DNA from: a virus | DNA length: 37,673 bases | Reading direction: 5' to 3' (one strand) | Virus record (IMG/VR): IMGVR_UViG_3300036766_000763 | Location: 1-37,673 of that record | Part shown: piece after piece, positions 1-37,673 of the stretch | How the letters are laid out: every line of letters starts with the position of its first letter | How positions within the stretch are numbered: position 1 is the stretch's first letter | The notes under the pieces: generated by a model | Seen by the model: the letters and a program-made list of their open reading frames with translations, nothing else | Told to the model about the DNA's origin: nothing | Databases searched by the model: none | Program-made: the position numbers and the translations under genes

Positions 1-1277
1 CTATGCGGGCAGGTGGACTTGGTCGCTCTGTTCGTAAATGTGCCATCATCTTTTCTATGGCTTGGTCAACGGCTATTGAGCGGTACCCAAAGCTAAAGAG
101 GATTGCTGCGCCTGGCAGAGTTCCACGAGATACGGGATTTTATAAAGAACTGGAGCGGACCTTTATTCAGACAAATAAAGAATATGACATCATCGAAATT
201 TGCCATTACTATGATCTTGATAACATGGGCTACGTTTGCTTTGCTGGACCAACCTGCGCGATTCTTGAAGAGCTCAAAGGCGATAAGTACCCATTCACCA
301 CAGGCGATAACAAAGATCCGTACATACCTATCCTTCAGTACATGTGTATGCCTTCTTCTGAAGGTCTGTACAACCACGGACTCGGTGACATGTTCTTTGA
401 TGTAGCAATGTTGAGCTCTCAGCTCATGAATATGGGATATAACCATGCTGCTGACAACGCTGATCCGTTTACGCTTATTGGTGTACCCAAAGGTCAAACA
501 GCCACACTCTTCAACTCTATGCGTGCTGCTGGTGAAATGCGTGCTGCTGGTAAACGTCCTATTATCCCAATGGAATTTGACCCGGCTAATCCGAATGCGT
601 CTAGGGTTTCAATGGAAGCGTTGACAACTCAGAGCCTTGTTAACGAGCTTGAACTCATGTTGAGTAACATTACTCGTGAAGTTGCGAGAATGGGTATTAA
701 CTTAGATGATGTTGATTATGGTAAAGGTGTATCAGCTCATCAGATCGTTGCTCAAGAATCTAATCAGAATAATTTCACGCAGCAAATGATGGAATACAAC
801 GCTTCTGAAACACAGTTCGCGGTTGATTCGGTTATGGACATGATCGTTAAACTTGTATCGTCAAAAGATAAGACACCGTTAAATTTGGTTGGGACCTATG
901 AAACGGTTGATGAAAGTACAGGTCAACCTATGCAGATACCAGCGGACCAGATAACACTTGGCGCGGTCCGTGACGAACTCAAGAAATTTCATTATTTCTC
1001 AGATATTAACGCTCGAACAGGAGCGCAACCGTCGGGACTTCTTGAACAGGCCCGGATAAAAGATATGTTACCGTTAACGCAGCCGGGGTCAAAAGCTCAA
1101 GCTAAACTGTTACAGTCACTTGCTAAAGCTAGTAGCTTGGATCTTTCATTAGAGGATTTTATGCCACCTGCGCCGCAACCTGTTCCGACTGAAGGTCCAG
1201 ATAGTGCGCCGTCAGGTGCAGCTGGTGGACTTGGCTCGTTACCGAAACTTGCGGGTGAACAGGCTATGGCTGGATAA
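1..1277 (+). CDS. Portal protein, 3' part
   Basis: This is the C-terminal part of the portal protein. The portal forms the dodecameric ring at one capsid vertex through which DNA is packed and ejected. The gene starts at 37015 near the other end of the window. Because the first 127 bases equal the last 127, joining the ends gives one frame of about 602 aa. The ATG at position 3 is internal and not a start. The segment has the acidic/aromatic mixed alpha-beta body typical of podovirus portals and a Pro/Gly/Ala-rich C-terminal tail (last 50 residues). The identity rests mainly on length and on position after terminase and before scaffold and capsid. No short motif is diagnostic. Confidence 0.8.
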   Translation, partial: MRAGGLGRSVRKCAIIFSMAWSTAIERYPKLKRIAAPGRVPRDTGFYKELERTFIQTNKEYDIIEICHYYDLDNMGYVCFAGPTCAILEELKGDKYPFTTGDNKDPYIPILQYMCMPSSEGLYNHGLGDMFFDVAMLSSQLMNMGYNHAADNADPFTLIGVPKGQTATLFNSMRAAGEMRAAGKRPIIPMEFDPANPNASRVSMEALTTQSLVNELELMLSNITREVARMGINLDDVDYGKGVSAHQIVAQESNQNNFTQQMMEYNASETQFAVDSVMDMIVKLVSSKDKTPLNLVGTYETVDESTGQPMQIPADQITLGAVRDELKKFHYFSDINARTGAQPSGLLEQARIKDMLPLTQPGSKAQAKLLQSLAKASSLDLSLEDFMPPAPQPVPTEGPDSAPSGAAGGLGSLPKLAGEQAMAG

Positions 1278-1298
1278 ATCTTTTTAATTTTCTACTTT

Positions 1299-1445
1299 AT
1301 GACACCAGAAGATCGAAACACTAAAGCTTGGGCCGGGCTTATAGAGTACATAAAAAACCATCCGTTTGTTACAATGACGATTGAGTTTAAAGAGGCTATG
1401 CCAATTTATGCTGAAGAGATTAAGGAAAGTATCAAATTCTCTTGA
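1299..1445 (+). CDS. Small hypothetical protein (48 aa)
   Basis: A short open frame, MTPEDRNTKAWAGLIEYI..., lies 21 bases after the portal gene. It begins after a T-rich leader (tttaattttctactttATG) of the same type as neighbouring genes and ends with TGA. It is one or two amphipathic helices without cysteines. I do not recognise it. Its place between portal and scaffold suggests a minor late protein. The coding claim rests on the leader and on natural composition. Confidence 0.5.
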   Translation: MTPEDRNTKAWAGLIEYIKNHPFVTMTIEFKEAMPIYAEEIKESIKFS

Positions 1446-1479
1446 AGTGCAACTTGGTATAGCCTAATATATTGACAGA

Positions 1480-1508
1480 TTGACGAGCAACCATGCCGCG
1501 ATTACTAA
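1480..1508 (+). promoter_or_regulatory. Putative sigma-70 promoter
   Basis: TTGACG (1480-1485) and TACTAA (1503-1508) are separated by 17 bases, in the gap before the 1585 gene. A second TTGACA lies just upstream (1472). This may be an internal late promoter feeding the scaffold and capsid genes. The -10 matches the consensus at only four of six positions. Confidence 0.35.
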
Positions 1509-1550
1509 CCTTTTCGCTGCATGTTCATCAATCGCCACAATTCAGTTTTA

Positions 1551-1579
1551 AACCCTAAGGCTTAATAATAAGCCGGTTT
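1551..1579 (+). terminator. Hairpin plus T-run immediately before a start codon
   Basis: GGCTTA (1559-1564) pairs with TAAGCC (1569-1574) around an ATAA loop. An outer AACC/GGTT pairing encloses a small bulge, and TTTTT follows. The ATG of the next gene is at 1585. The form is that of an intrinsic terminator. Because it abuts a start codon it may instead act as an RNA processing or translation-control element. Confidence 0.55.
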
Positions 1580-1584
1580 TTGCT

Positions 1585-1929
1585 ATGCACGAATTTCTAA
1601 AGTATTTACGGAAAAGTCTAGAAAACTGTAGAGGTAAAAAGAAAGAGGATGAATGCGAAAAGGTGCTTGGACTCAATGGAAAAGTCCAGGAGTTTGCAGG
1701 GTTCTATGAGAGACATGAGCATGACATTCTGACGTTTATAGCCGCAGCGCTGCATAAATGGGAAGCAGAAAACGAGTTTGATAAAGATGATTTGGCTCTT
1801 TATCGCCTCGGACTCACAGAGTTACCAGTATTCCTTGAAAAATGTGTAAAAGAACGGGACCGCAAACATGCGGAAAGATTGGCTGAGATTCAACAATTGT
1901 CTGAACAACAGGCAGCTGTTGGTACTTAG
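1585..1929 (+). CDS. Hypothetical late protein (114 aa)
   Basis: A charged, helix-rich protein (MHEFLKYLRKSLENC...) with many Lys/Glu and a C-terminal coiled-coil-like stretch (about residues 85-110). It lies between portal and scaffold, where many podoviruses carry a small head-assembly factor. I recognise no family. The start follows the hairpin and T-run at 1551-1579. Its stop codon lies in the loop of the next hairpin (1919-1935), so gene end and terminator-like element are merged. Confidence 0.7.
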   Translation: MHEFLKYLRKSLENCRGKKKEDECEKVLGLNGKVQEFAGFYERHEHDILTFIAAALHKWEAENEFDKDDLALYRLGLTELPVFLEKCVKERDRKHAERLAEIQQLSEQQAAVGT

Positions 1930-1947
1930 TACCAATTGATCTTTTTT
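1919..1947 (+). terminator. Terminator-like hairpin at the end of the 1585 gene
   Basis: TTGGTAC (1919-1925) and GTACCAA (1929-1935) form a perfect 7-bp stem with a TTA loop, followed by TTGATC and TTTTTT (1942-1947). The stop codon TAG is at 1927-1929. The scaffold gene starts 12 bases after the T-run, so any termination must be partial. Confidence 0.6.
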
Positions 1948-1958
1948 AACTTAATTGT

Positions 1959-2636
1959 ATGTCTGACAATGACCAGCAGGCTGATACTGACCTTTTTGAA
2001 GGCAGTGACCAGTCTGACACCAGCGCAGACGCTGGAACGTCGAACGAGAAGGATACTTCCTTACTCGAAGATGATGAACCGCTACAGACTCCTGAAAAGG
2101 AGAAAAAACCCGCTGAGAGTTCAGCAGAAGTACAGCGTCAAAAACAGGTAGATGCTTGGGTAGCTAAAGGCCCAGATGCGTTAAAGGATTTACCAGCAGC
2201 ACAAGAATGGTTACGTGCTGCCATCGAAGCTAAGTTCAAAGCTCTGGAAAAGGAACCAGAGATTGACAAGCTCATTGATGAAAGAATGGCGAAAAAAGAA
2301 GCGCAAAAGCGCTTTGAAGGATTAAAGGCCAGTCTCAAATCTATGAAGCTCAAAGGCGAACAGCAAACGAAGTTACAAGATAGGTTCAATAAGCTTGTAG
2401 GTTCACTACCAAAGGATGAGGCGCTCGAAATTGCGATGGAAGCAGCCGGAATATCATTGGACCCTGAAGAGCAGGAACGTTTAATTTTACGCCAACGTAT
2501 GGCGTTACCTGCACAAGGCAATCAACGCACTGAAGATGTTGAACCTCGACCGGACGATCCAGAGTTTCACAAGAAAGTCATTGATCCAAAGAAGAAAATG
2601 GCAATCCTGATGAAACATATCCGCTCTCCGAACTAA
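1959..2636 (+). CDS. Probable capsid scaffolding protein
   Basis: The 225-aa protein is strongly acidic and low-complexity in its first 60 residues (MSDNDQQADTDLFEGSD...). It is then Lys/Glu-rich and helical with coiled-coil character (about 70-165) and ends in a short basic tail. This composition, a length of about 220 aa and a place directly upstream of the major capsid gene are typical of scaffolding proteins. These are assembly chaperones that fill the procapsid and leave before DNA is packed. The assignment is by composition and synteny, not by a motif. Confidence 0.65.
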   Translation: MSDNDQQADTDLFEGSDQSDTSADAGTSNEKDTSLLEDDEPLQTPEKEKKPAESSAEVQRQKQVDAWVAKGPDALKDLPAAQEWLRAAIEAKFKALEKEPEIDKLIDERMAKKEAQKRFEGLKASLKSMKLKGEQQTKLQDRFNKLVGSLPKDEALEIAMEAAGISLDPEEQERLILRQRMALPAQGNQRTEDVEPRPDDPEFHKKVIDPKKKMAILMKHIRSPN

Positions 2637-2656
2637 ACAGTGTGGCTAGGTTAAGA

Positions 2657-2683
2657 AAGATAAGCTCTTTTATCTCTTATCTT
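2657..2683 (+). promoter_or_regulatory. Hairpin in the capsid gene leader
   Basis: AAGATAAG (2657-2664) is the perfect reverse complement of CTTATCTT (2676-2683), with an 11-base loop. It sits 8 bases before the capsid ATG at 2692. There is no long T-run, so it is more likely a 5' mRNA stabiliser or processing stem than a terminator. Confidence 0.45.
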
Positions 2684-2691
2684 CTCTTAAA

Positions 2692-3864
2692 ATGGCTAAT
2701 ACCCTAACGAATCTTAACGCGGAGTGGTGGCAGTCAACTATTCAGTTCTTTCTGAATAACATGTTGGTTGCCCGCGAAATCTGTAACACCAAAGAGGAAG
2801 CCCTCCTAAGCTCAGGCCAAACCGTCAACTTCCCAAGTGTTAACGACCTGACGGTTAGTGACTACGCACAAGGAACAGACGTCACGCCTCAAAACCTGAC
2901 AGCTGCAAATTCCTTGCTCACTGTTGACCAATCAAAAATCGTTTCATTCGTCGTTGATCCGGTCCAGGAAAAGCAAGCCACTTCCAAGTACGTCAGTACA
3001 ATGGCTCAGCAAGCTGCTTTCCGTCTCTCAAACGAAATTGATAAACAGGTTTTGGATAACTGTGTCACTCTCGGGTTCACGCAGCTTACAAAAGGCGCTG
3101 TCAGTTCTTCGACTCTGTTCTCAATCTTTACTGATGCTTACGCTCAGCTCTTCTATCAAAACGCTACAGACCGCGAACTTTGCGTTGTAATGGACGCTAC
3201 CCGTCTCGGACTTCTGACTCAGACCTTTATTAATGGAGGGTTCCAACAGGCTGACAAGAAACTTGAAGACGGTTTTTCACCGTACGCTGGCCGCGCTAAC
3301 AACTTCAAAGTTTACGTTTCAAATAACCTTCCTTCTTCTGTTCCTCTGACAATCGCTGTTCAGCCAACAGCAGGTGACACATTTACTCTTGAAGGTGCCA
3401 CATGGACATTTAGAGCTTTAGGTACAGCAGCGGCAGCCGGTGACATTTCACTCGGAGCGAACGTTGCAGCTACGATTCTCATTGTTAGAAATGCTATTAA
3501 CAATACAGGTACACCAGGCGCATCTACTTATATTGATATCGCTGCTGCTTCTCGCGTTGTCTATACCAACAACGACGTTTCAGCTTCAGCTTTTGCTGGT
3601 AGTACAACCACTATTACCGCCGTTGGTCCGTTGAATCCTTCTTCAGTATTCACAAGTGTTTCAAATTTCTTTGGAACAGAAACAACCAAGATGGTCTTCC
3701 TTTCACAAGGAGCGCCTTCTTTGGCTGTTCAAATGTTGCCATCTCTCTACATCCATCCGTTGCAGTATCAAATCGGTCTGAACTACATGACCCATACCTT
3801 GTATGGATCGACCGTATTTAGTCGTGATACTCGCCGCATCGTGGTGGTAACTATCAATTCTTAG
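2692..3864 (+). CDS. Major capsid protein
   Basis: The 390-aa protein is inferred to be the major coat protein. It starts MANTLTNLNAEWWQST, with the long N-terminal helix (about residues 10-40) and the later helix of about 100-125 (STMAQQAAFRLSNEIDKQV) seen in HK97-fold coats of the P22/podovirus type. Residues about 214-315 (…AGDTFTLEGATWTF…) read as an inserted beta-rich domain, of a kind that recurs in phage virion proteins. The capsid fold resumes near 320. It directly follows the scaffold-like gene, the usual order. The start is preceded by tctcttaaa and no Shine-Dalgarno. Confidence 0.8.
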   Translation: MANTLTNLNAEWWQSTIQFFLNNMLVAREICNTKEEALLSSGQTVNFPSVNDLTVSDYAQGTDVTPQNLTAANSLLTVDQSKIVSFVVDPVQEKQATSKYVSTMAQQAAFRLSNEIDKQVLDNCVTLGFTQLTKGAVSSSTLFSIFTDAYAQLFYQNATDRELCVVMDATRLGLLTQTFINGGFQQADKKLEDGFSPYAGRANNFKVYVSNNLPSSVPLTIAVQPTAGDTFTLEGATWTFRALGTAAAAGDISLGANVAATILIVRNAINNTGTPGASTYIDIAAASRVVYTNNDVSASAFAGSTTTITAVGPLNPSSVFTSVSNFFGTETTKMVFLSQGAPSLAVQMLPSLYIHPLQYQIGLNYMTHTLYGSTVFSRDTRRIVVVTINS

Positions 3865-3883
3865 TCTTTAACCCCTTATTCAA

Positions 3884-4798
3884 ATGCCTAGTAAAAATCC
3901 AATGACAGGGGTAGACAGCGTTGTTAGTTCAAATGGTCAACAGCTTCTCGGTCCAACTGGAGCGTTACCGCTAACTTTCGGTACAGCTTGGTTTATAGAT
4001 CCAACAGGTGACGACGCACTATCAGGTCTGTCTTCTGAAACTCCATTTGCTTCTGCTGAAAAAGCCCTCGAAGTGTTTACTCCAGGTGACATTATCTATG
4101 CTGCTCCTGGTCAATATGCAATCACCGCAGCTGTTCAAATCGCTGCTCGAAACTCTAATCTCATCATGGCTGGTCTTGGTGGCCGTGGCTCAGTTTATTT
4201 TGAGCCTGAAGATGATGCAGTTGAAGGTATGCAAGTTATGGCTGACGACGTGACGCTCATTAATATCGGCGTTGCCGGTACAGACGGCGCTGATTATGCC
4301 ATTAACCTTAATGCATGTTCACGATTTAGAGCTTACGGCTGTAAGTTTGAAGGTGGAGCAGGCGTGCTCGGTCCTACAGGTATCATCATGCTCGTGAACG
4401 GTACAGCTGATGCTCAGGTAGCTGATGCGCTTCTATCTGACTGCGAATTTGCATGGAGCAATAAAGGAATTGTGTTCGATGATTCCTCTTATGGTTATCC
4501 GACACAGTTCTTTGTTCAAAATTGTAGGTTCCATGATCTGACTACCCAGATGTTCGGCGTAAATACAAACGGTCTTGTTAAAGGCCTTGAGGTAACAGGT
4601 TGTATTTTCGACAACGCTGAAGATGGTACAGCTCCAACTGATTACATTCTGTTATCTGATAACGGTAACACTGGTCTTTTCGCTGGAAACTATTTTGCTA
4701 CAGCAACAAATGCAACTGGTGTACTGACGATCGGTACAGGTATCAAATGGGGACCAAATGGTACAGAAGCCGGATGGAGCGTTGCCCGTCCTGCGTAG
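3884..4798 (+). CDS. Right-handed beta-helix structural protein
   Basis: The 304-aa protein has a DPTGDDALSGLSSETPFAS opening (about residues 43-60). This is the characteristic entry to pectate-lyase-like right-handed beta-helices, whose consensus is xGNDxxxGTxxxPFxTIxxA. Short repeating strands with Asn, Gly and Cys ladders follow to about 275. Such solenoids serve as receptor-binding spikes or as capsid decorations. Its place directly after the major capsid gene favours a head-associated fibre or decoration. No catalytic site can be assigned. Its start follows ccttattcaaATG. Confidence 0.65.
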   Translation: MPSKNPMTGVDSVVSSNGQQLLGPTGALPLTFGTAWFIDPTGDDALSGLSSETPFASAEKALEVFTPGDIIYAAPGQYAITAAVQIAARNSNLIMAGLGGRGSVYFEPEDDAVEGMQVMADDVTLINIGVAGTDGADYAINLNACSRFRAYGCKFEGGAGVLGPTGIIMLVNGTADAQVADALLSDCEFAWSNKGIVFDDSSYGYPTQFFVQNCRFHDLTTQMFGVNTNGLVKGLEVTGCIFDNAEDGTAPTDYILLSDNGNTGLFAGNYFATATNATGVLTIGTGIKWGPNGTEAGWSVARPA

Positions 4799-4805
4799 TT
4801 TTCGC

Positions 4806-4840
4806 TTGTTCAACCCTCCTGAGAAATCGGGGGGGTACAA
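4806..4840 (+). terminator. GC-rich hairpin before the HNH gene
   Basis: ACCCTCC (4813-4819) pairs with GGGGGGT (4830-4836) with one G-T wobble, and TTGT (4806-4809) can add pairs with ACAA (4837-4840). It lies in the only sizeable gap of this gene block, just before the homing endonuclease. No pure T-run follows, so termination would be weak. Confidence 0.4.
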
Positions 4841-4859
4841 CAAATTAAAACTTAATTTT

Positions 4860-5333
4860 ATGATTAAAATACCGCTTACACAGGGCCGCTTCGCCCTTAT
4901 AAATGACGAGGATGCTCTAAAAGTTCTGCCATACAAATGGCGTGTTATTCAAAATAGGTATGTGGTAGGGCGCCTTGGTGGTTCTTCTAAAAATCATGAA
5001 GTTAGGCTTCACCGCTTAATTATGGATGCGCCAACCAATATGGATGTTGACCATAAAAATCATGACGGTTTTGATAATCAGAAAAGTAATTTGAGAATTT
5101 GTACAACCTCTCAAAATCTAGCTAATCAAAGACCCCAAAAAAGAAAACTCACAAGCAAGTATAAGGGTGTCTCCTGGGGTAGTCAGCGGAAGAAATGGCA
5201 AGCAGCTATTAAGCAATTCGGGAAAAAGATTTTTATTGGTAGGTTCGATGATGAAAAAAAGGCCGCAAAAGCCTACAACGACATGGCTATGAAGCTTTTT
5301 GGTGAATTCGCATATTTAAATATTATTTCTTAA
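4860..5333 (+). CDS. HNH homing endonuclease with AP2 DNA-binding domain
   Basis: The protein has 157 aa from the ATG at 4860, which has the local leader cttaattttATG; the open frame extends further upstream. Residues about 45-90 hold the HNH nuclease, with DVDHKNHDGFDNQKSNL (H65 and N73 region) typical of the HNH_3/NUMOD type. Residues about 100-155 are an AP2 domain (SKYKGVSWGSQRKKW..., FDDEKKAAKAYN). The combination defines free-standing phage homing endonucleases that cut an unoccupied allele and copy themselves in. It interrupts the run of structural genes and has no virion role. Neighbouring genes look intact, so it inserted between genes and not in an intron. Confidence 0.9.
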   Translation: MIKIPLTQGRFALINDEDALKVLPYKWRVIQNRYVVGRLGGSSKNHEVRLHRLIMDAPTNMDVDHKNHDGFDNQKSNLRICTTSQNLANQRPQKRKLTSKYKGVSWGSQRKKWQAAIKQFGKKIFIGRFDDEKKAAKAYNDMAMKLFGEFAYLNIIS

Positions 5334-5343
5334 TTTTGATACT

Positions 5344-5601
5344 ATGGCAGGTTCGCCTATTGATAGCTCATTTCAATTCTCAGCGGTAACTAAAAGCGAT
5401 ACAGCGGTGCTTACATATAACAACCATGCAGCCCGTGCTAAAGCCATTTTTGTGGGAGGTGCAGGGGATCTAGTAATTAAGAATGATCTGGATACGAGTG
5501 TTACTTTTCAGAACTTGGCGGCTGGAACCCTTTTACCAGTCAGCACTACGCGCGTCATGTCCACAGGTACGTCAGCGACGAATATTATAGCTCTTTTCTA
5601 A
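5344..5601 (+). CDS. Small conserved virion protein
   Basis: This 85-aa beta-rich protein (MAGSPIDSSFQFSAVTKSD...) contains GGAGDLVIKN in its middle and ends in a stretch with LPVSTTRVMSTGT and an ATNIIALF terminus. That pattern resembles a widespread family of small phage structural proteins usually annotated as hypothetical next to fibre genes. Its exact position in the virion is not known to me. The stop TAA overlaps the ATG of the next gene (TAATG), suggesting translational coupling. Confidence 0.65.
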   Translation: MAGSPIDSSFQFSAVTKSDTAVLTYNNHAARAKAIFVGGAGDLVIKNDLDTSVTFQNLAAGTLLPVSTTRVMSTGTSATNIIALF

Positions 5602-5756
5602 TGATTCAAGGTATCGCAATCGGGCATGGTATCTCTCATATCTTCGGCCAAACGGACGCATCAGGTGGTCCGGTAACAGGTGGGTTTATAGAGTTAGAAG
5701 GCAGCATAACCGACATGATTTTAATGGAAAGTGGAGACTTTATTTTACAAGAATAA
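5601..5756 (+). CDS. Small hypothetical protein (51 aa)
   Basis: The frame MIQGIAIGHGISHIFGQTDA... ends ...SGDFILQE and starts on the overlapping TAATG of the previous gene. It is glycine-rich and beta-like, without charged clusters, and sits among fibre and decoration genes. Proteins of this style are often structural partners of the preceding 85-aa protein. I cannot assign a function. The coupled start and tight packing support it as coding. Confidence 0.55.
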   Translation: MIQGIAIGHGISHIFGQTDASGGPVTGGFIELEGSITDMILMESGDFILQE

Positions 5757-5767
5757 CCTAAATTTTT

Positions 5768-7306
5768 ATGGCAGATACGCCGATAACAGGGTTTACAGCC
5801 GACACTAATCCGGCCCTCGTTGATCTCGTAGTTACAGCTAAAAGTCCGTTCGGGGCCGGGTCAAATCGTAAAGTTACACTTGGTAACATGTTGATAGCTA
5901 CCGTCGTAGATTATTATGTGAATACCACAACGGGTAACGACACGACAGGGACGGGAACGTTACTTTTGCCCTGGAAAACGATTCAAAAAGCTTTAGACCA
6001 AATAGCGGGTAGATCATTTTCTGCAAAAGTTATTATTCATGTGGCCGACGGTACTTATGCCGAAAACTTGATTATTAAAGATCTGATAAATAACCCTGTA
6101 ACTGCTGATAATCAGGCTTTTGGTAACTCCATTGTTGAAATTCTTGGCAACACCACAACTCCTAACAGTGTCAAGATTCGTGGTGACGGGACTAATTTTG
6201 GAACGATCAGTGCTTTTGGTAACGTTGTTCTCGTGGTGAATGGCTGTAATGTGAACAGCACAGACTTAACCGCTGACGTGTTTGAAGTCTTTGGTAACGC
6301 CACATTGTTTATTCAGAATTGTAACAGCACAAGCGCGGTCGGCGGTTCAGGTGGTGGTTACTTTATCTCTGCCTCTGATAATGCCAGGGTTTACATAGAT
6401 GATATGACAACTGGTGGAACCGTAAACATGAGCCGGGGTAGTATCTCGGCTTTAGAGCGAGCGCTTGTTACGGTTAGTGCAACTCTTGATTGGACGTTGC
6501 CTGCAAGCACTGGCCAGCATCTAGGCGCTAATTTTCAGTCTCTAATCAACATTTACGCCCCACAAACATTCAGAGGTTGTTCAATTATGGCTGCCTCTGA
6601 TACTGAAGGCGTTATTACTCTTGACGCTGGTGGCACAATAACGGTAACTGGAGCCGTGAATGCGGTTGATTATGTTCTTCGGGCCGGGAATGAAGGCAAA
6701 ATATATATTTCTGATACTACGACGCTTACGATGACATCGTGTACACAGTTTATGCAGATTCGTGAAGGTGGTTATGTAGCGGATATTTTTGGAGCAGCAA
6801 CCTATAATTTTGCGGGGGGTACACCTCAAACCTATGACTTGTATGTGGGCGGCCAAGCTCTATCGTTCACAAATTTTGGCGGATGTACCGCTAACGGCGC
6901 AGAAAATGATAGCGATTTCAAGTATGGGTTTGATTTTAGATATGTAACAACTGTTGCAGGTAGACAATCGGGAACTTTGCCTCTTGCTTCAACCGTTTTC
7001 TTGGCAGCTGAAACATCACAATCAACAGAAATTCCTCTTTATATTGCTGAGCAAGACGAGAAAGTAACTCAAATTCAAATGTTTTCGAGAGTTGCTAACG
7101 GTGCGGCTCATACCGATGTTTACACAGTCAGAAAAAACGGTGTTGATACCACTATGACGCTCACGATTACGAATGCGGCCAGCGGTTCTTCAACAACAAA
7201 CCCGGTTACATTGGCGGCTGGAGATAGGCTTTCAATCAAAGTAGTTACGGACGCAGCAACGGCGGCGGCTGATATACTCGCTCAACTCAAAGTTATTAAA
7301 ATCTAA
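5768..7306 (+). CDS. Beta-helix tail fibre/spike protein
   Basis: The 512-aa protein opens with MADTPITGFTADTNPALVDL, a short virion-anchor style N-terminus. YYVNTTTGNDTTGTGTLLLPW (about 56-76) then leads into a right-handed parallel beta-helix, with repeated Val/Ile/Asn strands to about 390. The last 110 residues are beta-rich (SQSTEIPLYIAEQDEKVTQI...), with a DVYTVRKNGVDT segment typical of C-terminal fibre tips. It is probably a host-binding spike. It is the second beta-helix protein of this genome, the first being the 3884 gene. Confidence 0.65.
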   Translation: MADTPITGFTADTNPALVDLVVTAKSPFGAGSNRKVTLGNMLIATVVDYYVNTTTGNDTTGTGTLLLPWKTIQKALDQIAGRSFSAKVIIHVADGTYAENLIIKDLINNPVTADNQAFGNSIVEILGNTTTPNSVKIRGDGTNFGTISAFGNVVLVVNGCNVNSTDLTADVFEVFGNATLFIQNCNSTSAVGGSGGGYFISASDNARVYIDDMTTGGTVNMSRGSISALERALVTVSATLDWTLPASTGQHLGANFQSLINIYAPQTFRGCSIMAASDTEGVITLDAGGTITVTGAVNAVDYVLRAGNEGKIYISDTTTLTMTSCTQFMQIREGGYVADIFGAATYNFAGGTPQTYDLYVGGQALSFTNFGGCTANGAENDSDFKYGFDFRYVTTVAGRQSGTLPLASTVFLAAETSQSTEIPLYIAEQDEKVTQIQMFSRVANGAAHTDVYTVRKNGVDTTMTLTITNAASGSSTTNPVTLAAGDRLSIKVVTDAATAAADILAQLKVIKI

Positions 7307-7310
7307 TTTT

Positions 7311-8006
7311 ATGGCAGACAAATATTTAGGAGGTGAAAACCTTAAAAGCCTTGGTACGGTTGAAGGTTTAATCATTGGCACAAATGTACAAGCACAAAGT
7401 GCGAACTTATCGGCACTTGCTGGCCTTACGTCTGGAGCCGATAAATTACCGTATTTTACGGGAGTTGGAACGGCGAGCGTGACAGACTTTTCAGCGTTCG
7501 GCAGGACATTGGTAGATGATGCGGATGCAGGAACGGCACGGACCACATTAGGACTAGGCACGATTGCAACTCAGAACGCGAACAACGTTTCTATCACAGG
7601 CGGTTCAATATCGGGAGTAGCGATAACTATTACAGGGACCCCGGCATTACTTGCAACCATTACCTCAATTCCACTTCAAACTTCGGGCCAAACGACATTG
7701 ATCACAGCCGCTTCAAGTTTCCTGTTTATCACAGATATTATTATCAGAATCGAAAGTTTTAGCGGATATCTTACGGGGCCGGTTTTAAATGTCGGTGTAG
7801 CCGCAAGTTTCAATGATTGGGGCTCTGGCATGACGTTAAATCAAGCCAATACGGTAAACGCATTTTATCAATTAGCGACCGCGACGACTCTTCCAAAGAG
7901 GCCCGCTTATGCCTCTGGTTCTGTTGTGAAGCTTGATGTTGGAACACCAGCAAACGCCACAACCCTTATTGCAACTGCTTATGTTTATGGATTTTATTTA
8001 GCTTAA
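7311..8006 (+). CDS. Tail fibre-like protein
   Basis: The 231-aa protein contains the pattern TLVDDADAGTARTTLGLGTI (about residues 64-83), a collar motif very common in phage tail fibres and spikes. It is preceded by an Ala/Thr/Gly-rich repeat region (SALAGLTSGADKLPYFTGV). The C-terminal half is a beta-structured tip. It starts 4 bases after the previous gene with leader aaaatctaattttATG. It probably attaches to, or extends, the neighbouring spike. Confidence 0.65.
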   Translation: MADKYLGGENLKSLGTVEGLIIGTNVQAQSANLSALAGLTSGADKLPYFTGVGTASVTDFSAFGRTLVDDADAGTARTTLGLGTIATQNANNVSITGGSISGVAITITGTPALLATITSIPLQTSGQTTLITAASSFLFITDIIIRIESFSGYLTGPVLNVGVAASFNDWGSGMTLNQANTVNAFYQLATATTLPKRPAYASGSVVKLDVGTPANATTLIATAYVYGFYLA

Positions 8007-8012
8007 TTTTTT

Positions 8013-8237
8013 ATGGCAAAATACGCAATTTTATCGGAAGACACTAAAGACGACCAAAAGTTTTATGAAGTTATTTTTGTGGCTGATGACGGCTACCAAG
8101 AAACTCGCATTTGTCAGGAAGTAGATGAGGCCGCTTTGGTTACCGAATGCCAAGAGTTTAATAGTGAGCGGTTGGCTCTTGTGCAACTCAGAGAGAAGAA
8201 AAAAGACCCTGTTGTTTGGGTAGATGTTAATTCTTAA
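8013..8237 (+). CDS. Small hypothetical protein (74 aa)
   Basis: An acidic alpha-beta protein (MAKYAILSEDTKDDQKFYEV...) 6 bases after the fibre gene, with leader gcttaattttttATG. I recognise no family. Its place between fibre and membrane genes suggests an accessory late protein, possibly a fibre chaperone, but nothing in the sequence shows this. Confidence 0.6.
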   Translation: MAKYAILSEDTKDDQKFYEVIFVADDGYQETRICQEVDEAALVTECQEFNSERLALVQLREKKKDPVVWVDVNS

Positions 8238-8247
8238 AAACCTATTC

Positions 8248-8463
8248 ATGAACCCTACCGACCTTGTACAACTAGGTCAATACGGCTTGATCGGGGTAAT
8301 GCTGGCACTTATTTTTCTGACCGGGGGTGTTATTTGGATTCTCTATAAGATTGTCGGAAACCACATTAATCATAACACTTCAGCCATGGGTGACGTGGCG
8401 AAAAATATTGATGCGAACACGCGATTAACGGAACGGGTTATTACTCTGCTTGAAAAAAAGTAA
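8248..8463 (+). CDS. Small one-TM membrane protein, possibly holin-like
   Basis: The 71-aa protein has an N-terminal MNPTDLVQLGQYGLIGV that leads directly into one strongly hydrophobic segment (about residues 11-35, LIGVMLALIFLTGGVIWILY). A polar, helical, coiled-coil-like C-terminal half follows, with ITLLEKK at the end. The topology is like BhlA/UviB-type phage membrane proteins, some of which act as holins. The open frame could begin at 8224 inside the previous gene, but 8248 has the local leader type and avoids the overlap. The endolysin is far away (19.7 kb), so a lysis role is only possible. Confidence 0.6.
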   Translation: MNPTDLVQLGQYGLIGVMLALIFLTGGVIWILYKIVGNHINHNTSAMGDVAKNIDANTRLTERVITLLEKK

Positions 8464-8483
8464 CATTATTATTTTTTAATTTT

Positions 8484-8585
8484 ATGTCTATGAAAGGCAA
8501 ATCTCCAAAGAAAGCGGTCAAGAAAATGTCTATGAAAAAGATGGCTAAGAAAATGGGTAAAAAGCTCATGAAGAACTACAAATAA
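8484..8585 (+). CDS. Lysine-rich microprotein (33 aa)
   Basis: The frame starts at MSMKGKSPKK and ends in KKLMKNYK. Fourteen of 33 residues are Lys and seven are Met, with no acidic residue. The leader (attttttaattttATG) matches the neighbouring genes exactly. Such a highly basic peptide in the late operon could bind DNA inside the head or interact with RNA or membrane. I know no family for it. The coding call rests on the leader and on packing between two late genes. Confidence 0.55.
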   Translation: MSMKGKSPKKAVKKMSMKKMAKKMGKKLMKNYK

Positions 8586-8609
8586 GCATATTTTTTAAAT
8601 TCAATTTCT

Positions 8610-8780
8610 ATGCATGAAACACCTGTAAAAAAGTACAGCGCTCGGACCGTATCACAAATGGGTGCAGATCAAACCAAGAAATCTGTACCTATGGGTGGTT
8701 ACAGCAATCCAACGCCGAAGTTCTCTGCTCCCATGCCAATGGCTAAGAAGAGCGCCCCTTCGTTCAAGACCAATAAATAA
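8610..8780 (+). CDS. Small basic late protein (56 aa)
   Basis: The frame MHETPVKKYSARTVSQMG... ends ...KKSAPSFKTNK. It is rich in Lys, Ser, Pro and Met, and its MAKK segment echoes the Met/Lys style of the microprotein just upstream, so the two may be related. It looks largely disordered. Its last codons form the 5' arm of the long hairpin at 8772-8822. Confidence 0.55.
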   Translation: MHETPVKKYSARTVSQMGADQTKKSVPMGGYSNPTPKFSAPMPMAKKSAPSFKTNK

Positions 8781-8825
8781 GCTTGAGGCTTTCCTTTTGG
8801 AGGGCCGACTAGCTTATTTATTTTT
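8772..8825 (+). terminator. Strong two-stem hairpin with T-run touching the next start codon
   Basis: AATAAATAAGCT (8772-8783) is the perfect complement of AGCTTATTTATT (8811-8822). Inside it, GGCTTTCC pairs with GGAGGGCC (two G-T wobbles) around a TTTT loop. TTTTT (8821-8825) follows, and the ATG of the adaptor gene is the very next base (8826). This is the most convincing intrinsic terminator of the late block. It would divide fibre and capsid genes from tail genes unless read through. Confidence 0.7.
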
Positions 8826-9500
8826 ATGGAAACTCCGATTTCTTTACAAAATGCGTACGACGCGTTGCAGAATCAGCTAAAGGACATTTCTGATGTACCT
8901 GTTTCAACGTTTGTGCAGTGGTGTCAGTACATCAATGAATTCGTATATCGCTTTTTAATCGGAACGGACCCAGACCGTTACATACTCGAGAAATCGTTTC
9001 AGATTACTGCGGGTGAAGATACTTATGCGCTCGATTCTGATTTTAGGGATATGTCGACTTGGAATACTGGGTTTTTTATTATGTCGCCAAATCCTCCTCT
9101 CGGAACAGGCTACACGACTTTATCAACACGGCTTCCGTTATCAGGTCCGGGCAACCAAACACCGGGTTATTACATTGCACGGGGTAACTTTATTTTTACC
9201 CCTATGCCAGTTCAGAACACGGTTTTAACTGAGCGATATATACCAAAAATCACCGTTTTAACCGCCATTACTGACTATTTCACGATGGATAGTACCAGTA
9301 CGGGCGTTGTGATTATTCCTTATGAATATTTGCAATACATCGTTTACGCCCTAGTCCAGCAATATCAAGTCTGGGACGAACAGCCAGGAGCAGAGTCATA
9401 CGCTGACGCTCGCTTTGTCCGGTGTTTAGATGAACTTTGCGATACGGTCCGTCGCCAACCTTCAGCTATCGGCATGCCGGATTTTTCACAAATCTATTAG
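8826..9500 (+). CDS. Head-tail adaptor-like protein
   Basis: The 224-aa protein has a helical N-terminal part (METPISLQNAYDALQNQLKD, then TFVQWCQYINEFVYRFL). A beta-rich middle follows (FQITAGEDTYALDSDFRDMS, about residues 60-80). A C-terminal helical bundle includes PYEYLQYIVYALVQQYQ. This layout resembles the adaptor/connector proteins that sit under the portal in short-tailed phages such as SU10. It is followed at once by the nozzle-like gene, the usual order. The assignment is from layout and synteny. Confidence 0.55.
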   Translation: METPISLQNAYDALQNQLKDISDVPVSTFVQWCQYINEFVYRFLIGTDPDRYILEKSFQITAGEDTYALDSDFRDMSTWNTGFFIMSPNPPLGTGYTTLSTRLPLSGPGNQTPGYYIARGNFIFTPMPVQNTVLTERYIPKITVLTAITDYFTMDSTSTGVVIIPYEYLQYIVYALVQQYQVWDEQPGAESYADARFVRCLDELCDTVRRQPSAIGMPDFSQIY

Positions 9501-9507
9501 AGTTTTT

Positions 9508-11316
9508 ATGTACATGGCTATCGGTTCATTATTCGGTAAATCACGGCTTAATATGCCGCCAGAATCATCTGTTAAAACGTTGATGATTAACCCGACGCTG
9601 GATTTAAAAGATTTGCCTCAGTTTATGGACCCGCAAAAAGCGCTTCGGATCACTAATTATCTTGTGACGAGTGACCAAGGGCTACTAAAACGTAAAGGGC
9701 TAGAGGGCTTGTTTACGGTAGCGGGTGGCAACAAAATAACGATGCTCGAAAAGTTCACAGACGATATTTATATTTACGGGTACTCAACAATTGTAGCGGC
9801 TTATGTTAAAAGCACAGGCGCTTCAACCATTATTAAAAACAATTTCACCACTTCCGATCCGTTTAGTGGGGTGACGTATGGTGGTTACTTTTTTGTATGC
9901 AACGGTGGGGATAAAATCGGGCGTATTTCAAGAACCCTCAATTTTGACGGCCAAACATCTAACTTTACGGTTGGAGCAGTTGTGACAGGCGGTACTTCAG
10001 GAGCCACCGCTATCATCTTAGAAAACCTTGATGCTGGCGCAACAGGCACATTGACGCTTAGTAACATTGTAGGAACGTTTGTAGATAATGAGCTTCTTAC
10101 AGACTCTTCAGGTGGCAGCGCTACCGAAAACGGGGTGGTGACATGGACATTTACGAGCATCACAGGCGCACCAAAAGCTAAAGTTTTAAAAGCGGTGAGT
10201 GCTCGCCTCTACGCCGGAAATCTCTCAAGTGATCCAACGGCCGTGGCTTATTCAGCTATTGATGATGGTACAAACCCGCCATTTACCAATTTTACAGTTG
10301 CAACGGTTGCAACGGGTCCAGGGTTACTTAATTACCGAAACGCTGGCGCTGTGAACGCGATTGATTCTCTTGGTAACAACATTATTGTGCTGGCAAATGA
10401 TGGGAAATGGTCTTTTACTACTACAACGATAGATTCGGGCGGTACTCTGACGAAAGTTGATAACTTTGTACTCCAACGTATAGATTTCGGGGGCTGCAGG
10501 GCTTCATTAAGTACTCCTGCGGGCATGGTTTACGCGAATGAAGCGGGGCTTTGGCTACTGGCATCCATTGGTCAATCAAATGTACCGTTCTCTGAGCAAG
10601 AAACTGAGCCTTCATTGCTGTTGGGTATCAGCTATTTCCAAGATGTTGACCTGACAAATGCTGACATTGCTTATGATGCCCGTATAAACACGGTCTTTTT
10701 AACTTGTGCTAAGAATTCTACCGAAAATAACCTGGTGATTGTTTATAACCTCGGACTCCGCACTTTTGCACAGATTACTGGCTGGAACATTAATAGGTTT
10801 ATGAACGACAACGGCGTGATTTATGGCGCTTCAGCACTCGCCACTGAAGTGTGGCAATGTTTTGAAGGAAACGACGACGACGGCGCTGATATTTGGACCG
10901 ATTTTTACCAAGAACTTAGAACAGGTGAACTTTGGACACGTCAAGAACTACTAGGTGAATATATTCAAGGGTATCTATCTCAAGGTACAGAGCTCCGTGT
11001 CTGCTTCGATATTTTTGACGTTAAAGGCAATTTCCATAGGGACGTACTTTGTTTTGACTGGACCGCTCAAAGTGTAGCGAATCTAGGTCAAGGCTGGAGT
11101 CAAATTTCTTGGGGAAGTGGCGTGTTCGGCGGCGGCGGTATACCTCAAGGCCTCGTAAACAGCTTTGACGGGGCGCGTGGATATATCCGCAACTATCAAC
11201 GGTTACGCATCCATATCACAGGCCACGATAAACTTTCACACCAAATTAACTGGTTCTCGGTTCAAGCTCGTTCAAAGATAGATATACGCCGAAGAACCCT
11301 TTCACAAACTACTTAA
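9508..11316 (+). CDS. Tail nozzle / stabilisation-like protein
   Basis: The protein has about 602 aa from the ATG at 9508 (gagtttttATG); 9514 is also possible, and the open frame runs back to 9430 inside the previous gene. The body looks like a beta-propeller, with blades such as GNNIIVLANDGKWSF and GMVYANEAGLWLL. An inserted beta domain at about 160-225 (VTGGTSGATAIILEN..., SSGGSATENG) is common in phage virion proteins. Podovirus nozzles close the tail tip below the adaptor, and the order adaptor-nozzle-fibre-ejection proteins supports this. Confidence 0.55.
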   Translation: MYMAIGSLFGKSRLNMPPESSVKTLMINPTLDLKDLPQFMDPQKALRITNYLVTSDQGLLKRKGLEGLFTVAGGNKITMLEKFTDDIYIYGYSTIVAAYVKSTGASTIIKNNFTTSDPFSGVTYGGYFFVCNGGDKIGRISRTLNFDGQTSNFTVGAVVTGGTSGATAIILENLDAGATGTLTLSNIVGTFVDNELLTDSSGGSATENGVVTWTFTSITGAPKAKVLKAVSARLYAGNLSSDPTAVAYSAIDDGTNPPFTNFTVATVATGPGLLNYRNAGAVNAIDSLGNNIIVLANDGKWSFTTTTIDSGGTLTKVDNFVLQRIDFGGCRASLSTPAGMVYANEAGLWLLASIGQSNVPFSEQETEPSLLLGISYFQDVDLTNADIAYDARINTVFLTCAKNSTENNLVIVYNLGLRTFAQITGWNINRFMNDNGVIYGASALATEVWQCFEGNDDDGADIWTDFYQELRTGELWTRQELLGEYIQGYLSQGTELRVCFDIFDVKGNFHRDVLCFDWTAQSVANLGQGWSQISWGSGVFGGGGIPQGLVNSFDGARGYIRNYQRLRIHITGHDKLSHQINWFSVQARSKIDIRRRTLSQTT

Positions 11317-11328
11317 TTTATAATTTAG

Positions 11329-12789
11329 ATGGCTTACACAATCGTTGTTGAAGTACAAAATCCACTCTTGGTTTTCTTTCAATGGAGTAGACCCGACGGC
11401 CCAACTCCACGTCTAGCTGCGCCAATATCAGCCTCAGACACCACGCTCATTTTCACTGACGCGCCAAAAGATCATACGGGCGCTGTTGTATCAGCCGCGT
11501 TTTTAATGGGTATCACCAATGCGGAAGGGTACACCGAAACAGTTTATGTACCAGCAGCCGCACTTTCAGCTGATGGACTCACGGCTACCGGAGTAACGCG
11601 CGGTGTTAGATTAGAGGGACTTGACGTAACAACAGGAGACTCAACTCTGGCTGCTGCTGCTGGACAAGATTCAATAGTATTTTGTAACGTAGCCGGGGCT
11701 TTACATAACATACTGACGACGTGGGCTATAGGATCACTCCGAAGTGGTGGCGTGAATTTTAAAATTGGTACAGGCGCAGCAGCTAATATAACTCTGTTTT
11801 TTGTTGATAATCAGGGCAGTCCTAGTTTTATCAGAAAAAATAACACGACTGCGCGCATAGAGTTTAGTCATGATGGTACGACTACCTGGGAAGGTATGCC
11901 AAGATATACAACAGTACAAATTAACGCTTTAACAAGCCCGCCTGAAGGTATGCTTGTTTATGACACCACAACAGGTGAACCGAAAGTTAGACAGGGTGGG
12001 GCTTGGATTGTGTTAGCTTCCGGTGGCGTGTTTCCTAATGCCTCTGAAACAGTAGCGGGTAAAGTTCAGGCTGCTACGGTTGCTCAACAAGGTACTCACA
12101 CTTCTACAGGTTCAACTGGTGCATTGCTTTTTCCACAAGTCGGTAACTTAATTAAAACTTCTTCCGGCGCAGGCGACGAAAACAAGATGGCGGTACTTGA
12201 TGCGAGTGGTCAATTTGCTACGGGGTTTATTCCATCCGGGACTGACTCAAGTAAAATTGCTAAATCTGTTTTATCGGCTAAAGGGTCACTCGTCGGAGCT
12301 ACGGCAGCGGCTACTCCAGCTGATGTACCGGTGGGTACAAATAATCAGGTACTTGTCGCTGACTCTGCACAAGCGAATGGTGTAAAGTGGGGGGCGGTTC
12401 CATTCCTTGGCGCAAATTACGCAAGTGTAACAGCTTCAAGGGCGGGTGATGCTGCAAACGGCAATCAGGTTATCGCGCACGGCCTCGGTAAAATCCCTGG
12501 AAGAGTTAAAGTAACAGCTTTAAAAGTTATCAGTAGTGATATTATTGCAAATAGTTTCGGAAGTTATAACGGTACAATTCAAAACGCCTCTTGGAGTTCT
12601 ATTAAAGTCGGTACAGGTGCATCTTCAAGCAGCGGGGCGGTCATTGCTCATATTGATGATGGATCGGGCGCAGCAAGCCAAGAGGGGACTATCACGGCGA
12701 TGGACGCTACAAATATTACTATTGCTTGGGTAAAAACAGGCGCACCAGGGTCAAGCGGGATCGAGTTATTAGTAGAAACAGAAGGTTAA
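11329..12789 (+). CDS. Tail fibre / minor structural protein
   Basis: The 486-aa protein has an N-terminal beta domain of about 130 residues that probably attaches to the tail (FQWSRPDGPTPRLAAPISAS). A linker contains PPEGMLVYDTTTGEPKVRQG (about 204-223), a frequent fibre motif. A region with LSAKGSLVGATAAATPADVP and NNQVLVADSAQANGVKWGA (about 317-357) follows and is typical of fibre shafts. The C-terminus is beta-rich and presumably the receptor-facing tip. No enzymatic motif was seen. Confidence 0.65.
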   Translation: MAYTIVVEVQNPLLVFFQWSRPDGPTPRLAAPISASDTTLIFTDAPKDHTGAVVSAAFLMGITNAEGYTETVYVPAAALSADGLTATGVTRGVRLEGLDVTTGDSTLAAAAGQDSIVFCNVAGALHNILTTWAIGSLRSGGVNFKIGTGAAANITLFFVDNQGSPSFIRKNNTTARIEFSHDGTTTWEGMPRYTTVQINALTSPPEGMLVYDTTTGEPKVRQGGAWIVLASGGVFPNASETVAGKVQAATVAQQGTHTSTGSTGALLFPQVGNLIKTSSGAGDENKMAVLDASGQFATGFIPSGTDSSKIAKSVLSAKGSLVGATAAATPADVPVGTNNQVLVADSAQANGVKWGAVPFLGANYASVTASRAGDAANGNQVIAHGLGKIPGRVKVTALKVISSDIIANSFGSYNGTIQNASWSSIKVGTGASSSSGAVIAHIDDGSGAASQEGTITAMDATNITIAWVKTGAPGSSGIELLVETEG

Positions 12790-12802
12790 TTTTTAATAAT
12801 TT

Positions 12803-15493
12803 ATGGCAACAAATCAGCTCTATATACAGAAACCAACTACTGAACAGCAGAATAATCTAAAATCTGCTACCGCTTTATCGAACAAAATCCCGAGCGCTAC
12901 CGTAACCGGAGCCACGTCTTCTCAGGGTTACTTTTCACCAGCTCAAGCTACCGTTAAACCCACACAACAAACTTACGTTAACACCTGGAGTCAACCCGGA
13001 ACGCAACCAGCGGCGCAACCTGTTGCACAAAATCCAGCTCAACCAATGGCCCAAGCCACTCAAAAAGCACCCGCTCCGGCCACTAATACTTCCGGGTCAA
13101 CACCTACTCCCGATTGGCAAAACCCAGTTATCAAAACTGATGAACAAATAGCAAAAGAAAAAGCGTCAACTCGGCAACCCTGGGAAAACGAGAGCGGCTT
13201 TAATCGCAGCTATATACCTTCTCAGGCTGACTTAGCTAACCCAAACCTAACGGATTATCAACGTAACATTTTATCAGCCAATTTCTATAATTCTCAAACG
13301 AGTGGGTCAAAGATAGATACTTCAGGTATGCCGTTGACTGAAGTTGAAGAGATACAAGGAGCGATGGAAGAACAACAGAAGCAGAAATCTGCTCTTGATG
13401 AACAAATTGATTTTCAGAAGGCCCAAGTACAACAAAAGACTTCAGCGGCTAAAGCTGGGGTAACGGCTTCTTTTGCTCAAGACCGTGAAGGTGCGATGTC
13501 CACAGGTAACACGATGGCAGCAGGCCAGATTACCAAGAACATGGGCGCAGCGGCCCAAAATCAGTTGCACAGCTTAGAAGAAATGCAACGACAACAGCAA
13601 GCTGCTATGCAAAACGGTAACTCAAAGTTAGCAGCTAGTTTAGGCCAGAGTATCGCTAGTCAACAACAGAAACTTCAAGCGAGTTTGAAAGAGGCACAGG
13701 ACCAGTCTTTAAATATTGTAAACCAGCTTAACAGTGCGGGGGTGCTTGCTGGTGCGGATGCTGAAACATTGCAAGCGTTTTCTGATCAGTACGGCATTTC
13801 TGTACCCGTACTAGAGGCATATTCTAAAGCCGCCACTAAAGCGTCAGGAAGTAAAGAGCAACAACAACAGTTTGATAATCAAACAAAAGCGCTCGCTACG
13901 TTTAAAGACCTGGTTTCTAACGGTACACCCGTTACGTTATCTTTAGCCCGGCAATTTTCAGAATCAACAGGACTTCCGATAGATGCGCTTCTAGGTTTTA
14001 ACGAAACGGCCGGGGTAATTATGGGTGACAAGACTTTATCGAATGAGCAGAAACTCCAAGCGATTCAAAAAGAGTCTTATAGCCTCGATCAACTGAGTCA
14101 GGGGATTTTCACAAAAGAGGCTCAGAATGTAGATTATTTAAAACAGCTTTATAAACAAGGTGCTGATCCGTCGATGATCTCGGCATTTAAAAATGCAGCG
14201 GGTATAACAGATTATAATGATCCAATGACTCAAGCAGATTTGGCTTATAAACGGGCTCAGACGGCTTATTCACAAAGTCAGACGGCAGAGAACTATGCGA
14301 ATCTTAAAGACAAAGAAAGAGATTATTTGGATTTGAATGGGAATTCTTCAGGTGCTTTTGTGCCAACAGCTTCCTTAGAAGGAATTACTAGCACTTATGA
14401 GAATGGTAAATTGAAAATTAATTGTAAAACTCCGTATCAATGTGGTGCATTTGTGAATAGATTTTGGGGCTTAGCTAGTGGAACTAAAGAAAATGGGGGC
14501 ATGCCGTCCTCTGCGGCTGATAAAGAGGCATTAGTCTTAAGTAATGGAATAACGGCTAAGGAATTAATCGCTAATGGGAATTTTTATAATGCGATTGTTC
14601 CAGGAATGGCTTTCGTTTCAAAATATGGTGGAACTGATCATACTGGAATTGTTACAGCTACATATCCAGATGGCACGTATGACACTTTTGAAGCAAATAT
14701 TGGTGATGATAATCCAAATACAGATGATGTTCCTCGTCCAAATCATAGGAGTTTGAAAGATGCAAATTTGTTTGGATTTGCGTATCCGCCCAAAGGAACA
14801 GCGCAATTGCAAGGTGGAGGTGGCGAAACTTCAGCCCTTACTTATGGAAATGCAATTAGAAATTCAATGCAGGGTAAAAGTGATAAAATTGTGGATTCAC
14901 AAGTAAATAGAGCTAAACAACTTTTAGCAGCTGGAAAAACTCAAGAAGCCCAGAATGTTGTTAATTCTGCGGTTTTGGGGAATATGGATACATCTAGCCG
15001 GACACAGTTTGTACAGTTGCGCGATAGTTCTAAAACTTTTGATAAATTAAATGAAATGTTGGATAACAGGACTAATCCATCTGATTTTTGGTTTGGTTTG
15101 AAGGGTGAGCAACAGCTTTTAGCCGCAATTGGCCAGGATGATCCACAAAGTAGAGAATTCCAACGGACTGCTGATATTGCCAATATGAATTACAGAAAAG
15201 CCATGAGTGGTGTCGCATTTTCTGAAAAAGAAGCTGCGGATTATGAAAAGCTTTTTCCTTCATTGGATAAAACAATTGATCAAAATAAACGTGATATGGA
15301 AACTTTAAAGAATATTTTTAAACAAAAAGAAGATGGATTATACGAAACGGCTTCAGGTGGTAGCTTTAAAAGTTATGATGATCTTTATAAAAAAAATACT
15401 AAATTGCCAAATCAAACAGCTCCAACCGCTACTTTTACGGGAAACTACAGTGATTATTCAAATAATTTAAATTCAGCTTATGCCGACTATTAA
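12803..15493 (+). CDS. Large virion protein with CHAP-type hydrolase domain
   Basis: The 896-aa protein has a disordered Pro/Gln/Ala-rich N-terminus (about 1-130). A long Gln-rich helical or coiled-coil region follows (about 185-330 and beyond). A papain-like CHAP/NlpC domain lies at about 520-660, with catalytic-type C547 in PYQCGAFVNRF and H613 in GGTDHTGIVTATY. A helical C-terminus completes it. Such proteins are carried in the virion or ejected with DNA and open the cell-wall peptidoglycan locally. The end overlaps the next gene by 14 bases. From about 14,335 onward, just before the CHAP domain, base use becomes clearly more A/T-rich, which suggests a recombination joint inside the gene. 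Confidence 0.65.
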   Translation: MATNQLYIQKPTTEQQNNLKSATALSNKIPSATVTGATSSQGYFSPAQATVKPTQQTYVNTWSQPGTQPAAQPVAQNPAQPMAQATQKAPAPATNTSGSTPTPDWQNPVIKTDEQIAKEKASTRQPWENESGFNRSYIPSQADLANPNLTDYQRNILSANFYNSQTSGSKIDTSGMPLTEVEEIQGAMEEQQKQKSALDEQIDFQKAQVQQKTSAAKAGVTASFAQDREGAMSTGNTMAAGQITKNMGAAAQNQLHSLEEMQRQQQAAMQNGNSKLAASLGQSIASQQQKLQASLKEAQDQSLNIVNQLNSAGVLAGADAETLQAFSDQYGISVPVLEAYSKAATKASGSKEQQQQFDNQTKALATFKDLVSNGTPVTLSLARQFSESTGLPIDALLGFNETAGVIMGDKTLSNEQKLQAIQKESYSLDQLSQGIFTKEAQNVDYLKQLYKQGADPSMISAFKNAAGITDYNDPMTQADLAYKRAQTAYSQSQTAENYANLKDKERDYLDLNGNSSGAFVPTASLEGITSTYENGKLKINCKTPYQCGAFVNRFWGLASGTKENGGMPSSAADKEALVLSNGITAKELIANGNFYNAIVPGMAFVSKYGGTDHTGIVTATYPDGTYDTFEANIGDDNPNTDDVPRPNHRSLKDANLFGFAYPPKGTAQLQGGGGETSALTYGNAIRNSMQGKSDKIVDSQVNRAKQLLAAGKTQEAQNVVNSAVLGNMDTSSRTQFVQLRDSSKTFDKLNEMLDNRTNPSDFWFGLKGEQQLLAAIGQDDPQSREFQRTADIANMNYRKAMSGVAFSEKEAADYEKLFPSLDKTIDQNKRDMETLKNIFKQKEDGLYETASGGSFKSYDDLYKKNTKLPNQTAPTATFTGNYSDYSNNLNSAYADY

Positions 15494-17903
15494 CCCAGTT
15501 TTGGACGCTTATTTTCATGATCAGAGCATTGATCCTACAAAAAAGGCTAATCTTGCTCGTGATCTTGATAGTAAGAAAATAGATGAGGCTGGCGCTGTAA
15601 ATATTTTAACAAAAAAATATCCTCATTTATCTGGAACATCTCCGGCAGTAATTAAGACACCTATTATTCCAACTTCTGGAGCTAATCCTGAAAAACTTCC
15701 AGATACTATGAATAAAGGTGCGGGATTAGAAGGTTTAGATCCTTCCAGTCCTGAATTTATAAAAAAAAGACAGGAATTTTTATCTAAGGGGGCTTCTCCG
15801 GGCAGTGAATTTGGATCACCAAAAGAAAGTATAATTCCTCAAGTTGTTAATGATACGTTTAAGGGAGTTTCAGAAGGGGCAGGTAAAATTTATGGAGCCG
15901 GATCTGATTTAGGATATGCTTTTACTGGTATAGATGAGAACGGTAAGCAACTTGCTCCAGATGAAAGAGCTATAAAATTTGGTAACGCTTTAATAAATAC
16001 AGCAGGCGGTGCTCTGGAGAGTATTTTTGCCTTACCTGGCGCAATAGTAAAACAAGTTCCCGGCGTAAATCAGGCTGTTGGTTTTGGTATGGAGAAAGTT
16101 AAAGAAGGAAGTGATGCTGTAGCGAATAGGTATATGGAAAAAACAGGCATTGATCCAAACAGTGAACAAGGTAAAGCCATTACTGAGGGTATGAATGTTT
16201 TGAGTCAACTTCTAGTGGCAAAAGGAGGTGAAAATATTGCTGAATTTAAGGCGGCTGAAGCAGCTAAGGCCAAATCATTGGGAGAAATAAGAGCAGCGGA
16301 TTTGGCTGGAGATATGGCGGCTAAAGCAGAAGCTATATCTAAATATGAAGCTGAAGTAGCAAAAGGGCCATCAAAAGGACAGGTTTTAGGTCCAATAGCT
16401 TCTGCTGCGGGGGCTGTAGTTAGTACTGCGGCCGGTGGTGTATGGGAAGGAGTAAAAGGATTGAAAGATTTAGGTGTAAAGGGAGCAAAAGCAACTGCTG
16501 ATATTTTAAATAAGCCTGTAGATTTAGGAAACAATGCAGGGTTTTTTGATTCTATAAAATCACCAGAGGCTAGAACCAAGGCTATAGATGCTCTTGAAGA
16601 AGATTATCACAGGTGGAGTGGTGCCACTAAATCTGGAGTTAAAAATATGAATAAAACTGAGGCTAGAACAACAAAACTTAATGCTTCTGGCACGGAAGGA
16701 AAAACTCCACAAAGGATACTTGCTGAAAATGGAATTATTCCAGAAACGCAAGGTACTAAATTCAGTACTGCCCAACAAGCAGCTAAATTTAGAGAAAAAA
16801 TTCAGCCACTAACAGACACTCAGACAGAAGCATTAAAATTAGCAGAAAAGGTTACTCCTCCAATGAAAGTGGATACCTTAATGCAAGAAGCTATTGATCA
16901 AGTAAGGACTAAAGAAAATATTGCGAGTGGGAAGGCTGCCAAGTTAGAAGCAGAAATAAAACGTGAGTTTGAAACTTATAAAAAAGAATATGGTGAAGAA
17001 GTCTCAATTTCTACAATAAATGAAATTAAATCAGCACGATGGAAAGATACTAGGTTTGATTTTTCACAACCATTAAAATCAGATACCAATTATGCTATCG
17101 CAAAAGCAGCTCAAAAAAGTGTTGAAAATATTGCTGAAAAGGCAGGATTGAGGGACATAGCACAATTAAATCGTGAAATAGGAGATGGATTAGAAGCAGC
17201 TAAATATCTTGAATCGCTTGATGGGCAAACACTGAAATTTGGTAAATTAGGTAAATATATATTTTCAGGTGTTGGTGCAAGTTTAGCAACTTCACTGCCT
17301 GGTAAAATACTCGGCTTTATAGGTGGTGAAGTTGTAGCTGATATATTGATGAAAGCAGATGTTGCAAATCCTATAAAAAGAGCAATCCTTAAGCAAATAA
17401 AGATTAAAGATCCTGCGGGTTATCAGCAAGTGGTTGAATGGATGCAATCACCTGAAGCGCAACAAAGATTACTCCCTGCGCCTAAAGAAGGAGTTACATA
17501 TAAAGGAAATCAGACGGTGCACATTAACCCAACTATTGAAATGGCTCCTTCCATACCCAATATTGAAAGAATGAACCCTGAGGTTGGTGGAAAACATTTT
17601 GCCAGGGAAGCGCAAAGAAAAGTGGACGCAGAGTCAGGGAGTTTACTTCCTGCTCCACGCGAAGGTACGCAGCCGGGTTCTCGTATTCCAATAGAATTAC
17701 CATCTCGTTCATTATCAACCAAAGAAGCGTCTGAAAAGGCAAGATTGGAAAAACAAGGCGCTATAAAGCAACGTCCTTCACCAAATCCAATGGAAGGATA
17801 TGAGCCTCCAGCTAAAATTTCTAAACAACAATGGAAAGATTCACAAAGTCGTCCAAAACTTAAACCTAAGGTTAAAGGAAGATCTATAAAAATAAAGAAA
17901 TAA
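15480..17903 (+). CDS. Large internal/ejection virion protein
   Basis: The 807-aa protein (MPTINPVLDAYFHDQSIDPT...) has a short helical head. Its Gly/Ala-rich amphipathic or membrane-active stretches lie at about 120-200 and 300-335. A long helical middle at about 420-570 has a coiled-coil look. A hydrophobic glycine-rich segment follows (about 590-625, YIFSGVGASLATSLPGKILGF), and the C-terminus is very basic (KLKPKVKGRSIKIKK). Size, membrane-active segments and last place in the structural operon fit an ejection protein that helps DNA cross the envelope. Base use is A/T-rich like the 3' part of the previous gene. It ends 5 bases from a convergent gene. Confidence 0.55.
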   Translation: MPTINPVLDAYFHDQSIDPTKKANLARDLDSKKIDEAGAVNILTKKYPHLSGTSPAVIKTPIIPTSGANPEKLPDTMNKGAGLEGLDPSSPEFIKKRQEFLSKGASPGSEFGSPKESIIPQVVNDTFKGVSEGAGKIYGAGSDLGYAFTGIDENGKQLAPDERAIKFGNALINTAGGALESIFALPGAIVKQVPGVNQAVGFGMEKVKEGSDAVANRYMEKTGIDPNSEQGKAITEGMNVLSQLLVAKGGENIAEFKAAEAAKAKSLGEIRAADLAGDMAAKAEAISKYEAEVAKGPSKGQVLGPIASAAGAVVSTAAGGVWEGVKGLKDLGVKGAKATADILNKPVDLGNNAGFFDSIKSPEARTKAIDALEEDYHRWSGATKSGVKNMNKTEARTTKLNASGTEGKTPQRILAENGIIPETQGTKFSTAQQAAKFREKIQPLTDTQTEALKLAEKVTPPMKVDTLMQEAIDQVRTKENIASGKAAKLEAEIKREFETYKKEYGEEVSISTINEIKSARWKDTRFDFSQPLKSDTNYAIAKAAQKSVENIAEKAGLRDIAQLNREIGDGLEAAKYLESLDGQTLKFGKLGKYIFSGVGASLATSLPGKILGFIGGEVVADILMKADVANPIKRAILKQIKIKDPAGYQQVVEWMQSPEAQQRLLPAPKEGVTYKGNQTVHINPTIEMAPSIPNIERMNPEVGGKHFAREAQRKVDAESGSLLPAPREGTQPGSRIPIELPSRSLSTKEASEKARLEKQGAIKQRPSPNPMEGYEPPAKISKQQWKDSQSRPKLKPKVKGRSIKIKK

Positions 17904-17908
17904 TTCTT

Positions 17909-18055
17909 TTATTTTTGGTTTCTTATCCATTCCATTAGAGGAACGCCTATCAATGTAATTATTAATCCTGTAGCGATTCCGGCAGGAGAATGATCTCCAA
18001 ATACAAGGAAAAGTAAAACAGCAATTATTAGACCATTTTTTGTCCAATTACCCAT
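17909..18055 (-). CDS. Small membrane protein (48 aa)
   Basis: This short frame is read leftward (MGNWTKNGLIIAVLLFLVFG..., ending MEWIRNQK). It has two hydrophobic segments (about 8-19 and 26-41) joined by a DHSP turn, so it is probably a hairpin membrane protein. It follows the 18067 gene after 11 bases, in the same transcription unit. A holin-like or superinfection-exclusion role is possible, but the sequence shows only membrane topology. Confidence 0.6.
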   Translation of the reverse strand: MGNWTKNGLIIAVLLFLVFGDHSPAGIATGLIITLIGVPLMEWIRNQK

Positions 18056-18066
18056 AGGAATTTTGA

Positions 18067-18441
18067 TTAAGTAGCGGCTAAAGGTTTTGGTTTAAGTTCT
18101 TTTTTAATTCCAGATACTGCAAAAGCAAGATAATAGACGGTATTCAGTACAATTAAGCTCCCGCCCAAAAACACCAACGCAATGGATAGAAGCATAATGT
18201 TTTTAATTTTTATTCGCAATTCTTCATTGAAAGTTCCGTTTATTTTTTTGATTTCATTAGCAGTTTTATAGTAAAACCAAGCCAACGCGCCGAGAGCTAC
18301 GCTAAATGGTACATAGCCAACATTTTCAGCACCTTGGAATGCCAATGCGAAGCTGCAAGCAGCAATGAATCCAAACCATACGGCTGATACCTTGAGCCAA
18401 GTTACTGATTTTTTAACGTAAAAGGAGGTAGGTTTCTTCAT
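18067..18441 (-). CDS. Membrane protein, candidate moron/superinfection-exclusion
   Basis: The 124-aa protein has a basic N-terminus (MKKPTSFYVKKSVTW) and hydrophobic segments at about 16-36, 42-60 and 82-112, the last long enough for one or two passes. It ends in a Lys-rich cytoplasmic-type tail. It is transcribed against the late operon from a near-consensus sigma-70 promoter (18468-18495). That is the hallmark of a moron, a gene expressed from the prophage or early after entry. Its function is unknown; exclusion of competing phages or host conversion are the usual roles of such genes. Confidence 0.65.
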   Translation of the reverse strand: MKKPTSFYVKKSVTWLKVSAVWFGFIAACSFALAFQGAENVGYVPFSVALGALAWFYYKTANEIKKINGTFNEELRIKIKNIMLLSIALVFLGGSLIVLNTVYYLAFAVSGIKKELKPKPLAAT

Positions 18442-18467
18442 AAAGATTTATTTAAACAAAGGATACA

Positions 18468-18495
18468 ATTATACCAAATCTATCAATTCTGTCAA
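18468..18495 (-). promoter_or_regulatory. Near-perfect sigma-70 promoter for the leftward membrane genes
   Basis: Read leftward, TTGACA (complement of 18490-18495) is followed after 16 bases by TATAAT (complement of 18468-18473). It has an extended -10 (TGG before TATAAT). Both hexamers match the consensus fully. It lies 27 bases upstream of the ATG at 18441. It is the best promoter in the window and requires no phage activator. Confidence 0.85.
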
Positions 18496-18733
18496 GAGGA
18501 CAAACTAAGCTTAAACCCCCTGAGCAGATGAGAAATAAATAACATGCCTGTCCGCTTGGGGTCAAGGTTGAAGAGTGACATTTTGGTGAAAAAGGGGAGT
18601 TGTTGACTTAAGAGAGAAGATGGAGCCTGGCAATATGACGGTCATTTTGGCCGTCGCCCTCGTGAATCCGTAGGTTTCTAAGTTTAAAATAGTATATTCC
18701 ACCACATTTTGTGATTATTCCTATCATTATCTA
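18496..18733. other. Intergenic control region between divergent units
   Basis: No gene was seen in this stretch. It holds an ACCCC...GGGGT long-range inverted repeat (about 18,514-18,563) and a GACGG/CCGTC inverted repeat near 18,640-18,656. Two further TTGAC elements without a well placed -10 are also present. It separates the leftward membrane genes from the rightward acidic-protein unit. Confidence 0.5.
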
Positions 18734-18762
18734 TTGACTAATGCGTGCTAGCACGCTATAGT
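18734..18762 (+). promoter_or_regulatory. Promoter with perfect palindromic operator in its spacer
   Basis: TTGACT (18734-18739) and TATAGT (18757-18762) are 17 bases apart. The spacer contains GCGTGCTAGCACGC (18743-18756), a perfect 14-bp palindrome that ends exactly at the -10. A dimeric repressor bound there would block RNA polymerase. The half site GTGCTA also occurs over the -10 elements of the divergent promoters at 31.56-31.67 kb. Confidence 0.75.
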
Positions 18763-18860
18763 GAGTTCGTCATCATCAATCAGAGCAAGCCGCTAGGCAC
18801 ATATGCTCACCCGATTGAATCAGGTGGCTCCCTATCACTTCACGCCGAAAGGTTAAATCT
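18763..18860 (+). promoter_or_regulatory. Structured 5' leader of the acidic-protein gene
   Basis: About 98 bases separate the promoter from the ATG. They can form GAGCA...TGCTC enclosing GCC-GCTA-GGC, then CACC...GGTG. GAAAGG lies 8 bases before the ATG, one of the few Shine-Dalgarno-like sequences in the window. The leader may regulate translation, but no known riboswitch was recognised. Confidence 0.4.
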
Positions 18861-19133
18861 ATGAAGAACTCAACAGTCAACTCTCTGGGCGGCAATCAAT
18901 ATGGAGTCACAATTGAAGGAAAAACAACAACGGTTGACCTCGACGGCTTCACAATAATGAGCGATGAAGAATATAAAAAGCTTGATGAAGCAGAGATGAT
19001 TGAGGACTCTATGATGTGTCCAGAAATTAGTGAATATAGCGGCGAAGACCCATTCTTCCGCGCAGCCGTCGAATATGCAGCTAATTACAGCGGCTTCATT
19101 GCCGAAGAATATATTACCAACATGCAAGAATAA
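18861..19133 (+). CDS. Highly acidic 90-aa protein of unknown function
   Basis: The protein MKNSTVNSLGGNQYGVTIEG... has 19 Asp/Glu against 5 Lys/Arg. It appears to have a small N-terminal beta part (about 8-33) and a helical acidic part (about 34-90). It forms its own unit, with a promoter plus operator at 18734-18762 and a terminator at 19169-19198. Unlike nearly all other genes it has a Shine-Dalgarno-like GAAAGG. Small acidic proteins expressed alone early in infection are often inhibitors of host proteins (DNA mimics, anti-restriction, anti-CRISPR). That role here is an inference; no homology is recognised. Confidence 0.65.
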   Translation: MKNSTVNSLGGNQYGVTIEGKTTTVDLDGFTIMSDEEYKKLDEAEMIEDSMMCPEISEYSGEDPFFRAAVEYAANYSGFIAEEYITNMQE

Positions 19134-19145
19134 TCTACCCCCGCC

Positions 19146-19162
19146 GCCGGTCGGCTACCGGC
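19146..19162 (+). terminator. Short GC hairpin after the acidic-protein gene
   Basis: GCCGGT (19146-19151) pairs with ACCGGC (19157-19162) around CGGCT. It precedes the main terminator and may stabilise the 3' end. Confidence 0.5.
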
Positions 19163-19168
19163 AAAAAC

Positions 19169-19202
19169 AAGGGCCACCCCTATCACAGTGTGGCCCTTTC
19201 TA
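19169..19202 (+). terminator. Intrinsic terminator
   Basis: AAGGGCCAC (19169-19177) and GTGGCCCTT (19190-19198) form a perfect 9-bp stem with a 12-base loop, followed by TTTCTATATTTT. It closes the acidic-protein unit. This is the clearest intrinsic terminator of the window. Confidence 0.85.
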
Positions 19203-19222
19203 TATTTTAACATTTTTCAAAA

Positions 19223-19597
19223 ATGATTGATAAAAAAATAATTAAAGAAATCGTAAACAGGGTCATAGACTACGGATATGATGATGGAGAGCATGAATTA
19301 CATTTGAGTTTTGGAGGTGACTGGGAGTGTGTGCACATTCAGGGCGAGATGGACGCGGTGAACTATACCAGCGACGCCCTAGAGATGCCGATACCAGAAT
19401 ATGAAGACGAACCGTTCGTCGAAGATAAAAAAGCTGCATTCACACTCGACCTCATGCAGATCATAAGTGAATGGGAACAGTATTTATCACGCTCGTCGCA
19501 GCGTGAAGGGGCAAAAAAAACTCACGCCATCCTGAAAAAAAAAGACCCTGACCATTTCAAAAAACTGGCACAAAAGAGATGGAAAAAAAAGAATTAA
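19223..19597 (+). CDS. Hypothetical protein (124 aa)
   Basis: The frame MIDKKIIKEIVNRVIDYGYD... follows the terminator after 21 bases. The first 70 residues are acidic and probably alpha-beta, the middle is helical (about 75-95), and the C-terminus is very basic (HAILKKKDPDHFKKLAQKRW). No family is recognised. The sharp acidic-to-basic polarity suggests binding to nucleic acid or to a protein partner. The leader catttttcaaaaATG has no Shine-Dalgarno. Confidence 0.6.
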   Translation: MIDKKIIKEIVNRVIDYGYDDGEHELHLSFGGDWECVHIQGEMDAVNYTSDALEMPIPEYEDEPFVEDKKAAFTLDLMQIISEWEQYLSRSSQREGAKKTHAILKKKDPDHFKKLAQKRWKKKN

Positions 19598-19728
19598 AAA
19601 ACAATATCTTCTTTCCGTGAGATACGGTAAAATTCAGTGGGTTATGGAATAAACATACCTTGAACTGCTCCTTGAGCAGGGTAGTTTAGGGTATTGGCGA
19701 ACAGGGGATTTGGGGGTAGGATAAGAGC
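19598..19728 (+). other. Endolysin leader region
   Basis: There is no gene here. A CTGCTC-CTT-GAGCAG hairpin (19665-19679) lies about 50 bases before the endolysin start. AGGA sits 7 bases before that ATG, a possible Shine-Dalgarno sequence. Confidence 0.4.
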
Positions 19729-20316
19729 ATGAAAATACCTCAACACATATTTATACATCATACTGCCGTCAGTTTTGCTAAGAACCCCGATCAGTGGAAA
19801 GCTACGGACGCATATCATCGTTCTAAAGGTTGGGGCGGTGGCGGGTATAACTATGAGGTAGCGGCTGACGGGTCTATTCATCAGTTCCGGGAAGACGGAG
19901 CAGTAACAGCAGCTCAGTATCAGGACAACATGAATGATGGCCGGGCTCTTTCGATCTGTCTCGACATGGACGGTGACATTGAGGAGCCAACAGAGGCCCA
20001 GAAACAGGCGGTTAAAGCGTGGTTAAAGGTGAAGATGGCTAAATATGGCATTTCGCCGGAAAACGTCTATTGCCATCGAAAGGTAGCCACCTATAAATCC
20101 TGTCCAGGCTGGAAACTCCCAAACGATATATACCATTATTTTATACCTATGAGTTCACTCGTACCGCCACCAAGCGACTGGGCGAAACAAAGCTGGGCTT
20201 GGCTTATTGATAACCAAATTATCCAAAAAGAGACGAACCCTTCCGAAACAGCTTCAAAAGAGTGGGTAGCCACGGTGCTTTTTAGGTTGAAACAAAAGAA
20301 GCTCCTTTCAACTTAG
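19729..20316 (+). CDS. Endolysin, N-acetylmuramoyl-L-alanine amidase
   Basis: The 195-aa enzyme cuts the amide bond between muramic acid and L-alanine of peptidoglycan to lyse the host. Residues about 1-145 are an Amidase_2/PGRP domain. The zinc-ligand pattern is H10 in IFIHHTAV, H116 in YCHRKV and C125 in KSCPGW, and GGYNYEVAADGSIHQFRE (about 38-55) forms the central strands. Residues about 155-195 (WAKQSWAWLIDNQIIQ..., EWVATVLFRL) look like a short SLH-like wall-binding tail. No signal peptide is present, so release needs a holin. It has a possible Shine-Dalgarno (AGGA). Confidence 0.92.
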   Translation: MKIPQHIFIHHTAVSFAKNPDQWKATDAYHRSKGWGGGGYNYEVAADGSIHQFREDGAVTAAQYQDNMNDGRALSICLDMDGDIEEPTEAQKQAVKAWLKVKMAKYGISPENVYCHRKVATYKSCPGWKLPNDIYHYFIPMSSLVPPPSDWAKQSWAWLIDNQIIQKETNPSETASKEWVATVLFRLKQKKLLST

Positions 20317-20320
20317 CCCT

Positions 20321-20431
20321 ATGGAAAAGTTCTTATCTCGCAAATGGATTTTAGCATTAGCAGCGCTCGGTATAGTGTCCTTAGCTTTGTTTATGGGGAA
20401 ACTCTCGGAGCAGGGCTATTTGTCTGTCTAA
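20321..20431 (+). CDS. Short holin-like membrane peptide, possibly truncated
   Basis: This 36-aa frame begins 4 bases after the endolysin stop (MEKFLSRKWILALAALGIVS...) and has a single hydrophobic segment (about 9-25). The MEKFLSRK-hydrophobic opening resembles small phage holins of about 60-80 aa that have a second membrane segment. Here the frame stops after GYLSV and its last 50 bases overlap the 3' end of the leftward early operon. Either the peptide works as a pinholin-type unit or it lost its C-terminal half at the junction. Confidence 0.5.
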   Translation: MEKFLSRKWILALAALGIVSLALFMGKLSEQGYLSV

Positions 20432-20566
20432 AGAAACAAGCTTTAGTTTTATGTTATTCTGATCAATTTTTGCAAGATCTTCTCGGCCCTTGGCTTCCAT
20501 AAGAGATTTATGCTTCTGCGTTCTTTCCTCTTTCAGAGATTCGAGATGTGCTTTTAGGTCTTTCAT
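20381..20566 (-). CDS. Small coiled-coil protein (61 aa)
   Basis: Last gene of the leftward early operon (MKDLKAHLESLKEERTQKHK...). It is almost entirely charged helix with coiled-coil heptads. Its ATG overlaps the stop of the preceding gene (TAATG). Its end overlaps the convergent holin-like frame by about 50 bases. Function unknown. Confidence 0.6.
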   Translation of the reverse strand: MKDLKAHLESLKEERTQKHKSLMEAKGREDLAKIDQNNIKLKLVSLDRQIALLREFPHKQS

Positions 20567-21009
20567 TAATTTTTAGCTATGAATTTTTCATAAGCACGGC
20601 GTGCATACCGTAAATCCCCCTGTAAAAGCCTATCAACAATATTTTCTATTTTCGAGGTTTCCGTTTCGTTTATGCCATCTATTTGGTCTGGCGTGGTTAG
20701 TTTTCCAAGCAGAAAATTGTGCATAGCATTTTTAGATGGCAGCGTGATTGAATGACAAAGCTCATGTAAAAGTACTTTCCTTTGTTCTTTTAACGATTGT
20801 TTCCAAAAAGAGGGATAAACTCTGACGGTGACTCTTTGGTAATTTTCTTCGCAAGTGATGTCTGCAATTACATTGTTATTTTCTGGATGTTCCTCTTTTT
20901 TAATGACAATATTTCTATCAAATTGGTTTAGCTGGAACATCCAATCTATCGAATCTAAGAAATTTATAATTCTTTGCTCTCCTCTAGTGATTTTTTTCTT
21001 TGTTTTCAT
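20566..21009 (-). CDS. Putative zinc metallopeptidase (HExxH)
   Basis: The 147-aa protein contains LLHELCHSI (about residues 79-87), the HExxH zinc-binding motif, preceded by the strand and helix PSFWKQSLKEQRKVLLHE. This arrangement is seen in SprT-like and ImmA/IrrE-like metallopeptidases encoded by phages. Its target is unknown; ImmA-type enzymes cleave repressors. It may process a phage or host regulator. The C-terminal part (about 120-147) is a basic helix. It is translationally coupled to the following gene through TAATG. Confidence 0.65.
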   Translation of the reverse strand: MKTKKKITRGEQRIINFLDSIDWMFQLNQFDRNIVIKKEEHPENNNVIADITCEENYQRVTVRVYPSFWKQSLKEQRKVLLHELCHSITLPSKNAMHNFLLGKLTTPDQIDGINETETSKIENIVDRLLQGDLRYARRAYEKFIAKN

Positions 21010-21014
21010 GAATA

Positions 21015-21284
21015 TTAATTTTCGTTATGTTTGCACTTCGCCTCAGCCCTGCTCACGAGATCTTGGGCGGCAAGAAGTTCTAGTATAAAGACTTTTCTGA
21101 TTTGGTAGTCTAATTTATTCACCTCTTTTTCAAAATATACAATTTCTTTAATGTCACCTAAATTTTTAGAAGATTCCAGGTTTTTTATAGTTAAATTGAA
21201 GGCAGTCAGAAGACTCAGGAGGAGAGAATCATGATTTTTCAACCAATATTTTGCCTCCTCCAGTTTTTTATCATCGGTGGTCAT
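21015..21284 (-). CDS. Hypothetical helical protein (89 aa)
   Basis: An all-helical charged protein (MTTDDKKLEEAKYWLKNHDS...) with no cysteine pattern until the final KCKHNEN. Its start lies inside the end of the preceding gene (14-base overlap). Function not recognised. Confidence 0.6.
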   Translation of the reverse strand: MTTDDKKLEEAKYWLKNHDSLLLSLLTAFNLTIKNLESSKNLGDIKEIVYFEKEVNKLDYQIRKVFILELLAAQDLVSRAEAKCKHNEN

Positions 21285-21450
21285 AAAATGTTAAATAATG
21301 AAATTTAAGTGCGGCTTTTTTCCACGGATTTGTTTCCATTTCAGAGGCAACATAAAGGAATTTTCTTTGTATTACCTGTTCATGCGTAATCTGACCTGAG
21401 CAATCAGCAAAAGCGTATGTGTCAGTCTTTGGATCATATATCCTCTTCAT
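21271..21450 (-). CDS. Small hypothetical protein (59 aa)
   Basis: The frame MKRIYDPKTDTYAFADCSGQ... ends FHYLTFYDHR. Its ATG overlaps the upstream gene's TGA (ATGA), and its end overlaps the next gene's start by 14 bases, so it is well embedded in the operon. It is a compact alpha-beta protein of unknown function. Confidence 0.6.
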   Translation of the reverse strand: MKRIYDPKTDTYAFADCSGQITHEQVIQRKFLYVASEMETNPWKKAALKFHYLTFYDHR

Positions 21451-21716
21451 TCAGCCTCACCCCCTTCCATGATCTTGGCCCTTATTTCTTTAAAATTCTC
21501 AAAATTGTTTTCGGGACTCCAGAGCTCGAAAATGATTTGGCCGATTCTTTCCCGTTCTTCCCTCCGCACCTGCTCGGCTTGGGATTTAAGGAGTCGTTGA
21601 ACAACATTAATTCTCCATATAGGCCAATTTTTCAGTTCTTCTTCTAAGTCCGCAGGCTTCGGATAACATTGTGGGTGGGTTTTGTTGCAGTGGGGACACT
21701 TGTATTCATCAAGCAT
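21447..21716 (-). CDS. Small zinc-binding protein (89 aa)
   Basis: The N-terminal MLDEYKCPHCNKTHPQCYP has a CPHC knuckle plus a His and a further Cys, a likely zinc site. The rest is a charged helix (about 24-89). It ends with ATGA overlap to the next gene. It is probably a small nucleic-acid or protein binding factor; no family is recognised. Confidence 0.65.
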   Translation of the reverse strand: MLDEYKCPHCNKTHPQCYPKPADLEEELKNWPIWRINVVQRLLKSQAEQVRREERERIGQIIFELWSPENNFENFKEIRAKIMEGGEAE

Positions 21717-21873
21717 GATAATTCAGTAAAAGGTTAAAATCGGGGTGAAAAAAGTCGCGCGGTTCGGTAACCTCTTTAACTTCATCGCAAACATCACAAA
21801 TGCCCTCGTGATATGTAGAGATACTGACGCCGCACTCGTAGCAGACCTGCGTTGTTGTATTGTTCCTGGTCAT
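21709..21873 (-). CDS. Small double-knuckle zinc-ribbon protein (54 aa)
   Basis: The frame MTRNNTTTQVCYECGVSIST... carries CYEC (about residues 11-14) and CDVC (about 26-29), a classic four-cysteine zinc ribbon of about 20 residues, followed by an acidic tail. It overlaps the start of the next gene by 8 bases. Zinc ribbons of this size in phage early operons are often host-transcription or nuclease modulators, but no target can be named. Confidence 0.65.
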   Translation of the reverse strand: MTRNNTTTQVCYECGVSISTYHEGICDVCDEVKEVTEPRDFFHPDFNLLLNYHA

Positions 21874-21911
21874 TTGGAATTTGGGTTAAATAATAAAGCT
21901 TGACGATTAAG

Positions 21912-22304
21912 CTAATTGTTAAGTAAACGTTTCTTAATTGTAAACCGACATTCCCAGGCATGATCTAAAGTTTCAAACTCAGCTAGGAGTTCATGCAAAA
22001 TCTTGTTGTGGGCGTATTCAGCCCTTCTAATCTGGTCTTCGCGGGCGGCTTGGATGCACGTTTCAATAAATCCTTCAATTTCTGGCCACGCTATAAGCAG
22101 TATTGGACCTGTTACCGATAATGGTATTATCCATTTCCCGTCGCGACCTTTTTTAAAGTCTTTTTTCCAATCCTCGAAAATCCCGCGCTGCGGTGGGGTG
22201 GGCCAATTAGGACACTTAATGTCATGCCAGCCATCAAGGCATTTCAAGTTATGACAATGCCCTTGGCAGCAGTTATCTGGATTTGAGCACAGTAAGTTGT
22301 TCAT
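21912..22304 (-). CDS. Cysteine-rich hypothetical protein (130 aa)
   Basis: The N-terminal 32 residues hold six Cys and three His (SNPDNCCQGHCHNLKCLDGW), suggesting one or two zinc sites. The rest is mixed helix, with a hydrophobic IPLSVTGPILLIAWPEIEGF segment (about 60-79) that is probably buried and not transmembrane. It starts on the ATGA of the preceding gene. Function unknown. Confidence 0.6.
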   Translation of the reverse strand: MNNLLCSNPDNCCQGHCHNLKCLDGWHDIKCPNWPTPPQRGIFEDWKKDFKKGRDGKWIIPLSVTGPILLIAWPEIEGFIETCIQAAREDQIRRAEYAHNKILHELLAEFETLDHAWECRFTIKKRLLNN

Positions 22305-22717
22305 AATTTATCAATTTTATTGAGTAAGTTTTCAGGATTATCAATTAAATATCGCCTTAAAAAGTCGATCCGGTCTTCGGACAGGACGAGTAAAAATAGT
22401 TGAGCTTTCCACGCTTCAACCTCATAATTTCCATCACAACAATAGCCAAACTCTCCTTTTTCATCATAGGCGTTTGCCGCGCATTGCGGACATGATGGCT
22501 TTTTCCCAAAAAACGCCTTGGCAAAAACTGGGTCAAAGATGATGCCATAAATGGAAGATTCAATCAGGGTCTTAACTTCAGAACCCATATTTAAGCCCCA
22601 AAACACACGCACGGGCGTTACGGTAAAAGAGATCAATTCATGGGGAATTTTTCTTAATTCTTCAGGCACAAATTTAGCCTTTTCAATGCAATGCTGGATT
22701 ACTTCGGGGTCGGTCAT
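22301..22717 (-). CDS. Hypothetical protein with zinc-knuckle (138 aa)
   Basis: The protein begins MTDPEVIQHCIEKAKFVPEE. Residues about 76-94 contain CPQCAANAYDEKGEFGYCCD, a likely four-Cys zinc site. A helical C-terminus follows. It is coupled to the following gene by ATGA overlap. No family is recognised. Confidence 0.6.
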   Translation of the reverse strand: MTDPEVIQHCIEKAKFVPEELRKIPHELISFTVTPVRVFWGLNMGSEVKTLIESSIYGIIFDPVFAKAFFGKKPSCPQCAANAYDEKGEFGYCCDGNYEVEAWKAQLFLLVLSEDRIDFLRRYLIDNPENLLNKIDKL

Positions 22718-22719
22718 AA

Positions 22720-23797
<1,078 letters not shown>

Positions 23798-23801
<4 letters not shown>

Positions 23802-23848
23802 TTTCCCGGTGGGTTAGGGGATAAAAGTATTGGGGTAGGTTCGGTCAT
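23798..23848 (-). CDS. Tiny coupled ORF (16 aa)
   Basis: The frame MTEPTPILLSPNPPGK has a leader of the local type (accaaaaataacATG), and its TGA overlaps the next ATG. It could be a translated coupling peptide. It is too short for coding statistics. Confidence 0.25.
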
Positions 23849-23859
23849 GTTATTTTTGG

Positions 23860-24090
23860 TTAAGAGATATTGTTTTTGAACTGTTCGTGGTTTCCAGCAC
23901 TCTCTGGGTTCTCCTGGAGATGCCGTATACGCTCTTCAATGCGTACTGTGGTGTTTTCCAGCCTTACCACGCATGCCAGGGCGTTGTGGATGGATTGCTG
24001 AAGGTTCCGGGGCTTTGTTCCACCACCATGCTCGCGCTGAGTTTTTATTGACGAGGGGTTATGAAGTCCCCGGATGGTTTCAGTTTTCAT
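23860..24090 (-). CDS. Hypothetical protein (76 aa)
   Basis: A polar, basic-to-neutral protein (MKTETIRGLHNPSSIKTQRE...) with a helical second half (about 30-62). It is preceded by about 215 bases without a gene that contain a foldable segment, so it may head its own translational unit. Function unknown. Confidence 0.5.
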   Translation of the reverse strand: MKTETIRGLHNPSSIKTQREHGGGTKPRNLQQSIHNALACVVRLENTTVRIEERIRHLQENPESAGNHEQFKNNIS

Positions 24091-24305
24091 CTACTTTCAA
24101 GGTTCAAAAAAGTTGTGGGGGCGAGCATTGACGAGAAATTTTAGACTAAATTATGATGCTTTAATCTCATAAATTAACCAAAACTCAACTCGTATAGTCA
24201 GCTCGCAACGGGCTACCGGTAATTGAGTGATTGCCCAGCTATCCCTTGCGTCTCTTTCCGCCACCCCACATTTTTTAAAGATCAGGTTATACACATGGTT
24301 TAAGA
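24091..24305 (-). other. Non-coding stretch with foldable segment A
   Basis: No convincing gene was seen. On the minus strand ACTCAA (complement of 24223-24228) can pair with TTGAGT (complement of 24183-24188), enclosing TACCGGTA and a GGGC/GCCC pairing. The 13-base string ACTCGTATAGTCA (+ strand, 24188-24200) recurs at 26902-26914 in another intergenic stretch. It is possibly a leader RNA or processing site for the downstream genes. Confidence 0.4.
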
Positions 24306-24479
24306 TTAAATTTTTTGTTCCAGAGTTCTTTTTATGCTTGGTGATCCTCCTCTATAACAACTAAGATCAGGATGAACCGCGCAGGAGTACCGTTGACAGA
24401 AACAGTAAACATATTGATACTCTTCTTTTCTTAATATCCGGTCTCCAGTTAACAAAAAATGATCTTCAGAGGCTTGCAT
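24306..24479 (-). CDS. Small cysteine-rich protein (57 aa)
   Basis: The frame MQASEDHFLLTGDRILRKEE... has YCFCQRYSCAVHPDLSCY (about 25-42), a closely spaced Cys/His set that could hold one zinc ion. It starts 9 bases after the 24489 gene. It is a probable member of the set of small metal-binding early proteins of this phage. No family is recognised. Confidence 0.5.
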   Translation of the reverse strand: MQASEDHFLLTGDRILRKEEYQYVYCFCQRYSCAVHPDLSCYRGGSPSIKRTLEQKI

Positions 24480-24488
24480 TGATTGAGC

Positions 24489-25247
24489 TTATAATTCATC
24501 TAGCAGTAGCATTTCCTCATCCCAAGCTCCTAGTATCTGCCAAAAGTGACCAAACGGAGATTGAGCGAGCAGAATAGGGTCCCGTCGTTTATCTTTTTTC
24601 TCAAAATCTTTTTTGTTCGCAATAATATAAAAGACAGCTTTTTTACGGCACAATTCGGTAGTTTCTTTATTATAATGTTTCATAACATCTATAGCGTCGG
24701 CGGGCATATCAGCCAAGAAAGTGTCGACTTTATCAATCTTCAAATAGTCATGAGCGCGGATAAGATCATTGATTTTTTCTGTTGTGGTATAAGCAAACTC
24801 TTCAAAAAACTCTTTGAACTCCGCGTACTTTTTGCGATTTTCAAAGCGCACTAGAATACTACCAATCTCGTTTGTACCACGCGAAACATCGTATTCATTC
24901 ATTTTAATAAGATTGAGTTTATCTTTAAATTGTTGGATTTGATCGTCTATATAAGCTTCGTCGGTTTTGAGTAAAAATGTAGTATGGAGCGTTTTAAGTT
25001 TGTGAATTTCTTTTGGCGTTAGTTCAGGAGTTTTAGAAGTTTCTTTTTTAGGTTTTTTGCCATTTATATGATCTTCTAACTGGGTTAAAGTAATAACATT
25101 CTGATCCCAATTGTTGTGCGCCCTGAAAGTATGAAAATCAGGTAAAAAAGCTGATTTCTCTAGCGATTCCAGTGAGTTATAGACAAAAGCTGCGGACTTA
25201 CCCTTTTTGAATTCAAAGATGCTTTTGCCGAAAAGTTTAAGTTCCAT
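24489..25247 (-). CDS. Hypothetical early protein (252 aa)
   Basis: A charged, mostly helical protein. The N-terminal 40 residues (MELKLFGKSIFEFKKGKSAA) are a small beta-like unit. A Lys-rich linker at about 68-80 leads to a long helical region (about 80-200) with coiled-coil character. The C-terminus FGHFWQILGAWDEEMLLLDE is aromatic and acidic. It follows the 25267 gene after 19 bases. I recognise no domain. By size and place behind the recombinase it is a core early gene and not an accessory one. Confidence 0.65.
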   Translation of the reverse strand: MELKLFGKSIFEFKKGKSAAFVYNSLESLEKSAFLPDFHTFRAHNNWDQNVITLTQLEDHINGKKPKKETSKTPELTPKEIHKLKTLHTTFLLKTDEAYIDDQIQQFKDKLNLIKMNEYDVSRGTNEIGSILVRFENRKKYAEFKEFFEEFAYTTTEKINDLIRAHDYLKIDKVDTFLADMPADAIDVMKHYNKETTELCRKKAVFYIIANKKDFEKKDKRRDPILLAQSPFGHFWQILGAWDEEMLLLDEL

Positions 25248-25266
25248 GATACGTTTTGGTTAAAAA

Positions 25267-25515
25267 TTAAGCTTCTAAATTACTAAATATATCGTTCATT
25301 ACCTCATCAGCCCGTTTCATACCAACCGCATCTACAAGCCTTTTCTTCGCTTCTCTAAAGTCAGGGTGCAGTACAATATTGAGCGTGCTTCGTTCTTCAA
25401 GTATCAACTTTTCGATGCAGAGCCAGACTTGTAACTCCACAATCTCACTTTCAGTTTTTCCGTTAATGAGTGATTCTGCTGGTGGTAACAGGTCAGCTAT
25501 ATTGAGTTGGCTCAT
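25267..25515 (-). CDS. Small hypothetical protein (82 aa)
   Basis: The protein starts MSQLNIADLLPPAESLINGK at 25515, 5 bases after the recombinase stop; the open frame continues upstream into the recombinase gene. It is an acidic helical protein. It may assist the recombinase as a directionality-type factor, but it is acidic whereas excisionases are usually basic, so this is weak. Function unknown. Confidence 0.6.
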   Translation of the reverse strand: MSQLNIADLLPPAESLINGKTESEIVELQVWLCIEKLILEERSTLNIVLHPDFREAKKRLVDAVGMKRADEVMNDIFSNLEA

Positions 25516-25520
25516 ATTAA

Positions 25521-26387
25521 TTAAGTAATAGTTAAATGTTTTTCGTGCATTTGTTGGAGTTGATGAACGGTGACATGACAATAAATATCGGTGGTAATAA
25601 TTGATTTATGGCCCATCATTTCTTTGATAGATTTAATATCAACGCCGTTCAGATATAAGTGCGTAGCGAACGTGTGCCGGAGGACATGAGGAGTCAGTTT
25701 CTTTGATATTCCAGCCTTTTTAGCCTGTTCGCGCACAATCTTCTCTATCATCACGTTGCTGAGTCGAGAGTTAGCGCATGGACGGTGGCTGTAATGGATA
25801 AATAGGGGAGGGAAGTCGTCTAGTCTTGTTCTAAAGTAATCCTGCAACGCTTCGATCGTCTTTGCGTCCAAAAATACTGTTCGATACTTTCTACCTTTCC
25901 CTAAAACCTGGAACCGCTTTGTCTCAAAATCTATCGTCATACGATTTAACGATCCTAACTCACTCAATCGTAACCCCGTAACATAGAGCATCATGATAAT
26001 TGCTTTATTCCGTTTCTCGATTGCCGTATCAGACCGCAGCGACGCGAACAACTGGTCAACTTCCTGTTTTGTAAGTGGCTCTCGTTCTTTTGTAGCCAAA
26101 TCCATCGTTTCGATCTTGTCAGGGTTCATAGCTTCAATGTCATATTTCGCGCACCATTTCAGGAACGCGCGGAGGACCATAAGATGATAGTTTTGCTGAT
26201 AATCTGATTTCTTTAACCAAACATGGAACTGATCAATCGCCAGGGGAGTAATATCAGTCATTTTCAAGGCTCCCCAATACGCGCAGAACGATTTTAAGCA
26301 GCGGCCATAGTTCCGCAGGGTATGCAGTGACCTCTTCTTGATGTGAAGGTAATTGATGTACTGCGCGGCTGCGTCAACGACTAACAT
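25521..26387 (-). CDS. Tyrosine recombinase (XerC/D-like integrase)
   Basis: The 288-aa protein has a SAM-like core-binding N-terminus (about 1-85) and a complete catalytic domain. The active-site set is R140 in VTGLRLSEL, K164 in LGKGRKYR, H234 and R237 in TPHVLRHTFATHLYLNG, H260 in MMGHKSI, and Y269 in TTDIYCHV. It could integrate the phage at an att or dif site or resolve genome dimers. It resembles Xer proteins more than long phage integrases because it lacks an N-terminal arm-binding domain. Xer-like phages often use the host dif site. No adjacent attP core was identified. Confidence 0.9.
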   Translation of the reverse strand: MLVVDAAAQYINYLHIKKRSLHTLRNYGRCLKSFCAYWGALKMTDITPLAIDQFHVWLKKSDYQQNYHLMVLRAFLKWCAKYDIEAMNPDKIETMDLATKEREPLTKQEVDQLFASLRSDTAIEKRNKAIIMMLYVTGLRLSELGSLNRMTIDFETKRFQVLGKGRKYRTVFLDAKTIEALQDYFRTRLDDFPPLFIHYSHRPCANSRLSNVMIEKIVREQAKKAGISKKLTPHVLRHTFATHLYLNGVDIKSIKEMMGHKSIITTDIYCHVTVHQLQQMHEKHLTIT

Positions 26388-26449
26388 AGAGTGGAGAGAA
26401 AGAATAAACAGATCATTCTATACGGCTGGTCATGAACAAAATATAAACT

Positions 26450-26554
26450 TTAGTTAAAATGCTGAGACAAAATTATGGTTTGTATGATGACGAACCCTTC
26501 GAGCAGAAATAGTCCAGCTACGATGGCAGTGAGAAAAGTTTTTGATGGTTTCAT
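26450..26554 (-). CDS. Single-TM microprotein (34 aa)
   Basis: The frame MKPSKTFLTAIVAGLFLLEG... has one hydrophobic segment (about 8-29) behind a basic N-terminus. Its ATG overlaps the TGA of the previous gene (ATGA). It is probably an inner-membrane peptide; the role is unknown. Confidence 0.5.
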   Translation of the reverse strand: MKPSKTFLTAIVAGLFLLEGFVIIQTIILSQHFN

Positions 26555-26796
26555 GCTGGTACAAGTGAAGGAATAATTTCTGGTATTTCGTCGATCATTT
26601 CATGGAGAATATTTAGAAGTTTCATTTTATCTCCTTCGATTGGGTAGAAGTTATAGGCTTTTTTGGCCATGTGCTGCATGGCTAGAGTAATCTCTCCTAT
26701 TCCGCAGTCCTGAAAATCAGCGATTTCTAGTTCATGATCTCGGAATATGAACGTCATTTGTTGGCAGGTATCTTTGAACTTGGGTTTTGATTTCAT
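26551..26796 (-). CDS. Small hypothetical protein (81 aa)
   Basis: An alpha-beta protein (MKSKPKFKDTCQQMTFIFRD...) with an acidic hydrophobic C-terminus (MIDEIPEIIPSLVPA). Its leader is the A-rich type (caaccaaaacacATG). It lies directly downstream of the structured segment at 26837-26962 and is translationally coupled to the 34-aa membrane peptide. Confidence 0.55.
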   Translation of the reverse strand: MKSKPKFKDTCQQMTFIFRDHELEIADFQDCGIGEITLAMQHMAKKAYNFYPIEGDKMKLLNILHEMIDEIPEIIPSLVPA

Positions 26797-26836
26797 GTGT
26801 TTTGGTTGATGGAATAAGAGGGGTAAATACCCTCTC

Positions 26837-26962
26837 AGCGGGAGGCGACAGTTTTGACGAGATTGGTACTTTTTCCGTCCCTTTCGGGCTCCGTGGCAGT
26901 TACTCGTATAGTCACGTCACTCATGGACTACTTTCGTAGCAATGCACTTTCCCACTCCCGCT
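26837..26962 (-). ncRNA. Candidate structured RNA element B
   Basis: On the minus strand AGCGGGAG and CTCCCGCT form a perfect 8-bp closing stem around about 110 bases. Inside are two stems with GNRA-type loops: CTAC-GAAA-GTAG, flanked by a further CAT/ATG pairing, and CCC-GAAA-GGG. The shared string TGACTATACGAGT lies between them. No gene overlaps it. It could be a leader RNA that regulates the next gene, an RNA-processing signal, or a small RNA. No known family was matched from memory. Confidence 0.45.
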
Positions 26963-26991
26963 TTGAAGGTATTTAGTTGTAAAAGGTCAGG

Positions 26992-27222
26992 TTATTTTTT
27001 AGATGAATTAACAGCATCAATCACCGATTTTAAATCAAGGTCTTCAACTTTTTGAGAATATATTTGTACATTTATTTCAACTTCTTCTTCACGCGGAACA
27101 TATCCATAATCTTTTCCTTCGGGCGTTTTTAATCCCAGTTTTTTCAGTTCGGTGTCCGAAAAATAAGCATCTTTGACTATTTTTCTAGTAATGATTTCTT
27201 GGATAGTAATTTGGTACATCAT
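26992..27222 (-). CDS. Small hypothetical protein (76 aa)
   Basis: The start at 27222 (MMYQITIQEIITRKIVKDAY) has leader tcttaatttaaacATG; the longer frame upstream would run through the foldable element C. A beta-rich first half is followed by an acidic middle with a GKDYGYVPREEEVEINVQIY segment. No family is recognised. Confidence 0.55.
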   Translation of the reverse strand: MMYQITIQEIITRKIVKDAYFSDTELKKLGLKTPEGKDYGYVPREEEVEINVQIYSQKVEDLDLKSVIDAVNSSKK

Positions 27223-27252
27223 GTTTAAATTAAGAAATAATATTGTTTCGCC

Positions 27253-27320
27253 AGCGTGCCGTATAATCGCTAGGTTCACGCAACTTGTACGGTATAGGTT
27301 TACGTCAACACGGACACGCT
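27253..27320 (-). promoter_or_regulatory. Foldable leader element C
   Basis: On the minus strand AGCGTG-T-CCGT pairs with ACGG-CACGCT, a 10-bp stem with one bulge around a 47-base loop. The loop holds two AACCTA repeats and a TTGACG. It lies in the 120-base gap before the 76-aa gene. Its function may parallel that of elements A and B. Confidence 0.4.
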
Positions 27321-27345
27321 CGCAGAGCTTTTCTAGGGCTTGGTA

Positions 27346-27615
27346 TTAGGAAACTTCGTTGACGAATGTACCGTCTTCGTTCGTTTTTCTGAGATCAGAT
27401 TGTTGTTGAGGAAGAGCGGTTTGATTTTCGGTAACTTGTGATGTTTCAATTTGCGCCGTAGCGGTAAGATGGAAATCTGGGTACTCTTCGAGTTCAGTAA
27501 CATAGGCTTTATCAGTGAGTGGTACTCTGATAATCAGTTCACATACACCCTGTTTAGCGAGTGACTGAGTGCTTTTGACGAACGCTTTTGACCCGAAGAA
27601 ATTTATGGTTTTCAT
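27346..27615 (-). CDS. Hypothetical protein (89 aa)
   Basis: The first 55 residues form a beta-rich unit (MKTINFFGSKAFVKSTQSLA..., CELIIRVPLTDKAYVTELEE). A polar, Gln-rich disordered tail follows (about 55-89). The compact beta unit plus flexible acidic tail is reminiscent of small ssDNA- or RNA-binding proteins, but no motif proves this. Confidence 0.55.
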   Translation of the reverse strand: MKTINFFGSKAFVKSTQSLAKQGVCELIIRVPLTDKAYVTELEEYPDFHLTATAQIETSQVTENQTALPQQQSDLRKTNEDGTFVNEVS

Positions 27616-27644
27616 TTTTGGTTTGGGTTAGAGAAATAAAAGGT

Positions 27645-27713
27645 TTATTCGTCGAAATCCTCAACGACATAGCCGTTTACGATTTCAAGAGAAGAAGAGG
27701 GTCTATTGAGCAT
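27645..27713 (-). CDS. Possible 22-aa peptide
   Basis: The frame MLNRPSSSLEIVNGYVVEDF ends DE and lies in the gap between two early genes, starting 2 bases after the stop of the DUF6745-like gene. Its composition is natural, but it is too short to be certain. Confidence 0.3.
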   Translation of the reverse strand: MLNRPSSSLEIVNGYVVEDFDE

Positions 27714-27715
27714 GA

Positions 27716-29167
27716 TTAGGTTTGAATAAGGGGTTGATATTCTTTTTCAGATTTTCCGAATGTCCAGCCGACAAGTTGTCGGCAAGTTTCCATTTTTTTT
27801 GATGCAGGCCACAGTTCCCGTTCCTTTTGTTCGCTCCACTCTTCCCATGTTTCACCTTTCCCGCCTTCCATAGCACGAAGCGATTCTTCTAGCGTTGGTG
27901 GACCTTGGAGATAATATTCACGTGCAGTTGATGGGCAAAGAACATGAGCATACATGTAGACATCATCACCGATTTTTGTTGTAAGAAGAGCACCGAACTC
28001 ATCTTCATTAACAACTTCAAATTTCATCATGGTAGCGAAGTTTTCGGCTCCTACACGTTCAATCATTACCCGACGGACCTCTTCGTTTTTTTCTTCGAGA
28101 ATATTTTCCTTGGTAATCGTTTCAGGTTGCATGATGATTTTTTCTGTTACAGCAACCCCATGATAGTAATAGATCTTATAGCCATCGTCCCATTCAATGG
28201 CTGGTGAATTTTCGCTATGGAGCATTCCACGATTATCTCGATGAAGTTGTGCGGGAAGCTCAGCTACCAAGCAGACATTGTTAAACTGGATCATGTCATA
28301 GATGTTGGTATGAAGAAGCTCTTTGAACTTATCAAATTCAGGAATGAACTTAAGGCCTATTCTCTGGAAATAATCATAGAATGATACCCAAGCATAGTCG
28401 GTGATACTGCCGATTGAAGAAAAAGAGAAATGCTCCAGTTTTTCTGCCCCGACGTTGGCCTTGACGTTGGCCTTGACGTTGGCCCCGACGTTGTCCCAGA
28501 CGTTGGCCCCGACGTTGGCCCCGACGTTGGCCCCGACGTTGTCCCTGACGTTGGCCCCGACGTTGTCCCCGACGTTGTCCCTGACGTTGGCCCCGACGTT
28601 GTCCCTGACGTTGTCCCTGACGTTGGCCCCGACGTTGTCCCTGACGTTGGCCCCGACGTTGTCCCTGACGTTGTCCCTGACGTTGGCCCCGACGTTGTCC
28701 CAGACGTTGGCCCCGACGTTGTCCCAGACGTTGGCCCCGACGTTGGCCCCGACGTTGTCCCTGACGTTGTCCCAGACGTTGTCCCAGACGTTGTCCCCGA
28801 CGTTGTCCCTGACGTTGGCCCCGACGTTGTCCCTGACGTTGGCCCCGACGTTGTCCCTGACGTTGTCCCAGACGTTGGCCCCGACGTTGTCCCAGACGTT
28901 GGCCCCGACGTTGTCCCTGACGTTGGCCCCGACGTTGTCCTTACTTAAACCTTTTTTAAGGAGATTCGCGGCAAATTGGAGTCCTAGCGGAGAAGAAAAA
29001 AAGTAAACCTGTGGTTTTGGGAGTTTCGAGAATTCATAAAGCCATTCAATAAATTCGGTGGCTTTCTTTTTATCTATTTTGGCTCCGCTATCGCAGCGAC
29101 CGATCCATTCACTCCGAACGGTAACCATGAGTTCTTCTTGTTCTTTGGTTAATTTTTCGAGTTTCAT
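27716..29167 (-). CDS. DUF6745-like protein with 41 tetrapeptide repeats
   Basis: The 483-aa protein has a helical N-terminus (about 1-74, with KLTKEQEELMVTVRSEW and LPKPQVYFFSSPLGL). Residues about 76-240 consist only of four-residue units of the form [G/R/W/K]-[D/A]-N-V. The C-terminal domain (about 290-430) contains LHRDNRGMLHSENSPAIEWD, YKIYYYHGV and NEEVRRVMIERVGAENF. Those flanking parts match what I recall of DUF6745 proteins, whose N-terminal side often carries DSVW-type repeats. The function is unknown. The repeats may form a solenoid surface and can change in number without breaking the frame. The gene lies next to the GHAH/HEEH-motif gene, a pairing I recall from bacterial genomes. 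Confidence 0.7.
   Translation of the reverse strand: MKLEKLTKEQEELMVTVRSEWIGRCDSGAKIDKKKATEFIEWLYEFSKLPKPQVYFFSSPLGLQFAANLLKKGLSKDNVGANVRDNVGANVWDNVGANVWDNVRDNVGANVRDNVGANVRDNVGDNVWDNVWDNVRDNVGANVGANVWDNVGANVWDNVGANVRDNVRDNVGANVRDNVGANVRDNVRDNVGANVRDNVGDNVGANVRDNVGANVGANVGANVWDNVGANVKANVKANVGAEKLEHFSFSSIGSITDYAWVSFYDYFQRIGLKFIPEFDKFKELLHTNIYDMIQFNNVCLVAELPAQLHRDNRGMLHSENSPAIEWDDGYKIYYYHGVAVTEKIIMQPETITKENILEEKNEEVRRVMIERVGAENFATMMKFEVVNEDEFGALLTTKIGDDVYMYAHVLCPSTAREYYLQGPPTLEESLRAMEGGKGETWEEWSEQKERELWPASKKMETCRQLVGWTFGKSEKEYQPLIQT
28451..28942. repeat. Tandem array of 41 units of 12 bp
   Basis: The + strand unit is GACGTTG[G/T]CC[C/T][C/A/T], read without a gap or insertion from 28451 to 28942. 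The constant core GACGTTG encodes the N-V part of each tetrapeptide on the minus strand. The variable bases choose G-A, R-D, W-D, G-D or K-A. Changes in copy number by slippage keep the frame. Both antisense frames are open through the array only because of this periodicity. Confidence 0.95.
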
Positions 29168-29180
29168 TGGAGAGGGGTTA

Positions 29181-29486
29181 TCAATCTAAGACTTTTCGGA
29201 ACGCAGTTTTTGAGAAAGTGCGCTGATGGGTGACTTTATAGGTACCTGGTGGTAACGGAATAGTTTTGTGTTCTTCATGAGAAAGGGGAGTCTCAACTGG
29301 TACCGCCAGCATCCGGCCCCAATTCTTTGTTTTTGGCTCAACAAAGAGGGTAGCAGTGTCACCAAGCTTATGAGCGTGACCAGTAGCCTCACCGAGCGCT
29401 ACCTTGTTTGTCTTAGATTTTTGTAACTTTTTAGAGATTTTTTCTGACGTTTTTTCCAGGAAAACGTCGCCATGTCTGAACTGCAT
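29181..29486 (-). CDS. GHAH/HEEH-motif protein, partner of the DUF6745-like gene
   Basis: The protein has 101 aa from MQFRHGDVFLEKTSEKISKK at 29486. A longer start at 29573 overlaps the previous stop (TAATG) but adds 29 residues not expected for the family. Conserved-looking motifs are GEATGHAHKL (about 37-46), LSHEEHKTIPLPPGTYKV (about 72-89) and QRTFSKTAFRKVLD at the end. I recall short proteins of this QGDVLL...GHAH...HEEH type next to DUF6745 genes in bacterial chromosomes. The repeated His suggest metal binding in a cupin-like beta fold. The biochemical role is unknown. Confidence 0.6.
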   Translation of the reverse strand: MQFRHGDVFLEKTSEKISKKLQKSKTNKVALGEATGHAHKLGDTATLFVEPKTKNWGRMLAVPVETPLSHEEHKTIPLPPGTYKVTHQRTFSKTAFRKVLD

Positions 29487-29572
29487 ATGTGTAGAGGGTA
29501 AAAAAATAAAGGTTATGTATTTATCTATCGCCGCCATATTGTTCGGCCTGGTCTCTATCGTTATCCCAATCA

Positions 29573-30448
29573 TTAGGGACCGTCGACATGAGACGCTTTG
29601 CCTTCATAGGGCATTAGGAACTCATAGGTTTGCTCGGAAATGAAGCCGCCCTCATTGTTTTGCGCGATCAGCTTGTAATACGGTTTACCCGCATTTTTCC
29701 CGTTCTTTATTGGGCCAGTAAACAATTTCCAGCCCTGCTGTTTAACGATCGTCTCGATCTGTTTTTTACTCCATTTGGAGTATTCACCCGGTTTAAGATC
29801 AGAGCTTAGGCTATCAAGCGGATATTCAGGCGGTACAGGCACTTCGACCTTAACCTCTGCTTCGATAATTTCACCAGTTTGAGCATTTGGTTTCTTTTCT
29901 TCTTCAACAGACTGCCATTTTTCGCTTTCTTCATAAGTTCCAGCAAACAGCTCTTGAAACGTCATGCGTAACCCCTGAGCTTCAGCAACCTTTTTAATCA
30001 TGGTTGCAGGCTTATCGTTCCAGACACTTTTTTTAGTGTTATATTCTTTTAATTCAACATAGAGAAAATTAGGCCGAGTCGAGCTTTTACGCTTTACGAT
30101 GCAATAGGCTCCACAGAGTGTTCCACGATCTGCCGCAAGGTTGTAAGTATGCTTTGGTGTACCATCGACCACCTCAAACTTATCCTGCGAATAAACCGCG
30201 TCTACAATGTGATAATCATAATTTTTATGTGCTTGGGCCGACTTGCGGTAACCGTCACGGCCAATGAAGATAGCCGCCGGAGCGTTACCGTATTTGACCG
30301 CCCAGATTTCACGGAGGTACGGATTAAGTTTCGTTGCTTGTCCAATAGCATTGAAAATTTTCCATTCGTTATCATTAAGCGCCGGCGCATATATCTTTTT
30401 AATTTCAGCAAGGGCTACCGAATCTTGCCAAAGAGTTAGAGTGTTCAT
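29573..30448 (-). CDS. bet: Bet/RecT single-strand annealing protein
   Basis: The 291-aa protein belongs to the Redbeta/RecT group of annealing proteins, which pair complementary single strands in phage recombination and replication. Supporting segments are IFNAIGQATKLNPYLREIWA (about 29-48), VKYGNAPAAIFIGRDGYRKS (about 51-70), the central WNDKPATMIKKVAEAQGLRM and FQELFAGTYEESE. The C-terminal 90 residues form an acidic linker and a small extra domain (KPGEYSKWSKKQIETIVKQQ), a partner-binding tail as in many RecT proteins. No RecE/Exo-type partner is adjacent. The DEDDh exonuclease at 22.9 kb is the only nuclease in the operon. Confidence 0.88.
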   Translation of the reverse strand: MNTLTLWQDSVALAEIKKIYAPALNDNEWKIFNAIGQATKLNPYLREIWAVKYGNAPAAIFIGRDGYRKSAQAHKNYDYHIVDAVYSQDKFEVVDGTPKHTYNLAADRGTLCGAYCIVKRKSSTRPNFLYVELKEYNTKKSVWNDKPATMIKKVAEAQGLRMTFQELFAGTYEESEKWQSVEEEKKPNAQTGEIIEAEVKVEVPVPPEYPLDSLSSDLKPGEYSKWSKKQIETIVKQQGWKLFTGPIKNGKNAGKPYYKLIAQNNEGGFISEQTYEFLMPYEGKASHVDGP

Positions 30449-30475
30449 GTATGAGAGAGTTATGGAATATAGTTA

Positions 30476-30760
30476 TTAAACGGGCATTTTGCGGTTAAAA
30501 CAGGGGATGCAGAGCTGGATAAATTCAATTTCGCCAGCCGTAAACTGTTTCGGCATCGTAGCGAGTTGGTTGGTGCGAACTTCGCGGCCACAATCGTTAC
30601 AAGTGTCCAGTTCGTTGAGGCAGCTTTCTATAACTTTGTCCGCCCAGAGTTGTTGAGCCATTTCTTGATGATTAGTTGGTAAAGAGTTAAAGAACTGTTG
30701 AAGATGATCTTGTTTCCGTCTGTTCTCGACATACAAACGTGTGGAAGTAGCGAGTCTCAT
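30476..30760 (-). CDS. Zinc-ribbon protein (94 aa)
   Basis: A helical N-terminus (MRLATSTRLYVENRRKQDHL...) leads to CNDCGREVRTNQLA (about 54-67) and CIPCFNRKMPV at the C-terminus, two CxxC knuckles about 25 residues apart. This resembles a DksA/TraR-type or treble-clef zinc site, though DksA's acidic coiled-coil tip is not obvious. It is ATGA-coupled to the upstream gene. Confidence 0.6.
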   Translation of the reverse strand: MRLATSTRLYVENRRKQDHLQQFFNSLPTNHQEMAQQLWADKVIESCLNELDTCNDCGREVRTNQLATMPKQFTAGEIEFIQLCIPCFNRKMPV

Positions 30761-31062
30761 TTCAGGCTATCTAAAATGTGAGCGGTGATCTTGTCAGCTT
30801 TACGTTTGCTGATCTCCTGGATAACCGTGTCCCAATCGTGCTGGAGTCGAGTAATGGTACTTTCGATCTCAGTTTTGAGGTGATAGAGTTCTTCAAAAGA
30901 AGCTTCTTTAAACGGGTAAATCATAATTTTAAGGTCATAAATATCGGCTACGTCAGCCTCGTGATGTTTGCAATAAGCGATCTGTCTTTCGATCTTTTGA
31001 CGCTGCGCCGGAGCGTAATCTTTTTTGTGATGAATGTAGAAATCTATAAGGATTCTGAGCAT
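30757..31062 (-). CDS. Coiled-coil hypothetical protein (101 aa)
   Basis: The protein is almost entirely helical (MLRILIDFYIHHKKDYAPAQ...), with a His/Tyr-rich first half and a coiled-coil stretch at about 60-98. It is the second gene of the leftward early operon. No family is recognised. Confidence 0.6.
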   Translation of the reverse strand: MLRILIDFYIHHKKDYAPAQRQKIERQIAYCKHHEADVADIYDLKIMIYPFKEASFEELYHLKTEIESTITRLQHDWDTVIQEISKRKADKITAHILDSLK

Positions 31063-31090
31063 AGTTTTGAGCAGTTATGGAATTGAATAA

Positions 31091-31357
31091 TTAAGCGTTG
31101 AGACCGTACTTTTTAAAAGTGTCTATTTTTACCTGGAATTCCGCTTTTTGTTCTTCAGTCGAATTGGGAGAACAGGTTGGACATATATGTTTCCATTCGC
31201 CACCTGAACGCATTACGAGCCACCCTTTGATCTGAAACAGGTCAATGTTATCTTTGAATGAAGACATGTCTTCTGCGCGCCGGTTCCGGCAACCTTCGGT
31301 ATCGCAACGTAACGTCATATGGAGAGATCCACGAGTATGATGAGAGGTTTTGAGCAT
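31091..31357 (-). CDS. First early-operon gene, zinc-binding protein (88 aa)
   Basis: The frame MLKTSHHTRGSLHMTLRCDT... has C18 and C23 in RCDTEGCRNRR and CPTC at about 59-62, a four-Cys zinc site. A helical C-terminus follows. A second possible start is the Met at 31318. As the first gene behind the leftward promoters it is made earliest. It may be a transcription factor for the early operon, which is inference. Confidence 0.6.
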   Translation of the reverse strand: MLKTSHHTRGSLHMTLRCDTEGCRNRRAEDMSSFKDNIDLFQIKGWLVMRSGGEWKHICPTCSPNSTEEQKAEFQVKIDTFKKYGLNA

Positions 31358-31478
31358 ATTTTTTTGAGAGGTTAAGTATGTATGGCCGAGTTGTTAAATA
31401 GCGAAATAAACCTGTCTAGTTGTCTAGACGGTTGATGAGGTTTTTGCTATCTTGCGTTGCTTGCGTGTCAACTTTATT

Positions 31479-31506
31479 TTGTACAAGCTACACTACCTGC
31501 TATCAA
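31479..31506 (+). promoter_or_regulatory. Possible rightward promoter
   Basis: TTGTAC (31479-31484) and TATCAA (31501-31506) are 16 bases apart. TTGTAC is also the -35 of the late promoter candidate at 33944, so this may be the same class. Support is weak. Confidence 0.3.
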
Positions 31507-31528
31507 CCGCCTAATTGGAACTCGTCAA
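31500..31528 (-). promoter_or_regulatory. Leftward early promoter candidate
   Basis: Read leftward, TTGACG (complement of 31523-31528) and TGATAG (complement of 31500-31505) have a 17-base spacer. It lies about 140 bases upstream of the first early gene. Confidence 0.45.
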
Positions 31529-31560
31529 TCCAAAGTACGAAGAGTTTGGATTCCTTTTTT

Positions 31561-31597
31561 CTGTGTTAAATCTAGCACAGCAAACAGCCAAAGTCAA
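31561..31597 (-). promoter_or_regulatory. Leftward early promoter with operator over the -10
   Basis: Read leftward, TTGACT (complement of 31592-31597) and TAGATT (complement of 31569-31574) have a 17-base spacer. An inverted repeat CTGTG/CACAG (31561-31565 and 31576-31580) is centred on the -10. The element CTGTGCTAGATTT recurs almost exactly at the rightward promoter. This is probably a main early promoter under repression. Confidence 0.6.
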
Positions 31598-31637
31598 CAC
31601 TATTTTTAACGGCGTACCTATGAGGAAACCAAGGGAA

Positions 31638-31668
31638 TTGACGCTTGCTACTTCTCTGTGCTATATTT
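31638..31668 (+). promoter_or_regulatory. Rightward promoter for regulator and replication genes
   Basis: TTGACG (31638-31643) and TATATT (31662-31667) are 18 bases apart and 35 bases before the ATG of the ribbon-helix-helix gene. CTGTGCTATATTT (31656-31668) covers the -10 and matches the leftward operator at 12 of 13 bases, so both promoters may answer to one repressor. Confidence 0.6.
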
Positions 31669-31702
31669 GGATCAAAATTCCTATAAAATTTCTTTTTTGC
31701 TT

Positions 31703-31870
31703 ATGAAAAACGTTCCGATGAAACACACGTCCATTTTGGTTCCGCAGACAATGTGGGATGATATTGTATACTTTTCGGGCTACAAAAAAATCTTACCAAC
31801 AGAATACATAAGAACGGCTATCCTTAGGCAAATAGAGGCTGATAAAGAGGCGAAGCGTAAAGAGCGCTAA
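31703..31870 (+). CDS. Ribbon-helix-helix transcription regulator (55 aa)
   Basis: The start at 31703 gives MKNVPMKHTSILVPQTMWDD. The N-terminal strand HTSILVP, a first helix (MWDDIVYFS), a turn, and a second helix (LPTEYIRTAILRQIEAD) match the RHH/Arc-MetJ-CopG fold, which binds DNA as a dimer by inserting the strand. The C-terminus is basic. Lying just behind the divergent promoters, it is the best candidate for the switch repressor, probably autoregulating through the CTGTGCTA element. The start with leader ttttttgcttATG is preferred over an upstream ATG at 31658. Confidence 0.65.
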   Translation: MKNVPMKHTSILVPQTMWDDIVYFSGYKKILPTEYIRTAILRQIEADKEAKRKER

Positions 31871-31961
31871 ACATTGTACAATATACTTTCGGTAACTTGT
31901 TTGTTTGGAATATCTGCTTAAAATGCAGGGTTGTTTGACGTTGTTTACTCCCGCTTAAAGC

Positions 31962-32028
31962 AAGCTGTTCATAAAACTTGGGTGGTGCGGAATTGAACAG
32001 CTTCGCCACCCTCGTTTTATTCGTTTTT
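31962..32028 (+). promoter_or_regulatory. Attenuator-like switch upstream of the replication gene
   Basis: AAGCTGTTCA (31962-31971) is the perfect complement of TGAACAGCTT (31994-32003). GGGTGG-t-GCG (31980-31989) is complementary to CGCCACCC (32004-32011), followed by TCGTTTTATTCGTTTTT and the ATG at 32029. The arms interleave. With no bases between the last two arms, both full stems cannot coexist, so the leader should choose between an antiterminator and a terminator. A separate palindrome ATTGTACAAT lies at 31873-31882. Confidence 0.6.
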
Positions 32029-32781
32029 ATGTCCACTCCTCAAGTTGAAGATGGTTATACCGCCATCGCCAACACAATCCTGGAAAAATTAGCACAAGCA
32101 CGTTTATCTGGCAGCGAATGGCAGATAGTTATTTTTATTTTCCGGAAGACGTACGGCTACAAAAAAAAGGAAGATTGGATTTCACTTTCGCAATTTGAGC
32201 AGGGTTGCGGGATTGATCGTAAAAATGTTTGCCGTTACCTCAAGCGCCTAGTGGCGAAACAGATGATATTTAAGAACGAAAACCGCTTTAGCTTCAACAA
32301 AAACTATACCCAGTGGGTAGTGGCGAAACAGAGGGTGGTAAATCTGAGGGTGGCGAAACAGATGACAAGTAGTGGCGAAACAGATGATGGGGTAGTGGCG
32401 AAACAGACGTACACAAAAACAAATATTACAAAAGAAACTAATACAAAAGAAATAGTTACTAACGTAACTACAACGGCTCCGCCGGTTGAGGTCGAAAAAA
32501 AAGATTCAAGAAATAAAAAAATTAACGAAATGCTCATATCGCTGAAGGGTCGAATAGGCATAGGGGCGTTTGCGGATTCTGGGATTGAACGAAATATGGC
32601 GAAGCATTGCTGGAGTATTTATAACCAGCTCGGAAAAGAAGAATTTTTACGGAGGCTAGATTTTTTACTTCATGATGAATTTCACCACAAAAATTGTAAC
32701 AAAATCAAATATGTTTATAACCAAATTAAAGGCTTTATAGAGCCAAAGGCTAAAGAAGGTCGAGTAGCTATAATTTCTTAA
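32029..32781 (+). CDS. Replication initiator, lambda O-like
   Basis: The protein has 250 aa from the ATG at 32029 (tcgtttttATG); the open frame upstream covers the attenuator. Residues about 1-95 are a winged-helix Phage_rep_O domain (VEDGYTAIANTILEKLAQAR, LSGSEWQIVIFIFRKTYGY, SLSQFEQGCGIDRKNVCRYL). This domain binds origin iterons. A flexible Thr/Lys-rich linker of about 80-150 is encoded by the iteron and AT-rich DNA. The C-terminal domain (about 155-240) presumably recruits a helicase loader or host DnaB. The arrangement copies lambda O. No P-like loader is recognised next to it. Confidence 0.85.
   Translation: MSTPQVEDGYTAIANTILEKLAQARLSGSEWQIVIFIFRKTYGYKKKEDWISLSQFEQGCGIDRKNVCRYLKRLVAKQMIFKNENRFSFNKNYTQWVVAKQRVVNLRVAKQMTSSGETDDGVVAKQTYTKTNITKETNTKEIVTNVTTTAPPVEVEKKDSRNKKINEMLISLKGRIGIGAFADSGIERNMAKHCWSIYNQLGKEEFLRRLDFLLHDEFHHKNCNKIKYVYNQIKGFIEPKAKEGRVAIIS
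32251..32406 (+). repeat. Five iterons inside the initiator gene (probable origin)
   Basis: GTGGCGAAACAG occurs exactly five times: 32251, 32320, 32350, 32372 and 32395. Most copies are extended to TAGTGGCGAAACAGATGA. Four copies are read as V-A-K-Q, but the copy at 32372 is in another frame (S-G-E-T), so the DNA and not the protein is conserved. The last four are spaced 30, 22 and 23 bases, about two to three helical turns. Confidence 0.9.
32407..32470 (+). other. A-rich putative unwinding region of the origin
   Basis: Directly after the iterons the coding strand is very A-rich, with two ACAAAAGAAA repeats (near 32427 and 32443). It corresponds in position to the AT-rich unwinding segment next to the lambda iterons. 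Confidence 0.6.
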
Positions 32782-32790
32782 TTTTTACCC

Positions 32791-33342
32791 ATGAAAAACC
32801 CATATCGCGTAAATTTTTATTCTGGAAAATTCGTTGAACTTTCAGAACAAGAATTTAAAAAACTTGAGCCAATTGTGATGAATTTAGAGGCACGCATGGT
32901 TAAAATTCAAGGTTCAACTTACGCGATAAACGATATTCGGTTTTTGGGTAAATCTCAGGATGCGCCTTTTGTTCAAGATAAAAATTTTGTACCGGCAGGC
33001 CAAAAACAGGTTGAAACTCCTCGTGAAGATTTGGGATTTGGTAATTTTTTGTTAATTGGTAACACTGAAAAATTGTTTGTAGATTCAGCAAATCGGGATG
33101 AAGTTATGTTGAAAATGAAAAATATTTGGCAAGAACATTTGCAGCGTAGGCCAGCAATTGATACAGCTAGCGAAGGGGAACGGAAAAAGATTTGGGACGC
33201 ACGGCAAAAAACGTTGCCGCCTTCGGAAAGGCGAGATAAGCCTATTTTTGGGTTTAGTAGCGGCGCCTGGGCGCGGTTTAAAGACAAAGTTTTAGATCAA
33301 GAACTGCCGAAAGAATCGCGGGAAATTATCGAAGTTTTATAA
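32791..33342 (+). CDS. Hypothetical protein downstream of the initiator (183 aa)
   Basis: The protein begins MKNPYRVNFYSGKFVELSEQ, has a beta-rich first 60 residues, a middle with LGFGNFLLIGNTEKLFVDSA, and a basic helical second half (about 100-180, KNIWQEHLQRRPAID, PPSERRDKPIFGF). It follows the initiator after 9 bases, where a helicase loader is often found. It lacks a Walker motif, so that role is not supported by sequence. Confidence 0.6.
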   Translation: MKNPYRVNFYSGKFVELSEQEFKKLEPIVMNLEARMVKIQGSTYAINDIRFLGKSQDAPFVQDKNFVPAGQKQVETPREDLGFGNFLLIGNTEKLFVDSANRDEVMLKMKNIWQEHLQRRPAIDTASEGERKKIWDARQKTLPPSERRDKPIFGFSSGAWARFKDKVLDQELPKESREIIEVL

Positions 33343-33378
33343 ATTCAACTATGAAAAACCAGATCAAAGAATTTTTAC

Positions 33379-33510
33379 ATGATTCCCTTTTGCTGTCTCT
33401 GTGAAAAAGAAACAGAGATACAGGAAAAACGCTTATCTGCTGAGATAAAACAACGGAACAAGCAAATTTTATTGAAAAGTTTTTTTCCTGGAATTGATAA
33501 AATTTCATAG
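33379..33510 (+). CDS. Small protein with CxxC (43 aa)
   Basis: The frame MIPFCCLCEKETEIQEKRLS... has a CCLC cluster and a charged helix and ends GIDKIS. Its leader gaatttttacATG is of the local type. An alternative frame from 33351 stops after 17 codons. Function unknown. Confidence 0.4.
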   Translation: MIPFCCLCEKETEIQEKRLSAEIKQRNKQILLKSFFPGIDKIS

Positions 33511-33513
33511 TTT

Positions 33514-33672
33514 ATGAAAAAACCAGATAAATATTTCTCTCGAACTACGTTTGTTTCAAGGCAATTTAATATAATTCTCAACGAGATCGAATACAATAAA
33601 CAGTTCGAAAAAACGTTGAAAGTCCGCAAGATGACCGACGCGGAGAAAAGGAAATATGGGATTAGTTCTTAA
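33514..33672 (+). CDS. Small basic protein (52 aa)
   Basis: The frame MKKPDKYFSRTTFVSRQFNI... ends KMTDAEKRKYGISS. It is basic and helical, starting 3 bases after the previous stop (catagtttATG). It could be a nucleic-acid-binding or regulatory peptide; no family is recognised. Confidence 0.5.
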   Translation: MKKPDKYFSRTTFVSRQFNIILNEIEYNKQFEKTLKVRKMTDAEKRKYGISS

Positions 33673-33683
33673 GGTTTGATTAT

Positions 33684-33929
33684 ATGGACGACGAACAGAA
33701 TATTTCAACTTCAAGTAACCTCAGGCCAACAGATATTGATATAGCAAGTACTGAGGAAGCCATTAATATCCTCAATAAACCTGAAATGTCAGAGGATGAA
33801 ATACATAAAATGATTGCTACACTCAATCAGACTTTAGGTGGAAAAACTATGAAGACTCCATTTCTACCAAAAGGAACAGTGCTTATTGGTACTGGTGAAG
33901 AAAAATGGGGAATGTCATTTCCTCCATGA
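33684..33929 (+). CDS. Hypothetical acidic protein (81 aa)
   Basis: An acidic N-terminus (MDDEQNISTSSNLRPTDIDI), a helical middle (PEMSEDEIHKMIATLNQTLG) and a small C-terminal hydrophobic beta part (FLPKGTVLIGTGEEKWG). It is the last gene before the late promoter. Function unknown. Confidence 0.55.
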   Translation: MDDEQNISTSSNLRPTDIDIASTEEAINILNKPEMSEDEIHKMIATLNQTLGGKTMKTPFLPKGTVLIGTGEEKWGMSFPP

Positions 33930-33943
33930 CCTGACAAATTTTA

Positions 33944-33972
33944 TTGTACAAACTATTCCAGCGTAGTATGCT
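33944..33972 (+). promoter_or_regulatory. Candidate late promoter
   Basis: TTGTAC (33944-33949) and TATGCT (33967-33972) have a 17-base spacer, 30 bases before the first late gene at 34002. The -35 differs from the TTGAC of the early promoters, which could reflect a different control such as an activator. Confidence 0.5.
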
Positions 33973-34001
33973 AGGTACGATTATATTTTTTAATATCTTT
34001 T

Positions 34002-34505
34002 ATGGATCTTTCACTTACGAAACAGCAGGCTTTTGAGATCGCAGCTTTTTTACGTGTACCAGCTAAGAAGTTTCCATCTCCTACTGAAGCAAGAAAAGCG
34101 TTGCATGTTCGTGAGGCATTCGAAAAATCTATAAAAGAATATGCTCAAGTGTTCGAGACTATCGCGAAAGAACAGGGTGACATTGTGCAGACTTCACAAG
34201 TTCAGTATCAAAGCTTTTGCCGTACAGCCGTTAAGGTTGGCGAGAAAGATATGTTACCGACTCCCGAAGAGCAACAGGCTAAAGCGGTTTCTATGCAAGA
34301 AGAGGTGAATAAGACGCTAGAGAGTTTAAAGAATAAAGCCGAAGATTATAAGAATAATGAAGGTGAAGTAATGATTGCGGTTACAGTTGACCCTAACGAA
34401 TGGGATTATTTTAGGATCTATTTTGCGAAAGAATCTACACAGTTTCCGATGTGGCAAGAACTGACAGCGCTTGATAAAATCGCTACTCTTGTTGAATCTG
34501 CGTAA
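34002..34505 (+). CDS. Hypothetical protein, first late gene (167 aa)
   Basis: A helical protein (MDLSLTKQQAFEIAAFLRVP...) with a long charged coiled-coil-like middle (about 85-125) and a C-terminus containing VDPNEWDYFRIYFAKESTQF. It opens the packaging operon behind the 33944 promoter. No domain is recognised. Confidence 0.6.
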   Translation: MDLSLTKQQAFEIAAFLRVPAKKFPSPTEARKALHVREAFEKSIKEYAQVFETIAKEQGDIVQTSQVQYQSFCRTAVKVGEKDMLPTPEEQQAKAVSMQEEVNKTLESLKNKAEDYKNNEGEVMIAVTVDPNEWDYFRIYFAKESTQFPMWQELTALDKIATLVESA

Positions 34506-34508
34506 ATT

Positions 34509-34682
34509 ATGGATCATGGAACATCTTCAGTCGCTGGATTTAAAACAATCTTCATCATTAAAAAATGTCCGGTGTGTCAGAAGGAAAGTAACGAGTTGAT
34601 GTGTAGGGAGGAGGTGAAAGATTTACCGTGGTATTGCTCAGTAGAATGTCATAATAAGCATTGCACCAAAAAGAAACTTTAA
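34509..34682 (+). CDS. Small zinc-finger protein (57 aa)
   Basis: The frame MDHGTSSVAGFKTIFIIKKC... has CPVC (C20, C23) and then WYCSVECHNKHC (C43, C47, C52), a compact treble-clef-like zinc site similar to MYND or HNH-adjunct knuckles. It lies 11 bases before the small terminase gene. It may assist packaging or regulate late genes; neither is shown. Confidence 0.55.
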   Translation: MDHGTSSVAGFKTIFIIKKCPVCQKESNELMCREEVKDLPWYCSVECHNKHCTKKKL

Positions 34683-34693
34683 AACATAATTTT

Positions 34694-35134
34694 ATGGCTG
34701 AAGAACAGAAGCATGCAGGAGGGCGGCCAATTGAGTATAAGCCAGAGGTGGTCGAAAAGGTTAAGGCATATCTCAAAGATTGCCAGGATGAAGAAATTCA
34801 AAGAATTAAAAGCGATGGCGAAAAGTCTACTTCGTATGAGTATCGGACAAAAGTTAAAATTCCAACCATCGAAGGGCTGGCTAATGTTCTCGAAATTCAC
34901 AAAGACACTATCTATGAATGGGAAAAAATATATCCAGAGTTTTCCGACGTTATTATTAAATTACGTCAAGAGCAAGCCAACAGATTGATATTAGGTGGTT
35001 TATCTGGAACCTATAATCCGATCATTTCCAAGGTTCTGCTTACTAAGCATGGTTACAGAGAGGGCTTAGATACTACGACCAACGACAAAGACTTACCTAT
35101 GCCAATTTATGGAGGTAAATCAAAAGGAGTTTAA
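34694..35134 (+). CDS. Terminase small subunit
   Basis: The 146-aa protein (start at 34694, leader acataattttATG) has the GGRPIEYKPEVVEKVKAYL opening and a PTIEGLANVLEIHKDTIYEW helix-turn-helix (about 60-79). FSDVIIKLRQEQANRLILGG and a C-terminal VLLTKHGYREGLD follow. This is the pattern of the GP3/Nu1-type DNA-packaging proteins that recognise the phage genome and start packaging. Its last 26 bases overlap the large subunit gene. Confidence 0.85.
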   Translation: MAEEQKHAGGRPIEYKPEVVEKVKAYLKDCQDEEIQRIKSDGEKSTSYEYRTKVKIPTIEGLANVLEIHKDTIYEWEKIYPEFSDVIIKLRQEQANRLILGGLSGTYNPIISKVLLTKHGYREGLDTTTNDKDLPMPIYGGKSKGV

Positions 35135-36428
35135 TTTCATTGATACAGAGGCCACCCGAAAGATTTTTCAGTTAAAGAAGAGAATCCGGGCGGTTTGCGG
35201 TGGAACTTCAGCGAGTAAGACCATCTCTATTTTGGTCTGGATTATTGATTATTGCCAAAGTAATAAGAACAAGAAGTTTGATGTGATGTCCGAAAGTTAC
35301 CCGCATCTTGAAGACGGAGCTATTAAAGACTTCAAAGCGCTTATGATAGACCGCCGTTACTGGAGAGATGATGCTTGGAACGAATCAAAACATGCCTATC
35401 ATTTTGAAACTGGGTCGGTGCTGAAGTTTATCTCCGTAGATAAGCTCGGTAAAGCGCACGGTCCGCGTCGTGATGGTCTTTTTATCAATGAGGCGAACAA
35501 TATTGACTATCATATTTATGATCAGCTTGAAGTGAGAACCAATGAAGTGATTTGGCTGGACTGGAACCCCTCTGTTGAGTTTTGGTACTATACGGAAATT
35601 CAAAATAATGTGGACCATGACTTTTTGACGCTTACTTATCTTGATTGTTTAAATGCGCTTAATCCTAATATTATTCAGTCCATAGAAAGTAAGAAACATC
35701 GTAAGGGTTGGTGGCAGGTTTATGGTTTAGGGCAGCTCGGGGAGGTCGAAGGAAAGATTTATAAAGATTGGCAGATCATTGATGAAGTTCCGCATGAAGC
35801 GCGGTTAATCAGGCGCGGCCTTGATTTCGGGTACAGTATTGACCCTACCGTGTTAGAGGATCTTTATTATTATAATGGTGGCTTTATAATTGATGAGCAA
35901 TTGTATCAAAAAGGATTAAGTAACAGAGCAATAGCTGATCTAATTTTAAACTTAGTATCTCCGCAAACTTTGGTTATCGCTGACAGTGCGGAGCCAAAAA
36001 GTATAGATGAGATAAAAGATTATGGTGTAAATATTATGGGCGCTAGCAAGGGGCCGGGCAGCGTAGGCCAAGGGATTCAATATGTTCAAGATCAAAGGAT
36101 AAGCGTAACTAGGCGAAGTATTAAAACTATTAAAGCGTATAGGAATTATCTCTTTTTTGTTGATAGAGATGGGAAGGTAACGAATGAACCTGACGATAGT
36201 GTGCACGAATGGAGCAACCCCATGGATTCACTAAGATACGCCATTGTTTCAACTTCTAAGGGTTCGTTGCAGACTGAGGAACAGAAAAATAAGGAGGCCA
36301 AGCTTGCTACGTTGGCATATATGGGTAAAGGACTCAATAATCCTTGGCAAAAAAACGAAATCGGCATGAAACCTGACGAGTATTTACAGTTACAGCAAAG
36401 CGTTAATCAATATATCAATACGCCATGA
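35109..36428 (+). CDS. Terminase large subunit
   Basis: The 439-aa packaging motor has an ATPase domain with a variant Walker A GGTSASKT (31-38), Walker B DGLFINEAN (122-130, catalytic E128) and a coupling motif DWNPS (about 151-155). The RNase H-like nuclease has D239 in RGLDFGYSIDPT, D292 in VIADSAEPK and D373 in NPMDSLRYA. It pumps DNA through the portal and cuts it. Domain order and length are normal. TerS-TerL-portal order supports it. It ends in ATGA shared with the next small gene. Confidence 0.95.
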   Translation: MEVNQKEFNFIDTEATRKIFQLKKRIRAVCGGTSASKTISILVWIIDYCQSNKNKKFDVMSESYPHLEDGAIKDFKALMIDRRYWRDDAWNESKHAYHFETGSVLKFISVDKLGKAHGPRRDGLFINEANNIDYHIYDQLEVRTNEVIWLDWNPSVEFWYYTEIQNNVDHDFLTLTYLDCLNALNPNIIQSIESKKHRKGWWQVYGLGQLGEVEGKIYKDWQIIDEVPHEARLIRRGLDFGYSIDPTVLEDLYYYNGGFIIDEQLYQKGLSNRAIADLILNLVSPQTLVIADSAEPKSIDEIKDYGVNIMGASKGPGSVGQGIQYVQDQRISVTRRSIKTIKAYRNYLFFVDRDGKVTNEPDDSVHEWSNPMDSLRYAIVSTSKGSLQTEEQKNKEAKLATLAYMGKGLNNPWQKNEIGMKPDEYLQLQQSVNQYINTP

Positions 36429-36556
36429 AAGACCAGGAAGTTAAAAAACTTATTGATAATAGCCCGTTAAAACGGTTATCATTGACGCGTACACAAATTA
36501 AGAAGTTTAAAAAGATAATGGATAAGCCGTTACCTATTAAAATCAAACAACCATGA
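36425..36556 (+). CDS. Small basic protein (43 aa)
   Basis: The frame MKDQEVKKLIDNSPLKRLSL... ends PLPIKIKQP. It is Lys-rich and helical, with ATGA overlaps on both sides (terminase and YopX genes), so it is firmly embedded. Function unknown; a DNA-packaging accessory peptide is conceivable. Confidence 0.6.
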   Translation: MKDQEVKKLIDNSPLKRLSLTRTQIKKFKKIMDKPLPIKIKQP

Positions 36557-36939
36557 ATGACCGTTTTAAATTTAGGGCTTGGGATAAAGAGAAAAAGGAC
36601 TGGGTTAGTCCATATGCCATAGGTGTCAATTTGATTGGGGAGATAGTTGCTCCAGATGAAACCTATCTTCAGCACAATCCCGCTGATTTAATTCTCATGC
36701 AATCCACTGGTATTAGAGATAAGAACGGAACTTTAATTTATGAAGGCGACATCGTAAAAAATGATGAGAAGTTGATAGTGATAAAATGGGATGTGAATTA
36801 CGAGGGCGATAGTAAGCCCTATAGTGGCTTTATATTAGAAGATTATTTTGATGTTGATAGTGATTTAGAGGCTACCCATCAGCTGTTCGAGGCCGAAATC
36901 ATCGGCAACATTTATAAAAATCCTGACCTTTTAAAATAA
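36553..36939 (+). CDS. YopX family protein
   Basis: The 128-aa protein has the family signature. It starts FKFRAWDKEKKDWV (about 5-18) and has LMQSTGIRDKNGTLIYEGDI (about 48-67). It ends AEIIGNIYKNPDLL (about 114-127). YopX proteins are common in phages and prophages of many bacteria; their biochemical function is not established. It sits unusually between terminase and portal. It is preceded by an ATGA overlap. Confidence 0.9.
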   Translation: MNDRFKFRAWDKEKKDWVSPYAIGVNLIGEIVAPDETYLQHNPADLILMQSTGIRDKNGTLIYEGDIVKNDEKLIVIKWDVNYEGDSKPYSGFILEDYFDVDSDLEATHQLFEAEIIGNIYKNPDLLK

Positions 36940-36968
36940 CAAAATCCAATCCGGCGTGACTCGCTCCG

Positions 36969-37010
36969 CTATAAAGAATGACTCGCTCTTCAGTTCATTC
37001 TTTATAGTTT
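36969..37010 (+). terminator. Perfect 13-bp hairpin with T-rich tail before the portal start
   Basis: CTATAAAGAATGA (36969-36981) is the exact complement of TCATTCTTTATAG (36995-37007), with two further pairs possible inside, followed by TTTCTTT and the portal ATG at 37015. It repeats the hairpin-T-run-ATG layout seen at 1551 and 8772. Confidence 0.65.
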
Positions 37011-37014
37011 CTTT

Positions 37015-37673
37015 ATGTTTCCAACCCAAAATGGCGGTCCGTTCACTGGTACAACTTGGGACCCAGATACGAACTTTAGACCTAAAAATGACTGGGATAA
37101 AAAGTCTGTTCAGAGCGCTTTATACACTATCCAGGTAGCGCGTGATACTAAGGTACGCCGTGATAGTAAGAACTTTTTGATTCAAGACCTGTTTGAACAG
37201 GGGTTCGAGATACGTTCACCGATAACACCTCGGCGTATCAACTCCAAGATGATACAACAGGTATTTTGGCGTACTGCTAACCGCATGAAACCGTTAGATT
37301 TTCAGATATTCGGTGCGGGTCGGCCAGAGATTAATAGGCGTATTGTAACGGCAGGCGTTAGTACCATCATGGAACGTGGAGGCTACACCAGGGCGCTCAG
37401 AGATAAGGGTGGCGCGTTTCAAAAGGCGTTGATGTGGGGTGACGGGTTTATCCATTTTGGCTCTAATCCTGATCCTAACGCGTCGTTTCCGATTGTTTAT
37501 ACGCCAATATCCAACTCAAACATCTATACTGACGCTTATTCAACAGCTATGCGGGCAGGTGGACTTGGTCGCTCTGTTCGTAAATGTGCCATCATCTTTT
37601 CTATGGCTTGGTCAACGGCTATTGAGCGGTACCCAAAGCTAAAGAGGATTGCTGCGCCTGGCAGAGTTCCACG
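37015..37673 (+). CDS. Portal protein, 5' part
   Basis: The N-terminal 219 codons of the portal protein start MFPTQNGGPFTGTTWDPDTN, after leader tagtttctttATG. The frame runs off the window and continues at position 1 through the 127-bp overlap (codon 179 here is the ATG at position 3). It shows the helical clip/wing precursor region and a KALMWGDGFIHFGSN segment (about 139-153). The last 127 bases duplicate positions 1-127. Confidence 0.8.
   Translation, partial: MFPTQNGGPFTGTTWDPDTNFRPKNDWDKKSVQSALYTIQVARDTKVRRDSKNFLIQDLFEQGFEIRSPITPRRINSKMIQQVFWRTANRMKPLDFQIFGAGRPEINRRIVTAGVSTIMERGGYTRALRDKGGAFQKALMWGDGFIHFGSNPDPNASFPIVYTPISNSNIYTDAYSTAMRAGGLGRSVRKCAIIFSMAWSTAIERYPKLKRIAAPGRVP
37547..37673. 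repeat. 127-bp exact copy of the window start (circle overlap)
   Basis: Bases 37547-37673 equal bases 1-127 without mismatch. The portal frame continues across the join. The length of 127 equals a k-mer size commonly used by assemblers, so this is most simply a circular-assembly overlap and not a biological terminal repeat. Confidence 0.9.

Follow-up and report, generated by a model that had tools for sequence, protein, structure and literature searches.

The closest described counterpart of the protein analysed here is gp54 of the mycobacteriophage Tweety (EF536069), the product of an early-region gene beyond the integrase, in which an in-frame array of about 48 units of 12 bp lies between two unique regions. 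Its authors counted 48 units, the pattern used in the present study counts 49, and copy number varies among relatives (48, 26, 15) (PMC2884959, PMC9262239, PMC8549241). The units read AA[GWQ][SY] and differ from one another at hardly any bases other than 7, 8, 10 and 11. According to later reviews, Tweety mutants escaping the Phrann gp29/gp30 defence are altered in repeat number (PMC9262239, PMC8549241); among the array proteins compared here, counter-defence is demonstrated for Tweety only. An in-frame array whose copy number varies is also described for a phage gene that is not essential, as VR2 of bbp36 of Bordetella phage BMP-1, compared here by description only; its element, however, measures 24 bp (a 19-bp repeat plus a 5-bp spacer) (PMC2884959). 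GxxxG repeats have been described for FliH (PMC2674601).

The window, i.e. the whole stretch of viral DNA that was analysed (37,673 nucleotides), contains the following features around the gene under study:

25521..26387, minus strand: tyrosine integrase, about 1.3 kb beyond the array gene and on the same strand
27716..29167, minus strand: open reading frame of 483 amino acids, composed of N-terminal domain, tetrapeptide array and DUF6745 domain
27719..28444, minus strand: C-terminal domain, residues 242-483
27884..28288, minus strand: Pfam DUF6745 match, residues 294-428
28445..28936, minus strand: array of 41 units of 12 bp, AAC GTC NRG GMC, i.e. NV[GRWK][AD], residues 78-241
28937..29167, minus strand: N-terminal domain, residues 1-77, with a motif like KLEKLTKEQ...SPLGLQFA; relatives with and without the array conserve this domain
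29181..29573, minus strand: phrog_27831 protein of unknown function, between the RecT gene and the array gene
29573..30448, minus strand: RecT/Bet-like ssDNA annealing protein, upstream of the array gene with one gene between

The presence of a tyrosine integrase indicates a temperate phage, and RecT and integrase as neighbours place the array gene, which follows the RecT-family gene with a single small gene intervening, in the recombination/early region. A RecT match was present in 6 of 34 records; in G000, G003, G010 and G021 no more than about 3 kb separates it from the DUF6745 gene. PADLOC, NCBIfam and PHROGs assigned no function to the array gene, no convincing match to defence or anti-defence families was obtained for it or for the neighbours tested, and no mention of DUF6745 was found in the literature searched. 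Elsewhere in the window, a 22-bp repeat (2.6 copies, 32350-32407) within the O-like replication gene (31978-32781) possibly represents origin iterons.

The original prediction of 41 perfect-register 12-bp repeats was confirmed: 41 units were found, each exactly 12 bp long with zero length exceptions. This number was counted on one metagenomic contig and is, like other individual metagenomic copy numbers, provisional because many contigs break inside the array. The position first given for it, 28451-28942, does hold the array but in the register xxNV, half a unit away from the protein register NVxx at 28445-28936. Identity at a lag of 12 was 0.875 over 480 bp, compared to at most 0.34 in 20 shuffles, and the G+C content of the array (65%) differs from that of the remainder of the gene (41%). 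N-V was correctly described as fixed with substitutions at the residue-choosing positions: codons 1-2 are AAC GTC in all 41 units, codon 3 is GGG (20), AGG (12), TGG (7) or AAG (2), and codon 4 is GAC (21), GCC (19) or, in the last unit, GCA (1). With the end units set aside, residues 3 and 4 are coupled, Gly being followed by Ala in 16 of 18 cases and Arg or Trp by Asp in 19 of 19. The assignment as a DUF6745-like protein also held, since the PF20530 profile matched the window protein with 88 bits (curated cut-off 27; E=6.9e-25). Two plus-strand open reading frames over the array (28401-29006 and 28430-28948) were dismissed as mirror frames of a stop-free repeat.

The arrays of Tweety gp54 and of the window protein have in common invariant codons 1-2, variation at the nonsynonymous positions of codons 3 and 4, and Gly or Trp as third residue. 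They differ in the fixed pair (AA instead of NV) and in the third and fourth residues (GWQ/SY in gp54); the gp54 flanks have no Pfam match and no detectable homology to the window protein, BLASTP matches between the two proteins centre on the repeats, and hhalign gave a probability of 0.2%. Judged from sequence, the window protein is like Tweety gp54 in design, and membership of the gp54 family is unsupported. The same order of N-domain, tetrapeptide array and DUF6745 is present in gp38 of the Mycobacterium abscessus prophage prophiGD102-1 (MW584211) and in phage cta39025 (MW202476), both deposited as hypothetical proteins, although the arrays are different ones (QL[GRW][DG], 46 units, and SL[GRWE]S, 29 units, respectively). 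Arrays of this kind are thus not confined to IMG/VR contigs.

Searching with an alignment restricted to the C-domain, and hence independently of the repeats, detected 292 relatives among viral contigs; the best 80 were retained for analysis. In most of these 80 the same two domains flank an array, the fixed pair of which is lineage-specific (SV, QV, NV, NI, QL or AT). No array is present between these domains in L103, L126, L137, L138, L141 and L142, and L117 has only a remnant; with about six of the best 80 relatives lacking it, the array is an optional insert. The C-domain tree requires the fixed pair to have changed at least 12 times, where 5 changes would be the minimum possible; the pair is thus passed on by descent but at times replaced. 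A frame-blind scan for the DNA pattern yielded 53 loci, including arrays in proteins of a second background unrelated to the first (family B: L011, L047, L058, L060, L063); in family A and B proteins the arrays found by DNA pattern are all read in the same protein frame. In L037 a C-terminus of the family B type is preceded by a weak DUF7666 match. The hypervariable array in a DUF6745 phage protein is real, widespread and under strong selection. Pure assembly error as a general cause was rejected since phage records and an isolate plasmid carry such arrays.

Bacterial genomes, scanned with a tighter alignment, contributed 23 loci. DUF6745 proteins encoded near STM4011-STM4015 genes (Deinococcus, Streptomyces) share the domain but have no tetrapeptide array; the Streptomyces protein has a different insert, and in Deinococcus and Verrucomicrobia leucine-rich repeats stand in front of DUF6745. 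Such repeats precede DUF6745 in L174 (Deinococcus), L161-L163 and L165-L172; those of the Deinococcus protein weakly match an LRR of the XopL type. In the DUF6745-related bacterial loci L156, L159 and L164, low-complexity arrays rich in Ala, Trp, Arg and Asp replace strict tetrapeptides. Plasmid 3 of Nocardia farcinica NCTC11134 (L178, 1-1932) carries a DUF6745 gene with a QV array that is split over three frames, namely the N-domain, the first part of the array, and the remaining array with the C-domain; this split reflects a genuine slip or else an error of sequencing. The longest array seen, of the SV type with about 152 partly degenerate units, is that of L092. In L029 and L066 (on the reverse strand of the locus) clusters of short open reading frames, the majority of which begin with MIDPG[EP]C... 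and finish in a SLEEES-like sequence, surround degenerate SV-type arrays and represent another array family.

The original prediction of an array adjustable in frame is in agreement with the exact 12-bp units and with arrays that, in several relatives, turn over much faster than their flanks. In L015 and L052 the flanks are 97-99% identical, but the arrays of 30 and 28 units share order no better than shuffled ones, and the same applies to L146 and L147 at 93% flank identity. L019 and L058 have the first 8 units in common and L036 and L062 the first 6 before they diverge, and L136 and L140 share blocks with many units different. Turnover is not always fast, as four near-identical pairs have identical arrays (L057/L064, L085/L118, L079/L080, L098/L099). 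No sister contig of the window was recovered with exact patterns taken from the flanking sequence. As an argument against a variable surface, the original prediction had named a copy number and order identical throughout the relatives, together with a disordered prediction; relatives do not all agree in repeat number and order, even though the four pairs have identical arrays, whereas a disordered or undefined prediction was indeed obtained for the array (see below).

The reading that we tentatively favour is an early protein with two conserved folded parts and, between them, a rapidly evolving array arm of four-residue units that tunes counter-defence as Tweety gp54 does. Slippage or recombination between copies presumably gains, drops or reshuffles units, and the frame would stay intact because each unit is exactly 12 bp long. 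As an arm, the array is probably flexible or weakly helical, and its length, together with its mix of Trp/Tyr, Arg, Gly and Asp/Ala, could set the contact of the flanking domains with a target in the host or a prophage. The analogy with Tweety gp54 points to a bacterial or prophage defence component as the most likely target, and the array would allow the phage a quick re-tuning of its counter-defence. We infer this role from the analogy, and it is the best-supported functional reading of the DUF6745 array protein.

An alternative that we consider rather unlikely is a multivalent segment of stickers and spacers, in which Trp/Tyr and Arg at a four-residue pitch, separated by small or acidic spacers, mediate self-association or broad multivalent binding, so that composition and length matter and order does not. 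Relevant to it are 60 distinct arrays with enough units, taken from 71 (the C-domain set plus the window). At the variable positions aromatic residues make up at least 5% in 58 of the 60 arrays, and basic as well as acidic residues are present in all 60. In six arrays codon 3 ends in C, which makes Trp unreachable; Tyr stands in for it in four of these, the other two being near copies without an aromatic residue. A regular placing of Trp, Arg and Asp, as originally proposed, was not found: unit order in the window matches shuffles, no lag is common across arrays, the search for a higher-order unit periodicity across arrays gave no general rule, and only a slight avoidance of neighbouring Trp units was detected across arrays (combined z -2.2). 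Nine arrays have repeated blocks longer than in shuffles. Array composition (aromatic, basic, acidic) is thus conserved and order is essentially random, as a sticker-and-spacer segment predicts, and the low-confidence structure prediction for the array fits as well. The near-invariant first two residues of each array are, however, not explained by such a segment alone.

Less probable still is a long helix with a four-residue period, comparable to FliH GxxxG, that serves as a ruler, each unit adding about 6 A and turning the C-domain by about 40 degrees. AlphaFold does draw a helix through the array of the window protein, but with a pLDDT of 31-62 between confident N- and C-domains, and in the natural relative L105 with only 12 units both domains reach values near 90 while the array stays below 50. 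Ala-rich arrays in some bacterial relatives and a match of part of the Tweety array to FliH models, below their cut-offs, speak for a helix, whereas the many Gly and beta-branched residues, and the fact that Gly or Ala is not fixed in every array, speak against it. Gly is present in 20 of the 41 window units and does not recur at every fourth residue as in FliH-type GxxxG repeats. Foldseek and VIA searches with the models gave no convincing PDB fold, and a BFVD search matched mainly DUF6745 relatives. P230 of Plasmodium, the sole profile match to a solved structure, covered mostly array positions and was discarded as a match of composition.

A functionless neutral minisatellite, grown by slippage in a dispensable loop, would account for the relatives without array and for the fast turnover in some pairs. 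Drift, however, predicts per-site synonymous variation similar to nonsynonymous variation, and this is not what the 60 arrays show. Within the unit, variation is concentrated at bases 7, 8 and 11 (mean heterozygosity 0.645, 0.167 and 0.452, respectively), all other bases staying at about 0.05 or less; third bases of all four codons have a diversity of 0.027-0.048. At codons 3-4, pN averages 0.289 and pS 0.037, pN exceeds pS in 60 of 60 arrays (Wilcoxon p=1.6e-11), as the proposed selection for amino-acid variation had led one to expect, and synonymous differences at these codons are zero in 35 of the 60 arrays. The comparison is not built in by the detection, which demanded conserved first two residues and left third bases and codons 3-4 unconstrained. 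The fixed codons themselves vary between arrays (25 codon pairs), and their third-base GC tracks that of the phage (rho 0.65), which argues against one copied DNA element. While the invariant positions are explained by repeat homogenisation, the kept amino-acid variation needs selection or a site-specific mutation process. Since the same residue classes are also kept across unrelated backgrounds, the neutral reading is strongly disfavoured.

The regular folded solenoid with a patterned surface, the view taken in the original prediction, is very improbable: the perfect period and one fixed hydrophobic residue per unit would suit it, but the low array pLDDT in both of two models does not support a solenoid, and the positions of Trp, Arg and Asp have no pattern beyond chance. 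Targeted mutagenesis, e.g. by a diversity-generating retroelement, is hardly worth considering as the source of the variation, because, even though few bases per unit vary, a search of 34 records (G000 plus 33 that carry related genes, some of them fragments) gave no RVT_1 (reverse transcriptase) match, no evidence of a site-specific mutation process was found, variation extends beyond adenines, and repeat gain and loss explain the turnover.

We therefore return to the array arm that tunes counter-defence, with turnover by slippage or recombination and an arm-like structure as its presumed basis, and regard the DUF6745 array proteins as a widespread new variant among the phage proteins with tunable tetrapeptide arrays. 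It is conceivable, though we suggest it with reservation, that they belong to a widespread and so far undescribed class of phage proteins in which short-period coding arrays act as fast-evolving recognition arms aimed at bacterial immunity; each lineage would keep one fixed dipeptide, diversifying selection and turnover would reshuffle an alphabet of aromatic, basic and small residues, and the arrays would be a protein counterpart of contingency loci. Tweety gp54 has so far looked like a mycobacteriophage oddity, and the same design is now present in at least two further protein backgrounds, one of which, DUF6745, is represented by hundreds of relatives among viral contigs. The unusually clear nonsynonymous excess within the arrays makes the relation of array length and composition to the defence that is defeated a directly testable question.
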